Notes under the pieces: model-generated | What the model was told of the DNA's origin: nothing | Seen by the model: only the letters and a program-made list of their open reading frames with translations | The model's database searches: none | Position numbers and translations under genes: made by a program | Shown: positions 1 to 56,155 of the stretch, piece by piece | Numbering within the stretch: position 1 is the first letter of the stretch | How the letters are laid out: every line of letters begins with the position of its first letter | Assembly: GCF_019683595.1 (NCBI RefSeq) | Contig: NZ_JADGHZ010000004.1 | Span: 1 to 56,155 of the forward strand | Source: Sphaerobacter sp. | GTDB taxonomy: Bacteria > Chloroflexota > Chloroflexia > Thermomicrobiales > Thermomicrobiaceae | Direction: 5' to 3' | DNA length: 56,155 bases

Positions 1-100
1 GCTGATCCAGCCGGTGGCGATCGAGGCGGGGCTGCGCTTTGCCATTCGCGAGGGTGGTCGCACGGTGGGCGCCGGCGTCGTCACCGAGATCATCGAGTAG
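1..100 (+). CDS. tuf: Elongation factor Tu, C-terminal end (partial)
   Basis: Only the last 32 codons are inside the window, reading in frame from base 2 to the TAG at 98-100. The peptide contains [18 protein letters not shown] and ends in TEIIE, the hallmark C-terminus of EF-Tu (domain 3), the GTPase that delivers aminoacyl-tRNA to the ribosome. The 5' part lies outside the window to the left. The position directly upstream of rpmG, tRNA-Trp, secE and nusG is the usual bacterial gene order and supports the call. Confidence 0.95.
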
Positions 101-169
101 AGAAGCGAGAGGCGGGGGCCCGTCGGCTAGGCTGGCGGGCCCTCGCATCCAGCACGGGGATGTGGTATC

Positions 170-340
170 ATGGCCAAGAAGGCGAAGGCCGACCGGCACG
201 TGATCACGCTCGAGTGCACCGAGTGTCGAGAGCGGAACTACACGACGCAGAAGAATCGGCGGAACGATCCCGGGCGGCTTGAGCTAAGAAAGTTCTGCCC
301 ACGTTGCCGGTGCGTACGGCTGCACCGCGAGACGCGCTAA
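170..340 (+). CDS. rpmG: 50S ribosomal protein L33
   Basis: A 56-residue basic protein that begins [20 protein letters not shown] and ends LHRETR, the typical length and ends of L33 in the large ribosomal subunit. Two CxxC pairs (CTEC near residue 16 and CPRC near residue 45) mark the zinc-binding form of the protein. The start is the ATG at 170, 69 bp after the tuf stop. It lies in the tuf-rpmG-tRNA-Trp-secE arrangement common to many bacteria, so co-transcription with tuf is likely. Confidence 0.95.
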
Positions 341-371
341 GCGCCGCGCGCTCAGGCGCGGCACGCAGCAC

Positions 372-444
<73 letters not shown>

Positions 445-503
445 CCGCTTCCCCCATCGGGGAGAAGCCGACGCGCTGCGAATGCCCAGTGGGGGTCGTA
501 GTG

Positions 504-531
504 GGGCAGAGCCGATGGGCTCCGCCCTTTT
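504..531 (+). terminator. Intrinsic terminator or attenuator between tRNA-Trp and secE
   Basis: GGGC-A-GAGCC (504-513), loop GATG, then GGCTC-C-GCCC (518-527) form a 9-bp stem with one A/C mismatch, followed by TTTT and a T-rich tail. It probably ends part of the tuf-rpmG-tRNA transcripts. No promoter is obvious between it and secE, so read-through into secE-nusG is likely. Confidence 0.65.
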
Positions 532-596
532 GTCTGCCATCAGCGTGCGGGCTTGCCTGGCCCGGGCAGCAGCGCGGCTCTCATGAGGAAGGATAC

Positions 597-830
597 ATGG
601 CGACGAGGACACGAACGCGAACGCGAGCCAATGAACCGCAGCCGCGAGCCCGGGTCGCTGCGCTGCAGCGGGTCGCGCGTGACACCGTGGCCGAAATGAA
701 GAAGATCACCTGGCCCGACCGCGAGACGACCCGAAACCTGACCCTGGTCGTCATTGCGATCTCGGTCGTCCTCGGGTTGCTGCTAGGCGGGGTGGACGCG
801 GCCTTCGTTCGACTCTGGAGCATCTTCTAG
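597..830 (+). CDS. secE: Preprotein translocase subunit SecE
   Basis: A 77-residue protein with a basic, Arg/Thr-rich N-terminus, the SecE motif VAEMKKITWPDRETTRNLT and one C-terminal membrane segment (VVIAISVVLGLLLGGVDAAF). SecE is the essential small subunit of the SecYEG translocon. The ATG at 597 was chosen because GAGGAAGG sits about 5 bases before it. An open frame extends upstream to 489, but that part runs through the terminator hairpin and has no SecE similarity. nusG follows 10 bp downstream, as in most bacteria. Confidence 0.95.
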   Translation: MATRTRTRTRANEPQPRARVAALQRVARDTVAEMKKITWPDRETTRNLTLVVIAISVVLGLLLGGVDAAFVRLWSIF

Positions 831-840
831 GAGGTCGCAC

Positions 841-1443
841 ATGACGGCACGAACGCTTCGCGCGCGCCTGGCGCGGCGGCGCGAAGAGGAAGCCATGGCC
901 GAGGGGGCCGGCGAGCAGCGGGGCCAATGGTACGTGGTCCACACCTACTCGGGATACGAGAACAAGGTCCGCCAGAACCTGCTCCACCGGATCGAGACCA
1001 TGGACATGGCCGACAAGATCTTCGAGGTCGTCGTGCCGACGCAGGAAGAGGTCGAGATCCGCTCCGGCCAGCGCCATAGCGTGCAGCGCAAGGTCTTCCC
1101 CGGCTACGTCCTGGTCCGGATGATTATGGACGACGATTCCTGGTACGTCGTCCGCAACACCCCCGGTGTCACGGGTTTCGTCGGTATGGGCAACAAGCCG
1201 ACGCCGCTGGGCGAGGACGAGGTCCAGGCCATCATGCGCGGTATGGAGGCGGAGGCGCCTCGGGTCAAGGTGTCGTTGGCGGTGGGCGATGTGGTCCGCA
1301 TCATCGACGGGCCGTTCAGCGACTTCCGCGGCACTGTGGACGAGATCGACCAGGAGAAGGGCAAGGTCCGGGTGCTCGTGTCGTTCTTCGGGCGCGAGAC
1401 CCCGGTGACGCTGGATTTCCTTCAGGTCGAGCGCGAAGCGTAG
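841..1443 (+). CDS. nusG: Transcription termination/antitermination protein NusG
   Basis: A 200-residue NusG. It contains the NGN domain (QWYVVHTYSGYENKVRQNL, then VFPGYVLVRM and VRNTPGVTGFVG) and a C-terminal KOW domain (VGDVVRIIDGPFSDFRGTV). NusG binds RNA polymerase and links it to Rho or the ribosome. The ATG at 841 has a strong AGGAGGT 5 bases upstream that overlaps the secE stop. A second in-frame ATG at 895, after a GAGGAAG, would give 182 residues and remove a basic N-terminal tail. It is in an operon with secE. Confidence 0.95.
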   Translation: MTARTLRARLARRREEEAMAEGAGEQRGQWYVVHTYSGYENKVRQNLLHRIETMDMADKIFEVVVPTQEEVEIRSGQRHSVQRKVFPGYVLVRMIMDDDSWYVVRNTPGVTGFVGMGNKPTPLGEDEVQAIMRGMEAEAPRVKVSLAVGDVVRIIDGPFSDFRGTVDEIDQEKGKVRVLVSFFGRETPVTLDFLQVEREA

Positions 1444-1456
1444 GGTTAGCGGATAG

Positions 1457-1480
1457 ACCCGCCGGCCGGTGCCGGCGGGT
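1457..1480 (+). terminator. GC-rich hairpin between nusG and rplK
   Basis: ACCCGCCGGC (1457-1466), loop CGGT, GCCGGCGGGT (1471-1480) form a perfect 10-bp stem. The following bases are only weakly T-rich (TTGTGCATG), so it may be a weak attenuator or an mRNA-processing or stability hairpin rather than a full terminator. Confidence 0.5.
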
Positions 1481-1536
1481 TGTGCATGTGGGAGGGGTTC
1501 ATCCCCGTTTGAACCACCAGGGAGGATTGACGTACC

Positions 1537-1962
1537 GTGGCTAAGAAGGTCCGCGCGTACATCAAGTTGCAGATTCCGGCCGGCAAGGCGACTCCGGCGC
1601 CGCCGATCGGCCCGGCCCTCGGCCAGCACGGCGTGGCGATCATGAACTTCTGCAAGGAGTACAACGAGCGCACCGCCCATCTGGCCGGCCAGATCATCCC
1701 CGTGGTGATCACGGTCTACGAGGACCGCTCGTTCACCTTCGTCACCAAGACGCCCCCGGCCGCCGATCTCCTGCGCCGGGCTGCGGGGATCGAGAAGGGT
1801 TCCGGTGACGTGATCCGCAACAAGGTGGGCCGGGTCACGCGGGACCAGATCCGCGAGATCGCCGAGATCAAGATGCCCGACCTGAACGCGGTGGACCTCG
1901 AAGGCGCGATGAAGCAGATCGAGGGCTCCGCGCGGAGCATGGGGATCGAGGTCGTCGACTAG
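1537..1962 (+). CDS. rplK: 50S ribosomal protein L11
   Basis: A 141-residue protein with the L11 signatures [38 protein letters not shown] and, in the RNA-binding C-terminal domain, [20 protein letters not shown]11 binds 23S rRNA in the GTPase-associated centre, next to the L10-L12 stalk encoded just downstream. The start is the GTG at 1537, with GGAGGA about 10 bases upstream. The length is exactly the family norm. Confidence 0.95.
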
Positions 1963-2037
1963 CCGGGTCGTTCCGGCTGGTGATGTCGCACGTGTGGGAG
2001 GGGCCGGCGCCCCGCCAGGACCACGAGGAGCACAAGA

Positions 2038-2763
2038 ATGCCCAAGCGAGGGAAGAAGTATCTCGAGGCAGCCAAGCTGATCGAGCGCGGCCGTCTCTAT
2101 ACGCCTGCGGAAGCCGTCGCGCTCGTCAAGAAGACGGCTTTCGCCGACTTCAACGAGACCATCGAAGCCCACTTCCGGCTCGGCATCGATCCGCGCCAGG
2201 CGGATCAGAACGTACGCAGCACCGTCGTCCTGCCCCACGGCACGGGCAAGGAGCCGCGCGTGCTGGTCTTCGCCGCCGGTGAGGCGGTGCGTATCGCGCA
2301 GGAGGCCGGCGCCGACTACGTGGGGAGCGACGATCTGGTCAAGAAGATCCAGGACGGCTGGCTCGAATTCGACGCCACGATCGCCATGGCGGACCAGATG
2401 GGCAAGGTCGGTGGCCTGGGTCGCATCCTTGGCCGGCGCGGCCTGATGCCCAACCCGCGCTCCGGTACGGTCGTCCGCGCGGCGGAAGACCTGCCGGCGG
2501 TCATCCAGGAGCTGAAGCGCGGCCGGGTCGAGTTCCGCAACGACCGGACGGGGCTGATCCACGCCGTGATCGGCAAGGAGAGCTTCGAGGACCAGCAGTT
2601 GGTCGAGAACCTCTACGCCCTGGTGGACGCCGTGATGCGGGCGAAGCCGGCGGCCGCCAAGGGGACGTATTGCCGCTCGATCACGCTGACGAGTACAATG
2701 GGCCCCGGCGTCCCGGTCGACGTTGCGAAGGCAACGGAGGAGGCGTCGAACTTCGTCGCCTAG
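2038..2763 (+). CDS. rplA: 50S ribosomal protein L1
   Basis: A 241-residue L1. It begins MPKRGKKYLEAAKLI, carries the family signature GRILGRRGLMPNPRSGTV near the middle, and ends in the SITLTSTMGPGVPVD block typical of the C-terminus. L1 forms the mobile L1 stalk at the E site and in many bacteria represses its own operon by binding the mRNA. GAGGAG lies 7 bases before the ATG at 2038. It is separated from rplK by 75 bp. Confidence 0.95.
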   Translation: MPKRGKKYLEAAKLIERGRLYTPAEAVALVKKTAFADFNETIEAHFRLGIDPRQADQNVRSTVVLPHGTGKEPRVLVFAAGEAVRIAQEAGADYVGSDDLVKKIQDGWLEFDATIAMADQMGKVGGLGRILGRRGLMPNPRSGTVVRAAEDLPAVIQELKRGRVEFRNDRTGLIHAVIGKESFEDQQLVENLYALVDAVMRAKPAAAKGTYCRSITLTSTMGPGVPVDVAKATEEASNFVA

Positions 2764-2804
2764 CCGCTGCCCGGCCGGGCCGTCGGATACCGATCGAATA
2801 GACG

Positions 2805-2942
2805 ACGTGCGCCGTAGACCGCTGGGGTGCGCGAGCACTTAATCATCCAGCCGAGGCGCGCGGGAAGTGACCACCGACGCGGGCTGTCCCGCGCTATGAT
2901 TGGTGATTCCGCCCCGCGCCTCATGGCGCGGGGTTCTTGTTT
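2805..2942 (+). ncRNA. L10 leader (autoregulatory mRNA element) with terminal attenuator
   Basis: The rplA-rplJ spacer carries the conserved L10-leader core. GTAGACCGCTGGGGTGC (from 2814) is followed by GCACTTAATC and CCAGCCGAGG. GCTGG (2821-2825) pairs with CCAGC (2847-2851) and GTGC pairs with GCAC, leaving the asymmetric internal bases expected of the kink-turn bound by L10(L12)4. Downstream, CCCCGCGCC (2912-2920), loop TCAT, GGCGCGGGG (2925-2933) and TTCTTGTTT form a textbook intrinsic terminator. Established knowledge: such leaders down-regulate rplJ-rplL when free L10-L12 is in excess. Inference: here the output is premature termination. Confidence 0.85.
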
Positions 2943-2997
2943 GGTCGGAACACTGCATACGACACACGCAACCCGGGACAGAGAGGAGGTGAAGACG

Positions 2998-3534
2998 GTG
3001 CCCACCCCCAAGAAGGTGCAAGAGGTCGAAGAGATCAGCCAGATGCTCTCCGGCGCGACGCTCTCGATCCTGACCGACTATCGCGGCCTGAACGTGGCGG
3101 ACCTGCAGGGCCTGCGGGCGCAACTGCGGCCGCACCAGTCGAACATCCGCGTCGTCAAGAACACGCTGACCGCGATCGCCGCGGAGCGCGTCGGGCTGCA
3201 GGAGCTGCACCCGCTCCTGGAAGGGCCGACGGCCCTGGTGGTCGCGATGGACGACCCCGTGCAGCCGGCGAAGATCATCAACGACTTCGTGCGGACGTCC
3301 CGCATCCTCCAGATCAAGGGCGCGGTGCTGGAGGGGCAGGTCATTCCGGCGTCCGAAGTTGAGCGCCTGGCGACACTCCCGCCGCGGGAGGTGCTGCTGG
3401 GCAAGGTCGTCGGCGGTCTTCAGTCGCCGCTGTACGGCCTGGTCGGTGTGCTGGCCGGCACGATCCGCTCGCTCCAGTACGTGCTCCAGGCGCGTGCCGA
3501 GCAGTTGGGTGGCGGCGAGGCGTCGGCGGCGTAG
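2998..3534 (+). CDS. rplJ: 50S ribosomal protein L10
   Basis: A 178-residue L10, the base of the L7/L12 stalk. Recognisable parts are LSILTDYRGLNVADLQGLR, IRVVKNTLTAIAAE and LEGPTALVVAMDDPV, followed by a C-terminal helix that would carry L12 dimers. I chose the GTG at 2998 because AGGAGGT ends 8 bases before it. An open frame extends back to 2827, but that portion is the L10 leader RNA and its terminator, so it is not coding. It is co-transcribed with rplL. Confidence 0.93.
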   Translation: MPTPKKVQEVEEISQMLSGATLSILTDYRGLNVADLQGLRAQLRPHQSNIRVVKNTLTAIAAERVGLQELHPLLEGPTALVVAMDDPVQPAKIINDFVRTSRILQIKGAVLEGQVIPASEVERLATLPPREVLLGKVVGGLQSPLYGLVGVLAGTIRSLQYVLQARAEQLGGGEASAA

Positions 3535-3588
3535 TAACGGCAGAGCGTACGAGCAGACGACGGTAGAGACACGATAGGAGGACCAGAC

Positions 3589-3987
3589 ATGGCTGTGGGC
3601 CAGGAGAAGATGGAAGAACTGATCAGCACCATCGAGCAGATGACGGTGCTGGAGCTGTCGCAGCTCGTCAAGGCGCTCGAGGAGCGCTTCGGCGTGACGG
3701 CTGCCGCGCCGGTCGCGGTGGCGGCGGCGCCGGGCGCTGCGGGTGCGGCGGCCGCGGCCGAGGAGGCTGAGGAGAAGACGCAGTTCGACGTGGTGCTGGC
3801 CGACGTCGGCCCGAATAAGATCCAGGTTATCAAGGCCGTCCGCGAGCTGACCAACCTGGGCCTCAAGGAGGCCAAGGATCTGGTCGAGTCCGCTCCGAAG
3901 GCCGTCAAGGAGGGCGTGTCCAAGGAGGAGGCCGAGGCGGCCAAGGCCAAGCTCGAGGAGGCCGGCGCCAAGGTGGAGGTCAAGTAA
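3589..3987 (+). CDS. rplL: 50S ribosomal protein L7/L12
   Basis: A 132-residue acidic protein with an N-terminal dimerisation helix ([20 protein letters not shown]), an Ala-rich hinge (about residues 40-60) and the conserved C-terminal domain ([33 protein letters not shown]). It recruits translation factors to the ribosome. TAGGAGGAC precedes the ATG at 3589 by 8 bases. It is the last gene of the ribosomal block, and a strong terminator follows. Confidence 0.96.
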
Positions 3988-4020
3988 CGACCTTCGCCGA
4001 CCATCGTGGCGGAATCGACA

Positions 4021-4066
4021 GCGGCCCACCCGTGGATACCTCCGCGGGGTGGGCCGCTCCCTTTGT
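4021..4066 (+). terminator. Intrinsic terminator of rplJ-rplL
   Basis: GCGGCCCACCC (4021-4031) pairs perfectly with GGGTGGGCCGC (4047-4057), with a 15-base loop, followed by TCCCTTTGT. It lies 34 bp after the rplL stop and closes the ribosomal block. Confidence 0.85.
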
Positions 4067-4092
4067 GAGGCGGGGCACATCTGTGCTATACT
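4063..4092 (+). promoter_or_regulatory. Sigma-70-type promoter of tRNA-Pro
   Basis: TTGTGA (4063-4068), an 18-bp spacer and TATACT (4087-4092), with an extended -10 TG at 4084-4085. The predicted start is near 4099, only a few bases before the mature tRNA end at 4104. It overlaps the tail of the upstream terminator. Confidence 0.7.
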
Positions 4093-4103
4093 GCGCGTAG
4101 TTT

Positions 4104-4180
<77 letters not shown>

Positions 4181-4261
4181 ACATCATGCATATCCGGGTG
4201 ACTGCGTCGCCTCCGCACCCCGGCGCGGGTTTCCCTCGTCAGACGAGCGGAGAGTGGGGAT

Positions 4262-4864
4262 ATGGAGAGTGCGTCGCGCCGAGCGCGAATCATCATCGCC
4301 GACGATGAATCCATCATCCGGATGGATCTGCGCGAGATGCTGACGCACCTCGGCTACGATGTCGTCGGCGAGGCTGCCGACGGACGCACGGCCATCGAGC
4401 TCGCTCAGAAGCTCCACCCGGATCTCGTCGTCCTCGACATCAAGATGCCCGACATGGACGGCATCGAAGCCGCCGAGCGGCTCACCCAGAGCCGGATCGC
4501 GCCGGTCGTGCTCCTCACTGCCTACAGCGAGCAGAACCTCATCGAGCGCGCGAAGCGAGCGGGCGTCTCCGGATATCTGGTGAAGCCCTTCCGCGAGAGC
4601 GAGTTGATGCCGGTCATCGAGCTGGCCCTGGCACGGTTCCATGACCTCAAGGGGCTGGAGAACGAGGTGGAGCAGCTCAAGGACGCGCTGGAGACGCGCA
4701 AGCTGATCGAGCGCGCCAAGGGCATCCTGATGGAGGTCCACGGCCTCAAGGAGGCGGAAGCCTTCAACCGCATGCGGCGCACGAGCATGGACAACCGCAA
4801 GTCGATGCGGGAGGTCGCCGAGGCCATCCTCCTCACGCACCAGGTCGAGACCCGGTCCTCCTAA
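4262..4864 (+). CDS. Response regulator with ANTAR RNA-binding output domain
   Basis: A 200-residue protein. Residues 9-125 are a receiver domain: acidic pocket DDE (14-16), phospho-acceptor Asp59 in LVVLDIKMPDMDG, switch Thr in VVLLTAYSE and Lys in YLVKPF. A short coiled coil (LENEVEQLKDALETRKLIE) leads into an ANTAR domain (RAKGILMEVHGLKEAEAFNRM, about 136-195). ANTAR regulators of the AmiR/NasR/PdtaR type bind paired hairpins in mRNA leaders and prevent termination. No histidine kinase gene is adjacent, so its partner is elsewhere. No candidate ANTAR target was recognised in the window. Confidence 0.9.
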   Translation: MESASRRARIIIADDESIIRMDLREMLTHLGYDVVGEAADGRTAIELAQKLHPDLVVLDIKMPDMDGIEAAERLTQSRIAPVVLLTAYSEQNLIERAKRAGVSGYLVKPFRESELMPVIELALARFHDLKGLENEVEQLKDALETRKLIERAKGILMEVHGLKEAEAFNRMRRTSMDNRKSMREVAEAILLTHQVETRSS

Positions 4865-5020
4865 GCCACGTCGAGTCCAACCACAACGCAGCATCCGCGC
4901 ATTCTGGGTGAGAGCCGGTATTCTGCCGGCTATCGCCGCGTGCCCACACCCGGACCGTGGTCGTTGGGCATAGCGTCGCTCCGGGTGAGCAGCTCTCACC
5001 CCAACCCCGATCCCGGTTGC

Positions 5021-5162
5021 TGTCATCCCGAGCGGAGCCGGAGCTGCGGCCAGTCGGCCCTGACGCAGCGGAGGAAGGCCCCGGTACGTGGCCGGTCCGA
5101 CGCGAGATCCTTCGCTCCGCCGCCCGACGCCCCACGCCGGCCGGCTCCGCTCAGGATGACAA
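5021..5162 (+). repeat. Palindromic intergenic element (about 142 bp) in a 459-bp gene-free stretch
   Basis: The gap 4865-5323 has no credible gene. It contains a long imperfect inverted repeat: TGTCATCCCGAGCGGAGCCG (5021-5040) and CGGCTCCGCTCAGGATGACA (5142-5161) are reverse complements with one mismatch, and the interior includes GAGATCCTTCGCTCCGC. The wording CATCC-GAGCGGAGC...GATCCTTCGC...GCTCAGGATGAC resembles a family of dispersed intergenic repeats I associate with several high-GC bacterial genomes. No second copy is in this window. Confidence 0.6.
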
Positions 5163-5323
5163 CAGCGCGGGAGCGGGTGATGGGGAGACAGGATTCATTC
5201 GGCAACGTTCATGTTGGGAGAGGGGAGCAATGCACGGGGACGGTCGGGGATCGGTTCGGCAACCGCGTCCCTTGCGGGGGGCGAAGTCGTCGCCTTGACG
5301 CGCAGGCTGGTGCCGGTGAGGGA

Positions 5324-5728
5324 TCAGGACCCTGAGCCGGTGGCGCGCTCGAGTTGGACGGTGATTTGTGAGGGCTGCACGCTGCGGACGCGCACGCCGG
5401 ACGGCACGTCGACCGAGACTCGTACCTGGTGGAGTCCCGGCTCCTCAATGTCGCTGAGGTCGACGGTGGCCCGGACGGCCCCCTCTTCCAGTGCGTTGAT
5501 CCGGCTGCGGGGGCCTTGCAGGCGGATCTCGACCGTGCCGAGTGTGCCGATGACCGCGAAGCCGTCGGGCACGTCGGTGGCGACCACCGGCACCGCAGGC
5601 AGAACCTTGCTGATCTCCGGGTCCTGCTCGTTGGTCACCCAGGCCCACAGCGCGAAGGCCAGGATCAGCGCCAGGATAAACCGGAAGAGATTCCCGGTGT
5701 CGAGGAACTGGCGGAGGCTAGTCGGCAC
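5324..5728 (-). CDS. cdaR: CdaR/YbbR-domain regulator of diadenylate cyclase
   Basis: A 134-residue protein with one N-terminal membrane anchor (residues 14-31, LFRFILALILAFALWAWV) and a single extracytoplasmic YbbR-like beta domain (PVVATDVPDGFAVIGTLGTV, IRLQGPRSRINAL, VRATVDLSDIEEPG). Established role of the family: binds membrane CdaA and tunes c-di-AMP synthesis. The well-known CdaR has several YbbR repeats and this one only one, so it is a minimal version. It overlaps the end of cdaA by 11 bp on the same strand, which suggests translational coupling. Confidence 0.85.
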   Translation of the reverse strand: MPTSLRQFLDTGNLFRFILALILAFALWAWVTNEQDPEISKVLPAVPVVATDVPDGFAVIGTLGTVEIRLQGPRSRINALEEGAVRATVDLSDIEEPGLHQVRVSVDVPSGVRVRSVQPSQITVQLERATGSGS

Positions 5729-6632
5729 GCGTTACAGTCCTCGCTCCATCTTCGGGTGCTCGCTCACGGCCATCGCCAAGCCCGTCGTTCGACGGTGGCG
5801 GTCCATTCAAACGCACGCGCCGGCGGATCGTGCGCTCGGGGCGGTCGAGCCGCAGGAGCGTGCGCAGCACTTTGCGCAGCCGCTCCGGATCAAGGTTGCG
5901 GTAGAGCCGCCCGTTGTGCGCGACCGCGATCTGCCCCGTCTCTTCCGAGACGACGACGGCAATGGCGTCGGACTCCTCGGTGATCCCCATGGCGGCGCGG
6001 TGGCGCGTCCCGAGTTGACCGCCGGTGGCAACGTTGTCGCTGAGCGGCAGCACGCAACTCGCCGCGAGGATGCGGTCGTTGCGCACGATCACCGCGCCGT
6101 CGTGCAGGGGCGAGTTGGGATAGAAGATGTTGATCAGGAGCTGCCGGGTCAACGTAGCGTCGAGTGGCACGCCACGGTCGACATAATCCTGTAGCCCCGT
6201 CTCCCGTTCGATCACGATGAGGGCACCGTAGCGGTGCCGCGATAGCTGGACGGCGGCACGGGAGATCTCCTCGACGGTGCGTTCCAGGTCGGTCTCAGCG
6301 GCGGCGGTGAAGGGTGGCCGCAGCCAGGAGCCGGTGTGCCCGAGTTGCTCCAGCGCCCGGCGTAGCTCCGGCTGGAAGACGACCGGCACGGAGATGATGA
6401 GCGCCGGGAGCGCCTTGTCGAGCAGCCATTTCAGAGCTGTCAGATTGAAGATATTGGCGACACCGACGACGACGACGATGAGGATCAGCAGCCCGCGGAT
6501 CAACTGCGTGGCACGCGTGCCCTGCGCGACCCAGAGCACGCCGAAGAAGATCAGGGCCACGGCGAAGATGTCGATGACGGCCCGGAAATCGAGACGAGTA
6601 AAGATCCACGGGAGTTCGGGCATGTGCGGCAC
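5718..6632 (-). CDS. cdaA: Diadenylate cyclase CdaA
   Basis: A 304-residue membrane enzyme that makes cyclic di-AMP from two ATP. Three N-terminal membrane segments (about 17-35, 42-62, 70-86) precede the DAC domain. That domain contains the catalytic DGA (178-180, in NSPLHDGAVIV) and RHR (210-212, in GTRHRAAMG). The GTG at 6632 is the longest start, but the in-frame ATG at 6623, preceded by AGGGTG, is a good alternative. It pairs with cdaR downstream. A PII-like c-di-AMP receptor is encoded at 52368-52652. Confidence 0.93.
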   Translation of the reverse strand: MPHMPELPWIFTRLDFRAVIDIFAVALIFFGVLWVAQGTRATQLIRGLLILIVVVVGVANIFNLTALKWLLDKALPALIISVPVVFQPELRRALEQLGHTGSWLRPPFTAAAETDLERTVEEISRAAVQLSRHRYGALIVIERETGLQDYVDRGVPLDATLTRQLLINIFYPNSPLHDGAVIVRNDRILAASCVLPLSDNVATGGQLGTRHRAAMGITEESDAIAVVVSEETGQIAVAHNGRLYRNLDPERLRKVLRTLLRLDRPERTIRRRVRLNGPPPSNDGLGDGRERAPEDGARTVTRAD

Positions 6633-6665
6633 CCTGACGACGGAATTGCCCAGCTAGCTGATTGG

Positions 6666-6671
6666 ATTGTA
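6666..6671 (-). promoter_or_regulatory. Extended -10 promoter for cdaA-cdaR
   Basis: On the minus strand TGGTACAAT gives an extended -10 (TGn plus TACAAT), with predicted start near 6659, about 27-36 bases before the cdaA start. No good -35 is present, as is common for extended -10 promoters. Confidence 0.5.
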
Positions 6672-6724
6672 CCACGGCGCCGCGGCGGACCCTGACGGGG
6701 CGCGGGCTGACGCGGCGCCCACGA

Positions 6725-8878
6725 TCATGGTTGTCCCTTGGCGAGGGCGGCCAGCGCCGCCTGCTTCGCCTTGATCGCCGGGTCGTCAGGCACGAGCTGC
6801 GCGAGACGCCCGTAGACCCGCTCGGCCTGTCCGTACTCGCCCACGGCCGCGAGGATCTCGCCGAGCCGGTGGTACGGCGTCGGGTCTGCCGGGTCGAGCG
6901 CGATGATCTGGTGGAGTGCCGCGATGGCCTCGTCGTAGTCCTCCTGGGTACTCGCGATCTTGACCACATCCTGGAGCTGGGCCTTGGCCTCCGCGATGCG
7001 GCCGTGCTGGACGAAGGTGGCTGCGGCGGCGTGCCGCAACCCGATGTCCTCAGGCGCCAGGCGGATCATGTAGTCGTAGATCGGCTCGACTTTCTCCCAG
7101 TCGCCGGTCAGCGTGGCGATCTCTGCAGCGCGGCGCAGGTGCGCGATCGCCTCGGCCGCACGGCCGTACCGCTCCAGCAACTGCGCGAGGGTGAAGAGTT
7201 CGCGGAGGGCCTCGGCCAGCCGGCCGCGCTTGAGATGGACCTCGACCAGGCGCTCGCGCAGCGGGAGATGGTTCGGGGCGATGCGCACCATCGTCTCAAG
7301 GGTCTTCTCCGCCTCGGCGTGCCGCCCGGCGGCTTCCTCCTGCTCGCGCAACGCGTCGAGCTGGGCGAGGGCTTCGGCCGTCTCACCGGCGCGCCCGACC
7401 AGTTCGGCGTGGGCGCGGGCGTAGCGGTGATTGTCTGGGTACTGCTTGAGCAGTCGTTCGTAGACGGCGAGGGCCTCGTGGAACTCACCGCGCTCGACGA
7501 GCAGCTTGGCAAGGCTCTCACCCAAGGATGCCGCCGTGACGGGGGGATCGAAGGGGGAATGCTCCGCCACGAATGCGGCGACGTCGGGGTGAGCGGCGAG
7601 GTCGAAGGCGGCCCGGAGTGGCGGGAGCACGGACGCCGCGTCGGCGTCCGGACCCTGGGAGCGGAGCGTGCACACCGCGGCAACGAATGCGCTGACGCGG
7701 TCGGCCGGCCGGAACCCCGTGAGCCGGGCGGTCACCTCGCGTGCGTCGCCCACGGCCAACGCCAGCAACGCGCGTAGCACGGGCATGGTTGTGCCCGCCG
7801 GCAACACCGCCGCCACGTCGCTGAGCAGTCGCTGGGCCTCGATACGGTCCACGCGCCCGGATGCGGCGTCCCGCGCCAGCCGCGCGATGAGGGACCACTG
7901 CGCCTCCGCGCCGGTGGCGGCGGCGACGGCGAGGGCCGCCACGATGGAGGCCGCGTCGAAACCCACGTCCTGAGTCAGATCGGCCGCCTCGGCCACCTGG
8001 CCGGCGCGCAGCAACTCACGGACGTAGATGAGGCGGGCGAGCGGGCTGCCCTGCGCCTGGGTGTACCACTCCCGCGCTAGCTCCAATGCCGCCGGTTGAT
8101 TGCCTGCCTCCAAGAGGGCGGCGGCCGCGGCAGGGACGTAAGTGTCGCTGAGCGAGGCGTCCCCGGCGGCCAGCGAGGCGCGTGCCAGGCCCAGCACGTT
8201 GTCCAGCGTGGGGGCGGCGTGCGCGACGACGCGCGCCAGAGCCAGGTCATGCTCGGTTTCGCCGCGCAGCGCCGCGAGTCGCCCGATCGTGTCGGCCAGC
8301 GTCAGCGCCTTCGCCGGGCGCTGCGTGGCGACGAGGAGTTCGGCGTGGCGCACGAAGAGGGAGAGATCCTCCGGGGCCAGTGTCTCGGCATAGACGGTCA
8401 GATCGAGCGCGCTCTCAAGGCGCCCACGCGCCACGTCCGCATCTGCCTCGGCCATCACACGCGCTACAGTCGGTGGCAGGCGGTTCGTGTGTGAGAAGGG
8501 ACCGATCGCCAGCGGCCCGAGCAGCGCTCTTCGACGTGGCTGCTGCGGGGCGTGTGACCGCGCGGCCGTTCGCTCATCCACCGTGCCGCGGGTGGCTCGC
8601 AGGCTTGCCTGGGCGCGGTCGCCCCAGGTGGGGTCGGATGTCGCGGCTTCCAGCAGCGTCCGTCCGGTCGGGTCTCCCCGGCGGAGCAGGATCTCACCGA
8701 GCAGCACGCGCGCGTCGGCACCCGGGTAGCCGGCCTCGAGCGCGGCCCGGAGCAGGGAGATGGCGTCGTCTTCCTGGCCGTCGGCGATGAGCGCTGCGGC
8801 GTGCTCGACGTTTTCGCGCAGTCGCTCGGAGTCGCCCGACACGGACCTCGTCGGGGCGGGCTCGTCGAAGTGCTCCAC
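6725..8878 (-). CDS. Large tetratricopeptide-repeat protein
   Basis: A 717-residue, mainly alpha-helical protein made of tandem degenerate TPR units. Clear examples are LAVYERLLKQYPDNHRYARA, AEKTLETMVRIAPNHLPL, AIAALHQIIALDPADPTPYH and AERVYGRLAQLVPDDPAI. No signal peptide, membrane segment or enzymatic domain is visible, so a cytoplasmic scaffold is the most that can be said. It lies downstream of the replication genes after a 136-bp gap. A weak TATACT -10 is visible on the minus strand at 8938-8943. Confidence 0.8.
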   Translation of the reverse strand: MEHFDEPAPTRSVSGDSERLRENVEHAAALIADGQEDDAISLLRAALEAGYPGADARVLLGEILLRRGDPTGRTLLEAATSDPTWGDRAQASLRATRGTVDERTAARSHAPQQPRRRALLGPLAIGPFSHTNRLPPTVARVMAEADADVARGRLESALDLTVYAETLAPEDLSLFVRHAELLVATQRPAKALTLADTIGRLAALRGETEHDLALARVVAHAAPTLDNVLGLARASLAAGDASLSDTYVPAAAAALLEAGNQPAALELAREWYTQAQGSPLARLIYVRELLRAGQVAEAADLTQDVGFDAASIVAALAVAAATGAEAQWSLIARLARDAASGRVDRIEAQRLLSDVAAVLPAGTTMPVLRALLALAVGDAREVTARLTGFRPADRVSAFVAAVCTLRSQGPDADAASVLPPLRAAFDLAAHPDVAAFVAEHSPFDPPVTAASLGESLAKLLVERGEFHEALAVYERLLKQYPDNHRYARAHAELVGRAGETAEALAQLDALREQEEAAGRHAEAEKTLETMVRIAPNHLPLRERLVEVHLKRGRLAEALRELFTLAQLLERYGRAAEAIAHLRRAAEIATLTGDWEKVEPIYDYMIRLAPEDIGLRHAAAATFVQHGRIAEAKAQLQDVVKIASTQEDYDEAIAALHQIIALDPADPTPYHRLGEILAAVGEYGQAERVYGRLAQLVPDDPAIKAKQAALAALAKGQP

Positions 8879-9014
8879 GGTTCCCGGGGTCCTTTCTCAC
8901 AACGGTATCGGGCGCCGAGGAAACCCGGCACATTGGCAGTATACGAGCGCAGGCCGCGCCGCTGGATAGTACAAAGGTGCGGATGTGGTCTGGGACCGTG
9001 TACCCGGTGCGCTC

Positions 9015-9815
9015 CTACCGGCCGGGGAAACGCCGGAGGGTGCTGGCGCGGCGCACGCGGTAGTCGCCCGCCGGGATGAGCACGGCGTGGCAGATCCGCG
9101 GGTCACTCAGGCGGGAGGCAACCCGTGGATCGAGCTCATCGAAGTTGCGGTTGGAGGTGATGATGGTCGGGCGCCGCTCGTTATAGCGGAAGTTGATGAT
9201 CTGGAACAGCTTCTCGCGGGCCCACGGAGTCGTGTGCTCGGTCCCCAGGTCGTCGAGGACCAGGAGGTCGATGGTGCGGATGGCGTTGAAGCGCGCGTCG
9301 TAGGTTGCGCCCTGGTCGGGGGCGAAGGTGGCGCGCAGGTGGTCGAGCAGGTCCGGCACGACCAGGAAGAGAGCGCGCATCCGCTGGTGGGCGATGACGT
9401 AGTGCGCCACGGCAGCCGCCAGATGGGTCTTCCCGCAGCCGTAGCCGCCGAGGAGGAAGAGCCAGCCATCCGGGTTTTCGGCGTAGGCCAGCGCCGCCTC
9501 GTACGCCTCGCGCACGCCCGGCACGTCCGGATCGAACGTCTCGAAGGTCTGCCCTTCAAACGCGCCCAGGCTGCTCATCTCCGCGATCTCACGGTGCCGC
9601 CGCTCCTCACGCTCGGCGATCTTGCACTCGCAGGGGATGAGCCGCCCGAAGTTGGGACTGCCGACCGGTGCGTCGACGCGCAGGAACCCGGCCCCCTTGC
9701 AGATGGGGCAGCTATCGTGGTCGTCGGAAGATGGGGGCATGTTTGCCGCGGAGGTGCCTCTCCGGGTCGAAAGCTGGTGCAGGACGTCCAGATCGCCGAT
9801 CCGCTTCATCGCCAC
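9015..9815 (-). CDS. dnaI: DnaC/DnaI-type helicase loader (AAA+ ATPase)
   Basis: A 266-residue protein. A short N-terminal region has a probable zinc site (CPIC at 36-39, CEC at 62-64) and is followed by an AAA+ ATPase core: Walker A GGYGCGKTH (123-131), Walker B LLVLDDLG (184-191), sensor I TSN (220-222) and Arg-rich DPRVASRL. It matches loaders that place DnaB on DNA and sits in the order dnaB-dnaD-loader. The ATG at 9815 makes it overlap dnaD by 104 bp. An internal ATG at 9740 would cut this to 29 bp but would remove the family-like start MKRIGDL. IstB-like transposition ATPase is excluded by the context. Confidence 0.85.
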   Translation of the reverse strand: MAMKRIGDLDVLHQLSTRRGTSAANMPPSSDDHDSCPICKGAGFLRVDAPVGSPNFGRLIPCECKIAEREERRHREIAEMSSLGAFEGQTFETFDPDVPGVREAYEAALAYAENPDGWLFLLGGYGCGKTHLAAAVAHYVIAHQRMRALFLVVPDLLDHLRATFAPDQGATYDARFNAIRTIDLLVLDDLGTEHTTPWAREKLFQIINFRYNERRPTIITSNRNFDELDPRVASRLSDPRICHAVLIPAGDYRVRRASTLRRFPGR

Positions 9816-10446
9816 GCCCCTCGGTGGCCCAGCGCTCCAGGATCCGCTGGATGTATCGCCATTGCCGTCGGTTGTAGCTTACCGCTTCCTGGATGGCGTC
9901 TTCAATCCACTGCTCCGGGTACAGCTCCAGGGCTTCGATCAACTGGTCCGCGATGATGGGAGTCACCAGCCCGACGTTTTGCTCGTAGAGCCGGAACACG
10001 TTGGGCCGCTCCCGCTCGACCCGCACCGCCGGCTCGCGCGCGCCGACAACGGAGGGCAGTGGCGCGAGACCCTGTTCGAGCAGGCCCAGCCGCAGGCGGT
10101 TCTCCGGCGTGGCCGGCATCAGCCACGCCTCCCCGCCGTCGTCGCCAACGACCCGGAAACGCAGCAGCGCGCCACGCGCGACCGCCAGCTCGATGCCGCG
10201 GCGGATGTCGTCGAGCGGCAGGAGTGCGGCGCCGGTCAGGCGCAACCCCTCCAGCAGGTGCTGGTCGGTGTAGAGCGCACTCTCGGGCACGACCCCGTCG
10301 CGCCAGTCGGGTGAGGCGAGGAGCCGATAGAGGGTCAGCATTACCTTGATCTCGGCGATGTCGCGCATCGCCGGGAGCAGCTCCTCAAAGAACTGGCGAG
10401 GGACGGGTATCCTGGCGTCCGGGTCGTTCCCGGCCTCGTGGTGCAT
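9712..10446 (-). CDS. dnaD: DnaD-domain replication initiation protein
   Basis: A 244-residue protein. The N-terminal half looks like a winged-helix module (IPVPRQFFEELLPAMRDIAE...). The C-terminal part has the DnaD domain (NVFRLYEQNVGLVTPIIAD, LEALELYPEQW-like helix) with the signature YIQRILERWATEG near residue 205. DnaD remodels origin DNA and cooperates with the helicase loader. It sits 23 bp after dnaB. Its last 34 codons overlap the start of the loader gene in another frame. Confidence 0.85.
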   Translation of the reverse strand: MHHEAGNDPDARIPVPRQFFEELLPAMRDIAEIKVMLTLYRLLASPDWRDGVVPESALYTDQHLLEGLRLTGAALLPLDDIRRGIELAVARGALLRFRVVGDDGGEAWLMPATPENRLRLGLLEQGLAPLPSVVGAREPAVRVERERPNVFRLYEQNVGLVTPIIADQLIEALELYPEQWIEDAIQEAVSYNRRQWRYIQRILERWATEGRGDEADRRSGRPAPAFDPERHLRGKHAPIFRRPR

Positions 10447-10469
10447 CTGAGCCTTCCCAGCCCGTCGTG

Positions 10470-11813
10470 CTACGACGACGGCTCACGGTAGAGTTCGAGG
10501 TCGGCGAACCGCGCGGTGCGGTCGAAGAAGCGGAGCGAGATCGTGTCGGTCGGCCCGTTGCGGTGCTTGGCGACGATGATTTCCGCGATGCCCTTCTTCT
10601 CGGTGTCCGGGTCGTACACGTCCTCGCGGTAGATGAACATGACAATGTCGGCATCCTGCTCGATCGACCCGCTCTCGCGCAGGTCGGAGAGCATCGGCCG
10701 ATGGTCGGTGCGGGACTCGACGGCACGCGAGAGCTGGGAGAGGGCCAGCACCGGGACGTTCAACTCGCGAGCCAGCCCCTTGAGGCTGCGGGAGATGTCG
10801 GAGATCTCCTGGACGCGGTTCTCCGCCCGGCGGCCCTGGGCGAGCTGGAGGTAGTCGACGATGATGAGGTCGACGCCGTGCTCGGCCATGAGGCGGCGCG
10901 CCTTGCTGCGCAGCTCCATGATGTTGATGCTCGGCGTGTCGTCGATGAAGATCTTGGCCTCCGCCAGCCGGCCGAACGCACGGGAGATCTGGTCCCACTC
11001 GTCGTCGTTGATCAACCCCAGGCGCAGCCGGTGCGAGTCGACGCCGGTCTCCATCGCCAGGAGGCGCTGGACGAGCTGCTCGGCCGACATCTCGAGGCTG
11101 AAGATGGCGACCGTCTTGCCATACTGCACGGCTGCGTTGTGCGCGATGCCGAGCTGGAATGAGGTCTTGCCTACCGACGGGCGCGCGGCGAGGATGATGA
11201 GATCCGACCGCTGCAACCCGCCGGTCAGCTTGTCCAGGTCGGCGAAGCCGGTCGGCACGCCGACGACGGTCCCGCGCTGGTGCTGGATGGCGTCGAGCTT
11301 GTCGAAGTAGTGCTCGAGGATTTCGGCGATCGGAGTGAAGTCGCGCGTGCTCCGTCGCTGCGAGACGTCAAAGATGGCCTGCTCGGCCCGCTCCAGCGCC
11401 TCGTCGATGTCGAGCGACTCGTCGTAGCCGATGCGGACGATCTCGCTGCCGGCCTCGATGAGCCGGCGCAGCGTCGCGGTGCGCTCGACGATGCGGCCGT
11501 AGTACTCGACGTGCACGGCCGTCGGCACCGCGTTCATGAGTTCGGTGATGTAGGCGACGCCACCGACCTCCTCAAGCCGCTCGCGCCGCTCCAGCTCGTC
11601 GACAACAGTGACGAAGTCAGGCGGCTCGCGGCGGTTGTAGAGGTCGACGATCGCCTGGAAGATCGTCGCGTGGGCGCTACGGAAGAAATCGTCGGGTTTG
11701 AGGAACGAGGCGACCCTGATCACCGCATCGCGGTCGATCAGGAGGCTGCCCAGGACCGATTGCTCGGCCTCCAGGTTGTGGGGCGGAAGTCGCTCGACCG
11801 CCTGCGTGGCCAC
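10470..11813 (-). CDS. dnaB: Replicative DNA helicase DnaB
   Basis: A 447-residue helicase of normal length. The N-terminal DnaB domain begins at [20 protein letters not shown]. The RecA-like C-terminal domain holds Walker A ([12 protein letters not shown]), Walker B ([12 protein letters not shown]), [17 protein letters not shown] and the [16 protein letters not shown] stretch. It is the ring helicase of the replication fork. rplI lies 21 bp upstream and dnaD 23 bp downstream, so one rplI-dnaB-dnaD-dnaI operon is likely. Confidence 0.95.
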
Positions 11814-11834
11814 CGCCTCGCTCCTCGCTCAACC

Positions 11835-12386
11835 CTAGGACTCGGTCGACTCCTCGCCAGCCGTCTCGTCCTGGGCGCTCGCCGCGCCATTCTCGCCGGC
11901 AGCGCTCGCTTCGGCGTCGCCGGCGGCAACCGGTTCGCCGCCCTCGGGGACCACGACGACCGTCACCGTGGGCCGCAGCCGGCCGACGAGGTGGACCGTC
12001 ACCTGGTGCTCCCCAACCGTGCGGATCGGCTCCTCGAGGAGAACCTTGCGCCGGTCGATCTCCTCACCGAACTTGGCGGTGAGCACCTCGGCAATGTCCT
12101 GTGCGGTGATGGAGCCGTAGAGTCGCCCCTGTTCCCCGACGCGGGCGAGCATCTGAATGCGCGTGCCCTCGATGCGGTCGGCTAGCGCCTGCTTGGCGCG
12201 CTCCTCACGCTCGAGGCGCCGCGCCGCGGCGGCCAGGCGCTGCTCGGCTTCCTTGACGCGGCCCGGGGTCGCCATCTCGGCCAGACCCTGCGGAATCAGA
12301 TAGTTGCGGGCATACCCCTCGGAGACGTCCGCAATCGCCCCCGCACTCCCCAACTTGGGGACATCCTGCAGGAGGATGACCTTCAT
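11835..12386 (-). CDS. rplI: 50S ribosomal protein L9
   Basis: A 183-residue L9. The N-terminal domain MKVILLQDVPKLGSAGAIAD and VSEGYARNYLIPQGLA are diagnostic. A long helix and the C-terminal rRNA-binding domain follow. A tail of about 35 residues rich in Ala, Glu and Gly makes it longer than the usual 148-150 residues. The true start is the ATG at 12386, with GAGAGG about 9 bases upstream. The open frame that continues to 12965 runs into the next gene and is not coding. The rplI-dnaB pairing is widely conserved. Confidence 0.93.
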   Translation of the reverse strand: MKVILLQDVPKLGSAGAIADVSEGYARNYLIPQGLAEMATPGRVKEAEQRLAAAARRLEREERAKQALADRIEGTRIQMLARVGEQGRLYGSITAQDIAEVLTAKFGEEIDRRKVLLEEPIRTVGEHQVTVHLVGRLRPTVTVVVVPEGGEPVAAGDAEASAAGENGAASAQDETAGEESTES

Positions 12387-12496
12387 GCTGTGATGCCTCT
12401 CTGTCGCCGTCGCGGTGCGGCGCGCGGCGCGACCCGCACGGCACTCTGTCAACGAAGACGCGCCGGTCACAAACGGGAAAACCGGCGCCAAAAACA

Positions 12497-12562
12497 GGTG
12501 TTCGCGTGTACGAACACCACTCCCTCCATCATTATGATACCGAGCGTACGGGCGGATTGCAA
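12497..12562 (-). promoter_or_regulatory. Promoter of the rplI-dnaB operon with palindrome at the start site
   Basis: On the minus strand TTGCAA (12557-12562), a 17-bp spacer and TATCAT (12534-12539) form a plausible promoter with start near 12527. Immediately downstream lies a perfect inverted repeat, GGTGTTCG (12497-12504) and CGAACACC (12511-12518), 6 bases apart. A second hairpin (GCGCCGGT 12460-12467 with ACCGGCGC 12481-12488) lies in the leader. The palindrome could be an operator or an RNA hairpin. Confidence 0.55.
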
Positions 12563-12651
12563 TGCGGGTGCGGAATTCCTCGCCGGCGTGGCGGTCGCTT
12601 GCGCAGGGAGGGCACCGGTGGCCCACCGTGCTCGTGCCGACGCGGTGGCGA

Positions 12652-13410
12652 TCAGTCGCTGTCGGCGGCCAGTCGGCGGCGCAGCAGCTCGTAGAGGGCG
12701 ATCGAGCCGGCCACGGCGGCGTTGAGGGATTCGACCCTTCCCTGCATCGGAAGCGCGACCTGGACGTCGGCCCGGCGGAGGAGCGTCGGAGCGATGCCCT
12801 TTCCCTCGGAGCCGACGACGAGCACGGTTGGCTCCGGCAGGTCGGCCGTAAAGAGCGTATGGGCCTCGGGGCCGGCCTCCAGGGCGACCACCCAATAGCC
12901 GGCTTCCTGGCACTCCTCCAGTGCCCGCCCAAGGTTGGCAACCAGCGCCACGCACAGGTGCTCAACGGCTCCCGCCGAGGCGTTGACCACCGCCGGCGTC
13001 ACCCCCGCCGCGCGCCGGTCGGGCAGGAGCAACCCACCGACGCCCACCGCCTCGGCGGTGCGCATCAGGGTGGCGAGGTTCTGCGGATCCTGGATGTGGT
13101 CGAGCGCGAGGATCGGGCGCCCCTCCGCCTGCCGGAGCAGGTCCTCGAACTCGACATACGGGTAGGGACCCGCTTCCAAGGCGACGCCCTGGTGGTTGAC
13201 ATCTGGCAGCATCTCGGCAAGGTCGCGCTGGGAGAGGAGCCTGACCGGAATCCGGCGCTGTTCGGCCGCCTGGATCATGGCGGCGACCCGCGGCTGCCGG
13301 GCCGAGCTCTCGGCGACGAACAGGCGGCGGAGGGAGCGGCGACCGCGCAGGGCCTCCATCACGGCGTTGCGGCCGTAAAGCAGTTCGGTCCCACGCGGTC
13401 GCTCGCGCAT
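12652..13410 (-). CDS. rlmB: 23S rRNA (guanosine-2'-O-)-methyltransferase RlmB-like (TrmH/SpoU family)
   Basis: 252 residues from the ATG at 13410. An N-terminal substrate-binding domain (LLYGRNAVMEALRGRRSLRRL) precedes the SPOUT knot with its motifs: LDHIQDPQNLATLMRTAEAV (motif 1), VLVVGSEGKGIAPTLL (motif 2) and LPMQGRVESLNAAVAGSIAL (motif 3). RlmB methylates a G in domain V of 23S rRNA. The upstream GTG at 13416 overlaps the cysS stop, but GGGAG is better placed for 13410. cysS-rlmB is a familiar pair. The Mini-III RNase gene often found between them is absent. Confidence 0.9.
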   Translation of the reverse strand: MRERPRGTELLYGRNAVMEALRGRRSLRRLFVAESSARQPRVAAMIQAAEQRRIPVRLLSQRDLAEMLPDVNHQGVALEAGPYPYVEFEDLLRQAEGRPILALDHIQDPQNLATLMRTAEAVGVGGLLLPDRRAAGVTPAVVNASAGAVEHLCVALVANLGRALEECQEAGYWVVALEAGPEAHTLFTADLPEPTVLVVGSEGKGIAPTLLRRADVQVALPMQGRVESLNAAVAGSIALYELLRRRLAADSD

Positions 13411-13412
13411 CG

Positions 13413-14816
<1,404 letters not shown>

Positions 14817-15000
14817 GCTCGTCTCCTGTTGCGGTGCCGCGGCCGAACGGACGGGCCGCCGGAATCACAGCCGTATCCTCCTGCAGTCCGGTGTCGCTGC
14901 CGGCTGCAGCCGGGCGCGGGTGGGTGCTGAGATGTTGAGCGGTTTGGCCCGTGACGGGTCAGCGACGTTGGATAGCAGAAGGCAAAAGGTATGCCGCGAC

Positions 15001-15027
15001 GGGAGTATCGGCGGAGCCGATACTCCC
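15001..15027. terminator. Symmetric hairpin in the FmdB-cysS gap
   Basis: GGGAGTATCGGC (15001-15012), loop GGA, GCCGATACTCCC (15016-15027) form a perfect 12-bp stem. No T-run follows on either strand, so it may be a factor-assisted terminator for the FmdB-like gene or an mRNA-end stabiliser. Confidence 0.5.
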
Positions 15028-15114
15028 TAACGACAGGAGCAAAAGCATAGAACGCTGTAATGCGGATATGAGGAGTTTGTGTGGCCGTTGCTCATAGCGG
15101 TCGCGCCGGGGCTG

Positions 15115-15366
15115 TTAGTTAGCCGCTGCGCTTGTCTCCTTCGCACTCGACGTGCTCGCACTGTCACTGGAATCGCTCGAGCCGTTCGACTTCCGGCTAT
15201 CGGTAATGTACCAGCCTGAGCCCTTGAAGATGATCCCGGCGGGATGAAGGACGCGACGAACCTGGGCTCCACATTTCGGGCACTCGCTGACCGGCTCGTC
15301 GCTGAACCGCTGCTTGCGCTCGAAGGTGTGGCCACACGTCCCACATGCGTATTCATAGATCGGCAT
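15115..15366 (-). CDS. FmdB-family zinc-ribbon protein
   Basis: An 83-residue protein beginning MPIYEYACGTCGHTFERKQ, with the ribbon cysteines C8, C11, C29 and C32 (CGTC...CPKC). It then has GIIFKGSGWYITD, a hallmark of the FmdB/CxxC_CXXC_SSSS family, and a low-complexity Ser/Ala tail. FmdB was named as a regulator of formamidase, but the family is broad and its function unproven. The formamidase here is 30 kb away, so no link is implied. GAGGAGGTCC precedes the ATG. Confidence 0.85.
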   Translation of the reverse strand: MPIYEYACGTCGHTFERKQRFSDEPVSECPKCGAQVRRVLHPAGIIFKGSGWYITDSRKSNGSSDSSDSASTSSAKETSAAAN

Positions 15367-15410
15367 CCCGCTCGGACCTCCTCTGACCTACTACGAGCAA
15401 ACTATCTGTA

Positions 15411-15439
15411 ATTCTATCCATAATCCGATGCTAGAGCAA
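15411..15439 (-). promoter_or_regulatory. Promoter of the FmdB-like gene
   Basis: On the minus strand TTGCTC (15434-15439), a 17-bp spacer and TAGAAT (15411-15416), in a locally AT-rich stretch. Predicted start is near 15404, 38 bp before the ATG. Confidence 0.55.
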
Positions 15440-15457
15440 GATGGTGTCACTAAGTTT

Positions 15458-15478
15458 GAGTTAGAGCGGCTCTAACTC
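15458..15478 (-). terminator. Palindrome spanning the polA stop codon
   Basis: GAGTTAGAGC (15458-15467) and GCTCTAACTC (15469-15478) are perfect reverse complements, separated by one base. The arms include the last polA codons and its TAA. The minus-strand tail AAACTTAGTG is not a good T-run, so termination is only a possibility. Confidence 0.4.
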
Positions 15479-18208
15479 GTCCCAGTTGGCCCCGGCGGCA
15501 ACCTCAACCACCAGCGGTACGTTGAGCGTGACGACCTTTTCCATCAGTTCGACCGCCAGATCGGCCATGGTCCGCAGCTCGGAGCGCGGCACTTCGAAGA
15601 GCAGCTCGTCGTGCACCTGCAAGAGCATGCGGCTGCGCAGGCCGCGGCGACGGATCTCATCGTGGACGCGGATCATGGCCATCTTCATGATGTCGGCCGC
15701 GGAGCCCTGCAGCGGCATGTTGACCGCCATACGCTCGGCAGCCAGCCGGCGGTTGACGTTGGAGGAGTCGATGTCGGGGGTGTAGCGCCGCCGGCCGAAC
15801 ATGCTGGTGACGTAGCCCTGCTGCAGGGCCTGCCGCTTCGTGCGCTCCAGGAAGGCGCGCACGCCGGGCAGGCGCGCCATGTAGCGGTCGATGAAGCGCT
15901 GCGCGTCTTGGCGGCTCATCCCGGTGTCGCGCGCCAGCCCGTAGGCCTGCATGCCGTACATGATGCCGAAGTTCACCGTCTTGGCCACCCGGCGCATGTC
16001 GGGCGTGACCTGCTCCAGCGGGACGCCGAAGACATCCGCCGCGGTTGCGGCGTGGATGTCCTGTCCCTCGCGGAAGGCGTGGACGAGCCGTTCGTCGCCG
16101 CTCAGGTGCGCCATGAGCCGCAGCTCGATCTGGCTGTAGTCGGCCGACAGGAGCACGGCTTCCTCATCGAATGGGCGATACCCCGGCCGGTTGTCGGCGA
16201 TGAACGCACGGCGGACCGACCGGCCGAGCTCGGTGCGGACCGGGATGTTCTGGAGGTTCGGGTCGGTCGAACTGAGCCGCCCGGTGGCCGCGATGGTCTG
16301 GTTGAAGGAGGTGTGGATGCGGCCGGTCTCCGGGTTGACCTGCTCGGGCAGGGCGTCCACGTAGGTGGACTTCAGCTTGAGCAGTTGGCGGTACTCCAGG
16401 ATGCAGTCGACGATCGGGTGCGCGTGGCGCAGGTTCTCCAGCACCTCCTGGCTGACGGAGTAGCCGGTCTTGGTGCGCCGGCCGGTCGGCAGGCCCAGCT
16501 CGTCGAAGAGCACGGTCCCGAGCTGTCGGGTGGAGTTGATGTTGAACTCGTGCTTGGCCAGACCGTAGATCTCTCGTTCCAATTCGGCAAGCTGCACTGA
16601 GAGCTGCCGGGAGAGATCGCGCAGCAGGTCGACGTCGACGGCGATGCCGACTTTCTCCATGTCGATCAAGACGTCGATCAGCGGCATCTCGATCTCGCGG
16701 AACAGGCGCTCCTGCTGCTGTGCCTCCAGGTCGGGCTGGAGGACTTCGACCAGCTTGTAGGTCGCCTCGACGTCGGCGCACGCGTAATCGCCCGCTGCCT
16801 GCACGTCGGTGAGGTCCATCGTGAGCTGGTTCCGGCCGCGGCCGATCAGCGTCGTGATCTCGGTCATCTCCATACCGAGCCGGTTGAAGGCCAGCGACTT
16901 GAGGTCGAGGGCGTTCTCGCCCAAGAGGTAGGCCGCGATCATGGTGTCGAAGGCGATGTGTGGCCGCGGGTAACCGGCCCGCTCCAGCACGAGCGCGTCG
17001 TACTTGCCGTGGTGGGCGTAAATGACGGTGTTGGGGTCGGCCAGGAGCGGTGAGAGCGCCTCTCGCACCTCATCCGCGTCGAGCTGCTCGTCGTCGTTCG
17101 CGTGGTTGACCGGCACGTAGAAGCTGCGCTGCCCGCTGGTGGCCAGGGCGATGCCGACCAGCCGTGCGCTCATCGGGTCGGTCGAGGTCGTCTCGACGTC
17201 GAGCGCGATAGCCGGGGCGCTGCGCAGCTCCTTCAGCAGGTCGCCGAGCTGGTTGTCGTAGCGCACGATCGTTCGCTCGGCGGGTGGCGCCGGCGGGGCC
17301 GTCGTCACCTGTGGCCGGGTCGGCTCCGGCAGCCGGTTGACCAGCGTGCGGAACTCGAGCTCACGGAAGACCTCCAGCACCCGGTCGCGGTCGTAGTCAC
17401 CGAGGACGCAGGTGTCGAGGTCGAGCTCAAGGTCGATATCGCGGACCACAGTGGCGAGTTCACGCCCGTGGAGGGCCTGCTCGAAGTGCTCAGCCAGGGA
17501 CGTGCGGGCGCGGGGCGGCTTGATCTCGTCAATGTGCTCGCGCATTTCCTCCAGGCTGCCGTATGCCTGGACCAGGGCGGTCGCGGTCTTGGCGCCGATC
17601 CCGGGGACGCCGGGGATGTTGTCCGACGTGTCGCCGACGAGCGCCTTGTATTCGGGGATGCGCTCCGGCGGGAAACCATAGCGCTCGATCACGGCCTCGC
17701 GGTCGAAGACGCGGTAGTCCCCGAAGCGCAGTCGGCCCGGAAGGATGATGCGGACGCCGCCGTCGGCCAACTGGAGGAGGTCGCTGTCGCCGGTCACCAC
17801 CAGCACCGTCATGCCGCGCTCGGCGGCAAGGCGCGCCAGGGTGGCGATGACGTCGTCCGCCTCGTAGCCCTCGCGGGTGAAGACGGGGATATTGAGTGCG
17901 GCGAGGACCTCGTGGATCCGCTCCATCTGCCGCCGCAGGTCGTCGGGCATCGGGGCGCGGTGTGCCTTGTACTCCTCATAGCGATCGTGGCGGAAGGTGC
18001 GCCCGACATCGAAGCTCACCACGACGTAGTCGGGGTGATAGGAGCGCAGGGCATCCAGCAGCATCGAGGTGAAGCCGAAGACCGCGTTGGTCGGCTCACC
18101 GGATGCAGTCGCCAGTGTGTCGGGCAGGGCATGGAAGGCCCGGTAGGCCAGGCCGTGGCCGTCCACGAGCATGATCGTTCGCCCTGCAGGATCGTGCGCA
18201 GACTTCAT
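15461..18208 (-). CDS. polA: DNA polymerase I
   Basis: A 915-residue three-domain enzyme for repair and Okazaki-fragment maturation. The 5' nuclease domain begins TIMLVDGHGLAYRAFHAL. The 3'-5' exonuclease domain keeps its acidic motifs (IALDVETTSTD, HGKYDALVL, YACADVEATYKL), so proofreading is probably intact, unlike in Taq. The polymerase motifs are A DYSQIELRLMAHLSGD, B RRVAKTVNFGIMYG and C QVHDELLFEV. Phe in the O-helix (VNFG) predicts discrimination against dideoxynucleotides. GGAGAGGAG sits 8 bases before the ATG at 18208. Confidence 0.97.
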   Translation of the reverse strand: MKSAHDPAGRTIMLVDGHGLAYRAFHALPDTLATASGEPTNAVFGFTSMLLDALRSYHPDYVVVSFDVGRTFRHDRYEEYKAHRAPMPDDLRRQMERIHEVLAALNIPVFTREGYEADDVIATLARLAAERGMTVLVVTGDSDLLQLADGGVRIILPGRLRFGDYRVFDREAVIERYGFPPERIPEYKALVGDTSDNIPGVPGIGAKTATALVQAYGSLEEMREHIDEIKPPRARTSLAEHFEQALHGRELATVVRDIDLELDLDTCVLGDYDRDRVLEVFRELEFRTLVNRLPEPTRPQVTTAPPAPPAERTIVRYDNQLGDLLKELRSAPAIALDVETTSTDPMSARLVGIALATSGQRSFYVPVNHANDDEQLDADEVREALSPLLADPNTVIYAHHGKYDALVLERAGYPRPHIAFDTMIAAYLLGENALDLKSLAFNRLGMEMTEITTLIGRGRNQLTMDLTDVQAAGDYACADVEATYKLVEVLQPDLEAQQQERLFREIEMPLIDVLIDMEKVGIAVDVDLLRDLSRQLSVQLAELEREIYGLAKHEFNINSTRQLGTVLFDELGLPTGRRTKTGYSVSQEVLENLRHAHPIVDCILEYRQLLKLKSTYVDALPEQVNPETGRIHTSFNQTIAATGRLSSTDPNLQNIPVRTELGRSVRRAFIADNRPGYRPFDEEAVLLSADYSQIELRLMAHLSGDERLVHAFREGQDIHAATAADVFGVPLEQVTPDMRRVAKTVNFGIMYGMQAYGLARDTGMSRQDAQRFIDRYMARLPGVRAFLERTKRQALQQGYVTSMFGRRRYTPDIDSSNVNRRLAAERMAVNMPLQGSAADIMKMAMIRVHDEIRRRGLRSRMLLQVHDELLFEVPRSELRTMADLAVELMEKVVTLNVPLVVEVAAGANWDELEPL

Positions 18209-18235
18209 TCACCCCGCTCCTCTCCGCAAGCAACA

Positions 18236-18265
18236 AGTATACGGGAATGTCTGCCCGCGCGGGCA
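18236..18265 (-). promoter_or_regulatory. Possible polA promoter with GC palindrome at -35
   Basis: TATACT on the minus strand (18236-18241) is a good -10, 28 bp before polA. Where a -35 should lie there is instead a perfect 14-bp palindrome TGCCCGCGCGGGCA (18252-18265). That could be an operator, or the promoter may depend on an activator. Confidence 0.4.
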
Positions 18266-18387
18266 CGAGAACCGGTGGCAGGCATCGAGCGTAAGAGTGG
18301 GGAAGCGGGATCCACGATGCCGGGTGTCTGACACCTCGGTCATCTCCCGCAAAGCGAGGTACGTTCTCAGTTCGCTTCGGGGCTGAT

Positions 18388-18396
18388 TGATATAAT
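18388..18396 (+). promoter_or_regulatory. Extended -10 promoter of the MoxR operon
   Basis: TGATATAAT (18388-18396) has a perfect TATAAT with the extended TGn. No clear -35 was found. Predicted start is near 18403, giving a leader of almost 190 bases before the gene at 18591. Apart from this and the polA promoter, the 382-bp gap shows nothing else. Confidence 0.65.
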
Positions 18397-18590
18397 GCAG
18401 AGCGTCGTGCTGGGATGGTCTTGGAATTGCTCCGCCCGATTTTGTGAGCCGGTAGTGATCTTGAATCGCCTCCCGCTCGACGGATCGATGGTTCACAGTT
18501 TCAGGCGAGATGGCACGCCGGCGCGGCCGTGATGTTTCCACGTGGCCGCTCGCGTTCGGCACTCTCCGGCCAAGGGAGATAGAGGGCATC

Positions 18591-19607
18591 ATGGAGCCGG
18601 TGCAGGCACTTTCCGAGCGGATTATCACCAACGTGGAACGCGTGATCGTCGGCAAGCGACGCGAGGTGCAACTCGTGCTCGTGGCGCTGCTGTGCCGCGG
18701 GCACGTGTTGATCGAGGACGTGCCGGGTGTCGGCAAGACCGTGCTCGCAAAGGCCATCGCTCGGAGCATCGGCTCAAGCTTCAAGCGCATCCAGTTCACC
18801 CCGGACCTGCTGCCCAGCGACGTCACCGGGGTGAGCATCTTCAACCAGCGGACCGGGCAGTTCGAATTTCGCCCCGGCCCGGTGGTGGCGCAGATCGTCC
18901 TGGCGGATGAGATCAACCGCGCGACCCCCAAGACGCAGTCGGCACTCCTGGAGGCGATGGAGGAGTCCCAGATCACGGTCGACGGGCTGACCCACCGGCT
19001 GCCCGACCCCTTCATCGTCCTGGCGACCGAGAACCCGATCGAGTACGAGGGGACGTTTCCGCTGCCCGAGGCGCAGCTCGACCGGTTCCTGATCCGTATC
19101 TCCCTTGGTTACCCGGGGCACCGCGGCGAGGTCGAGATCCTCAACCGGCAGCACTACACGCACCCGCTTAACCTGCTCGAGCAGGTGGTGGGGATCGACG
19201 AGTTGCTGGCCGGACAGGAGATGGTGAAGCGGGTCTTCGTGGATGACTCGCTCAAGGAGTACATCGTGACGATCGTCGAGGCCACCCGGGAGCACGACGA
19301 CGTCTACCTCGGCGCAGGTCCACGCGGCTCGTTGGCGCTCTACAACACGGCGCGGGCCTGGGCGGCCATGGCTGGTCGGGACTACGTGATTCCGGATGAC
19401 ATTAAGGATCTAGCCGAGCCGACGCTCGCGCACCGCCTGATCGTCAGCCCGTCGGCGCGGATGAAGAACGTGGACGGGCGCATGGTCGTGCGCGAGATCT
19501 TGATGAGCCTGCCGGTACCGGGAGCACGACCTACCTCGCCCAGCCCGGAGCGGACGATTGGCTGGCGTAGCGGACGCAGCGCGCGGGGTACGGGGACGAA
19601 CTCGTGA
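18591..19607 (+). CDS. MoxR-family AAA+ ATPase
   Basis: A 338-residue ATPase with Walker A in [19 protein letters not shown], Walker B in [20 protein letters not shown], sensor 1 in [20 protein letters not shown] and the MoxR lid ([20 protein letters not shown]). MoxR proteins are chaperone-like ATPases that work with DUF58/VWA partners. The ATG at 18591 was chosen for the GGGAGATAGAGGG just upstream. The frame is open back to 18510. The stop overlaps the start of the DUF58 gene by 4 bp (GTGA), so the two are translationally coupled. Confidence 0.93.
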
Positions 19608-20890
19608 ACGCCCTGAAGCTGGCCGCTCTCATCGTCATTGTCCTGGTGCTCGCGGAGCTGAGCCGCTGGGACGTTCTGGAAAAGGTCTTCTTCGTCCTGG
19701 CGGGCTTGTTCGTGGTGGCGTTCATCTGGAGTCGTTTGAGCCTGCGTGGCCTGGTCGTCACCCGCGAGACTCAAGCTGACCGCGCGCAGGTGGGTCAGAC
19801 GCTGGTCGAGCGCCTGCGCATTCAGAACCTCAGCCGCCTGGCGAAGCTCTGGGTCGAGCTGATCGACCACTCCGACGTACCCGGCCATCGGATGAGCCGG
19901 GTGGTGCACCTGCGTCCACGCGACTCGAACCGCTGGCGGGTCGAGACCTGGTGCTCCCGGCGCGGTCGCTTTCGGGTTGGTCCGCTCACGTTGCAGTCGG
20001 GCGACCCGTTCGGCCTGTTCCCAGTGAGCCGCCTGGTGCCCTACGTCCACGAGTTGCTGGTCTATCCGGCGACCGTCGATCTCTCTGGCTTCCGGCTCCC
20101 GGTGGGGGAGTTGCCGGGGGGTAACTCGCTCCAGCGCCGGACGCAGTTCGTCACGCCCAACGCGGCCGGGGTGCGGGAGTACCTGCCCGGCGACGCCTTC
20201 AACCGCATCGCCTGGACGGCCACGGCACGCACGGGCCAGTTGATGGTCAAGGAGTTCGAGCTCGACCCGACGGCGGACGTCTGGATCGTGCTCGATCTGG
20301 AAGCGCGTCACCATGTGCGGGCCGGCCATCACATGCCGCCGCTCGACCCGCGGGCTGCCGGCCGCGGAGCGGAGGAGATCCCGCTCGCCTTCTGGCTCGA
20401 CTCGACAGAAGAGTACGCCGTCACCACCGCCGCGTCGCTGGCGCGCCACTTCCTCGACCAGAACCGCAACGTCGGCCTGATCACCAACAACAGCCAGTCG
20501 ACGACCGTCCCGACCGATCGGGGTGGGCGGCAGATGGTCAAGATCCTGGAGTTCCTGGCGGTGGTGCGGGCCGATGGGACCCAGCCGCTGGCGGAGACGC
20601 TGCTCGCCGAGGGTGGGAACTTCGACCGCAACGCGACCGTCATTGTTGTGACACCGTCTACTGACGAGCGGTGGGCACAGGTGCTCATGAACCTGAATGC
20701 CCGCGGTGTCGGCGTGGTCGTCGTGATGATCGAGAGCAGCACGTTCAATGGGGGGGAGAGCAGCCTGATGGTCGTGAGCGACCTGACGGCGATCGGCATC
20801 CCCACCTACCTCCTGAAATACGGCGACGACATCGGGCGAGCCCTGGCAACGCAGGCGGCCACGATGGGGGCAGGCAGGAAAACGCCGTAG
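19604..20890 (+). CDS. DUF58-domain protein
   Basis: A 428-residue protein with two N-terminal membrane segments ([14 protein letters not shown] and [16 protein letters not shown]), a beta-rich middle and the DUF58 signature [20 protein letters not shown] near residue 190. A VWA-like fold follows (WIVLDLEA...). DUF58 proteins accompany MoxR ATPases and transglutaminase-like membrane proteins in many bacteria. The joint role is not well defined, though envelope assembly has been suggested. The start GTG at 19604 overlaps the moxR stop. Confidence 0.9.
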
Positions 20891-20929
20891 GCGGGTGAAG
20901 CGCCCCACGGCTGCCGGGATGGGAGCGAC

Positions 20930-23551
20930 ATGCATCGGTTCGCGATTCGCGAAGGCTGGACCACCTTCTTTCTGATCGTCCTGGTGGTCTTCACCGCGAC
21001 CTGGTCGGTGCAATTGGCCGACTGGGCGGACGGACTGCACATCCTCTCGACCATCACCCTCGTCGGGCTGTTGGTCGGGCTGGTGCTCTCCAACATTCGC
21101 CGCCTGCCCTCCCTGGCTGCACATATCGTCGCGCTGCTGCTGGGTTCCGTTGTCGTGCTCTACCAGATGACCGGCTTCCTGAGCGACACGCTCGGCGGCC
21201 GCCGCGAGAAGCTGGCGTATCTCTGGGAGCGTTGGGAGCTGTGGTCCAGCGCGGTGTGGCACGGTGAGCGCGCGGACGATCTCTATTTGTTCGTCCTGCT
21301 CATGGCCTCGTTGCTGTGGGTGCTCAGCTACATCTCGGTCTGGTTCGTTTTCCGTTCCCGCTGGGTCTGGCTGACGCTGTTGCTCCCCGGTGTGATCCTG
21401 CTACTGAACATGGGCTATTCGCAGCGCATCTCCCACAGCCTGGTGGTCCTCTATCTCTTCGCCGCCATCCTGTTGCTGATGCGCTTCACCGTCAGCCAAC
21501 GCGAGCTAACCTGGCGCAGCCTATCGGTCCCGTACCCCGAAACGCTCGCCTGGCGCGGGTTATGGGTGGGAAGCTACCTGGCGCTGCTGGTGATCGCCGG
21601 CGGGTGGCTGGTTCCGCTATCGATGCAGAGTGAGCAAATTCAGGCCGGCTGGCAGCGGATCAACGGACCCTGGCGGCAGGTGGAGAACACGTTTAACTCC
21701 TGGTTCTCCTCGCTGCGCGGTCCTGGCGGAGTCGGCATCGGCGGCTTCGCGAGCTTCGGCGACCGCTTCGAGTTAGGCGGGCCGCTCCGGCTGAGCGATG
21801 AGCCCGTGGTGCTGGTCAAGGGAGACGGCGCCCCCTACCTGGTCGCGCACCGCTACAGCACCTTCGATGGACGGGCGTGGGAGTCGGACCTCGACTCCCG
21901 GGCGGCCTCGTACGCGCCGTTGCTTGAGTTCGATGCGGGACAACCTTTCCCACGCTCGGCCAATTCGGGCGACGCACGCAGCGAGGCGAAGTACTCCATC
22001 GAGGTGTACCAGCCGCGAGGCGCGGTGGTCTACTCAACCGAGGTCGCCGCCCAGGCCAGCGTCCCAACCCGCCTGCAGGTTGGGTGGCACAACTACCGTC
22101 GGGAGGTCCTGGACGTCCAGTCGGCCACCGAGGAGACAACCCCGCACGTGCTCTGGCCGCTGGTGGAACTGCTGAAGGAAGCTGACTATACCCCGCCCGA
22201 GCCGACGCCGACACCGGTTCCGGAGGGCGAGACGGTGGAAGGGGAGGAAGCCCTGACGGCGACTCCGGACGCGTCGGCGGCTCCATCGACCCCGGCGCGG
22301 TTCGGCATCCCCGAGCAGCAACGCGCCATCATGGATCAGGTGGAGCAGCTCGGCCGGATCGGCATCCGCGTGCGGTTCGAGCCGGACCCGGGCGACTACC
22401 GCGTCCACGCGCTGAGCTTCAGCGGGCCGCTGCCGGTTTACGACGACGTGGACGCGCTCTACGCGCGGGATGGTCTCCGGGCGGGAGAAACCTACGAGAT
22501 CGTTTCGCTGGTCAGCGAGGCGACGGCCGATGACCTGCGGGCGGCCGGAACGGACTATCCCGCGGAGATCACCGAGCGCTACCTGCAATTGCCGGATTAC
22601 TCCGAGCGGACGCGGCAGTTGGCCGAGCAGCTCGCGGAGGGCAAGGACAATCCGTACGACATCGCGACCGCCATCGAGGAGTACTTGCGTCAGAACCTGA
22701 CCTACAACGAGAACGTGCCGGCCCCGCCGGCCGGTCGCGATCTGGTCGACTACTTCCTCTTCGAGCAGCGCCAGGGCTACTGCACCTACTACGCCTCAGC
22801 GATGGTCGAGATGCTCCGCATCCTCGACATCCCGTCGCGGGTCGCGGTCGGGTTCTATCCCGCTGAGTTCGACTCCAATTCGGGCGGGTACCTCTACCGT
22901 GACCGCAACGCCCACGCCTGGGTCGAGGTGTACTTCCCGAAGTACGGCTGGATCCCCTTCGAACCGACGGCGGCGCGGCGAGCGATCCAGCGCGGGACGC
23001 CGGAAGCAACTCCGGCGTCTACCGCGAACGGCAGTGCCATCTCCGGCGACAACATCCCGCTCGACCGTGAGGCGCAGATCCTCATGGAGTTGAACGAGGG
23101 CTTCGGCGCGGCGGGCGGGTCGGTGGCGCCGCTCCCCGACAAGACGACCCGCGCGGAGTGGATTGCACGCGGGCTGGTCCTGGCGGTGGTGCTGGGGATC
23201 ACGCTCTTTTCCTTCTTGTGGATGCGCGGCACGCGCGGGATGTCCCCAACGACCCGGTTCTTCAGCAAGGTCCAGCGGGCCACGGGCTGGAGCGGCTTGC
23301 CGACGCGCACCTCCATGACCCCGTACGAGTACGCCGCGGTCGTTTCCCGCCACCTGCCGGGGGCGCGGCCGCACATCCGCCTGCTGACCGATCTGTATGT
23401 GCGGGAGCGGTACGGCCAGCGGCCGCCGACGGAGAACGAGTTGAACCGGGCCCGTGCCGCGTGGCAGCGGCTGCGCGGGCTCCTGCTGCGCTACGGGCTG
23501 GTGCGTCGCTGGCGCCGGCGCCACGGCGGGGATGATGACGGTCAGGACTGA
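20930..23551 (+). CDS. TgpA-like membrane transglutaminase-domain protein
   Basis: An 873-residue protein. About six N-terminal membrane segments (residues 1-235) lead to a large extracytoplasmic part with a transglutaminase-like core: Cys618 in RQGYCTYYASAMVEML, His662 in DRNAHAWVEVYF and an acidic residue in GWIPFEPT, which together resemble the catalytic triad. One more membrane helix (about 750-765) and a cytoplasmic C-terminal DUF4129-like segment (MTPYEYAAVVSRHLPG) follow. A Pro/Thr/Glu-rich insert lies near residue 430. It is the third gene of the MoxR-DUF58 operon, 39 bp downstream. Confidence 0.9.
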   Translation: MHRFAIREGWTTFFLIVLVVFTATWSVQLADWADGLHILSTITLVGLLVGLVLSNIRRLPSLAAHIVALLLGSVVVLYQMTGFLSDTLGGRREKLAYLWERWELWSSAVWHGERADDLYLFVLLMASLLWVLSYISVWFVFRSRWVWLTLLLPGVILLLNMGYSQRISHSLVVLYLFAAILLLMRFTVSQRELTWRSLSVPYPETLAWRGLWVGSYLALLVIAGGWLVPLSMQSEQIQAGWQRINGPWRQVENTFNSWFSSLRGPGGVGIGGFASFGDRFELGGPLRLSDEPVVLVKGDGAPYLVAHRYSTFDGRAWESDLDSRAASYAPLLEFDAGQPFPRSANSGDARSEAKYSIEVYQPRGAVVYSTEVAAQASVPTRLQVGWHNYRREVLDVQSATEETTPHVLWPLVELLKEADYTPPEPTPTPVPEGETVEGEEALTATPDASAAPSTPARFGIPEQQRAIMDQVEQLGRIGIRVRFEPDPGDYRVHALSFSGPLPVYDDVDALYARDGLRAGETYEIVSLVSEATADDLRAAGTDYPAEITERYLQLPDYSERTRQLAEQLAEGKDNPYDIATAIEEYLRQNLTYNENVPAPPAGRDLVDYFLFEQRQGYCTYYASAMVEMLRILDIPSRVAVGFYPAEFDSNSGGYLYRDRNAHAWVEVYFPKYGWIPFEPTAARRAIQRGTPEATPASTANGSAISGDNIPLDREAQILMELNEGFGAAGGSVAPLPDKTTRAEWIARGLVLAVVLGITLFSFLWMRGTRGMSPTTRFFSKVQRATGWSGLPTRTSMTPYEYAAVVSRHLPGARPHIRLLTDLYVRERYGQRPPTENELNRARAAWQRLRGLLLRYGLVRRWRRRHGGDDDGQD

Positions 23552-23570
23552 GGGTGTCTCGCGGATGCCC

Positions 23571-24659
23571 CTAGGGCTCGTGCGTGGGGTGGCTCTCCGC
23601 GACGCCGCGCTGGGACAGTGTGCGAGCGAAGAGGGCGAGGAGCGTGAGCGCCACGATGCTCGCCACCGCCTGCCCCGCCTGGTCGACTGCATTGCCTGAC
23701 GTCACGTAGAAAAAGCCGTAGAGCATACTCACGAGCAGCGCACCGATGGCAAGAGCCAGGCGGTGCACGTCGCTCCATGCTTTCCCCGTGATCGCCCAGC
23801 GGGCGATCAACCGAGCCGCGATCGCGGCCACGACCAACGCCACGATCATCGGCACCAACACCCAGCCCCCGGCTCGCAGCCGCTGAGGCAGATCCACGAG
23901 CGGAAGGAACCAGGCCGCCGCGGCCACGAAGGCGAGCAGGCCGACGCGCACCGGCGACGGGACATCGCGAGCCGGCTGCGGTCGCGCGGTGTCAACGGGA
24001 GACCACTGCCAGCGGAGCGCGAGGAGGACCAGCAGGGCGGCCACGAGGCTGGCGATCGCGAGCGCGATCGGGGAGGCTGCGAAGTCGGCGGCGACGACGA
24101 ACCGGAATATAGCCGCAAGGACGGCGACGCCGCAGACGTACGCGGCGGCGGCGACGATGAGTCCGGTGGTCCCCAACCACGAGCGGCCGCGCCGGGCGGG
24201 GAAGAGGAGCTCGGCCAGCAGGATCGGGATGGAGATGCTCCAGATCGCGTGGTAGCCCAGCGTCCACTGCGTCCACACCCAGTTGACCCCGAGCACGCGC
24301 CCGCCCAACGCACCGGCGTTGAAGAGGTCGGGGTTGAAGAGCGACTCGAGGGCGAGGCCCTCCTCGACGATGCCGAAGACCACGCCGAGGACGATGATCG
24401 ATGCCCAGCCGAGCGAGCGGCGCCGGACGACCTCGCGGATGAGCAGCGCCCCGCCACCGTAGACCGCCAAATCGGGCAGGAACGCGCCGGGGTTTGTGAT
24501 CGGGGTGGCACCGAAGAGGAGCTCGGCGACCACCGGGGCCAGGACCGCCAGGACCAGCGCCGGGCCGAGTCGATGTAGCCTCGATGATGGGTGCGGTCCC
24601 ACCGCGGGAGACGTCGCACTCGGCGACGACTCGCCGACTGATGCAGGGGTTTCCCGCAA
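23571..24659 (-). CDS. Multi-pass membrane protein of unknown function
   Basis: A 362-residue hydrophobic protein with about ten predicted membrane segments and a 30-residue polar N-terminus. I do not recognise a defined family. One segment reads GVVFGIVEEGLALESLF. A paired Glu at the start of a membrane helix is reminiscent of CPBP/CAAX-type intramembrane proteases, but the other family motifs are not evident. It converges on the transglutaminase gene with 19 bp between stops. No partner gene is adjacent. Confidence 0.7.
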   Translation of the reverse strand: MRETPASVGESSPSATSPAVGPHPSSRLHRLGPALVLAVLAPVVAELLFGATPITNPGAFLPDLAVYGGGALLIREVVRRRSLGWASIIVLGVVFGIVEEGLALESLFNPDLFNAGALGGRVLGVNWVWTQWTLGYHAIWSISIPILLAELLFPARRGRSWLGTTGLIVAAAAYVCGVAVLAAIFRFVVAADFAASPIALAIASLVAALLVLLALRWQWSPVDTARPQPARDVPSPVRVGLLAFVAAAAWFLPLVDLPQRLRAGGWVLVPMIVALVVAAIAARLIARWAITGKAWSDVHRLALAIGALLVSMLYGFFYVTSGNAVDQAGQAVASIVALTLLALFARTLSQRGVAESHPTHEP

Positions 24660-24994
24660 GACCCACCTCTCTCCGGGACAATGAGTGATCGGCGATTAAC
24701 CAGCGCTCAGCTTACTGCTCGGTCGCCGGCCTGTCAAAGACGGTCGGGGAAGACGGCAGACATCCTTGGGCGACGGCGTTGGACGACGGGTTGAGCGCGG
24801 TGCTCGGAACGGGGCTGGCGGCCGGACGAGCGTGACGCCGCTGCTGTCGCAGCCGCCTTCGGCACGCTCGCGCGACAGCGCGAGCATTTGCCGCCGCTGG
24901 TGCGGCCATCACCATCGTACCTACCGTGCTGGGATCGCCTCATGCGCGCACGCGGGCGCGCGTGTAACGGGGATGGAACGGGATGTGACGAAAG

Positions 24995-25037
24995 TTCAGG
25001 CCCTGGCGCGCTCTGTGCGATCACGCCAGGGCCTGAA
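24995..25037 (-). terminator. Terminator of hppA
   Basis: TTCAGGCCCTGGCG (24995-25008) and CGCCAGGGCCTGAA (25024-25037) form a perfect 14-bp stem with a 15-base loop, 19 bp after the hppA stop. The minus-strand tail is AACTTTCG. The remaining gap to 24660 contains no gene, only a minor 8-bp hairpin at 24866-24885. Confidence 0.75.
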
Positions 25038-25055
25038 AACCTGCGTACGTACTGA

Positions 25056-27119
25056 CTACCAGCCCATGAAGGCGACAATGAGCAGGGCGACGATGTTGAC
25101 GATCTTGATCATCGGGTTGATCGCCGGGCCGGCCGTGTCCTTGTAGGGGTCGCCGACGGTATCGCCGGTGACCGCAGCCTGGTGGGCGAAGCTGCCCTTG
25201 CCGCCGTGGAGGCCGGACTCGATGGCCTTCTTGGCGTTGTCCCAGGCCGCACCGCCGGTGGTCATCGAGATGGCCACGAACAGGCCGGTGACGATCGAGC
25301 CGATCAGCAGGCCGCCCAGCGCCTCCTTGCCGAGGGTGACGCCGATGATGATCGGAACCACGACCGGCAGGAGCGCCGGGAGCATCATCTCGCGCAGCGC
25401 CTGGCGGGTCACGATGTCGACGGCGCGGCCGTACTCCGGTCGGGCACGGCCCTCGAGCAGGCCCTGGATCTCACGGAACTGTCGCCGGACTTCCTCGACC
25501 ACCGCACCACCGGCCTTGCCCACGGCCTCCATCAGGATGGCGCCGAAGTAGTAGGGGAGGGCGCCGCCGATGAAGAGACCGATCAGCACCCTCGGATTGG
25601 ACAGATCGAAGGCGATCTTCTCGGTGATCTCGAGGAAGTACGAAGCGAACAGCACCAGTGCCGCCAGCCCGGCGGAGCCGATGGCGTAGGCCTTGGTGAC
25701 GGCCTTGGTGGTGTTGCCGACGGCGTCGAGCGGGTCCGTCACGTCGCGGACGCTGTCGGGCAGTTCGGCCATCTCGGCGATGCCGCCCGCATTGTCGGTG
25801 ATCGGCCCGAAGGAGTCGATGGCGACGATGATTCCGGCCATCGAGAGCATCGCCATGGCGGCGACCGCGATGCCGTACAGACCGGACGTCAGGTCACCCG
25901 GCACCGAGGTGAGCCCGTAGGCGACGTAAATCGCCAACGAGATGAGGACGATCGGGAGCGCGGTGGAGCGCATCGACACGGCGAGGCCCGCGATGATGTT
26001 GGTGCCGTGGCCGGTCTCCGACGCCTCGGCGATGTGCTTGACGGGGCCGTAGCGCTCCGAGGTGTAGTACTCAGTGATGATGACGACGCCCATGGTGACG
26101 ATGATGCCGACGATCGCGCTCAGGAAGAGCTTGGCCGTGGCAGACAGGCTGAAGCTGAGGCCGAAGAGCGAGACCGGCTGATCGCCGATGATCGGGTTGT
26201 CGCCCATGAGCCAGAGCGTGAGCGGGAAGAAGGCGACGGCGGCCAGGATCACCGCGGCGATGACGCCCTGGTACAGGGCGCGCATGATGGACCCGTTGTT
26301 GCCCAGCCGGACGAAGAAGGTGCCGATAATCGAGGTGAAGATGGAGGCCGCGCCCAGCACGAGCGGGTAGACGACCGCCGCCTCGGTATCGAAGACGAGG
26401 TTGCCGAGGAGCATCGCGGCGACGGCAGTGACGGCGTAGGTCTCGAAGAGGTCGGCGGCCATGCCGGCGCAGTCGCCGACGTTGTCGCCCACGTTATCGG
26501 CGATCACGCCCGGGTTCCGCGGGTCGTCTTCGGGGATGCCGGCTTCGACCTTACCGACCAGGTCGGTCCCAACGTCGGCAGCCTTTGTGTAAATGCCGCC
26601 GCCGATGCGAGCGAAGACGGAGATGAGGCTGCCGCCAAAGCCCAGGCCAACGAGCGGACCGACATCACGCGTGATGGTGTAGAAGACGGAGACCGCGAGG
26701 AGGCCGAGCCCGACGACGAAGAGGCCCGTGACCGTGCCGCCGCGGAATGCGACTCGCAGTGCGGGAGCGAGACCCGACTTGGCCGCCTCGGCGGTGCGCA
26801 CGTTCGACCGGACGGCCACGCTCATGCCGATGAAGCCGGCCGCAGCGGACGACGCCGCGCCGACCACAAAGCCGATCGCGGTCGACCAGTTGATGAGCAG
26901 GCCAAGCAGCAGTGTGATGACGACCGCAACGATCGCGACCAGCGTGTACTGGCGCCGCATGTAGGCCTCAGCGCCCTCCTGGATGGCCTGTGCGATGTCG
27001 ATCATGCGCGACTCGCCGCGCGGTTGCCTGAGAACCCACTGCACGAGGAACAGGCCGTAGAGGATGGCGGCCACCCCTGCGACGATCGCGATGGTAAGCG
27101 CGACAGTCACGGTATCCAC
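25056..27119 (-). CDS. hppA: Membrane-bound proton-translocating pyrophosphatase, K+-independent type
   Basis: A 687-residue, about 16-helix pump that couples hydrolysis of pyrophosphate to proton export. The substrate site is clear: [34 protein letters not shown], and near the end [10 protein letters not shown] and [18 protein letters not shown]. The residue that sets potassium dependence lies in [12 protein letters not shown]: Lys (rather than Ala) marks the K+-independent H+-pumping class. The length is typical. It is probably a single-gene transcript, with 233 bp to the oxidase genes and a strong terminator downstream. Confidence 0.95.
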
Positions 27120-27352
27120 AGACGTCTCACTCCCCCCACTCGCAGGACCATTGACGCTCCCTTGCCACCTGAGGGCAGCCTGCCGTGGCCGGTGTGACTA
27201 CCCCGACGGGCGCCCGAACGTGCGATGCGCGGGCTCGTTCGGCCCGCGCTGCTGTCCACGCATCATGTCTGCCCGAACCGCGGTTAGCGGCCTGCAGACG
27301 CGCGCTCGCATGGAGTGTACCCGACGCGCTTCGCGGCGTCACGGTGGGGTGA

Positions 27353-27655
27353 CTAGTACGCGTAGAGGGCGATCATCGCCAAGACGATTGCGATAGCCAC
27401 GAACATACCCCACGCGAAGATGCCGGTGAAGAGTCGGGAGTCGAACTTCAGGTGCATGTAGAACGCCACAACCAGCAAGAACTTGGCGATCGACAGCACG
27501 ATCAGGACCGGAGTGATGATGGTCATCAAGGCCGGGATGTAGTAGACCGACACCTCGGTGATCGTGAGGATCGCCAGGATGGCAGCGACCTTGACGTATG
27601 TGATTGCTCCTGGATGCGCGTGCTCGACGGACGTCTCACCACCCGGATGGCTCAT
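27353..27655 (-). CDS. Cytochrome c oxidase subunit IV (prokaryotic caa3 type)
   Basis: A 100-residue protein with three membrane segments and the sequence ILTITEVSVYYIPAL, FLLVVAFYMHLKFDSRLF, typical of the small subunit IV/CtaF of caa3 oxidases. It stabilises the oxidase. It is the last gene of the ctaC-ctaD-ctaE cluster, 93 bp after subunit III. The His-rich N-terminus (SHPGGETSVEHAHPG) is also usual for the family. Confidence 0.88.
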   Translation of the reverse strand: MSHPGGETSVEHAHPGAITYVKVAAILAILTITEVSVYYIPALMTIITPVLIVLSIAKFLLVVAFYMHLKFDSRLFTGIFAWGMFVAIAIVLAMIALYAY

Positions 27656-27748
27656 GCCTCTCTGTCTCTCCCTTCACGTCCGGTCTGGCGCTTGGACCGA
27701 CCGGTGTGACTACGCGGCGGGGGCACACCCCCGCCGCGCCGCGAAGCC

Positions 27749-28354
27749 CTAGTAGGGCAGCAGGTAGACGAAGGTGAAGATCACGATCCAGACGATGTCG
27801 ACGAAGTGCCAGTAGAGACCCGCGATCTCGACCTTCTCCGCGTTGTCCTGGCGCACCAGCCCCCGGAAGGAGAGGGCGAAGAGCGTCAGGAGCCAGATGA
27901 TGCCCAGACCCACGTGCGTGCCGTGGATACCGGTCAGGACGAAGAAGGATGACCCGAAGAGGTTGGTGCCGAGCCCGAGACCGTGTTGAGAGAACTCGGT
28001 GAACTCGTAGTACTGGCCACCCAGGAAGAGGGTCCCGAGCAACGCGGTGGCGAGAATCCAGACCCGGAAGACCTTGACCTTGCCCCGCTGCAGAGCGGCC
28101 AGCGCCAGCACCATCGTGAGACTGCTGAGGAGCAGCACCGCCGCGCTCACCGACGTGAACGGGATGTTGAAGATCTCGTCCGGATACGGCCCGGTGACGC
28201 TCCGGCCCCGGTAGACCATGTAGGTCATGATGAGGGAGCCGAAGAACATGCAGTCGGACGCCAGGAAGGTCCACATCAAGAGTTTGTTGTGCGACAGCCC
28301 GGTTGATGTCCGGTGCGCGTCCGCGTGGGCCGCGGCTGCGTTCGCGTGACTCAC
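27749..28354 (-). CDS. ctaE: Cytochrome c oxidase subunit III
   Basis: About 201 residues with a His/Ala-rich N-terminus and five membrane helices. Diagnostic stretches are LLMWTFLASDCMFFGSLIMT, SSFFVLTGIHGTHVGLGIIW and AGLYWHFVDIVWIVIFTFVY at the C-terminus. Subunit III lacks cofactors and protects proton uptake by subunit I. I prefer the GTG at 28354, which follows GGAAGGATGAGAG. A GTG at 28375 after GGTGGG is possible and adds seven residues. It follows ctaD with a short gap. Confidence 0.92.
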   Translation of the reverse strand: MSHANAAAAHADAHRTSTGLSHNKLLMWTFLASDCMFFGSLIMTYMVYRGRSVTGPYPDEIFNIPFTSVSAAVLLLSSLTMVLALAALQRGKVKVFRVWILATALLGTLFLGGQYYEFTEFSQHGLGLGTNLFGSSFFVLTGIHGTHVGLGIIWLLTLFALSFRGLVRQDNAEKVEIAGLYWHFVDIVWIVIFTFVYLLPY

Positions 28355-28389
28355 CGTTCTCTCATCCTTCCTCACTCACGCCCACCGGG

Positions 28390-30225
28390 CTACTCGTTCG
28401 GCTCGAGCGACCAGGCGATGATGCTGAACAGCAAGATCGCGAGGCCGATCCCGACGAGAATCCATTCCTTGAAGACCATGGACCCGCCGGCAAGAGCGAG
28501 ACCGAATGCCGCAATCATGGGCACGATCGACGGCGGCGGCAGATGGATGCCCTCGGCCTCCTCGCCGCTACCGCCCTTGACGGCCGCCGGCACGGCCTGC
28601 TTCTTCAGCTTCCGCTCCCACAGCTCGTCGCGGCTGGAGACCACCGGCACCTCAGCGAAGTTGTAGACCGGCGGCGGCGAGGGGATGGACCACTCCAGCG
28701 TGCGGCCGTCCCACGGGTCGGCCGGGGCGGGCTGGCCCGAGCGGAGCGAGGTGAACATGTTGTAGGCCATCAACAGGACACCCACACCGAGCATGTAGGC
28801 GCCGATGGTCTCGACCAGGTTCCACGTGGCCCAGCCCATCTCCTCGGTGTAGGTGTAAATGCGGCGCGGCATGCCGTCGATACCCAGCAGGTGCATCGGG
28901 AAGAAGGTCAGGTTGAAGCCGACCAGCATGATCCAGAACTGCACCTGGCCGAGCTTGTCATTGAGCATGCGGCCGAACATCTTGGGGAACCAGTAGTAGA
29001 TGGCCCCGAAGATGGCGAACAGCGCGCCACCAAACAGCACGTAGTGGAAGTGCGCGACGACGAAGTAGGTGTCGGTCTGCCAGTAGTCGATCGGCACCGA
29101 GGCGTGCATCACGCCCGAGATGCCACCGATGGTGAACATGCCCAGGAAGCCGACGGCGAAGAGGAGCGGCGTGGAGATGCGGATCGAGCCGCCCCAGAGC
29201 GTCCCCAGCCAGTTGAAGATCTTCACCCCGGTGGGGATGGCGATCAGCATGGTCGTCGTGCCGAACACCGCGTTGGGCACCGTGCCGAGGCCGACGGTGA
29301 ACATGTGGTGCGCCCAGACGCCGAAGCCGAGGATGGCGATGGCGATGCCGGAGTAGACCATGAACGGGTAGCCGAACAGCGGCTTGCGAGTGAAGGTCGG
29401 CAGGATCTCCGAGATGTAGCCGAACGCCGGCAGGATCAGGATGTAGACCTCCGGGTGACCGAAGATCCAGAAGAGGTGCTGCCACAGGACCGGGTCACCA
29501 CCGGCCGATGGCTCGAAGAAGACGGCGCCGAAGAGGCGGTCGAACGCCAGCTCGATCAGGCCGACGCTGAAGGACGGGAGCGCCAGCAGGAGCAACCCGG
29601 AGGTGATCAGCGTCATCCAGGCGAAGATGGGGACGCGCATCATCGTCATCCCCGGCGCCCGCATGTTGATGATGGTGACCACGAAGTTGAGCGACGAGGC
29701 GATCGACGAGATGCCCAGGACCTGGAGCCCCATCGAGTAGTAGTCCAGGTTGTGGCCGGGGGAGAAGGTGTTGTTGGTCAGGTTGGCGTAGGCGAACCAC
29801 CCGGCGTTGGGCGCCGTCCTCAGGACGATGCTGGCGGCCAACAGGAGTGACCCGAAGAGGAACACCCAGTAGCTGAAGGCGTTCAGCCGCGGGAACGCGA
29901 CGTCGCGCGCGCCGATCAACAGCGGCACGAAGTAGTTGAAGAACGCCGCGTTGAGCGGCATGACCACCAGGAAGATCATGACCGCGCCGTGCATCGTGAA
30001 CACCTGGTTGTAGGTGTCCGGGCTCAGGAAGTCGTTATTGGGCACGGCGAGCTGCGTGCGGATCAGCAGCGCCAGCAGGCCGCCGACCAGCAAGTAGAAG
30101 AGCGACGTGAAGAAGTAGAGCTTCCCAATCCGCTTGTGATCAACGGTGGTGAGCCAACTCCACAGCCGCGAGAGCGCTGTCTCCTGCGGTGCCGAGCGCT
30201 CTAGCGTGAACGCTGACTGCGCCAT
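28390..30225 (-). CDS. ctaD: Cytochrome c oxidase subunit I
   Basis: A 611-residue, 12-helix core subunit that carries low-spin haem and the haem-CuB centre. Visible motifs are FTMHGAVMIFLVVMPL (haem ligand His), WIFGHPEVYILILPAFGYIS (CuB His with the cross-linked Tyr and the Glu of A1-type D-channel oxidases) and YFVVAHFHYVLFGGALF (His ligands). The C-terminus (from about 560) has two extra membrane segments, as in caa3 oxidases with a subunit III remnant. It is in an operon with ctaC and ctaE. Confidence 0.95.
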   Translation of the reverse strand: MAQSAFTLERSAPQETALSRLWSWLTTVDHKRIGKLYFFTSLFYLLVGGLLALLIRTQLAVPNNDFLSPDTYNQVFTMHGAVMIFLVVMPLNAAFFNYFVPLLIGARDVAFPRLNAFSYWVFLFGSLLLAASIVLRTAPNAGWFAYANLTNNTFSPGHNLDYYSMGLQVLGISSIASSLNFVVTIINMRAPGMTMMRVPIFAWMTLITSGLLLLALPSFSVGLIELAFDRLFGAVFFEPSAGGDPVLWQHLFWIFGHPEVYILILPAFGYISEILPTFTRKPLFGYPFMVYSGIAIAILGFGVWAHHMFTVGLGTVPNAVFGTTTMLIAIPTGVKIFNWLGTLWGGSIRISTPLLFAVGFLGMFTIGGISGVMHASVPIDYWQTDTYFVVAHFHYVLFGGALFAIFGAIYYWFPKMFGRMLNDKLGQVQFWIMLVGFNLTFFPMHLLGIDGMPRRIYTYTEEMGWATWNLVETIGAYMLGVGVLLMAYNMFTSLRSGQPAPADPWDGRTLEWSIPSPPPVYNFAEVPVVSSRDELWERKLKKQAVPAAVKGGSGEEAEGIHLPPPSIVPMIAAFGLALAGGSMVFKEWILVGIGLAILLFSIIAWSLEPNE

Positions 30226-30316
30226 TCCTACATTCCCCCTCGCCGACGCGGCGCGGGCCGCCGCATCGTGATCGTTGCTACCCCGTCGTGCACGTCTCGG
30301 TGCTCAACCGCCCAGC

Positions 30317-31351
30317 TCACTTCAGGCTCTCCAGATAGGCCGCAATGGCGTTCACTTCATCGTCGGTCAGCGCCGTGAAGGCGGGCATCTGGATCGACCG
30401 ACCGGGCTGACCCGGCTTGACCGACGGTGCGTTGTGAATCCACTGCTTCAGGTTGTCCGTGCTGTAGGGCACCACCAAACCGGCGATCGTCTGGCGGCTG
30501 CCGAAGTGCGTCAGGTCCGGTCCAACCTTGCCCTCGGCCTCGGTGCCCTGGATCGTGTGGCAGCCCCGGCAGTTGGTCATGAAGAGTTCCTTGCCCTGGG
30601 CCTCGATGCTGCCGGGCTGCGGCTCAACAGCAGGCTGCTGCTGCTGCTGAAGCCAGGCTTCGAACTCTTCCTCGGTCTGGACGATGACCCGGAACTTCAT
30701 GTTGGCGTGCTGGGCGCCGCAGAACTCCGCGCACTGCCCGGAGTACTCCCCGACGGCGTCCGCGGTGAAGTTGATCGTGTTGGTCCGCCCGGGGACGACG
30801 TCCTGCTTCCCGGCGAGGCGGGGCACCCAGAAGCTGTGGATGATGTCCTTGCTCTCGAGCTCGAGGTGCACCGGCCGACCGACCGGAACGTGGAGCTCGT
30901 CCGCAGTGACGACACCGCTGTCCGGATACTCGAAGGCCCACCACCACTGCTGACCGATCACGCGCACCGTCAGCGCCTCGTCGCCCGGATTGCGCGCGAG
31001 ATCCGCGATCGTGGTGATGGTGGGCACTGCGATCGCCGCCAGGATCAGGGCCGGCGCCAGGGTCCACGCGATCTCCAGCTTGGTGTTGCCGTGCATCGCG
31101 TGCGGAACTGGATCGCCCGGCCGCCGGCGGAATCGAATGATCGCGACGATGATGATGCCCTGAACGATCACAAAGACGACGACGGACATCCAGAAGATCG
31201 GCATGAACAGATCCCAGATCTTCCTGGCATTGTCCGCCGCGGGGTCACTCGCCGCCTGCGGTGTGCCGCCGACGCATCCACCAACAAGGACGAGGGCGAC
31301 TGCAAGCGACGCGAAAAGCGCCCGCCGGGCCGTTCTCCTGAGACCCGTCAT
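30317..31351 (-). CDS. ctaC: Cytochrome c oxidase subunit II with fused cytochrome c domain (caa3 type)
   Basis: 344 residues from the ATG at 31351, preceded by AGGAGG. The signal peptide ends in a lipobox (LVLVGGC), so the protein is probably a lipoprotein. Two membrane helices (MPIFWMSVVVFVIVQGIIIV and LAPALILAAIAVPTITTI) precede the cupredoxin domain with the CuA ligands in GQCAEFCGAQHANMKF. A Gln-rich linker leads to a class I cytochrome c domain with CRGCH and the distal Met in SIQMPAFTALTDDEV. It accepts electrons directly through its own haem c. An upstream start at 31384 would add 11 residues without a good ribosome site. Confidence 0.95.
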   Translation of the reverse strand: MTGLRRTARRALFASLAVALVLVGGCVGGTPQAASDPAADNARKIWDLFMPIFWMSVVVFVIVQGIIIVAIIRFRRRPGDPVPHAMHGNTKLEIAWTLAPALILAAIAVPTITTIADLARNPGDEALTVRVIGQQWWWAFEYPDSGVVTADELHVPVGRPVHLELESKDIIHSFWVPRLAGKQDVVPGRTNTINFTADAVGEYSGQCAEFCGAQHANMKFRVIVQTEEEFEAWLQQQQQPAVEPQPGSIEAQGKELFMTNCRGCHTIQGTEAEGKVGPDLTHFGSRQTIAGLVVPYSTDNLKQWIHNAPSVKPGQPGRSIQMPAFTALTDDEVNAIAAYLESLK

Positions 31352-31425
31352 GATCCTCCTGCTCCCCCTCCTGGCACACAGCACCCCCTCACGCTCGGGG
31401 CAGCGCCTCCGACCAATTGCTTTCT

Positions 31426-31530
31426 ATGCTACCAGGGTCAGCGCGGAGTGTCACTATTTTGTTATGCCGTTCACAAGCTGTGATACGCGGATGTCACGCC
31501 TTTGTCACGCCCGTGCTACTCAGAGTAGCA
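31426..31530 (-). promoter_or_regulatory. Promoter of the cta operon and upstream operator-like repeats
   Basis: Minus strand: GTGACA (31449-31454), 17-bp spacer, TAGCAT (31426-31431). Upstream of the -35 lie three symmetric or repeated motifs: TCACA-AGC-TGTGA (31471-31483), a direct repeat TGTCACGCC at 31492-31500 and 31503-31511 (11 bp apart, one helix turn), and a perfect palindrome TGCTACTC-A-GAGTAGCA (31514-31530). Together they look like activator or repressor sites shared by the divergent cta and acs transcripts. The rest of the 410-bp gap holds a weak plus-strand -10 (TAAGAT, 31641-31646) for acs. Confidence 0.55.
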
Positions 31531-31761
31531 TTGCTGGGCTTCAGGACTCGGAATCGCGCAAGAACCGCAGGCGAAACATGCCGTAACGGCGAGGCGGCCC
31601 CGCGGGTGCGCGAAGCCTTTCTCGGATCCGGAATATGGACTAAGATACGCCTGAGAGGTTTCCTGGGACTGGATGGAGGTCGCCGCTGGGGCACCGTGGC
31701 ACCGTCTGGCATCGCCAATGAGGAAGCATTCCCCGCGTGTGGACCGTGGAAGGAGTGAGTC

Positions 31762-33741
31762 ATGTCGACTGACCCGATGGGCACCATAACCGGGTTGCTG
31801 ACGGAGACGCGGCGATACCCGCCCCCGGAGGATTTCGCCGCTCAGGCGAACATCAACGACCCCGCGGTCTACGAGCGTGCCCGGAAGGACCCAGAGGGAT
31901 TCTGGGCCGAGGCGGCGGAGATGCTCGACTGGGACCAGCGCTGGGACAAGGTGTTGGACTGGAACCCGCCTTGGGTCAAGTGGTTCGTCGGCGGAAAGCT
32001 CAACGCTTCCTATAACTGTGTCGACCGCCACGTCAAGACCTGGCGCCGGAACAAGGCTGCTCTCGTCTGGGAGGGAGAACCCGGCGACGAGCGCATCCTC
32101 ACCTACCAGGACCTCTACCGCGAAGTGAACCGCGCGGCGCTGATGCTCAAGAACCTGGGTGTGCAGACCGGGGACCGGGTGGCCATCTACCTGCCGATGA
32201 TCCCCGAGCTGCCGATCATCATGCTGGCTTGTGCCCGCATCGGCGCGCCGCACTCGGTCGTCTTCGGCGGCTTTAGCCCGAGCGCCCTCGCGGATCGGAT
32301 TAACGACTGCGAGGCCAAGGTGCTGATCACGGCTGACGGCGGCTACCGGCGCGGCGGGATCGTGCCGCTCAAGGACAACGCCGACAAGGCCTTGGAGCAG
32401 ACGCCTTCGGTCGAGCGCGTGGTGGTGGTCGAGCGCGTTGGGCGTGACAAGCATCCCGTGGAGATGCGGGAGGGCCGCGACATCTGGTGGCACGACGCCA
32501 TGGCCCAGGTGGAGGGGAACTATTGCCCGCCCGAGTCGCTCGACTCTGAGCACCCGCTCTTCATCCTGTACACCTCGGGCACGACCGGTAAGCCCAAGGG
32601 AGTGCTGCATACCACCGGCGGGTACCTGCTCGGTGTGGCGCTCACCACCAAGTGGGTCTTCGACCTCAAGGATGAGGACGTCTACTTCTGCACGGCGGAC
32701 ATCGGCTGGGTCACCGGGCACAGCTACATCCTGTATGGACCGCTGGCCAACGGTGCCACCAGCCTGATGTACGAGGGGGCGCCCGATTGGCCGGATAAGG
32801 ATCGCTTCTGGGATATCGTCGAGCGCCGTGGCGTGAATATCTTCTATACCGCGCCGACGGCGATCCGGAGCTTCATGCGCTGGGGTCCCGAGTACCCGGC
32901 CAAGCACGACCTGTCGTCGTTGCGGCTGCTGGGCACGGTCGGCGAGCCGATCAACCCGGAGGCCTGGGTCTGGTATCGGGAGCACATCGGCGGCGGACGG
33001 TGCCCGGTGGTCGACACGTGGTGGCAGACCGAGACCGGTATGATCCTGATCACCCCGCTCCCGGGCCTCACGACGCTGACGCCGGGCTCGGCAACTCGCG
33101 GCTTCCCGGGCATCGAGCCGGACATCGTCGACGAGCAGGGCAACTCGGTGCCGGTCGATCAGGGCGGCTATCTCGTTTTGCGGCGGCCCTGGCCGGCCAT
33201 GTTCCGGACCCTGTGGGGCGACCCCGACCGCTACGTCCAGTCCTACTTCTCGAAATTCGGACCGACGGTCTACGTGTCGGGGGACGGCGCCAAGCGGGAC
33301 GCCGACGGCGACTTCTGGATCATGGGACGGCTCGACGACGTGCTCAACGTCGCCGGTCACCGGCTGGGGACGATGGAGCTGGAGAGCGCGCTGGTGAGCC
33401 ATCCGGCAGTGGCCGAAGCGGCCGTCATCGGCGTCAGCCACGACGTGAAGGGTCAGGCGATCGCCGCGTTCGTCACCCCGCGCGCCGGTGTGGAGCCGAC
33501 CGATGAGCTGGCGCAGGAGCTGCGGCAGCACGTGGCCGAGACGATCGGGCCGATCGCCCGGCCGGACCGGATCTACTTCACGGCCGAGCTGCCGAAGACG
33601 CGCAGCGCCAAGATCATGCGGCGGCTGCTGCGCGACATCGCCGAGGGCCGCGTGATCGGTGACACGACGACGCTGACCGATCCCTCGGTCCTGGAGGAGA
33701 TCAAGCAGCGCTACGCTGCGAGCGAGGCTGCGGGCGAGTAG
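31762..33741 (+). CDS. acs: Acetyl-CoA synthetase (AMP-forming)
   Basis: A 659-residue enzyme that activates acetate to acetyl-CoA via acetyl-AMP. Motifs: the phosphate loop [16 protein letters not shown], the acetate/CoA region [39 protein letters not shown] and the C-terminal hinge region. The catalytic-lysine motif reads [14 protein letters not shown], whereas the family normally has PKTRSGK. The Lys is retained but the preceding Gly is Ala. GAAGGAG precedes the ATG. Divergent from the oxidase operon, which suggests aerobic acetate use. Confidence 0.95.
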
Positions 33742-33773
33742 CGGTCCCAGCCGCTGCCTCCACGGTGCCTCGG

Positions 33774-33812
33774 AACGGGGCCGGGCGTGCGCACGCCCGG
33801 CCCCGTTGTTTC
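33774..33812 (+). terminator. Terminator of acs
   Basis: AACGGGGCCGGGCGTGC (33774-33790) and GCACGCCCGGCCCCGTT (33791-33807) make a 34-bp perfect palindrome (hairpin loop of a few bases), followed by GTTTC. It lies 33 bp after the acs stop. Confidence 0.8.
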
Positions 33813-33933
33813 ATCCGGCTCGTCGCGTCGGTCTCGTTCGCCGCCGCGCAGGCTGACATGGAGGTGGCTGGCTTTGGTGCGGGCCCGGGCTGGTGGCGCA
33901 CGGCGTGCGGTCACCGCGGCGGAGGTGGTCGCC

Positions 33934-34182
33934 ATGAGCCAAGACGGACATCAGCCGGGGGTCGACCGGGCGAGCGTGTTCATGCTGCTGTTGTTGTTGG
34001 TCGGTCTGGTGGTGGCAGTGGTCATGATCGTGGCCGTAGCCCTCGGCTGGGTGATGCCTTCGTTCTGGGAAGTGGCGCCGTTCGCCCACGCCTTTGTCAC
34101 TGCGATCATGATTGCGGTCTGGCTGCTCGCGCTCGGCGTGACCGGGCTGCTGGCATGGACGATCACCCGGCGGCGCGTCTGA
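33934..34182 (+). CDS. Small membrane protein, unknown function
   Basis: An 82-residue protein with two predicted membrane segments (about residues 17-38, VFMLLLLLVGLVVAVVMIVA, and 52-75), a short polar N-terminus and a basic end (TRRRV). No family recognised. The ATG at 33934 follows GGAGGTGG by 6 bases, which supports real translation. A longer frame upstream runs through the acs terminator and is not credible. Hairpins at 34172-34188 and 34191-34214 may end transcription. Confidence 0.65.
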   Translation: MSQDGHQPGVDRASVFMLLLLLVGLVVAVVMIVAVALGWVMPSFWEVAPFAHAFVTAIMIAVWLLALGVTGLLAWTITRRRV

Positions 34183-34288
34183 CGCGCCGTCCCGGCGGCG
34201 ATGAGCCCGCCGGGTGGTCACCGTGCGTGCTGCACCGAATGGTGTCGAGGTAGGGCGGCCGTCCCGAAGACGGTTCGCGGGTAGCAGA

Positions 34289-34315
34289 ACGCCCCGGTGG
34301 ATATCACCGGGGCGT
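34289..34315 (-). terminator. Terminator of the tRNA operon
   Basis: ACGCCCCGGTG (34289-34299), loop GATAT, CACCGGGGCGT (34305-34315) form a perfect 11-bp stem 13 bp beyond the 3' end of tRNA-Phe. The minus-strand tail is TCTGCT. Confidence 0.7.
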
Positions 34316-34327
34316 CGCTGCATGCGG

Positions 34328-34400
34328 TGCCGAGGGCCGGGATCGAACCGGCGACACCGGCATTTTCAGTGCCGTGCTCTACCGACTGAGCTACCTCGGC
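34328..34400 (-). tRNA. tRNA-Phe (anticodon GAA)
   Basis: The minus strand reads GCCGAGG...CCTCGGC as acceptor stem. The anticodon stem CGGCA/TGCCG encloses CTGAAAA with anticodon GAA, and the T loop is TTCGATC. 73 nt, discriminator A, CCA not encoded. Last of three tRNAs in one operon. Confidence 0.95.
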
Positions 34401-34430
34401 GGGCTGTCGCCGGGTCATCCCGCGCAGTTG

Positions 34431-34503
34431 TGGGCGATAGAGGGCTCGAACCTCTGACATCCACGGTGTAAACGTGGCGCTCTACCAACTGAGCTAATCG
34501 CCC
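34431..34503 (-). tRNA. tRNA-Val (anticodon TAC)
   Basis: The minus strand has acceptor GGGCGAT/ATCGCCC, anticodon stem CCACG/CGTGG with loop TTTACAC (anticodon TAC) and T loop TTCGAGC. 73 nt, discriminator A, CCA not encoded. It lies 30 bp upstream of tRNA-Phe. Confidence 0.95.
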
Positions 34504-34517
34504 GCACCTCGCGGTGT

Positions 34518-34605
34518 TGGTGCCGAGGAAGGGATTTGAACCCCCACGCCCTAAACGGGCACTAGCCCCTCAAGCTAGCGCGTCTGCCTATTCCGCCACC
34601 TCGGC
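34518..34605 (-). tRNA. tRNA-Leu (anticodon GAG)
   Basis: A class II tRNA with a long variable arm. The acceptor is GCCGAGG/CCTCGGC. The anticodon stem CTAGC/GCTAG encloses TTGAGGG with anticodon GAG. The variable arm is TGCCCGTTTAGGGCGT and the T loop is TTCAAAT. The discriminator is A34521 and CCA (34518-34520) is encoded. It is the first gene of the tRNA operon. Confidence 0.94.
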
Positions 34606-34636
34606 ATGGGCCCCTGCCTTGCGGCAAGCGCATGGA

Positions 34637-34666
34637 ATTATAGTCGTCCGTCGGCTGACGTGTCAA
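34637..34666 (-). promoter_or_regulatory. Consensus promoter of the tRNA-Leu-Val-Phe operon
   Basis: On the minus strand a perfect TTGACA (34661-34666), an 18-bp spacer and a perfect TATAAT (34637-34642). Predicted start is near 34630, 25 bp before tRNA-Leu. It is the closest match to sigma-70 consensus found in the window. Confidence 0.85.
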
Positions 34667-34746
34667 GGATACCGGCCCCTGCGGGAGCGCGATGGAGAGC
34701 CGGCGCGGGAGGGCACGGAGCCCCCTCCGGCCGGCTCGGCTAGTCG

Positions 34747-35130
34747 CTACTCGCACTCGGCGATGCACTCGATCTCGACCAGCGCACCCGCGGGCAACTT
34801 GGCGACCTGGAAGGTGCTGCGCGCGGGCGGGTTCTCGCTGAAGTAGGTGGCGTAGACGCTGTTGAAGGCGGCGAAGTCGTCCAGGTTGGCCAGGAAGCAG
34901 GTCGTCTTGACGACCCGGTCGAGCGACGAGCCCGCCGCGGCCAGGATGGCCTTCAGGTTCTCCAGCACGCGCCGGGTCTGCTCCTCGATCCCCCCTTCGA
35001 CCAGCTTGCCCGTCGCCGGGTCGAGCGGAATCTGCCCGGCGGTGAAGACCAGGTTGCCGAGGCGGACCGCCTGCGAGTATGGCCCGATCGCCGCCGGTGC
35101 CTGATCGGTCGCGATGATCTGCTTGCTCAT
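34747..35130 (-). CDS. ridA: RidA/YjgF-family enamine/imine deaminase
   Basis: 127 residues from the ATG at 35130 (MSKQIIATDQAPAAIGPYSQ), with GGGAGG just before it. It retains the family's active-site Arg104 (PPARSTFQVA) and Glu119 (GALVEIECIA), so it should hydrolyse reactive 2-aminoacrylate-type enamines rather than being an inactive homologue. It forms trimers in known cases. The longer frame from 35175 has no ribosome site. The leader carries a strong nested hairpin at 35178-35232. Confidence 0.92.
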   Translation of the reverse strand: MSKQIIATDQAPAAIGPYSQAVRLGNLVFTAGQIPLDPATGKLVEGGIEEQTRRVLENLKAILAAAGSSLDRVVKTTCFLANLDDFAAFNSVYATYFSENPPARSTFQVAKLPAGALVEIECIAECE

Positions 35131-35177
35131 GTTCCTCCCATCCCCCCGCTCGTCGGCGGGGAACGCCCGGATCACGA

Positions 35178-35232
35178 GGGCGCCACAGTCCGAACGCCGC
35201 CGGTTGGCGTTCCAACCGGCAGTCCGGCGCCC
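35178..35232. other. Nested inverted repeats between ridA and the glycosyltransferase gene
   Basis: Outer arms GGGCGCC (35178-35184) and GGCGCCC (35226-35232) enclose an inner 9-bp hairpin GCCGGTTGG (35199-35207)/CCAACCGGC (35212-35220). A direct repeat CAGTCCG (35186-35192 and 35220-35226) brackets the inner hairpin. It could be a structured leader of ridA or a two-site operator. It matches no riboswitch known to me. Confidence 0.4.
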
Positions 35233-35278
35233 ATCGTAACACGCTCTCGAACACCGGACGCCACGGCACGCAGTTGGC

Positions 35279-35284
35279 TATACT
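35279..35284 (+). promoter_or_regulatory. Possible promoter -10 for the glycosyltransferase gene
   Basis: TATACT at 35279-35284 would start transcription near 35291, 30 bp before the GTG at 35321. No good -35 is present, so the call is tentative. Confidence 0.4.
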
Positions 35285-35320
35285 GATCTCCAGCTCGGGC
35301 AAACCGGGAAGCGGGAGCGG

Positions 35321-36361
35321 GTGGTGGCTCCATCGACCTCCGTCGTCATCGTCAACTACAACGGGTGGCCGCTGCTGCGCGGCTGTCTGGCCTCCCTGCG
35401 GGAGCAGGAGCGTCCGGCCGACGAGATCATCGTGGTCGACAACGGCTCTGAAGACGAGACGACGCGACTCCTGCCGGTGGAGTTTCCCGAGGTGCGGCTG
35501 GTGGAAGCCGGCCGCAACCTTGGCTTCGCGGCGGGGAACAACCTGGGTATCGCCCATGCCCGCGGCGAAGTGGTGGTGCTCCTCAACAACGACACCGTCG
35601 CCGAGCCGGGCTTCATCGCACGCATCATTGAGCCGTTGGAGCGCGACCCCGCCGTGGGCGCGGTGGCCGCGACCATGGTCTTCGCCGGTGCGCCCGACAT
35701 CGTGGCCTCGGCGGGGATCGAGGTCTACCGGGACGGCCTTGCGCTCGACCGCGGCGTCGGCCTGCCCCGGGCGACACTGGCCGCACCTGCGCCCGTCTTC
35801 GGGGCCTCCGCGGGGGCGGTTGCCTACCGGCGGGCGGCCCTGGACGATGTGGGATTCTTCCCCGAGCCATTTTTTATGTATCTGGAGGACGTGGACCTCG
35901 CCTGGCGCTTGCGCCTGCGCGGCTGGGAGGTGGTCCACGCGCCGGACGCGGTGGTACGGCACTTCTACTCGGCCTCATCGGTCGAGGGATCTCCCTGGAA
36001 GCGGCGGCTGCTGGCGCGGAACCGCCTCTGGGTGATCGCCCGCTGTATGCCGACGCGGCTCCTGATGGAGTGGGGATGGGCCGTCCTCCGCTACGAGGCG
36101 ATGGCAGGAGGCTACGCGCTGGTGCGGCGTGATTGGGCCGCGCTGGACGGACGGTTCCGCGGGATGATGGGCCTGCCTGCCAGGCTGCGGGAACGCCGCG
36201 TGATCCAGGCCGCCGCGACGGTGCCGGTCGAGGAGGTCGGCCGTTGGCTCAAGCCGCCGCTTCCGCCCACGGAATTGCTGCGCGTGCGGCGGCTGACCGC
36301 GGAGCTGGCGGTCGACGGCGCACGGGCGTGGTCGGGAGAGCGGGCGGTGCCACGGGCGTAG
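35321..36361 (+). CDS. Glycosyltransferase family 2 (rhamnosyltransferase-like)
   Basis: A 346-residue GT-A enzyme. The nucleotide-sugar site begins SVVIVNYNGWPLLRGCL, then IIVVDNGSEDETTRLL and the metal-binding stretch VVVLLNNDTVAEPGFI. The acceptor/catalytic region is GVGFF-like (VGFFPEPFFMYLEDVDLAWR), as in WbbL-type rhamnosyl- or related hexosyltransferases of surface polysaccharides. The C-terminal 100 residues are helical without a membrane anchor. GGGAGCGG precedes the GTG at 35321. Substrate cannot be told from sequence. Confidence 0.9.
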   Translation: MVAPSTSVVIVNYNGWPLLRGCLASLREQERPADEIIVVDNGSEDETTRLLPVEFPEVRLVEAGRNLGFAAGNNLGIAHARGEVVVLLNNDTVAEPGFIARIIEPLERDPAVGAVAATMVFAGAPDIVASAGIEVYRDGLALDRGVGLPRATLAAPAPVFGASAGAVAYRRAALDDVGFFPEPFFMYLEDVDLAWRLRLRGWEVVHAPDAVVRHFYSASSVEGSPWKRRLLARNRLWVIARCMPTRLLMEWGWAVLRYEAMAGGYALVRRDWAALDGRFRGMMGLPARLRERRVIQAAATVPVEEVGRWLKPPLPPTELLRVRRLTAELAVDGARAWSGERAVPRA

Positions 36362-36461
36362 CCCTGCCATGTAGAATAGCCTGGCGACCGCGACCAATCA
36401 GCGTCGCGCGAGTGTTCCCGGCCGGGGACGGAATGGCCGGGGCGGGTTCAATCGTCACGGG

Positions 36462-38702
36462 ATGGGAAGGGCCACCAGCCAGGTGATCACCGACAGTACA
36501 CAGCAGCACGCCGTGGTGGCGCGTGGACATGTCCCGGCCATCCGCTTCGCAACGCCCGTCCTGACCGGAGTAGCGGTCCTAGCTGCCGTGATCGCGCTGG
36601 CGGGAATCGCCGTGCTGGCGTACGGTCGCACGCACGGTCCGACCATCTACCGCGGCGTCAGCGCCGCTGGTGTGCCCCTCAGCGACCTCGACCAGGCCGA
36701 AGCGGAGGCGCGGATCGAGGCGGCGGTGAAGGCATCGTTGCCGGCCGCGGTGGAGCTTCAGGCCGGTAATAACCGCTGGCAGGTGCCGCTGGCGGACCTC
36801 GGCATCGCCGTGGACCCTGGGGCGACGGCCGAGGCGGCCTGGCGCTGGGGGCGCAGCGGCGACCTCTGGGCCGACAGCCGCGCCTGGTTGCGCGGCTTGT
36901 TGGGCGGCTACGAGGTGCCGCTGGCGGTGTCGCTCGACGAGCAGGCCGTGTACGGGAAGCTGGAAGCAATCGCACCGGAGGTGACCCGCCCTGCCCGCGA
37001 TGCTCGCTACGAAGAGGGAAGCGACGGGCGACTGGTGGTCGTGCCGGAGGAGGACGGCGTCGCGATCGACGTCGTGGCGACCGCCAACCAGATTCGGCGC
37101 CGGGTGCAGCAGCTCTCGACCGAGCCGGTTCCAGTCGTCACCATTTCGATTTCGCCGAAGGTGGATGCCGACGCGCTCCAGCGCGGACTGGAGCGAGCCG
37201 AGGAGCTGATCGCCGAGCCGGTGCTGTTGACGTACCACGGCCGGAGCTGGGTGCTCGACCCGGGGACCCTGCGTGAGATGCTGACCGTGCCCACCGACGG
37301 GTCGCGGAAGAACCAAGAACTGACCATCGACCGGGAGCGCCTGCGCGCGAGCGTGGCGAGCCTTGCCGACGGGGTGGGGCAGCCTGGTCGGGACGCGACG
37401 CCGGTCTGGGACGGCCAACGCTTCGTGGTTCAGTCCGCCGGGACGGGTGAAGCCCTCGATGTCGACGCCACGGTGGACGCGATTCTCGCCGGGCTGGACG
37501 ACGGCGAGCGTCGGATTGAGCTCCGGACCCGCCAGGTCGCGGCGCCGATCGGCGACGCCCAGGCGGAGGCCGCCGCTGAGCAAGCGACCGCGCTGGTGAC
37601 CAACGGACTGACCGTGACCTGGCCGGACGGCAGCAAGCACCTCGAGCCCGGAGAGCTGGCTGAGGCGATTCGTTTCACCGCCGTGCACGGCGAGGAGCCC
37701 CGGCTGGTGCCCGAGGTCGACATGGATGCGTTGCGGCAGGTGCTGCAGCGCCACGCGGCAGAGGTCGAGATCCCGATGCGCAACGCGGACCTGCGGTATA
37801 TCAATGGGCAGGTGGTCGTGCGGTCTCCCGAGCAGGCGGGACGGACACTTGACCTCGACGCCTCCGCGGCCAACATCGCCCGCGCGCTGGAGACCGGCCA
37901 ATCGCAGGCCGAACTGGTGACGCAACCGGTCGAGCCGCAGGTGACGGCGGCGATGGCCGGCACGGTCCAGATCCGGGAGGTTCTTGCCAGCGCCGCGACC
38001 TACTATGCGGGAGCGTTGGAGAACCGCCGCCACAACGTCGAACTGGGGGTGGAGCGGGCCAACGGCGCCCTGATCCCGCCGGGCGGCGTCTACTCGTTTG
38101 TCGATACGGTCGGGGCGATCGATCTCAACTCGGGGTACAAGGTCGGCTACGGGATCGTCGGGACGAGCAACGGGAGCGTGTCAACGGTGCCGTCGGTCGG
38201 CGGCGGGGTGTGCCAGGTGTCGACCACGGTGTTCCAGGCGGCCTTCTGGGCGGGGCTGCCGATCGTCGAGCGCAACTGGCACCTGTACTGGTTGCCCTTC
38301 TACGGCCAGCCGCCCAGCGGCCTGACCGGCCTTGATGCGACCGTCGACACCGACTTCGGGCTTGACCTCAAGTTCAAGAACACGACCGACGACTGGATCG
38401 CCATCGTCGCCACCGCGGACGGCGAATGGGTCCGCGTCGAGATCTGGGGCACCGATCCGGGCTGGACGGTCCGGGTCGACGACCCGGTGGTGACCAACGT
38501 GGTCAAGGCCGACGAGACGATGCAGTACCGGGAGTCGGACCAGCTTCCGGCCGGGACCAGTCTCCAGGTGGAGCGGGCGCAGGACGGCTTCGACGTCAGC
38601 ATCCACCGGCAGGTGCTGCGCGGCGACGAAGTGATCGACGATCTGACGCTGCGCAGCCAGTATCTCCCGTCGGCGAACGTGACCCTGGTCGGTACGGGCT
38701 AG
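36462..38702 (+). CDS. VanW-family membrane-anchored cell-wall protein (YoaR-like)
   Basis: A 746-residue protein with an N-terminal membrane anchor (about 31-54). It then has repeated YoaR/peptidoglycan-binding-type beta modules (GVSAAGVPLSDLDQAEAEAR is the first, and similar LEPGELAEAIRF-type units recur to about 500). A C-terminal VanW domain follows: LGVERANGALIPPGGVYSF, SVGGGVCQVSTTVFQAAFWA, RNWHLYWLPFY. VanW occurs beside vancomycin-resistance genes but is mostly found alone, and its reaction is unknown. Start chosen at the ATG 36462, which lacks a strong ribosome site. Confidence 0.9.
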   Translation: MGRATSQVITDSTQQHAVVARGHVPAIRFATPVLTGVAVLAAVIALAGIAVLAYGRTHGPTIYRGVSAAGVPLSDLDQAEAEARIEAAVKASLPAAVELQAGNNRWQVPLADLGIAVDPGATAEAAWRWGRSGDLWADSRAWLRGLLGGYEVPLAVSLDEQAVYGKLEAIAPEVTRPARDARYEEGSDGRLVVVPEEDGVAIDVVATANQIRRRVQQLSTEPVPVVTISISPKVDADALQRGLERAEELIAEPVLLTYHGRSWVLDPGTLREMLTVPTDGSRKNQELTIDRERLRASVASLADGVGQPGRDATPVWDGQRFVVQSAGTGEALDVDATVDAILAGLDDGERRIELRTRQVAAPIGDAQAEAAAEQATALVTNGLTVTWPDGSKHLEPGELAEAIRFTAVHGEEPRLVPEVDMDALRQVLQRHAAEVEIPMRNADLRYINGQVVVRSPEQAGRTLDLDASAANIARALETGQSQAELVTQPVEPQVTAAMAGTVQIREVLASAATYYAGALENRRHNVELGVERANGALIPPGGVYSFVDTVGAIDLNSGYKVGYGIVGTSNGSVSTVPSVGGGVCQVSTTVFQAAFWAGLPIVERNWHLYWLPFYGQPPSGLTGLDATVDTDFGLDLKFKNTTDDWIAIVATADGEWVRVEIWGTDPGWTVRVDDPVVTNVVKADETMQYRESDQLPAGTSLQVERAQDGFDVSIHRQVLRGDEVIDDLTLRSQYLPSANVTLVGTG

Positions 38703-38748
38703 GCCGCGCGGTGCTCCGGTAGCACCGTGGCACCGCTCGCGCGCTGCG

Positions 38749-38778
38749 TTGACCCGGTGTGGACGCGAGGGGTACGAT
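38749..38778 (+). promoter_or_regulatory. Promoter of the zincin-like gene
   Basis: TTGACC (38749-38754), 18-bp spacer, TACGAT (38773-38778), start near 38785. Because it lies inside the longest open frame (from 38759), it argues for a downstream translation start. Confidence 0.5.
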
Positions 38779-38851
38779 TCATGCATGTCTCCTATGCGTC
38801 CGAGCCCGCACGACTGACGTGCCACAGGCTGCACTGGGAAGGCGCACCCCA

Positions 38852-40084
38852 TTGGCAAGATCGACATCCCCAGATAAGCGACTCATCTCGATCGGCCTCC
38901 TGATCGGAGCCGCGGTCGGCGTGTGGGCGGGCAATCGCATGCGCGAGCAGCAGGCCCGGCAGGCGACGCGCGAGATCACCGCGCCAGGCGAGCCACCGCC
39001 GCTCATCAACTGGAGCCAGGTGCGGAGCGTCGCCGTCAGCTTGAACCGCGAGTCGAGCCTGGAGGGGGTGGACCGCGAAGGGCTCAATGGCTACTACCGT
39101 GAGCTCGTCGAGCGTGCGGTGCCCCTGGTCGCGGCCTACACCGGCGATGAGTTGCCCGGCACCCTGGACCGGGTGTACGCCTTCGACCGGATCGACTGGA
39201 TCGACGCCAACATCGACGGCTTCCGCGACATGTTCAAGCCGCTGGAGGCGCTCAACCCGTTGGGCGAGCAGCGCGGCCCGCGCACGATCAGCCTGCTCTG
39301 GGGCGGCCTGAACCAGACAGTGTTGAGCGCGGAGATCGGGTTCCTCCTCGGCTACCTCGCGCGGCGCGTCCTGGGACAGTACGACCTGGCGCTCCTCGGG
39401 CGGGAGCCGCTGACCGGCGGCAAGCTGTACTTCGTGCAACCGAACATCACCTCGGTCGAGCGCGCGCTGCGTCTTCCCGATGAAGACTTCCGGCTCTGGC
39501 TGACGCTGCACGAGGTCACGCATGCCTTCGAATTCGAGTCACACCCCTGGCTGCGGCAGCACATGAACGGCATGATCGAGCGCTACTTCGAATTCCTGGG
39601 CCAGGACATCGAGCATCTCAAGCGCGGCATTGACGGCCTGCGCGCCTTCTGGGATCGGGCACGCAGCCGCGAAGGCACCAACGGGAGCTGGATCGAGCTG
39701 GTCATGACGCCCGAGCAGCGCGCGCTCTTCAACCAGATGCAGGCGACCATGTCGGTCGTCGAGGGCTACAGCAACCACGTCATGAACGCCGTGGGCAAGG
39801 ATCTGATCCCGAGCTACGAGGTGATCGCGCGGCGCTTCGAGCGGCGCCAGCACCAGCGGACGCCCGCCGAGCACCTGTTCGCCCGCCTGACCGGTCTGGA
39901 CATAAAGATGGAGCAGTACCGGCAAGGTGAAGCGTTCGTCAACCACGTCGTTCGGGAGCGCGGGCACGACTTCGCGCGGCGGCTCTGGGAGGGGCCGTGG
40001 ATGCTGCCGACGATGGACGAGATCCGCAATCCGGACCAGTGGATCGAGCGGGTCTCGACGGCGCAGCACCCGGCGCCGCTCTAG
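38852..40084 (+). CDS. Zinc-dependent metalloprotease-like protein (Zincin_2/DUF2342 family)
   Basis: About 410 residues. An N-terminal hydrophobic stretch (LISIGLLIGAAVGVWAG) may anchor it. The zinc site is HEVTH (His220-His224) in WLTLHEVTHAFEFE, and the C-terminal part has VEGYSNHVMNAVG and GLDIKMEQYRQGEAFV, typical of DUF2342. Family members are annotated as zincins sometimes linked to F420 biosynthesis, but no F420 genes are here. I chose the TTG at 38852 because GGGAAGG lies 9 bases upstream and the promoter excludes earlier starts. A GTG at 38819 is the alternative. Confidence 0.85.
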   Translation: MARSTSPDKRLISIGLLIGAAVGVWAGNRMREQQARQATREITAPGEPPPLINWSQVRSVAVSLNRESSLEGVDREGLNGYYRELVERAVPLVAAYTGDELPGTLDRVYAFDRIDWIDANIDGFRDMFKPLEALNPLGEQRGPRTISLLWGGLNQTVLSAEIGFLLGYLARRVLGQYDLALLGREPLTGGKLYFVQPNITSVERALRLPDEDFRLWLTLHEVTHAFEFESHPWLRQHMNGMIERYFEFLGQDIEHLKRGIDGLRAFWDRARSREGTNGSWIELVMTPEQRALFNQMQATMSVVEGYSNHVMNAVGKDLIPSYEVIARRFERRQHQRTPAEHLFARLTGLDIKMEQYRQGEAFVNHVVRERGHDFARRLWEGPWMLPTMDEIRNPDQWIERVSTAQHPAPL

Positions 40085-40116
40085 GCGTGCGAACACGGCC
40101 GGAGACGGGGGCAGCC

Positions 40117-40326
40117 ATGGAGAAGCCGGACATCACCTCGGCCGAGCGCCTGCTGCGGCAGGATGAATACACCCTTGAGGAGCTCGCCGCGCTGCTGGAG
40201 CTGCGGCCCTACGTGCTGGAGAGCGCGATCTATGGCGGTGAGCTCAAGGCTCGCATGGTCGGCACCGACATCGTGAGCATTCGCCGCGCGGACGTCCTCG
40301 ACTGGTTGCGTGCCCGCGAGGGGTAG
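40117..40326 (+). CDS. Small helix-turn-helix (excisionase-like) DNA-binding protein
   Basis: A 69-residue protein with a winged-helix, MerR/excisionase-like pattern: YTLEELAALLELRPYVLESAIYG, a beta wing (ELKARMVGTDIVSI) and RRADVLDWLRAREG. This fold usually binds DNA. The gene lies 32 bp after the metalloprotease gene and 53 bp before nurA, so it may be co-transcribed. Its target is unknown. The ribosome site is weak (GGGGG). Confidence 0.75.
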   Translation: MEKPDITSAERLLRQDEYTLEELAALLELRPYVLESAIYGGELKARMVGTDIVSIRRADVLDWLRAREG

Positions 40327-40379
40327 GGGCGCAGGCACGCCACAGCACAGCGCCGCGAGGGTCCAATCGGGGGACGGCG

Positions 40380-41561
40380 ATGACACTGGACCTCAGTCGC
40401 ATCGCGGATCAACTCAACCGCATGGTCGCCACCCAGCGTGGCGACGGGTTGGAGGGCCTGACGGAGCTGCGCGAGGCCTACGCCGCGGTCGACACCGCCG
40501 ACCTCCGCGGGCGGCTCGCCGAGGCGAAGACGTCCTGGCTGCTGGCCCGGACCGACGGGGACTTTCGCGCGCACATCCCAGCGCCCACAATCGACGGCGA
40601 TTTCGCCGTGGTGGCGAGCGACGGGTCATTCATCCTCCCCGACCGGCACAGCCCAGCCCGCTTCTATCTGATCAACATCGGCAAGGTGCTCCTCCGCTAC
40701 GGCGACGAACCGCGCGCCGAGTTCGCCACCGAGCCGCACCTCTACTACCAGGAGGAGGAACTGTACGTGCCGCACACCGTGCGGCGCATCCCGGTGAACG
40801 GGACGGTGTTGGGGCTGAAGCGGGCCACCGAAGAGCTGCGGGCGGTGGCCGAGCAGGCGACGGACCTGCCATGCCCGGCGCTCGCGCTCCAGGACGGGAC
40901 GCTCATCCTCTGGGCGCTGGAGAGCCAGCCCGACTTCGTGGTGGAGTGGGTGCTGGATCCCTTCCTGGAGACGCTGGCGCGCCTGCGCGATGCCGGGGTG
41001 CCGGTCGCTGCCTACATCAGCGCCCCCGGCTCGACCGATGTGGTGAACACGCTGCGTGTGTCGATCTGTGACTACCCGGAGCGGGGGCTGCCGGTCAACT
41101 GCGACCACTGCCGGTCGCAGATCCCGCACGGCCGGGTGCCGGCCTGCGACCGGTTGCCCGACGTGACCGACCGTTTCCTGTTCGAGCAGGCGGCGGGGCT
41201 GGCGCCGGGTGAGCGGACGCAGGTCTTCGCCAGCACCTCCAAGATCCTGGAGCAGTACGGGCCGGACTTCCACATCCACTTCTTCTACCTGCACACCGGC
41301 ACCGAGATCGCGCGCGTCGAGATCCCGCGCTGGGTGGCCGAGGATGTCGACTTGCTCGACCGGACGCACGCGATCCTCGTCGATCAGTGCCAGCGTGGCC
41401 GGGGATACCCTCCGGCGTTGCAGGAGGCTCACGAGCTGGCCGTCATCCGCGCCGAGGAGCGCCGGGCGGTGGAGGTGCTGATCGAGCAGGCACTGGCGGA
41501 GCATGGGATCGTCGCGCTGAGCACCGGGAAGGACGGGAGTAAGCGTGGTCGGTTCGTCTAA
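40380..41561 (+). CDS. nurA: NurA-domain nuclease
   Basis: A 393-residue NurA. Metal-binding motifs of the family are visible: D81 in VVASDGSFILPD, D172 in LALQDGTLILW, D335 in AILVDQCQRG and H351 in GYPPALQEAHELAV. In archaea NurA resects DNA ends together with the HerA translocase. An unusual feature is a four-cysteine cluster (C230, C241, C244, C256; NCDHCRSQIPHG in the middle) that could bind zinc or an iron-sulfur cluster. GGGGGA precedes the ATG at 40380. The next gene overlaps it by 17 bp. Confidence 0.88.
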   Translation: MTLDLSRIADQLNRMVATQRGDGLEGLTELREAYAAVDTADLRGRLAEAKTSWLLARTDGDFRAHIPAPTIDGDFAVVASDGSFILPDRHSPARFYLINIGKVLLRYGDEPRAEFATEPHLYYQEEELYVPHTVRRIPVNGTVLGLKRATEELRAVAEQATDLPCPALALQDGTLILWALESQPDFVVEWVLDPFLETLARLRDAGVPVAAYISAPGSTDVVNTLRVSICDYPERGLPVNCDHCRSQIPHGRVPACDRLPDVTDRFLFEQAAGLAPGERTQVFASTSKILEQYGPDFHIHFFYLHTGTEIARVEIPRWVAEDVDLLDRTHAILVDQCQRGRGYPPALQEAHELAVIRAEERRAVEVLIEQALAEHGIVALSTGKDGSKRGRFV

Positions 41562-42165
41562 CGGATCGGCACCGCAGCGGCTCGGGGAGGTGATCGAGAC
41601 CAGCACGGTGCGGCTGTGGGTGGAGAGCGACCGGCTGCACGACTTGCCGCCGCTCGGGTCGGTTGTGCGCGTGGCCAATGGCGTGGGCGACACGATCTAC
41701 GCGGTCGTGTCGTTCGGGCAGACGGCCGGCATCGACGAGACCCGGCGGGCCATTCGTCGCGGCTCGGACCAGATCCGCGACGACGAGGTCTACCGCCGCC
41801 ACCCCGAGTTGACGCAGATCCTGCGCACGACGTTTGAGGCGCTGCCCGTTGCCTATCGCCGCGGCGGCGCGATCCGGCGGATGCTCCCGCCGCTCCCCCC
41901 GCCGCTCCACTACTCGGTTGAAGCGGTCGAGGGCGACGACCTGCGAGACCTGACCGGCGATCCGCGCTACCTGTCGCTGCTGGTAGCGGCCGACGCGGCC
42001 GTACCGACCGACCACCTTGTGGCGGCGCACCTACGGCAGGTGTACGAGGCGCGCGGTGACGACCGCCCGTGGCTCGAAATGGCTGCACGCGAGATCGCGC
42101 GCCTTCTGAAGAACGATTACGACCGTGTACTCCCCCTCCTGGAGGCGATCGATCCGGACGGGTAG
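41545..42165 (+). CDS. HAS-barrel-like protein coupled to NurA
   Basis: A 206-residue protein. Residues 12-65 (LGEVIETSTVRLWVESD, SVVRVANGVGDTIYAVV) look like a HAS barrel, the beta domain at the N-terminus of HerA-type translocases and ATP synthases. The rest is helical and there is no P-loop, so it is not HerA itself. It starts at the GTG 41545 inside the end of nurA, so translation is coupled. Inference: an adaptor that docks NurA onto a separately encoded HerA ring. The family call rests on pattern only. Confidence 0.65.
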   Translation: MVGSSNGSAPQRLGEVIETSTVRLWVESDRLHDLPPLGSVVRVANGVGDTIYAVVSFGQTAGIDETRRAIRRGSDQIRDDEVYRRHPELTQILRTTFEALPVAYRRGGAIRRMLPPLPPPLHYSVEAVEGDDLRDLTGDPRYLSLLVAADAAVPTDHLVAAHLRQVYEARGDDRPWLEMAAREIARLLKNDYDRVLPLLEAIDPDG

Positions 42166-42304
42166 GGACCGGGTCTGGGATTAGTGGACATTGCCGAATT
42201 TTTCCGGCATGCTCTCCGCCTCGTTTCGTGCCTTCCTCAGCCGATTCGGGCGAATGTCGAACGGATCCGCGATAGGTAGCGAGAAGGTTCTCACGCCGCG
42301 ATCT

Positions 42305-42361
42305 GTGCCCGGGGCTAAAGCCGCCGGGCTCACAACGGAAGCCGGCTGAAGCCGGCTGAGG
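42305..42361 (+). repeat. Intergenic palindromic repeat, copy A
   Basis: A 57-bp unit made of two small palindromes: GTGCCCGGGGCTAAAGCCGC...GGGC and GAAGCCGGCTGAAGCCGGCT. It is nearly the reverse complement of copy C (42535-42592). It lies in the 598-bp gap 42166-42763, which contains no gene. Confidence 0.75.
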
Positions 42362-42458
42362 ACGGTCGTCCGACCGAGTGGTGAGGAGGACCAGCCGCTC
42401 GGGGCGTGCCCAGGGCCAATAGGGTGTGACCAGGTATGTAAGCGTACGTGCTCTGCAC

Positions 42459-42511
42459 GTGCCCGGGGCTCAAGCCGCCGGGTCCAGGCCGGGTGGCGGG
42501 ATCCATCCTGC
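42459..42511 (+). repeat. Intergenic palindromic repeat, copy B
   Basis: Starts GTGCCCGGGGCTCAAGCC and ends GGGTGGCGGGATCC. It is a direct partial repeat of the right part of copy C, sharing both the GCCCGGGGCTCAAGCC block and the GAGTGGCGGGATCC-like block with similar spacing. Confidence 0.7.
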
Positions 42512-42534
42512 CAAGGCGCCAGCCCTGCGTCGCC

Positions 42535-42606
42535 CCAGCCGGCTTCAGCCGGCTTTCCTTGTCAGCCCGGGGCTCAAGCCCCGGGCACGCGCCGAGTGGC
42601 GGGATC
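42535..42606 (+). repeat. Intergenic palindromic repeat, copy C
   Basis: CCAGCCGGCTTCAGCCGGCT, then a spacer, then GCCCGGGGCTCAAGCCCCGG and GAGTGGCGGGATCC. The first 58 bp are the inverted counterpart of copy A. The last 50 bp repeat copy B directly. Confidence 0.75.
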
Positions 42607-42693
42607 CTTCGCACCACCCATCTCCGGACACGCGTCACCCTCCGGCGCCATACCAACGCTGCGGTCCTTTTCCCGGGCACCTGCCGACGAGGC

Positions 42694-42725
42694 TACTCCC
42701 CGCCCCCACTGGGGGGCGGGGAGTA
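42694..42725 (-). terminator. Terminator-like hairpin after purH
   Basis: TACTCCCCGCCCCC (42694-42707), loop ACTG, GGGGGCGGGGAGTA (42712-42725): a perfect 14-bp stem 38 bp after the purH stop. It lacks a T-run on the minus strand. Confidence 0.55.
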
Positions 42726-42763
42726 ACGTGCATGGCTGGTACCGGTTCAGGTAGTACGGCGCG

Positions 42764-44293
42764 TCAGTGGCGGAAGTGGCGGATGCCGGTAAAGACCATG
42801 GCGATGCCGGCACGATCGGCAGCGGCGATGACCTCCGCGTCGCGCACCGAGCCACCCGGCTGGGCGATCGCGGTCACCCCGGCTTCGGCGGCGGCCTCCA
42901 CGCCGTCCGGGAAGGGGAAGAAGGCGTCGCTGGCAAGGACGCTGCCGCGCGCTCTGGCTCCCGCGCGCTCCACCGCGATGCGCACCGCATCCACGCGGTT
43001 CGGCTGCCCGCCGCCAATCCCGACGGTCGCGGTGCCGATGGCCAGCACGATGGCGTTGGACTTGACGTGCCGCACCGCGCGCCAGGCAAAGGCGAGGCTC
43101 TTCAGCTCGCTCTCGGTCGGGGCGCGCCGGGTGACGGTCTTCCACGATGCCGGGTCGGGCTCGGCCCGGTCGAGCGTCTGCACCAGCATCGCACCGTCGA
43201 GCACCCGCACCTCCAGCGGATCCTCCATCCCGGTGTCGGGCACTTCGACGACGCGCAGGTTCTTCTTGCGGCGAAGCTCCTCCAGCGCGTCTGGGCTGAA
43301 GGCGGGCGCGAGGACGACCTCGAAGAAATGGTCCGTGATGAGGCTGGCGGTGTGCGCATCGACCGGGCGGTTGAGGGCCACGACGCCGCCGAAGGCGGAG
43401 ACCGGGTCGCTGGCGTGGGCCGTTAGGAAGGCCTGGGAGAGGTCCTCGTGGGTGGCAAGGCCGCAGGGAAGGTTGTGCTTGATGATGCTGACGGCCGGTC
43501 CGGGGAAGTCCGCGGCAGCGGTCCAGGCGGCGACCGCATCGAGGTAATTGTTGTACGACATCTCCTTGCCGCTTAGGACCCGCCAGGCGGCGACTCCGCG
43601 CGTTCCGCGCGGGTTCAACAGGCGGTAGATCGCCGCTTCCTGGTGCGGGTTTTCGCCGTAGCGTAGGGTAGCCATTCGTTCCCCGGCCAGCGGTAGATGG
43701 TCGGGGAAGCCGCCGGCTGGGCGGAGGTAGGCGGCGATCACACTGTCGTAGGCGGCCACGTGTGCGAACGCCTTGGCGGCCAGGTTCCGGCGCATGTCGA
43801 GCGGCACGCCGTCGAGCCCGCCCGCGGCGAGCGCGTCCAGCACCGGCTCGTAGTCGCTTGGGTCGACCAGCACGAGCACTGCCGGGAAGTTCTTGGCCGC
43901 GGCGCGGATCATCGTCGGCCCGCCGATGTCGATGTGCTCCAGCGCGTCGTCGAGCGTCACCCCGGGCCGGGATACCACCTCGCCGAACGGATAGAGGTTT
44001 GCGACCACTAAGTCGATCGTGCCGATGCCGTAGCTGGCCAGCTCGGCCATCTGGTCTGGGCGGTCGCGTCGCGCCAGGAGCCCGCCGTGGATGGCCGGGT
44101 GGAGGGTCTTGACCCGGCCGCCGAGCATTTCCGGGCTCCCCGTCACGTCGCTCACCGCGCGGACCGGGATGCCGGCGTCGGCGATGGCCCGCAGGGTGCC
44201 GCCGGTTGAGATCAGCTCGAAGCCGATCTCGTGCAGGCGGCGCGCGATGTCAACGATCCCCGTCTTGTCCCACACGCTCAACAGGGCGCGCAT
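42764..44293 (-). CDS. purH: Bifunctional AICAR transformylase/IMP cyclohydrolase
   Basis: A 509-residue enzyme for the last two steps of IMP synthesis. The N-terminal MGS-like cyclohydrolase domain starts ALLSVWDKTGIVDIARRL and includes GGRVKTLHPAIHGGLLARRD. The transformylase domain has the catalytic Lys-His in SIIKHNLPCGLATHEDL and later SDAFFPFPDGVEAAAEAG. It ends IRHFRH, as expected. The ATG is at 44293. The next gene upstream (HD protein) is 27 bp away, so they may share a transcript. purM is encoded 3.8 kb away on the same strand. Confidence 0.96.
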   Translation of the reverse strand: MRALLSVWDKTGIVDIARRLHEIGFELISTGGTLRAIADAGIPVRAVSDVTGSPEMLGGRVKTLHPAIHGGLLARRDRPDQMAELASYGIGTIDLVVANLYPFGEVVSRPGVTLDDALEHIDIGGPTMIRAAAKNFPAVLVLVDPSDYEPVLDALAAGGLDGVPLDMRRNLAAKAFAHVAAYDSVIAAYLRPAGGFPDHLPLAGERMATLRYGENPHQEAAIYRLLNPRGTRGVAAWRVLSGKEMSYNNYLDAVAAWTAAADFPGPAVSIIKHNLPCGLATHEDLSQAFLTAHASDPVSAFGGVVALNRPVDAHTASLITDHFFEVVLAPAFSPDALEELRRKKNLRVVEVPDTGMEDPLEVRVLDGAMLVQTLDRAEPDPASWKTVTRRAPTESELKSLAFAWRAVRHVKSNAIVLAIGTATVGIGGGQPNRVDAVRIAVERAGARARGSVLASDAFFPFPDGVEAAAEAGVTAIAQPGGSVRDAEVIAAADRAGIAMVFTGIRHFRH

Positions 44294-44320
44294 TGGTGGG
44301 CAAACTCCTTCCGTCGCCGG

Positions 44321-44971
44321 TCAGGCGGTCGGCCGCACATCCGGCTCGCCGGTCCGGATCTCGGGCATGAACACGATGTCGCGTTGGAACACATCGCGGA
44401 ACAGGCCACTGCGGGCGTGCGCTCGCTCCACCTCCATCATCGGGTATTCGCGGGCGCGGACGTAGACCGTGACCATGGTCCGACTGACCACGCACCGGAT
44501 TGCCTGGACCACCTGGAGATGCGAGGCGTCGAGCGCCTCGGCGATGCGCAGGAGCGCCGCCATCTGGGTCACCATGGGTCGCAGGCTGCGCGGCAGGCTC
44601 CGGTAGCCGGTGTGCTCCAGCGACGGGGAGGCGCCCCGATGGTAGCGGGCGATGTTGGCGATCGCCAGTCGCTCTTCGGGGGTGAACTCGCGCGCCACGC
44701 TGTCGCGGATCACCTCGTAGCTGAGGCGGTGGTGGTCCGCAAGCCGGATCCGCTGGCCGACGTCGTGCCACAGCGCGGCGGCGGCGAGGAGATCTCTCCC
44801 CTCGGCGGGCAGGTTGAGCGGCTCACGGAGTTGGTCGAACAGGCTCAGGGCCAGCACGGCGACGTGCCGGCTGTGCTCCGGGTCGGGCGTCTCCAGCGTG
44901 GCGGCCGCTTCAGCCCGCCGCAAGGCGGGATCGTGTTCAGGTGACTGCTGATGTTCTTCAAACGCGCTCAT
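44321..44971 (-). CDS. Stand-alone HD domain protein related to the Ppx/GppA C-terminal domain
   Basis: 216 residues from the ATG at 44971. The HD-type metal site reads HSRHVAVLALSLFDQL (His36), then ALWHDVGQRI (His-Asp 69-70), DHHRLSYEVI and IARYHRG. The arrangement resembles the C-terminal domain of exopolyphosphatase/pppGpp phosphatase, but the sugar-kinase-like N-terminal domain is missing. A phosphohydrolase or nucleotide-binding role is possible, and the substrate is unknown. A GTG at 45010 would add 13 residues. It may be co-transcribed with purH. Confidence 0.8.
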   Translation of the reverse strand: MSAFEEHQQSPEHDPALRRAEAAATLETPDPEHSRHVAVLALSLFDQLREPLNLPAEGRDLLAAAALWHDVGQRIRLADHHRLSYEVIRDSVAREFTPEERLAIANIARYHRGASPSLEHTGYRSLPRSLRPMVTQMAALLRIAEALDASHLQVVQAIRCVVSRTMVTVYVRAREYPMMEVERAHARSGLFRDVFQRDIVFMPEIRTGEPDVRPTA

Positions 44972-45065
44972 GCGCGGCGCTGTCTCCCCTCGTCCGACAC
45001 GGGTCGGCACTCGCTGGCACGATCATGCCAGGAATCGTCCCGCGCGACCAGGGCAGAGCAGACTA

Positions 45066-45106
45066 GAGCCCGCTCCGCCCCTGGGCTGTCGGGGAGGAGC
45101 GGGCTC
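45066..45106 (-). terminator. Terminator of the formamidase gene
   Basis: GAGCCCGCTCC (45066-45076) and GGAGCGGGCTC (45096-45106) form a perfect 11-bp stem, 20 bp after the stop at 45127. The loop can pair further. The minus-strand tail is TAGTCTGCTCTG. Confidence 0.7.
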
Positions 45107-45126
45107 GTCATCGCGGTTGCCTGCGC

Positions 45127-46440
45127 CTAGCCGATCCCGTACTGATCCCGGACGAAGGGGAGCAGGCCGCGCTTCTCCAGCCGGTCGAGCGGCGCGCGGA
45201 AGGTGACCTGCACCACACCCGGGTGCCGGCCGATCTCGATCGCCCCGGTGATGGTCGCGCGGTTCTTGACCTCGGGAACCGTCATCTCAAGGAGGTCGGC
45301 CGCGCGCTGCAGGCCGTTGTCGGTCGCGCTGTTCAGGTCCGGCCCGGTGCCGATGACCGAGATCGGTGCCGACTCCTCAATTGCCGGGATGCCCCACGCG
45401 CGGGCGACCGCCTCGGCGCGAGCGCGCTCCTCGGCGGTCAGCGGCTTGGCCAGGAAGGGCAGGTCTTCGGCGACCGGCAGCAGGATCGGCCCGTCGATGT
45501 TCAGGCCCTTGATGACGTGCACCTGGAGCGTCACGACGCCCGACACGTCGCAGGTGTGCCCGGCGATCTCGCCGTCGCCCTGGAGTGCGTGCATGTCACC
45601 CATGTAGACGCCACCGCCCGGTACCTTGACGGGGCAGATCAGGATCGCTCCGGCGCGCACGGCGTCCACGTCGAGGTGGCCGTCGGTGCGGTGCGCGAGC
45701 TGGTCGACAGTGATGCCGTACTCATGGGGTGCACCGACGAGGAAGGAGCCGAAGTCGCCCGCGTTGTGGGAGTCGGGCATGTCGATCGCCGGCGTGGTGC
45801 CGAGCTGGCCCATGAAGGGGCGCATGCGGGCCACCACCCCAACGAGGTCGTGCGGCGCGAAGGTGAGGATCGGGTTCTGGATCGACTTCTCCGGCAGCGC
45901 GGCGTAGCGCTTGGCGTCGCGCGCGATTGACTCGGCCGCCTGCTGGTGCAGGGTGACCCCGACTTGATGATTCTCGTCGAAGGCGATGGTGTAGCCGTTG
46001 GTGAAGGTGAAGGGGGTGGCGTCGGCGCCGCAGTTGGCGCACCGGACGGCCGTGGGGCCAATGCCCTCGATGCGGGTCTCGGGGTAGAGCGTGCCGCACT
46101 CGGGGCAGCGCCCGGCGACGTACGGGTCGCCGAGGAAGCGCCCAGTCATGACCTGATCGTTGCCGGAGGCCGTCGCGATCGACGTGACCACGATGTCCTT
46201 AATCCGGATCGCGATCGCGTCGCCGACCTCGGCGCCCTCGACGGCGACGGGCTGGGTTACCTCGTGGCCGCCGCGGATGGCCGGGGTGATCATCGGCCCC
46301 CAGCAGCCGGGTGCGGTGTTGGCGACGATGTGGCCACCGTCCCGAACCGGGCCGAGCATCGGTCCGGTCGGGCTGAGGATGCCGTTGGTGAAGGTATCGA
46401 CGAAGACGGTCTCGTGTCCTGCCTGGACCTTGATGGCCAT
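45127..46440 (-). CDS. fmdA: Formamidase/acetamidase family protein
   Basis: A 437-residue amidase of the FmdA/AmdA family (hydrolysis of formamide or short amides to acid and ammonia). Recognisable parts are GHIVANTAPGCWGPMITPAI, PHEYGITVDQLAHRTDGHLD, GGGVYMGDMHALQGDGEIAG and PILLPVAEDLPFLAKPLT. An insert at about 110-140 is a zinc ribbon (C112, C115, C134, C137: CPEC...CANC), which I do not recall as a standard part of the family. The MoaD-like gene lies 32 bp upstream in the same direction. Exact substrate uncertain. Confidence 0.9.
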   Translation of the reverse strand: MAIKVQAGHETVFVDTFTNGILSPTGPMLGPVRDGGHIVANTAPGCWGPMITPAIRGGHEVTQPVAVEGAEVGDAIAIRIKDIVVTSIATASGNDQVMTGRFLGDPYVAGRCPECGTLYPETRIEGIGPTAVRCANCGADATPFTFTNGYTIAFDENHQVGVTLHQQAAESIARDAKRYAALPEKSIQNPILTFAPHDLVGVVARMRPFMGQLGTTPAIDMPDSHNAGDFGSFLVGAPHEYGITVDQLAHRTDGHLDVDAVRAGAILICPVKVPGGGVYMGDMHALQGDGEIAGHTCDVSGVVTLQVHVIKGLNIDGPILLPVAEDLPFLAKPLTAEERARAEAVARAWGIPAIEESAPISVIGTGPDLNSATDNGLQRAADLLEMTVPEVKNRATITGAIEIGRHPGVVQVTFRAPLDRLEKRGLLPFVRDQYGIG

Positions 46441-46472
46441 GACGCGCCCTCCCTTGCGGAATGCGTCTCGGC

Positions 46473-46730
46473 TCAGCGACCTGCCGAGCCACCCGACACC
46501 GGCTTGAGGAATGCTATCTCATCGTCGGGCGCCAGCGGATGGTCGCCGGCGACGGAGGTGCCCCGGACGACCGGCAGGGACGAGCCGAGCGCTGCCTCCA
46601 GCGCAGGGTAGCGCTCGCGGAGGTGGCTCAGCAGATCATGCACGGTGGCACCCGGTTCCAGCGTGACGGTGAGCCGTGGAACCCCGGCGAGTTGGGAGAG
46701 ACCGGGCCCCAGCCGGACGTATACCTCCAT
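46473..46730 (-). CDS. MoaD/ThiS-like ubiquitin-fold protein with C-terminal extension
   Basis: An 85-residue beta-grasp protein: MEVYVRLGPGLSQLAG, VTLEPGATVHDLLSHLRERY and DDEIAFLKPVSGG. MoaD/ThiS sulfur carriers end in Gly-Gly, which is adenylated and thiocarboxylated. Here GG (80-81) is followed by four more residues, SAGR, so maturation by a protease would be needed, or the protein is not a sulfur carrier. No moaE, thiF-like or JAMM protease gene is adjacent. Its partner is the formamidase gene 32 bp downstream. Confidence 0.82.
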   Translation of the reverse strand: MEVYVRLGPGLSQLAGVPRLTVTLEPGATVHDLLSHLRERYPALEAALGSSLPVVRGTSVAGDHPLAPDDEIAFLKPVSGGSAGR

Positions 46731-46804
46731 GCGCGCCGCTCCTCCGTGCTGTCGACTCGGCGATGGCGTCGCACGCCCCTCGGTGAACCGTGTGGTTACA
46801 GGTC

Positions 46805-46836
46805 AGTATAACCGGGCCGCGCTGGTGCTGCACCAG
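46805..46836 (-). promoter_or_regulatory. Promoter with operator-like palindrome upstream of the MoaD-like/formamidase pair
   Basis: TATACT on the minus strand (46805-46810) is a good -10. At the -35 position there is no consensus hexamer but a perfect palindrome CTGGTGC-T-GCACCAG (46822-46836). The TGGT...ACCA form recalls operators of GntR-type regulators. The regulator itself is not in the neighbourhood. Confidence 0.5.
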
Positions 46837-46872
46837 TCGGCAAGTCCCGGGCGGTGGCTCGGTGTGCGGTCG

Positions 46873-47448
46873 CTAGAGCTTGTTGACGACAAGCTTGGAA
46901 ATGGCGCGCAGGGTCTCGAAGACGCCCTTGCCGGTTACAGCGACCGCCTCGAAGCGGGGAGCCTTGATCGTGTTCAGGTAGCGGTCGAGTACGGGCGTGG
47001 GGAGGGCATCGGGCAGGTCGGTCTTGTTGTATTGCATCACCAGCGGGAAATCGAGGAAGCGTTTGCCCTGCGCGGTGATGTTCTGAGCCAGCTCCCGCAG
47101 GCTTTGCAGGTTGTCGGCCAGGCGGTCTCGCTGGGCGTCGGCGACGAAGACGACGCCGTCGGTCCCGTTGAGCACCGCCACGCGGGTGCGCTCGTAGAGC
47201 ACCTGCCCCGGCACGGTATAGAGGTGGAAGCGGATGGTGAATCCGTGCACCTTGCCCAGATCGAGCGGGAGGAAGTCGAAGAACAGGGTCCGCTCCGTCT
47301 CCGTCTCGATGGAGAGGAGTTCCCCCTTGGTGTGGCTGGGGATCCGCGAGTGGATGTACTGCAGGTTAGTCGTCTTGCCCGAGAGGCCCGGGCCGTAGTA
47401 GACGATCTTGCCGTGGATTTCGCGGGCCGCGACGTTGATCAGCGCCAT
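46873..47448 (-). CDS. MglA-like Ras-family small GTPase
   Basis: A 191-residue GTPase. P-loop GPGLSGKTTNLQYIH (20-34), switch region TETERTLFFDFLPLDLG, switch II FHLYTVPGQVLYERTR (with Pro in place of the usual Ala/Thr, as in MglA), and NKTD (141-144). MglA sets cell polarity in Myxococcus; related proteins occur in many phyla. The ATG at 47448 (MALINVAAREIHG) is the family start. A longer frame to 47817 runs into the neighbour. The roadblock gene, the usual GAP-type partner, is 22 bp upstream. Confidence 0.92.
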   Translation of the reverse strand: MALINVAAREIHGKIVYYGPGLSGKTTNLQYIHSRIPSHTKGELLSIETETERTLFFDFLPLDLGKVHGFTIRFHLYTVPGQVLYERTRVAVLNGTDGVVFVADAQRDRLADNLQSLRELAQNITAQGKRFLDFPLVMQYNKTDLPDALPTPVLDRYLNTIKAPRFEAVAVTGKGVFETLRAISKLVVNKL

Positions 47449-47470
47449 CTCGGTGTCCGCTTCCTCGCCG

Positions 47471-48010
47471 TTACTTGCTCGAAGGGTCTTTCGTCCCGCT
47501 CGAGTCATCCTTGAACAGCAGGTCGATGGTATCGGTGGTCGCCTTGCGCACTTGCGCGAGGCGCGGTGTCTGTTGGGCCTGCATGCTGCGCTCCCGCACG
47601 AGATCCAGGATGCCGGAGAGCACGGTCGTGGCCCGCTTGGCGAGCACCTTGACCAGCCCGAGGTGGGCCTGGTGATCGAAGATGACGACGAGCAGCCAGT
47701 CGTCCTGAACCGTCTCGGTGAAGATCTTCTCCCGGAGCCCCTCCTGGAGCAGGGTCCGGAAGCCGTCTTCATTGAGCAGCCGGGCCATCTCCCGGGTGGA
47801 CGCGTAGGTCGCGGCAAGCAGCGCGCCCAGATGCTGCATCTCCGGCCTGATGCTGTCGCTCTCCCAGGCGAGGATCTGCCCGGCGCGGTCCAGCACCATG
47901 CTGTAGCTGGCTCCGGAGTCCGCGATGAGCCGCTGCAGGCACGCTGTGATCTGCGCCGTGTCCTCTTCGGTAACGACCAGGTTGCTCAGTGCCCGGTCAA
48001 ACGGAATCAT
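47471..48010 (-). CDS. Roadblock/LC7-type protein (MglB-like), long form
   Basis: 179 residues from the ATG at 48010, with GGGAGG upstream. The first 130 residues resemble a longin/roadblock fold: ACLQRLIADSGASYSMVLDR, GQILAWESDSIRPEMQHLGA, LLAATYASTREMARLL and LVVIFDHQAHLGLVKVL. A charged helical tail (RERSMQAQQTPRLAQVRKAT) follows. Such proteins regulate MglA-like GTPases. It lies directly before the GTPase gene and 35 bp after purM. The frame stays open to 48466 inside purM, but that is a shadow. Confidence 0.82.
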   Translation of the reverse strand: MIPFDRALSNLVVTEEDTAQITACLQRLIADSGASYSMVLDRAGQILAWESDSIRPEMQHLGALLAATYASTREMARLLNEDGFRTLLQEGLREKIFTETVQDDWLLVVIFDHQAHLGLVKVLAKRATTVLSGILDLVRERSMQAQQTPRLAQVRKATTDTIDLLFKDDSSGTKDPSSK

Positions 48011-48045
48011 CAAGGCCTCCCGCTCGCGTCGGGTGCCGGGGCGCG

Positions 48046-49137
48046 TCAAGCGCCGCCGGCATCGGCCAGTCCCACGTAGCGCGCTCTGGCCGGTTGCCCC
48101 TGTGGGGCCGCCCGGACCTCCCCGATGATGTGTGCGCCTTCGAGCTGGGCGGCGAGCTGCTGTGCGTCCGCGGGCGCAGCGATTAACACGAATCCCACGC
48201 CCATGTTGAACACACGGTACATCTCGGCGGAGTCGATGCCGCCCGCCTGTTGCAGGCCGCGGAACAGTGCCGGCGGCTCCCAGGTGCGGACGTCGATCAC
48301 GGCCTCCAGCCCCTCCGGGATCACCCGCCCGATGTTCCCCGCGAGCCCTCCGCCGGTGATGTGGGCCATGCCGCGGAGCACCCCCGTTTCGAGCAGCGGC
48401 TCGACGACCGGCAGGTACGATCGGTGCGGCTCCAGCAGGAGCGCCCCAAGCGGCCGGTCGGCCCACGCGGGCGTGCTTGCCAGTCGCTCGCGGGCGGCCG
48501 GGTCTTTGGGATCGAGCGCGAACGCCGCTCGTGCCAGGCTGTACCCGTTGGTGTGCAGGCCGGAACTGGGCAGGCCGACGAGCAGGTCGCCGGCACGGAT
48601 CGTGGCCCCGTCGACGATGCGGTCGCGGTGCACGGTTCCCACGATAAAGCCGGCCAGGTCGTAGGTTCCGGGCTGGTAGATGCCCGGGAGCTGGGCCGTC
48701 TCACCGCCAATCAGGGCACAACCGGCGTCCCGGCAAGCCTCGGTCATCCCGCGCACCAGCGCCTCGATCAGGCCCTCGGGGAACCGCTCTGCGGCGATGT
48801 AGTCGAGGAAGAAGAGCGGCCGGGCGCCGCAGGCCAGGATGTCGTTGACGCAGTGGTTGACCAGGTCGACGCCGATCGACTCGTGCTGGCCGGCGATCTC
48901 GGCGACGAGGATCTTGGTGCCGACGCTGTCGGCGCTCGACACCAGGACGAACGGGTTGTCCGGCCCTGGCGCCTGAAAGAAGGCGCCGAAGTGACCGACG
49001 CCTCGCAACACCTGCGGTCCGTGCGTGGCGGAGACCAGTCTGGCGATCTGCCCCTTCGCGGCGTCGGCGGCGTCGATATCGACACCCGCGTCCCGATAGC
49101 TGGCCTTGCCACCGTGGGCTGGCTTTTCCGTGCTCAC
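48046..49137 (-). CDS. purM: Phosphoribosylformylglycinamidine cyclo-ligase (AIR synthetase)
   Basis: A 363-residue PurM-superfamily enzyme, the fifth step of purine synthesis. Motifs: SYRDAGVDIDAADAAKGQIA, VLVSSADSVGTKILVAE, GVDLVNHCVNDILACGARPL, CALIGGETAQLPGIY and HITGGGLAGNIGRVIPEGLE. The length is slightly above the norm, with a short polar N-terminal tail. It is flanked on both sides by roadblock-type genes, which is an unusual context. It is probably co-transcribed with them. Confidence 0.95.
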   Translation of the reverse strand: MSTEKPAHGGKASYRDAGVDIDAADAAKGQIARLVSATHGPQVLRGVGHFGAFFQAPGPDNPFVLVSSADSVGTKILVAEIAGQHESIGVDLVNHCVNDILACGARPLFFLDYIAAERFPEGLIEALVRGMTEACRDAGCALIGGETAQLPGIYQPGTYDLAGFIVGTVHRDRIVDGATIRAGDLLVGLPSSGLHTNGYSLARAAFALDPKDPAARERLASTPAWADRPLGALLLEPHRSYLPVVEPLLETGVLRGMAHITGGGLAGNIGRVIPEGLEAVIDVRTWEPPALFRGLQQAGGIDSAEMYRVFNMGVGFVLIAAPADAQQLAAQLEGAHIIGEVRAAPQGQPARARYVGLADAGGA

Positions 49138-49166
49138 CGAGGCTCCCGTGGTGCGCCCGCCCCCGC

Positions 49167-49532
49167 TCAGATCGCGGCGACGGCGCTGGAAATCTGATCG
49201 ACGAAGCGCCGGATGATGAGGCGCATTCGGCCGAGGTTGAAGTCGCCGCGGGCCACGGTCACCAGGAGCAGGTCGTCATCGAGCGGCGTGAGGATGACGA
49301 CGCTCTCGCCGTACTCCAGGATTGCCTGCCGCGCCGACCCTTCCTCCAGTTCCTGCCCCAGGGCGTCCATCATCAGCAGGCCGCTCACGGCCATCGCCGA
49401 GAGCGACTCCACATCGACCCCGGGATCGGCAGCGGCCTCGACCACGAGGCCGTCCGCGCCGACAACTGACACCATCAGCAGCCCGCTGGCATCTCGTAGA
49501 GCTTGCAGTGCTTGCCCAAGCGACCCCGTCAT
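49167..49532 (-). CDS. Roadblock/LC7-domain protein (MglB-like), short form
   Basis: A 121-residue, single-domain roadblock protein: LGQALQALRDASGLLMVSVV, GADGLVVEAAADPGVDVES, LSAMAVSGLLMMDALGQEL, AILEYGESVVILTPLDDDLL and GRMRLIIRRFVDQISSAVAA. It is very close in outline to MglB-type GTPase-activating proteins. It is the first gene of a roadblock-purM-roadblock-GTPase run, 29 bp before purM. The start is the ATG at 49532. Confidence 0.87.
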   Translation of the reverse strand: MTGSLGQALQALRDASGLLMVSVVGADGLVVEAAADPGVDVESLSAMAVSGLLMMDALGQELEEGSARQAILEYGESVVILTPLDDDLLLVTVARGDFNLGRMRLIIRRFVDQISSAVAAI

Positions 49533-49573
49533 TTCGGCTCCTTGTCGCTGACGACCTCGTAACTTGCGCCTCG

Positions 49574-49579
49574 ATTATA
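49574..49579 (-). promoter_or_regulatory. Promoter -10 of the roadblock-purM-GTPase cluster
   Basis: Perfect TATAAT on the minus strand (49574-49579), start near 49567, 35 bp before the first gene. The -35 region is not convincing. Confidence 0.5.
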
Positions 49580-49734
49580 GCGACGGGGTAGGGCTTCCTC
49601 TAGGTACCGACTTGTCCTGAAGGAATGATTCGAACCTAAGTACTAGCGACGCCCACCGGTATCGAGGCGACGCGGGTCATTTCCGCGCCGCCCCGGTACC
49701 TCCTCGGCCAGCGGTGAGTATGGCACAGCAGGAG

Positions 49735-51123
49735 TCAGCGCGTCCCGGCCGTCTCCCGGTATGGCTCGAACCGTGGCAGCAGGTCGACGGGTAGGTGCCC
49801 GGCGAGCAATGTGCCGTGCTCGCCGAAGCGCTCGCTGTCGACCTTCCCGGCCCGGTGGAAGAGGTCCACCAGCCCGGCCTCGCTGTAGGGCACGACCACG
49901 CGGACCGGCACCAGCCGCTGCTGCTGGGTGAGGATGTCCTCGACCCGCTGGAGCAGCAGGTCCACCCCAGCCCCCGTCGCCGCTGAGATCGGCACGTAGG
50001 TCGGCGGGAGGTTGAGGTCCGCCGCGATCCGATCGGGGGTGAGGCCGTCACCCAGCCGGTCGATCTTGTTGAGCGCGGTCACTATCGGTCGGCAGTCCGC
50101 GCCCAGGTCCTCCAGCACCGTCCGGACGGTTTCCGCCTGCTCTGCCGCCTTCGGGTGCGTCACGTCCATCACGTGGACGATGACGCTCGCCTCCAGGATC
50201 TCCTCGAGCGTGGCCCGGAACGCAGCGACCAGGAAGGTGGGCAGGTTATGGATGAAGCCCACCGTATCGGTCATCAGCACCGTCCGCCCGCTTGGGAGCG
50301 TCACCCGTCGCGTGGTCGGGTCGAGCGTGGCGAAGAGCTTATCCTCGGCCAAGACACCCGCGTCGGTCAGCCGGTTGAGCAGCGTGGACTTCCCGGCATT
50401 GGTGTAGCCCACGAGGGCGATGACGGGGATGTTCTGACGCCGGCGCCGATTCCGGTAGAGCTCGCGGTGGCGATGGACCTCCTGCAACTGGTCCTTGATC
50501 AGCGCGATCCGGCGGCGTGCCTGCCGGCGGTCCACCTCCAACTGCGTCTCACCGGGACCACGCAGACCGACGCCACCGACCGCCTGCCGCGACAGGTGCG
50601 TCCACATGCGGGTCAGTCGGGGCAGTCGATACTCGAGCTGGGCCAGTTCGACCTGCAAGCGCCCCTCGTGCGTCTGTGCGCGGCGGGCAAAGATGTCGAG
50701 GATGAGCGCCGTGCGGTCGATCACCTTGGCGTTGAGCGCATCTTCCAGGTGCCGGAGCTGGCCGGGGGACAGTTCGTCGTTGACGAGGACGACGTCGTAG
50801 TGCAGGGTCTCCTTGAGCGCGCGGATCTCCTCCAGCTTCCCGGCGCCGACGTAGTGTGTCATGTTGGGCTTGGGGAGGCGCTGGGTTGAGGAACCCACAA
50901 CGACGAGGCCGTCGGTCTCGGCCAGGTGGGCCAGTTCGGTCAGCGAAGATTCCAGATCCCACCCATCGTTGCGCCAGTCGACGGCGACCAGCAACGCGCG
51001 CTCGGCGGTGGGGTTGGTTTGTAGTCTCCGTCCGATAGTCTCGCCTTCCTTCCGAATCGTCGGGGTTGCGTCTGCATCTAACGGTGGAGCATCAGGTTGC
51101 TCAGTGCGACCAAAGTATACCAT
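49735..51123 (-). CDS. hflX: GTPase HflX
   Basis: 462 residues from the ATG at 51123. The HflX N-terminal domain (ERALLVAVDWRNDGWDLESS, GAGKLEEIRALKET, NDELSPGQLRHLEDAL) precedes an Obg-like GTPase domain: G1 ALVGYTNAGKSTLLNRL, G3 LMTDTVGFIHNLP and G4 ALNKIDRLG. The signature RRGLGGPGE-like stretch reads VGLRGPGETQLEVDRRQ. HflX splits or rescues stalled 70S ribosomes, notably in stress. A GTG at 51183 would overlap the upstream gene by 35 bp. Neither start has a good ribosome site. Confidence 0.93.
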   Translation of the reverse strand: MVYFGRTEQPDAPPLDADATPTIRKEGETIGRRLQTNPTAERALLVAVDWRNDGWDLESSLTELAHLAETDGLVVVGSSTQRLPKPNMTHYVGAGKLEEIRALKETLHYDVVLVNDELSPGQLRHLEDALNAKVIDRTALILDIFARRAQTHEGRLQVELAQLEYRLPRLTRMWTHLSRQAVGGVGLRGPGETQLEVDRRQARRRIALIKDQLQEVHRHRELYRNRRRRQNIPVIALVGYTNAGKSTLLNRLTDAGVLAEDKLFATLDPTTRRVTLPSGRTVLMTDTVGFIHNLPTFLVAAFRATLEEILEASVIVHVMDVTHPKAAEQAETVRTVLEDLGADCRPIVTALNKIDRLGDGLTPDRIAADLNLPPTYVPISAATGAGVDLLLQRVEDILTQQQRLVPVRVVVPYSEAGLVDLFHRAGKVDSERFGEHGTLLAGHLPVDLLPRFEPYRETAGTR

Positions 51124-51148
51124 CGGTGGTCGCGCCGGCTGAACCGGA

Positions 51149-52291
51149 TCAGCGGTGGACAAGCCGCTTACGCGCTCGGGCACGGTCGAGGAGACGGGTC
51201 ACGGCGAGGCGCCGGTCGATCGCGCCCACGACCTCGCCGCCGTGGGTGACGAGCACCACCCCGGCGTCGACCTCGAACAGCCAGTCGAGGACATCGCGGA
51301 CGCTGGTGTCGTCCTCCAGCCGCGGCAGGCCGGCCAGGGGGATCATTGCCTCGGACACGGTCCGGTGCGGCCACTCCGCGCGCCGGAAGCGGCGGAGCCG
51401 GTCGAGCGGCAGGATCCCCACGGTCTGACCGCCTTCTTCGACGAGCGCAGGCCCGCTCGGCTCCTGTGCCAGGAGAACATCGAGCGCGGCATCGATCGAC
51501 TGCCCTGCGTCGACGCGCGGGTTGATCCCGGCCACGATCTCCCCGGCCGAAATCTCGGCGCCCGCGACGACAAAGAACGTGCGCGCCATCTCCTCGCGGG
51601 CAGTCCGGCTCATGGCCCAGCCGACCAGGATCAACCACAAGCCCCAGACCGCGAGGTCACGCCCGCTGCTGAGGAGCGCCAGACCTCCGGCGAAGGCCAT
51701 AAAGGCGATCAACTGCCCGTAGACGACGGCGGCGCGGGTGCCGATGGTGTAGTCGTCGTGCAGGTACCACACCAGGGCACGGAAGACCTGACCTCCATCG
51801 AGGGGATACCCGGGGAGGAGGTTGATCCCGGCCAGCGCGACGTTGACAACGGCCAGGTAGCCGACATCGCGCCGTAGGAGCACGGGCTCCGCCGGGAGCA
51901 CCCACCAGAGCAGCGCGAGCATCAGGCCCAGCGACAGCGAGGTCAGCGGCCCGGCCAGGGCCACGAGGGTGTTCTGGCGGGGAGTCCCCGGATCGTTGAA
52001 CCCGGCCCGTGCTCCGCCGAAGGGGTAGAGCGCCAGGCGGCCGGGATCATGGCCCAGCCGGCGCGCCACCGCCGCGTGCCCGAGCTCGTGGAGCAGGAGC
52101 GAGCCCAAGGCGCCGGCAACCAGCAGGGTTCCGGCGATGTACCAGTGCGGTACGCCGATGGACGAGTCTGCCGACGGTCTGAGGGCGGTCAGGGTGAAGC
52201 CTGCCGCGGCCAGCGTGGCGAACAGCCACCCTAACGGGATGGCGAGCGAGGAGCCGAGGAGGCGGACGGCGAGGGCGAGTCGGGGATGCAT
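51149..52291 (-). CDS. Site-2 protease family metalloprotease with CBS domains
   Basis: A 380-residue intramembrane zinc protease. The zinc-binding HELGH (68-72) lies in a membrane helix (GSLLLHELGHAAVARRL) and the third ligand in GINLLPGYPLDGGQVFRAL. About six membrane segments end near residue 220. Two CBS modules follow (NPRVDAGQSIDAALDVLLAQ and VSEAMIPLAGLPRLEDDTSV), which often sense adenosine nucleotides. Substrate unknown. It lies directly upstream of hflX and 76 bp after the c-di-AMP receptor gene. Confidence 0.92.
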   Translation of the reverse strand: MHPRLALAVRLLGSSLAIPLGWLFATLAAAGFTLTALRPSADSSIGVPHWYIAGTLLVAGALGSLLLHELGHAAVARRLGHDPGRLALYPFGGARAGFNDPGTPRQNTLVALAGPLTSLSLGLMLALLWWVLPAEPVLLRRDVGYLAVVNVALAGINLLPGYPLDGGQVFRALVWYLHDDYTIGTRAAVVYGQLIAFMAFAGGLALLSSGRDLAVWGLWLILVGWAMSRTAREEMARTFFVVAGAEISAGEIVAGINPRVDAGQSIDAALDVLLAQEPSGPALVEEGGQTVGILPLDRLRRFRRAEWPHRTVSEAMIPLAGLPRLEDDTSVRDVLDWLFEVDAGVVLVTHGGEVVGAIDRRLAVTRLLDRARARKRLVHR

Positions 52292-52367
52292 TCCCGCTCC
52301 CTCCTGGCCAGCGATCGACGGCGCGCGGGACGGCGGTCACCCCGGCTCGGGCGGCGTGGAGTGCCGA

Positions 52368-52652
52368 TCAGAGCCGATGGTAGTCTTCGAGGTTGAGCAC
52401 GAACACGGTGGCAGCAGAGGTCTGAACCTCGGTGCCCTCACCCTGCTGGGCGCGAGCCCTGGCCTCGTGCCGGATCACGTCGAGCACCTGATCGACCTGA
52501 TGATCCTGCACGCCGATCATGATGGTGGTGTTGCCACGCCGCAGGAAGCCGCCGGTACTGGCAAGTCGGGTCGCACGGAAGTCGGTTTCTAAGAGGGCGT
52601 CGATAACCGCATCGGCGTCCTCGTTTTGAACGACAGCAATGATCAGCTTCAT
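52368..52652 (-). CDS. darA: PII-like cyclic-di-AMP receptor (DarA/PstA family)
   Basis: A 94-residue protein: MKLIIAVVQNEDADAVIDAL, then the ligand-binding loop TRLASTGGFLRRGNTTIMIG and the C-terminal VFVLNLEDYHRL. This is the pattern of the c-di-AMP-binding PII-like family (formerly DUF970). The glycine-rich GGFLRRGNTT loop contacts the nucleotide in known structures. It likely reports on c-di-AMP made by CdaA (5718-6632). Its downstream target is unknown in most bacteria. Confidence 0.92.
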   Translation of the reverse strand: MKLIIAVVQNEDADAVIDALLETDFRATRLASTGGFLRRGNTTIMIGVQDHQVDQVLDVIRHEARARAQQGEGTEVQTSAATVFVLNLEDYHRL

Positions 52653-52692
52653 GCGTTCCTCTCCCCGCTCCGACGACCCGTCGCGCTCCGCG

Positions 52693-52722
52693 ATTATAGG
52701 CTCACACGAGAAGGGGCGTCAA
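52693..52722 (-). promoter_or_regulatory. Promoter of the c-di-AMP receptor gene
   Basis: Minus strand TTGACG (52717-52722), 18-bp spacer, perfect TATAAT (52693-52698). Start is near 52686, 34 bp before the ATG. Confidence 0.7.
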
Positions 52723-52825
52723 TGGAGGCGGTCCTGGTGCAGCCCTTGCGGCGGTTGCCAGCGGGTTCCTGTCCGCATGAGCGGCACGTCCGATCTGCAC
52801 GTCCCCGTGCCTCCGGCGGCTGATC

Positions 52826-52858
52826 CATTGTTGCAGTGACAGTAGCTATGCAACAATG
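52826..52858. repeat. AT-richer inverted repeat upstream of the DUF262-HNH gene
   Basis: CATTGTTGCA (52826-52835) and TGCAACAATG (52849-52858) are perfect reverse complements around a 13-base spacer. It lies in the 458-bp gap 52653-53110, which otherwise shows only the minus-strand promoter at 52693-52722. It could be an operator, a terminator-like hairpin or a remnant of an inserted element. Confidence 0.6.
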
Positions 52859-53110
52859 AGCAGGTAGCGCACCAGAACCCAGCAGGACCTGGGTGCAGCC
52901 TTCTAACCGACTCGATGCTGAGCCGCAGTTCAACACGCGGTGCGGCCGCTTGAGCACGGGGGCACGGGCGATGAGCACACTGTCCATATCCGTCGGAGGG
53001 ATATCTGGGGCCGACGTGACGGTATCCATCTGCTCCCGGATGAGCACGCGGCGGCGCCCGACGTTGAGTGCACCGGAGCCCGCATCCGGTAAGGTGGAGG
53101 AAGAGGACGA

Positions 53111-54904
53111 ATGGCAAACATGCGCTACTCCGTCACCCAGGCGGCGGTACGCTCCCTGTTCACCTGGATTGAGTCGGGAGACATCGCGATCCCTGAGATC
53201 CAGCGGCCCTTTGTCTGGGACGCAGTTAAGGTGCGAAACCTGCTGGACTCGCTGTTCCAGGGCTATCCCGTAGGCTACCTCATCACCTGGCGCAATCCGG
53301 ATGTGAAGCTCAAGGACGGAACCGTATCCGCTGGGAGGCGCATCCTCATCGACGGTCAGCAGCGAGTGACGGCGCTCATGGCGGCGCTGCTTGGGCGCGA
53401 GGTGATCGACAAGAACTACCAGCGCGTACGCCTTCGCATCGCGTTCCACCCGGGACGCCGGCAGTTTGAGGTTAGTAACCCTGCTATTCAGAAGAATGCT
53501 GCCTGGATCCCTGACATCGCCGTCGTGTTTGACCCGCAGACGAGCTTGTTCGACCTCGTCAACACCTATTGTGACCGGAATCCGGGCACCAGCCGTGACG
53601 AGGTGTTCCGCAGCATCGAGGCGCTGCTCGGGATCACGGCCAACCAGATCGGCCTGATTGAACTCGATCACGACCTCGACATCGAAACTGTCACCGAGAT
53701 CTTTATCCGCGTGAACTCAGAAGGCGTCCCGCTTAGCCAGGCCGACTTCGCGATGTCGAAGATCGCTGTCAATGAAACATACGGCGGGAACATGCTGCGC
53801 AAGGCGATCGACTACTTCTGCCACCTGGCTGTTGCGCCCGAGTTCTTCGACACGGTTCAGGCCGACCGCGAGTTCGCCCGGAGCGAGTTCTTCCCGCACC
53901 TGAGTTGGCTGCGACAGGAGAATGATGATCTGTACGATCCGTCCTATACGGACATGCTTCGGGTCGCATTTACCTCCGAGTTCCGACGCGGCCGCCTGGA
54001 AGAGCTCGTGGCGCTGCTCTCCGGGCGAAACTTTGAGACGCGCCAGTACGAGGAGGCCATCGTCGAGGAGTCGTTCGCCAAACTGAAGAAAGGGATCTTG
54101 CGCTTCATGAACGAAACGCACTTTAAGCGTTTCCTCATGATCATCCGCTCGGCGGGGTTCGTCGACTCCTCGATGGTTAGTTCGCAGAATACGCTCAATT
54201 TTGCCTATATCCTCTACCTCACGCTCCGCGATGCGAGGATCCCAGATGCGGATATTGAGAGGTACGTGCGCCGTTGGTTCATCATGTCTATCCTGACCGG
54301 CCGATACTCTGCAGCACCTGAGACCGCCATCGACTACGATATTCGCCAGATCCAAGAGCAGGGTATTGCCACCTACGCGGAGAACGTCATCCACGCGGAG
54401 CTGTCCGACACCTTTTGGGAGTCGCTTCTGCCGCAGTTGATGACGACCTCGGTCGCGTCGAGCCCCTACTTCCGTGTGTTCCAGGCGGCGCAAGTCAAGA
54501 TGAACGATCGGGGATTCCTCTCCCAGGACATCAGCGTCCGCGACCTGATCGAGGTCAAGTCGGACCTGCACCACATCTTCCCGCGCCATTTCCTGAAGAG
54601 TCACGGAATGTCCCGTGGGCAGTACAACCAGATCGCCAACTACGCGGTCACCCAAAGCGAGATCAATATCGCCATCGGCAGCAAGGAGCCGCGTGTCTAC
54701 TTCCGCGAGCTGCGAGAGCAGTGTCAGGGCGGGCCGAGACGCTACGGGAACATCACTGACCCTGACGTGCTCCGCGAAAACCTCCGGATGCACTGCATTC
54801 CTGAGGGAGTGGAGGATATGACGGTGGAGGACTACCCCGCATTCCTGTCGGAGCGCCGCAAGCTGATGGCTCGGAAGATTCGGTCGTACTTCGAGAGTCT
54901 GTGA
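53111..54904 (+). CDS. DUF262/HNH-type protein, GmrSD-like candidate restriction nuclease
   Basis: A 597-residue protein. The N-terminal DUF262 (ParB-like) domain has [11 protein letters not shown] (27-37) and the hallmark [10 protein letters not shown] (81-90). The C-terminal part has an HNH-type pattern like DUF1524: [11 protein letters not shown] (His487-His488) with downstream Asn residues ([14 protein letters not shown]). The same two domains form GmrS/GmrD type IV restriction systems, which cut modified phage DNA. GGAGGAAGAGG precedes the ATG. Base composition is visibly lower in GC than its neighbours, and it interrupts a conserved housekeeping stretch, suggesting transfer. Confidence 0.85.
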
Positions 54905-54914
54905 ATCAGCGCGC

Positions 54915-54951
54915 GGCCGCCTGCTCCGGTGACTAGGTGGTCGAGGCGGCC
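54915..54951. terminator. Possible bidirectional terminator between convergent genes
   Basis: GGCCGCCT (54915-54922) and AGGCGGCC (54944-54951) can form an 8-bp stem with a 21-base loop in the 58-bp gap between the DUF262-HNH gene and ruvX. No T-run, so low certainty. Confidence 0.4.
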
Positions 54952-54962
54952 CCGACTTCACT

Positions 54963-55394
54963 TCACCCCCGCTGCGAGTCGAGGTAGCTCTGGAGGATGA
55001 GAGCGGCGGCGACGGCGTCGACGTGTTGCTTACGGCGGGCGCGGCGGTGGCCGGCTTCGATGAGGCTCTGATCCGCCATGAAGGTGGTCAGGCGTTCGTC
55101 CCAGAAGACGATGGGGAGGTCGATACGGTCCCTCAGTTGCTGGGCGAAGGCACGGGTTGCGGCGGCCTGGGGGCCCTCCCGGCCGGACATGCCGATCGGG
55201 AGGCCGATGACGATGCGTTCCGGGTCGTAGCGCTCGATCAACGCGACGAGGCGGTCCATGCCGTCACGTTTCATGTCGACCGACTCGACCGGGCTGGCGA
55301 CCAACCAAAGCTCGTCACTGACGGCGACGCCGACGCGACGCTCCCCAACGTCGAGTGCGACCAGTCTACGACCCGGTTGGGAGTTGCTCGCCAC
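54963..55394 (-). CDS. ruvX: RuvX/YqgF-type RNase H-fold nuclease
   Basis: 143 residues of normal length: LVALDVGERRVGVAVSDELW (Asp15), IVIGLPIGMSGREGPQA, IVFWDERLTTFMADQSLIEA and DAVAAALILQSYLDS, with all acidic residues of the active site in place. Family members are proposed Holliday-junction resolvases and act in 16S rRNA maturation. The GTG at 55394 overlaps the end of the upstream gene by 29 bp. Confidence 0.93.
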   Translation of the reverse strand: MASNSQPGRRLVALDVGERRVGVAVSDELWLVASPVESVDMKRDGMDRLVALIERYDPERIVIGLPIGMSGREGPQAAATRAFAQQLRDRIDLPIVFWDERLTTFMADQSLIEAGHRRARRKQHVDAVAAALILQSYLDSQRG

Positions 55395-56155
55395 TGGTGA
55401 CTTCCACCCGTATACGTGACGGAATCTGCGGCATGCGCCGCGGCAGCCAGTCGGGGCCTTGCTCGATGTGATACTGGGCCACGCCGGGCATGGCCTCCAG
55501 GGTCTGCTCGGCTTCCTCGATGCTCTTGCCCGTGACCTGTTCGATGAGTGCCTGTTGCTGCTCCGTGGTGATCACGGTGCGTACCACCGCTTCGGCGTGG
55601 ACGCGGAAGGCGGTCTGCTCCTCGTTGAGGGGAGTGGGGTCGCTCACGGTCACCGTCGGGCCGAGCAGGATCACTCCGTTGCCCGCCTGGGCCGCCAGCC
55701 GACGGCCGACTTCATCGCGGGCCTGGGCGTCGAGCTGTGCCGGGTTGTAGAGCTTGCCGCGGACCGTCTGGCTCGCGTGGACGGAGACCTTCTCGGCGTC
55801 CTGGCCGACCTGGTGGCTGAACTCGAACACCGGATCCTCCACCTGCAAGGAGCCGGGGACGAGCTTGAGCTCGGGGTCGATCTTCGCCCGGAACTCCGCC
55901 TCGGCGCGTGCGGCAAGGTCGGCCTCGGCCGCCTCACGGAGCGCGGCGATGTCCGCCTCGCTGACGGTGGCGATCCGCTTCATGGTGCCGCCCTGAATCG
56001 GCTCGCGGTTGGTGAAGTAAAGGCCGTTATCCAACTGCCCGACGATGGTGCCGGCGTCGGCGTTGCCGTCCGGTCCCGGTTCAGCCGCCATGACGGTGAC
56101 TCCTGCCGTGCCGAGCGCCAGGGACCCGAAGGGGTCGGCGGCCGGGACGGTCACG
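55366..56155 (-). CDS. Baseplate-J-like domain protein, C-terminal part (truncated by window edge)
   Basis: At least 262 residues are present and the 5' end lies beyond the right edge. The visible part has the pattern seen in baseplate J/gp47 proteins: VTVMAAEPGPDGNADAGTIV, YFTNREPIQGGTMKRIATVS and EADIAALREAAEADL. A beta-rich C-terminal region follows with no HTH or catalytic motif. In Chloroflexota such proteins occur as single genes outside phage clusters. No other phage gene is visible, so a cellular envelope role is as likely as a phage remnant. Function unknown. Confidence 0.6.
   Translation of the reverse strand, partial: VTVPAADPFGSLALGTAGVTVMAAEPGPDGNADAGTIVGQLDNGLYFTNREPIQGGTMKRIATVSEADIAALREAAEADLAARAEAEFRAKIDPELKLVPGSLQVEDPVFEFSHQVGQDAEKVSVHASQTVRGKLYNPAQLDAQARDEVGRRLAAQAGNGVILLGPTVTVSDPTPLNEEQTAFRVHAEAVVRTVITTEQQQALIEQVTGKSIEEAEQTLEAMPGVAQYHIEQGPDWLPRRMPQIPSRIRVEVTSGEQLPTGS

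Follow-up and report, generated by a model that had tools for sequence, protein, structure and literature searches.

A stand-alone HAS-barrel protein as a probable third component of a HerA-NurA system in Chloroflexota

P3, the name given here to the 206-aa product of an ORF that overlaps nurA in Sphaerobacter sp., is a HAS-barrel protein, and comparison of gene content and gene order across Chloroflexota indicates that it is the third component of a HerA-NurA system and not part of a machine devoid of HerA. With a probability of about 0.5, we regard P3 as a protein dedicated to the HerA-NurA DNA-end-processing machine of Chloroflexota, its most likely role being to link NurA with HerA as a docking or adaptor subunit. 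The first-pass annotation of this locus had proposed that the protein serves NurA of this lineage as adaptor or cap, and this remains the best reading of P3.

The window, i.e., the whole stretch of 56,155 nucleotides that was analysed, corresponds to contig C84 of genome G000, which is nearly complete, and carries three forward ORFs between positions 40117 and 42165, encoding a HTH_17-like protein, NurA and P3 (Table 1), the window's own copy of the latter being designated P0003. The initial description of a 206-residue gene overlapping nurA by 17 bp proved exact (ORF 41545-42165). The overlap measures 17 or 8 bp in relatives from the same order and 1, 4 or 10 bp elsewhere in the phylum; since the 17- or 8-bp overlap recurs in the same-order relatives, the GTG start of P3 is credible, and translational coupling of the two genes through the overlap is likely. 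The NurA motifs DGS (D81) and QDGTL (D172) were invariant in an alignment with 34 relatives. The same protein has three cysteines arranged as CxxC...C (approximately residues 241, 244, and 256; window 41100-41147), which recur in most of the NurA clade and possibly form a zinc-binding element. A small HTH gene does precede nurA in the window (40117-40326), as first noted, but it does not stand as a part of the system: a relative adjoining nurA was found at only one other locus, of the same genus, and the gene was rejected as a component because of this genus-restricted occurrence. Further upstream (window 36462-40084) a VanW/PG_binding_4 protein and a Zincin_2 metallopeptidase are encoded, for which a link with DNA repair is not evident, while the intergenic region 3' of P3 (window 42300-42590) contains many palindromic CCCGGGGCT(C/A)AAGCC-like repeats, resembling a dispersed intergenic repeat.

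Table 1. Positions in the window of the nurA-P3 locus and of the segments of P3, with the basis for each assignment.
Feature	Position	Strand	Basis
HTH_17/excisionase-like ORF, 69 aa, 5' of nurA	40117..40326	+	PF12728 1.9e-5, under Pfam cut-off
nurA, NurA-family nuclease, 393 aa	40380..41561	+	PF09376 E 8.9e-27
nurA/P3 overlap, 17 bp	41545..41561	+	read from sequence
P3, stand-alone HAS-barrel protein, 206 aa, GTG start	41545..42165	+	ORF; PF09378 in homologues; AF2; structural matches
P3 residues 12-62, HAS-barrel strands E12-19, E24-28, E40-44, E50-62	41578..41730	+	AF2 model; region matched by PF09378 in homologues
P3 residues 63-92, conserved loop plus short helix RRxxRG...DxxxYxxxPxL	41731..41820	+	conservation; alignment with HerA N-termini
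P3 residues 112-128, most conserved segment LPPxPPPxHYSVxxC	41878..41928	+	conservation; alignment consensus
P3 residues 129-206, helical C-terminus in place of HerA ATPase domain	41929..42162	+	AF2 model; no Walker A

The identification of the barrel from the raw sequence was right, and it is the homologues and the predicted structure that establish it. P0003 alone gave no HAS-barrel match in the profile search, and a PDB sequence search with P3 returned no convincing match; PF09378 was matched by 47 of 61 P3 homologues (best E 1.4e-15), including that of locus L104, which exceeded the cut-off (5.5e-7) with residues 6-103 aligned to positions 1-88 of the 90 in the profile. The AlphaFold2 (AF2) model of P3, built from a 61-sequence alignment (pLDDT 92.2, pTM 0.87), was closest to HerA HAS domains: the top PDB matches obtained with Foldseek were all HerA (best 1.7e-6), and VIA-align superposed residues 11-170 of the model on residues 1-125 of HerA with Z 13.9 and 2.0 A over 100 residues, the barrels of F1-ATPase ranking next (Z ~11). 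Profile-profile comparison placed P3 and HerA in register over residues 4-65, at a probability (2.8%) and E value (0.016) too weak to be used alone. The absence of an ATPase motif, also remarked upon in the first-pass annotation, extends to the homologues, as a Walker A motif (GxxxxGK[ST]) occurred in none of 138 homologues, and the profile search gave no DUF87 match for P0003 or its homologues. Some apparently long P3 fusion ORFs (e.g., 549 aa in L174) were rejected as stop-to-stop artefacts, because a start codon precedes the P3 portion of about 200 aa.

The resemblance to HerA appears, from the alignment, to continue past the barrel into the linker that precedes the motor (P-x-H-[YF]), the most conserved segment of P3, LPPxPPPxHYSVxxC, being aligned with the HerA linker IPxHFA located just before the motor domain. 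Beyond this point the AF2 model consists of helices (H130-137, H140-147, H155-169, H174-187, and H192-202). The barrel fold, the linker match and the lack of Walker A taken together, P3 is therefore to be regarded as a HerA N-terminal domain in which the motor is replaced by helices. Its conserved loop and short helix (residues 63-92) exceed the equivalent region of HerA from the same system by about 12 or more residues in the alignment, and this segment would occupy the position where the HAS domain of HerA touches NurA, a placement derived from strand order and not from coordinates.

The distribution of P3 was searched in 158 genomes of the class and in 400 genomes sampled across Chloroflexota, and the protein was found in 100 and 150 of them, respectively. 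Within the phylum-wide sample, P3 and one HerA clade occurred together in 147 genomes, with P3 only in three, HerA only in five and neither in 245 (Fisher p ~5e-99, uncorrected for phylogeny). With the NurA profile of this clade, strong matches followed the same genome pattern, and weaker NurA matches (E ~1e-12 to 1e-24) fell mostly in genomes without P3. A scan of genome contigs for NurA gave one clear Chloroflexota relative and one weak partial match; the latter, of 30% identity (L034, 2706-3095), lies on a 3-kb contig (NZ_JADZBI010000232.1) of a Hyphomicrobium (alphaproteobacterial) MAG and is possibly contamination. Several small near-complete genomes (0.9-2.1 Mb) have kept nurA, P3 and herA, and no plasmid records with P3 were found.

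Among 139 P3 loci, 85 have nurA within 300 bp upstream of P3 and 47 have herA at most 300 bp downstream; 24 of them have both genes so placed, in the order nurA-P3-herA. Genes overlap on both sides of P3 in L149, L164, L167, L179, and L196, and the overlap of P3 with herA is often 4-13 bp in relatives. In family f10, P3 and herA are together and nurA is elsewhere, and 31 of the 139 loci lie away from both genes, and at sites apart from nurA and herA none of the neighbors of P3 stood out as a conserved partner gene. In f14, a sister family of the same class, nurA is paired with a herA whose product is very different (~25% identity), and P3 is absent (L086, i.e., G091:C30; G092-G097). A second, divergent NurA and HerA were also observed close together in several other genomes (e.g., G027:C101, G103:C166, and G028:C73). 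Being associated with one HerA clade and absent from f14, P3 thus identifies a particular subtype of HerA-NurA system, and it is the near-strict co-occurrence with this clade, the nurA-P3-herA order and the absence from f14 that lead us to place P3 within that system as its third component.

The first-pass annotation had described the locus as without HerA, which is true only locally, and had suggested that P3 might be at the center of some other machinery for end resection, a reading that the genome as a whole does not support: one DUF87/HerA gene is present (G000:C300:5190-6869, E 1.4e-29) on a contig different from that of nurA-P3, and encodes a complete protein with its own HAS barrel (2e-4); in many relatives such a complete herA lies directly 3' of P3, the arrangement that the annotation itself had named as refuting its proposal. 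The HerA-less machine was accordingly rejected. Replacement by P3 of a barrel lost from HerA was likewise discarded, as the barrel was present in 37 of 37 aligned HerA members; since HerA keeps its own barrel, that of P3 is additional to it and not a substitute, and P3 is not needed as a source of barrels. In the genome of the window, an Mre11/SbcD-like metallophosphoesterase gene comes 6 bp past the stop of herA (L002, G000:C300 5190-8120), and the order herA-sbcD is also seen 3' of nurA-P3 in L155, L157, and L159 and 3' of P3 alone in L156. The window's genome also encodes AddAB-like nucleases and SbcC/Rad50-like ATPases, and HerA-NurA-P3 would therefore not be its sole route of end processing.

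In the solved complexes HerA carries a NurA dimer on the face formed by its six barrels. NurA docks in Thermococcus kodakarensis on the HAS domain chiefly through α1 and the preceding loop (PMC12977600), and in Deinococcus radiodurans through acidic HAS residues of HerA (PMC9960219). By analogy, the HAS barrels of the Chloroflexota HerA would form the ring face where the NurA dimer docks, and P3, whose barrel is of the same kind and whose extended conserved segment would lie at the NurA-docking face, would bind NurA, the ring of HerA barrels or both as an adaptor. In that capacity it would couple the nuclease to the translocase, through stoichiometry, activation or nuclease loading, and would not act alone. 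Binding to NurA or to the HerA ring appears most likely because the HerA barrels dock NurA and P3 has the same barrel with a longer segment, and a docking or adaptor role is favored because that longer segment at the docking face is combined with the nurA-P3-herA coupling. What counts against an adaptor is that known HerA-NurA complexes work without P3, that HerA has a barrel of its own, and that 31 of the 139 P3 loci are remote from both partner genes. A more specific arrangement, which we put forward only tentatively, would place P3 between the NurA dimer and the HerA ring, stacked there either as a second ring of HAS barrels or as a HAS cap bound to NurA, so that in this Chloroflexota branch docking would have been split from the motor into an obligatory adaptor.

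An AF2 model of a NurA-P3 fusion was also produced, in which the overlap was read through with a four-letter code and the input comprised 21 stop-read-through paired rows and 120 unpaired ones. The model reached pLDDT 93.9 and pTM 0.75. This pTM is above the ~0.65 that we would expect of two domains of these sizes that fold well but have no fixed relative placement, and below that of a confident interface, so that it gives at best a hint of an interaction. Residues 71-80 of P3 had a pLDDT of ~72 in the model of P3 alone and of ~90 in the fusion; because the input alignments differ, this rise is not evidence of contact.

The first alternative to a NurA-docking adaptor, somewhat unlikely in our judgment, is that P3 joins the HerA barrels side by side in a mixed ring, or caps the exit face of HerA, regulating HerA oligomerization or loading. 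The HerA-like fold of P3 would suit such a role, as would its presence in 147 of the 152 genomes with this HerA clade and the f10 loci, in which P3 abuts herA with nurA elsewhere; however, P3 abuts nurA without an adjacent herA in 61 loci, the window included, and it lacks the motor domain, through which much of the contact between subunits is made in HerA rings. That P3 is instead a chaperone or inhibitor of NurA, mimicking the HerA barrel and keeping the nuclease inactive until HerA is available, seems to us improbable: the nurA/P3 overlap (17, 8, 4, or 1 bp) does resemble the arrangement of genes for a protein and its chaperone or inhibitor, and the HerA-like barrel could serve such mimicry, but P3 is often coupled to herA as well, by the 4-13 bp overlaps, and since NurA of D. 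radiodurans reportedly shows little activity in the absence of HerA (PMC12977600), there is no obvious need for a separate inhibitor. Least probable of all is a DNA-binding factor, or one recruiting a partner such as Mre11/SbcD or RecJ, that is simply carried along with the operon. In its favor, small β-barrels related to the HAS barrel do occur in DNA-binding modules (BrxHI; PMC12839542), and an SbcD-like gene comes after herA in the window's genome and several relatives; but the fold of P3 matches HerA N-terminal domains specifically, pre-motor linker included, and the SbcD-like gene was seen to adjoin only a few loci.

The HAS-barrel domain is already in Pfam and HerA-NurA is already known, while P3 as a third protein of that system seems undescribed, as far as we could find. 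A full-text literature search returned no stand-alone HAS-barrel partner in Chloroflexota; Iyer et al. 2004, reportedly the founding comparative study of HerA, lay outside its coverage, and an earlier mention of solo HAS barrels is possible. HerA-NurA has been described as a two-component system (PMC9960219; PMC12977600). If our reading is true, a near-obligatory third protein would alter how many subunits HerA-NurA comprises, and perhaps how it is regulated, in a large phylum that includes very small genomes. Docking in Chloroflexota would seem to be partly separated from the motor, which makes the coupling of NurA to the HAS ring, and its switching on by it, testable with small proteins.

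Among known systems, P3 is nearest to the N-terminal domain of HerA itself (PF01935/PF05872, with HAS-barrel PF09378), with which it shares the HAS fold, the pre-motor P-x-H linker and the nurA neighborhood, and from which it differs in having no ATPase or Walker A, a longer loop/α1 segment and a helical C-terminus, and in being present besides a full HerA. The N-terminal barrel (crown) of the F1-ATPase α and β subunits has the same fold, but is fused to an ATPase and is more distant than HerA. The HerA-Sir2 and HerA-DUF4297 anti-phage complexes are among the solved HAS folds closest to the P3 model, and in them too a HAS ring bears an effector enzyme; their effector families differ from NurA, and we know of no separate barrel protein in these complexes. 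The PADLOC defence models gave no match for NurA or P3, and the HerA of the P3 system matched the PADLOC HerA models over part of its length only. With the archaeal and Deinococcus HerA-NurA systems (T. kodakarensis, 9x1m; D. radiodurans, 7f6d) the Chloroflexota system shares nurA, herA and the HAS barrel as presumed docking element, and, as in archaea, an Mre11-like gene is found near herA. The archaeal and Deinococcus complexes consist, however, of two protein types, with six HerA to two NurA, whereas in Chloroflexota a third, HAS-barrel protein is conserved phylum-wide.
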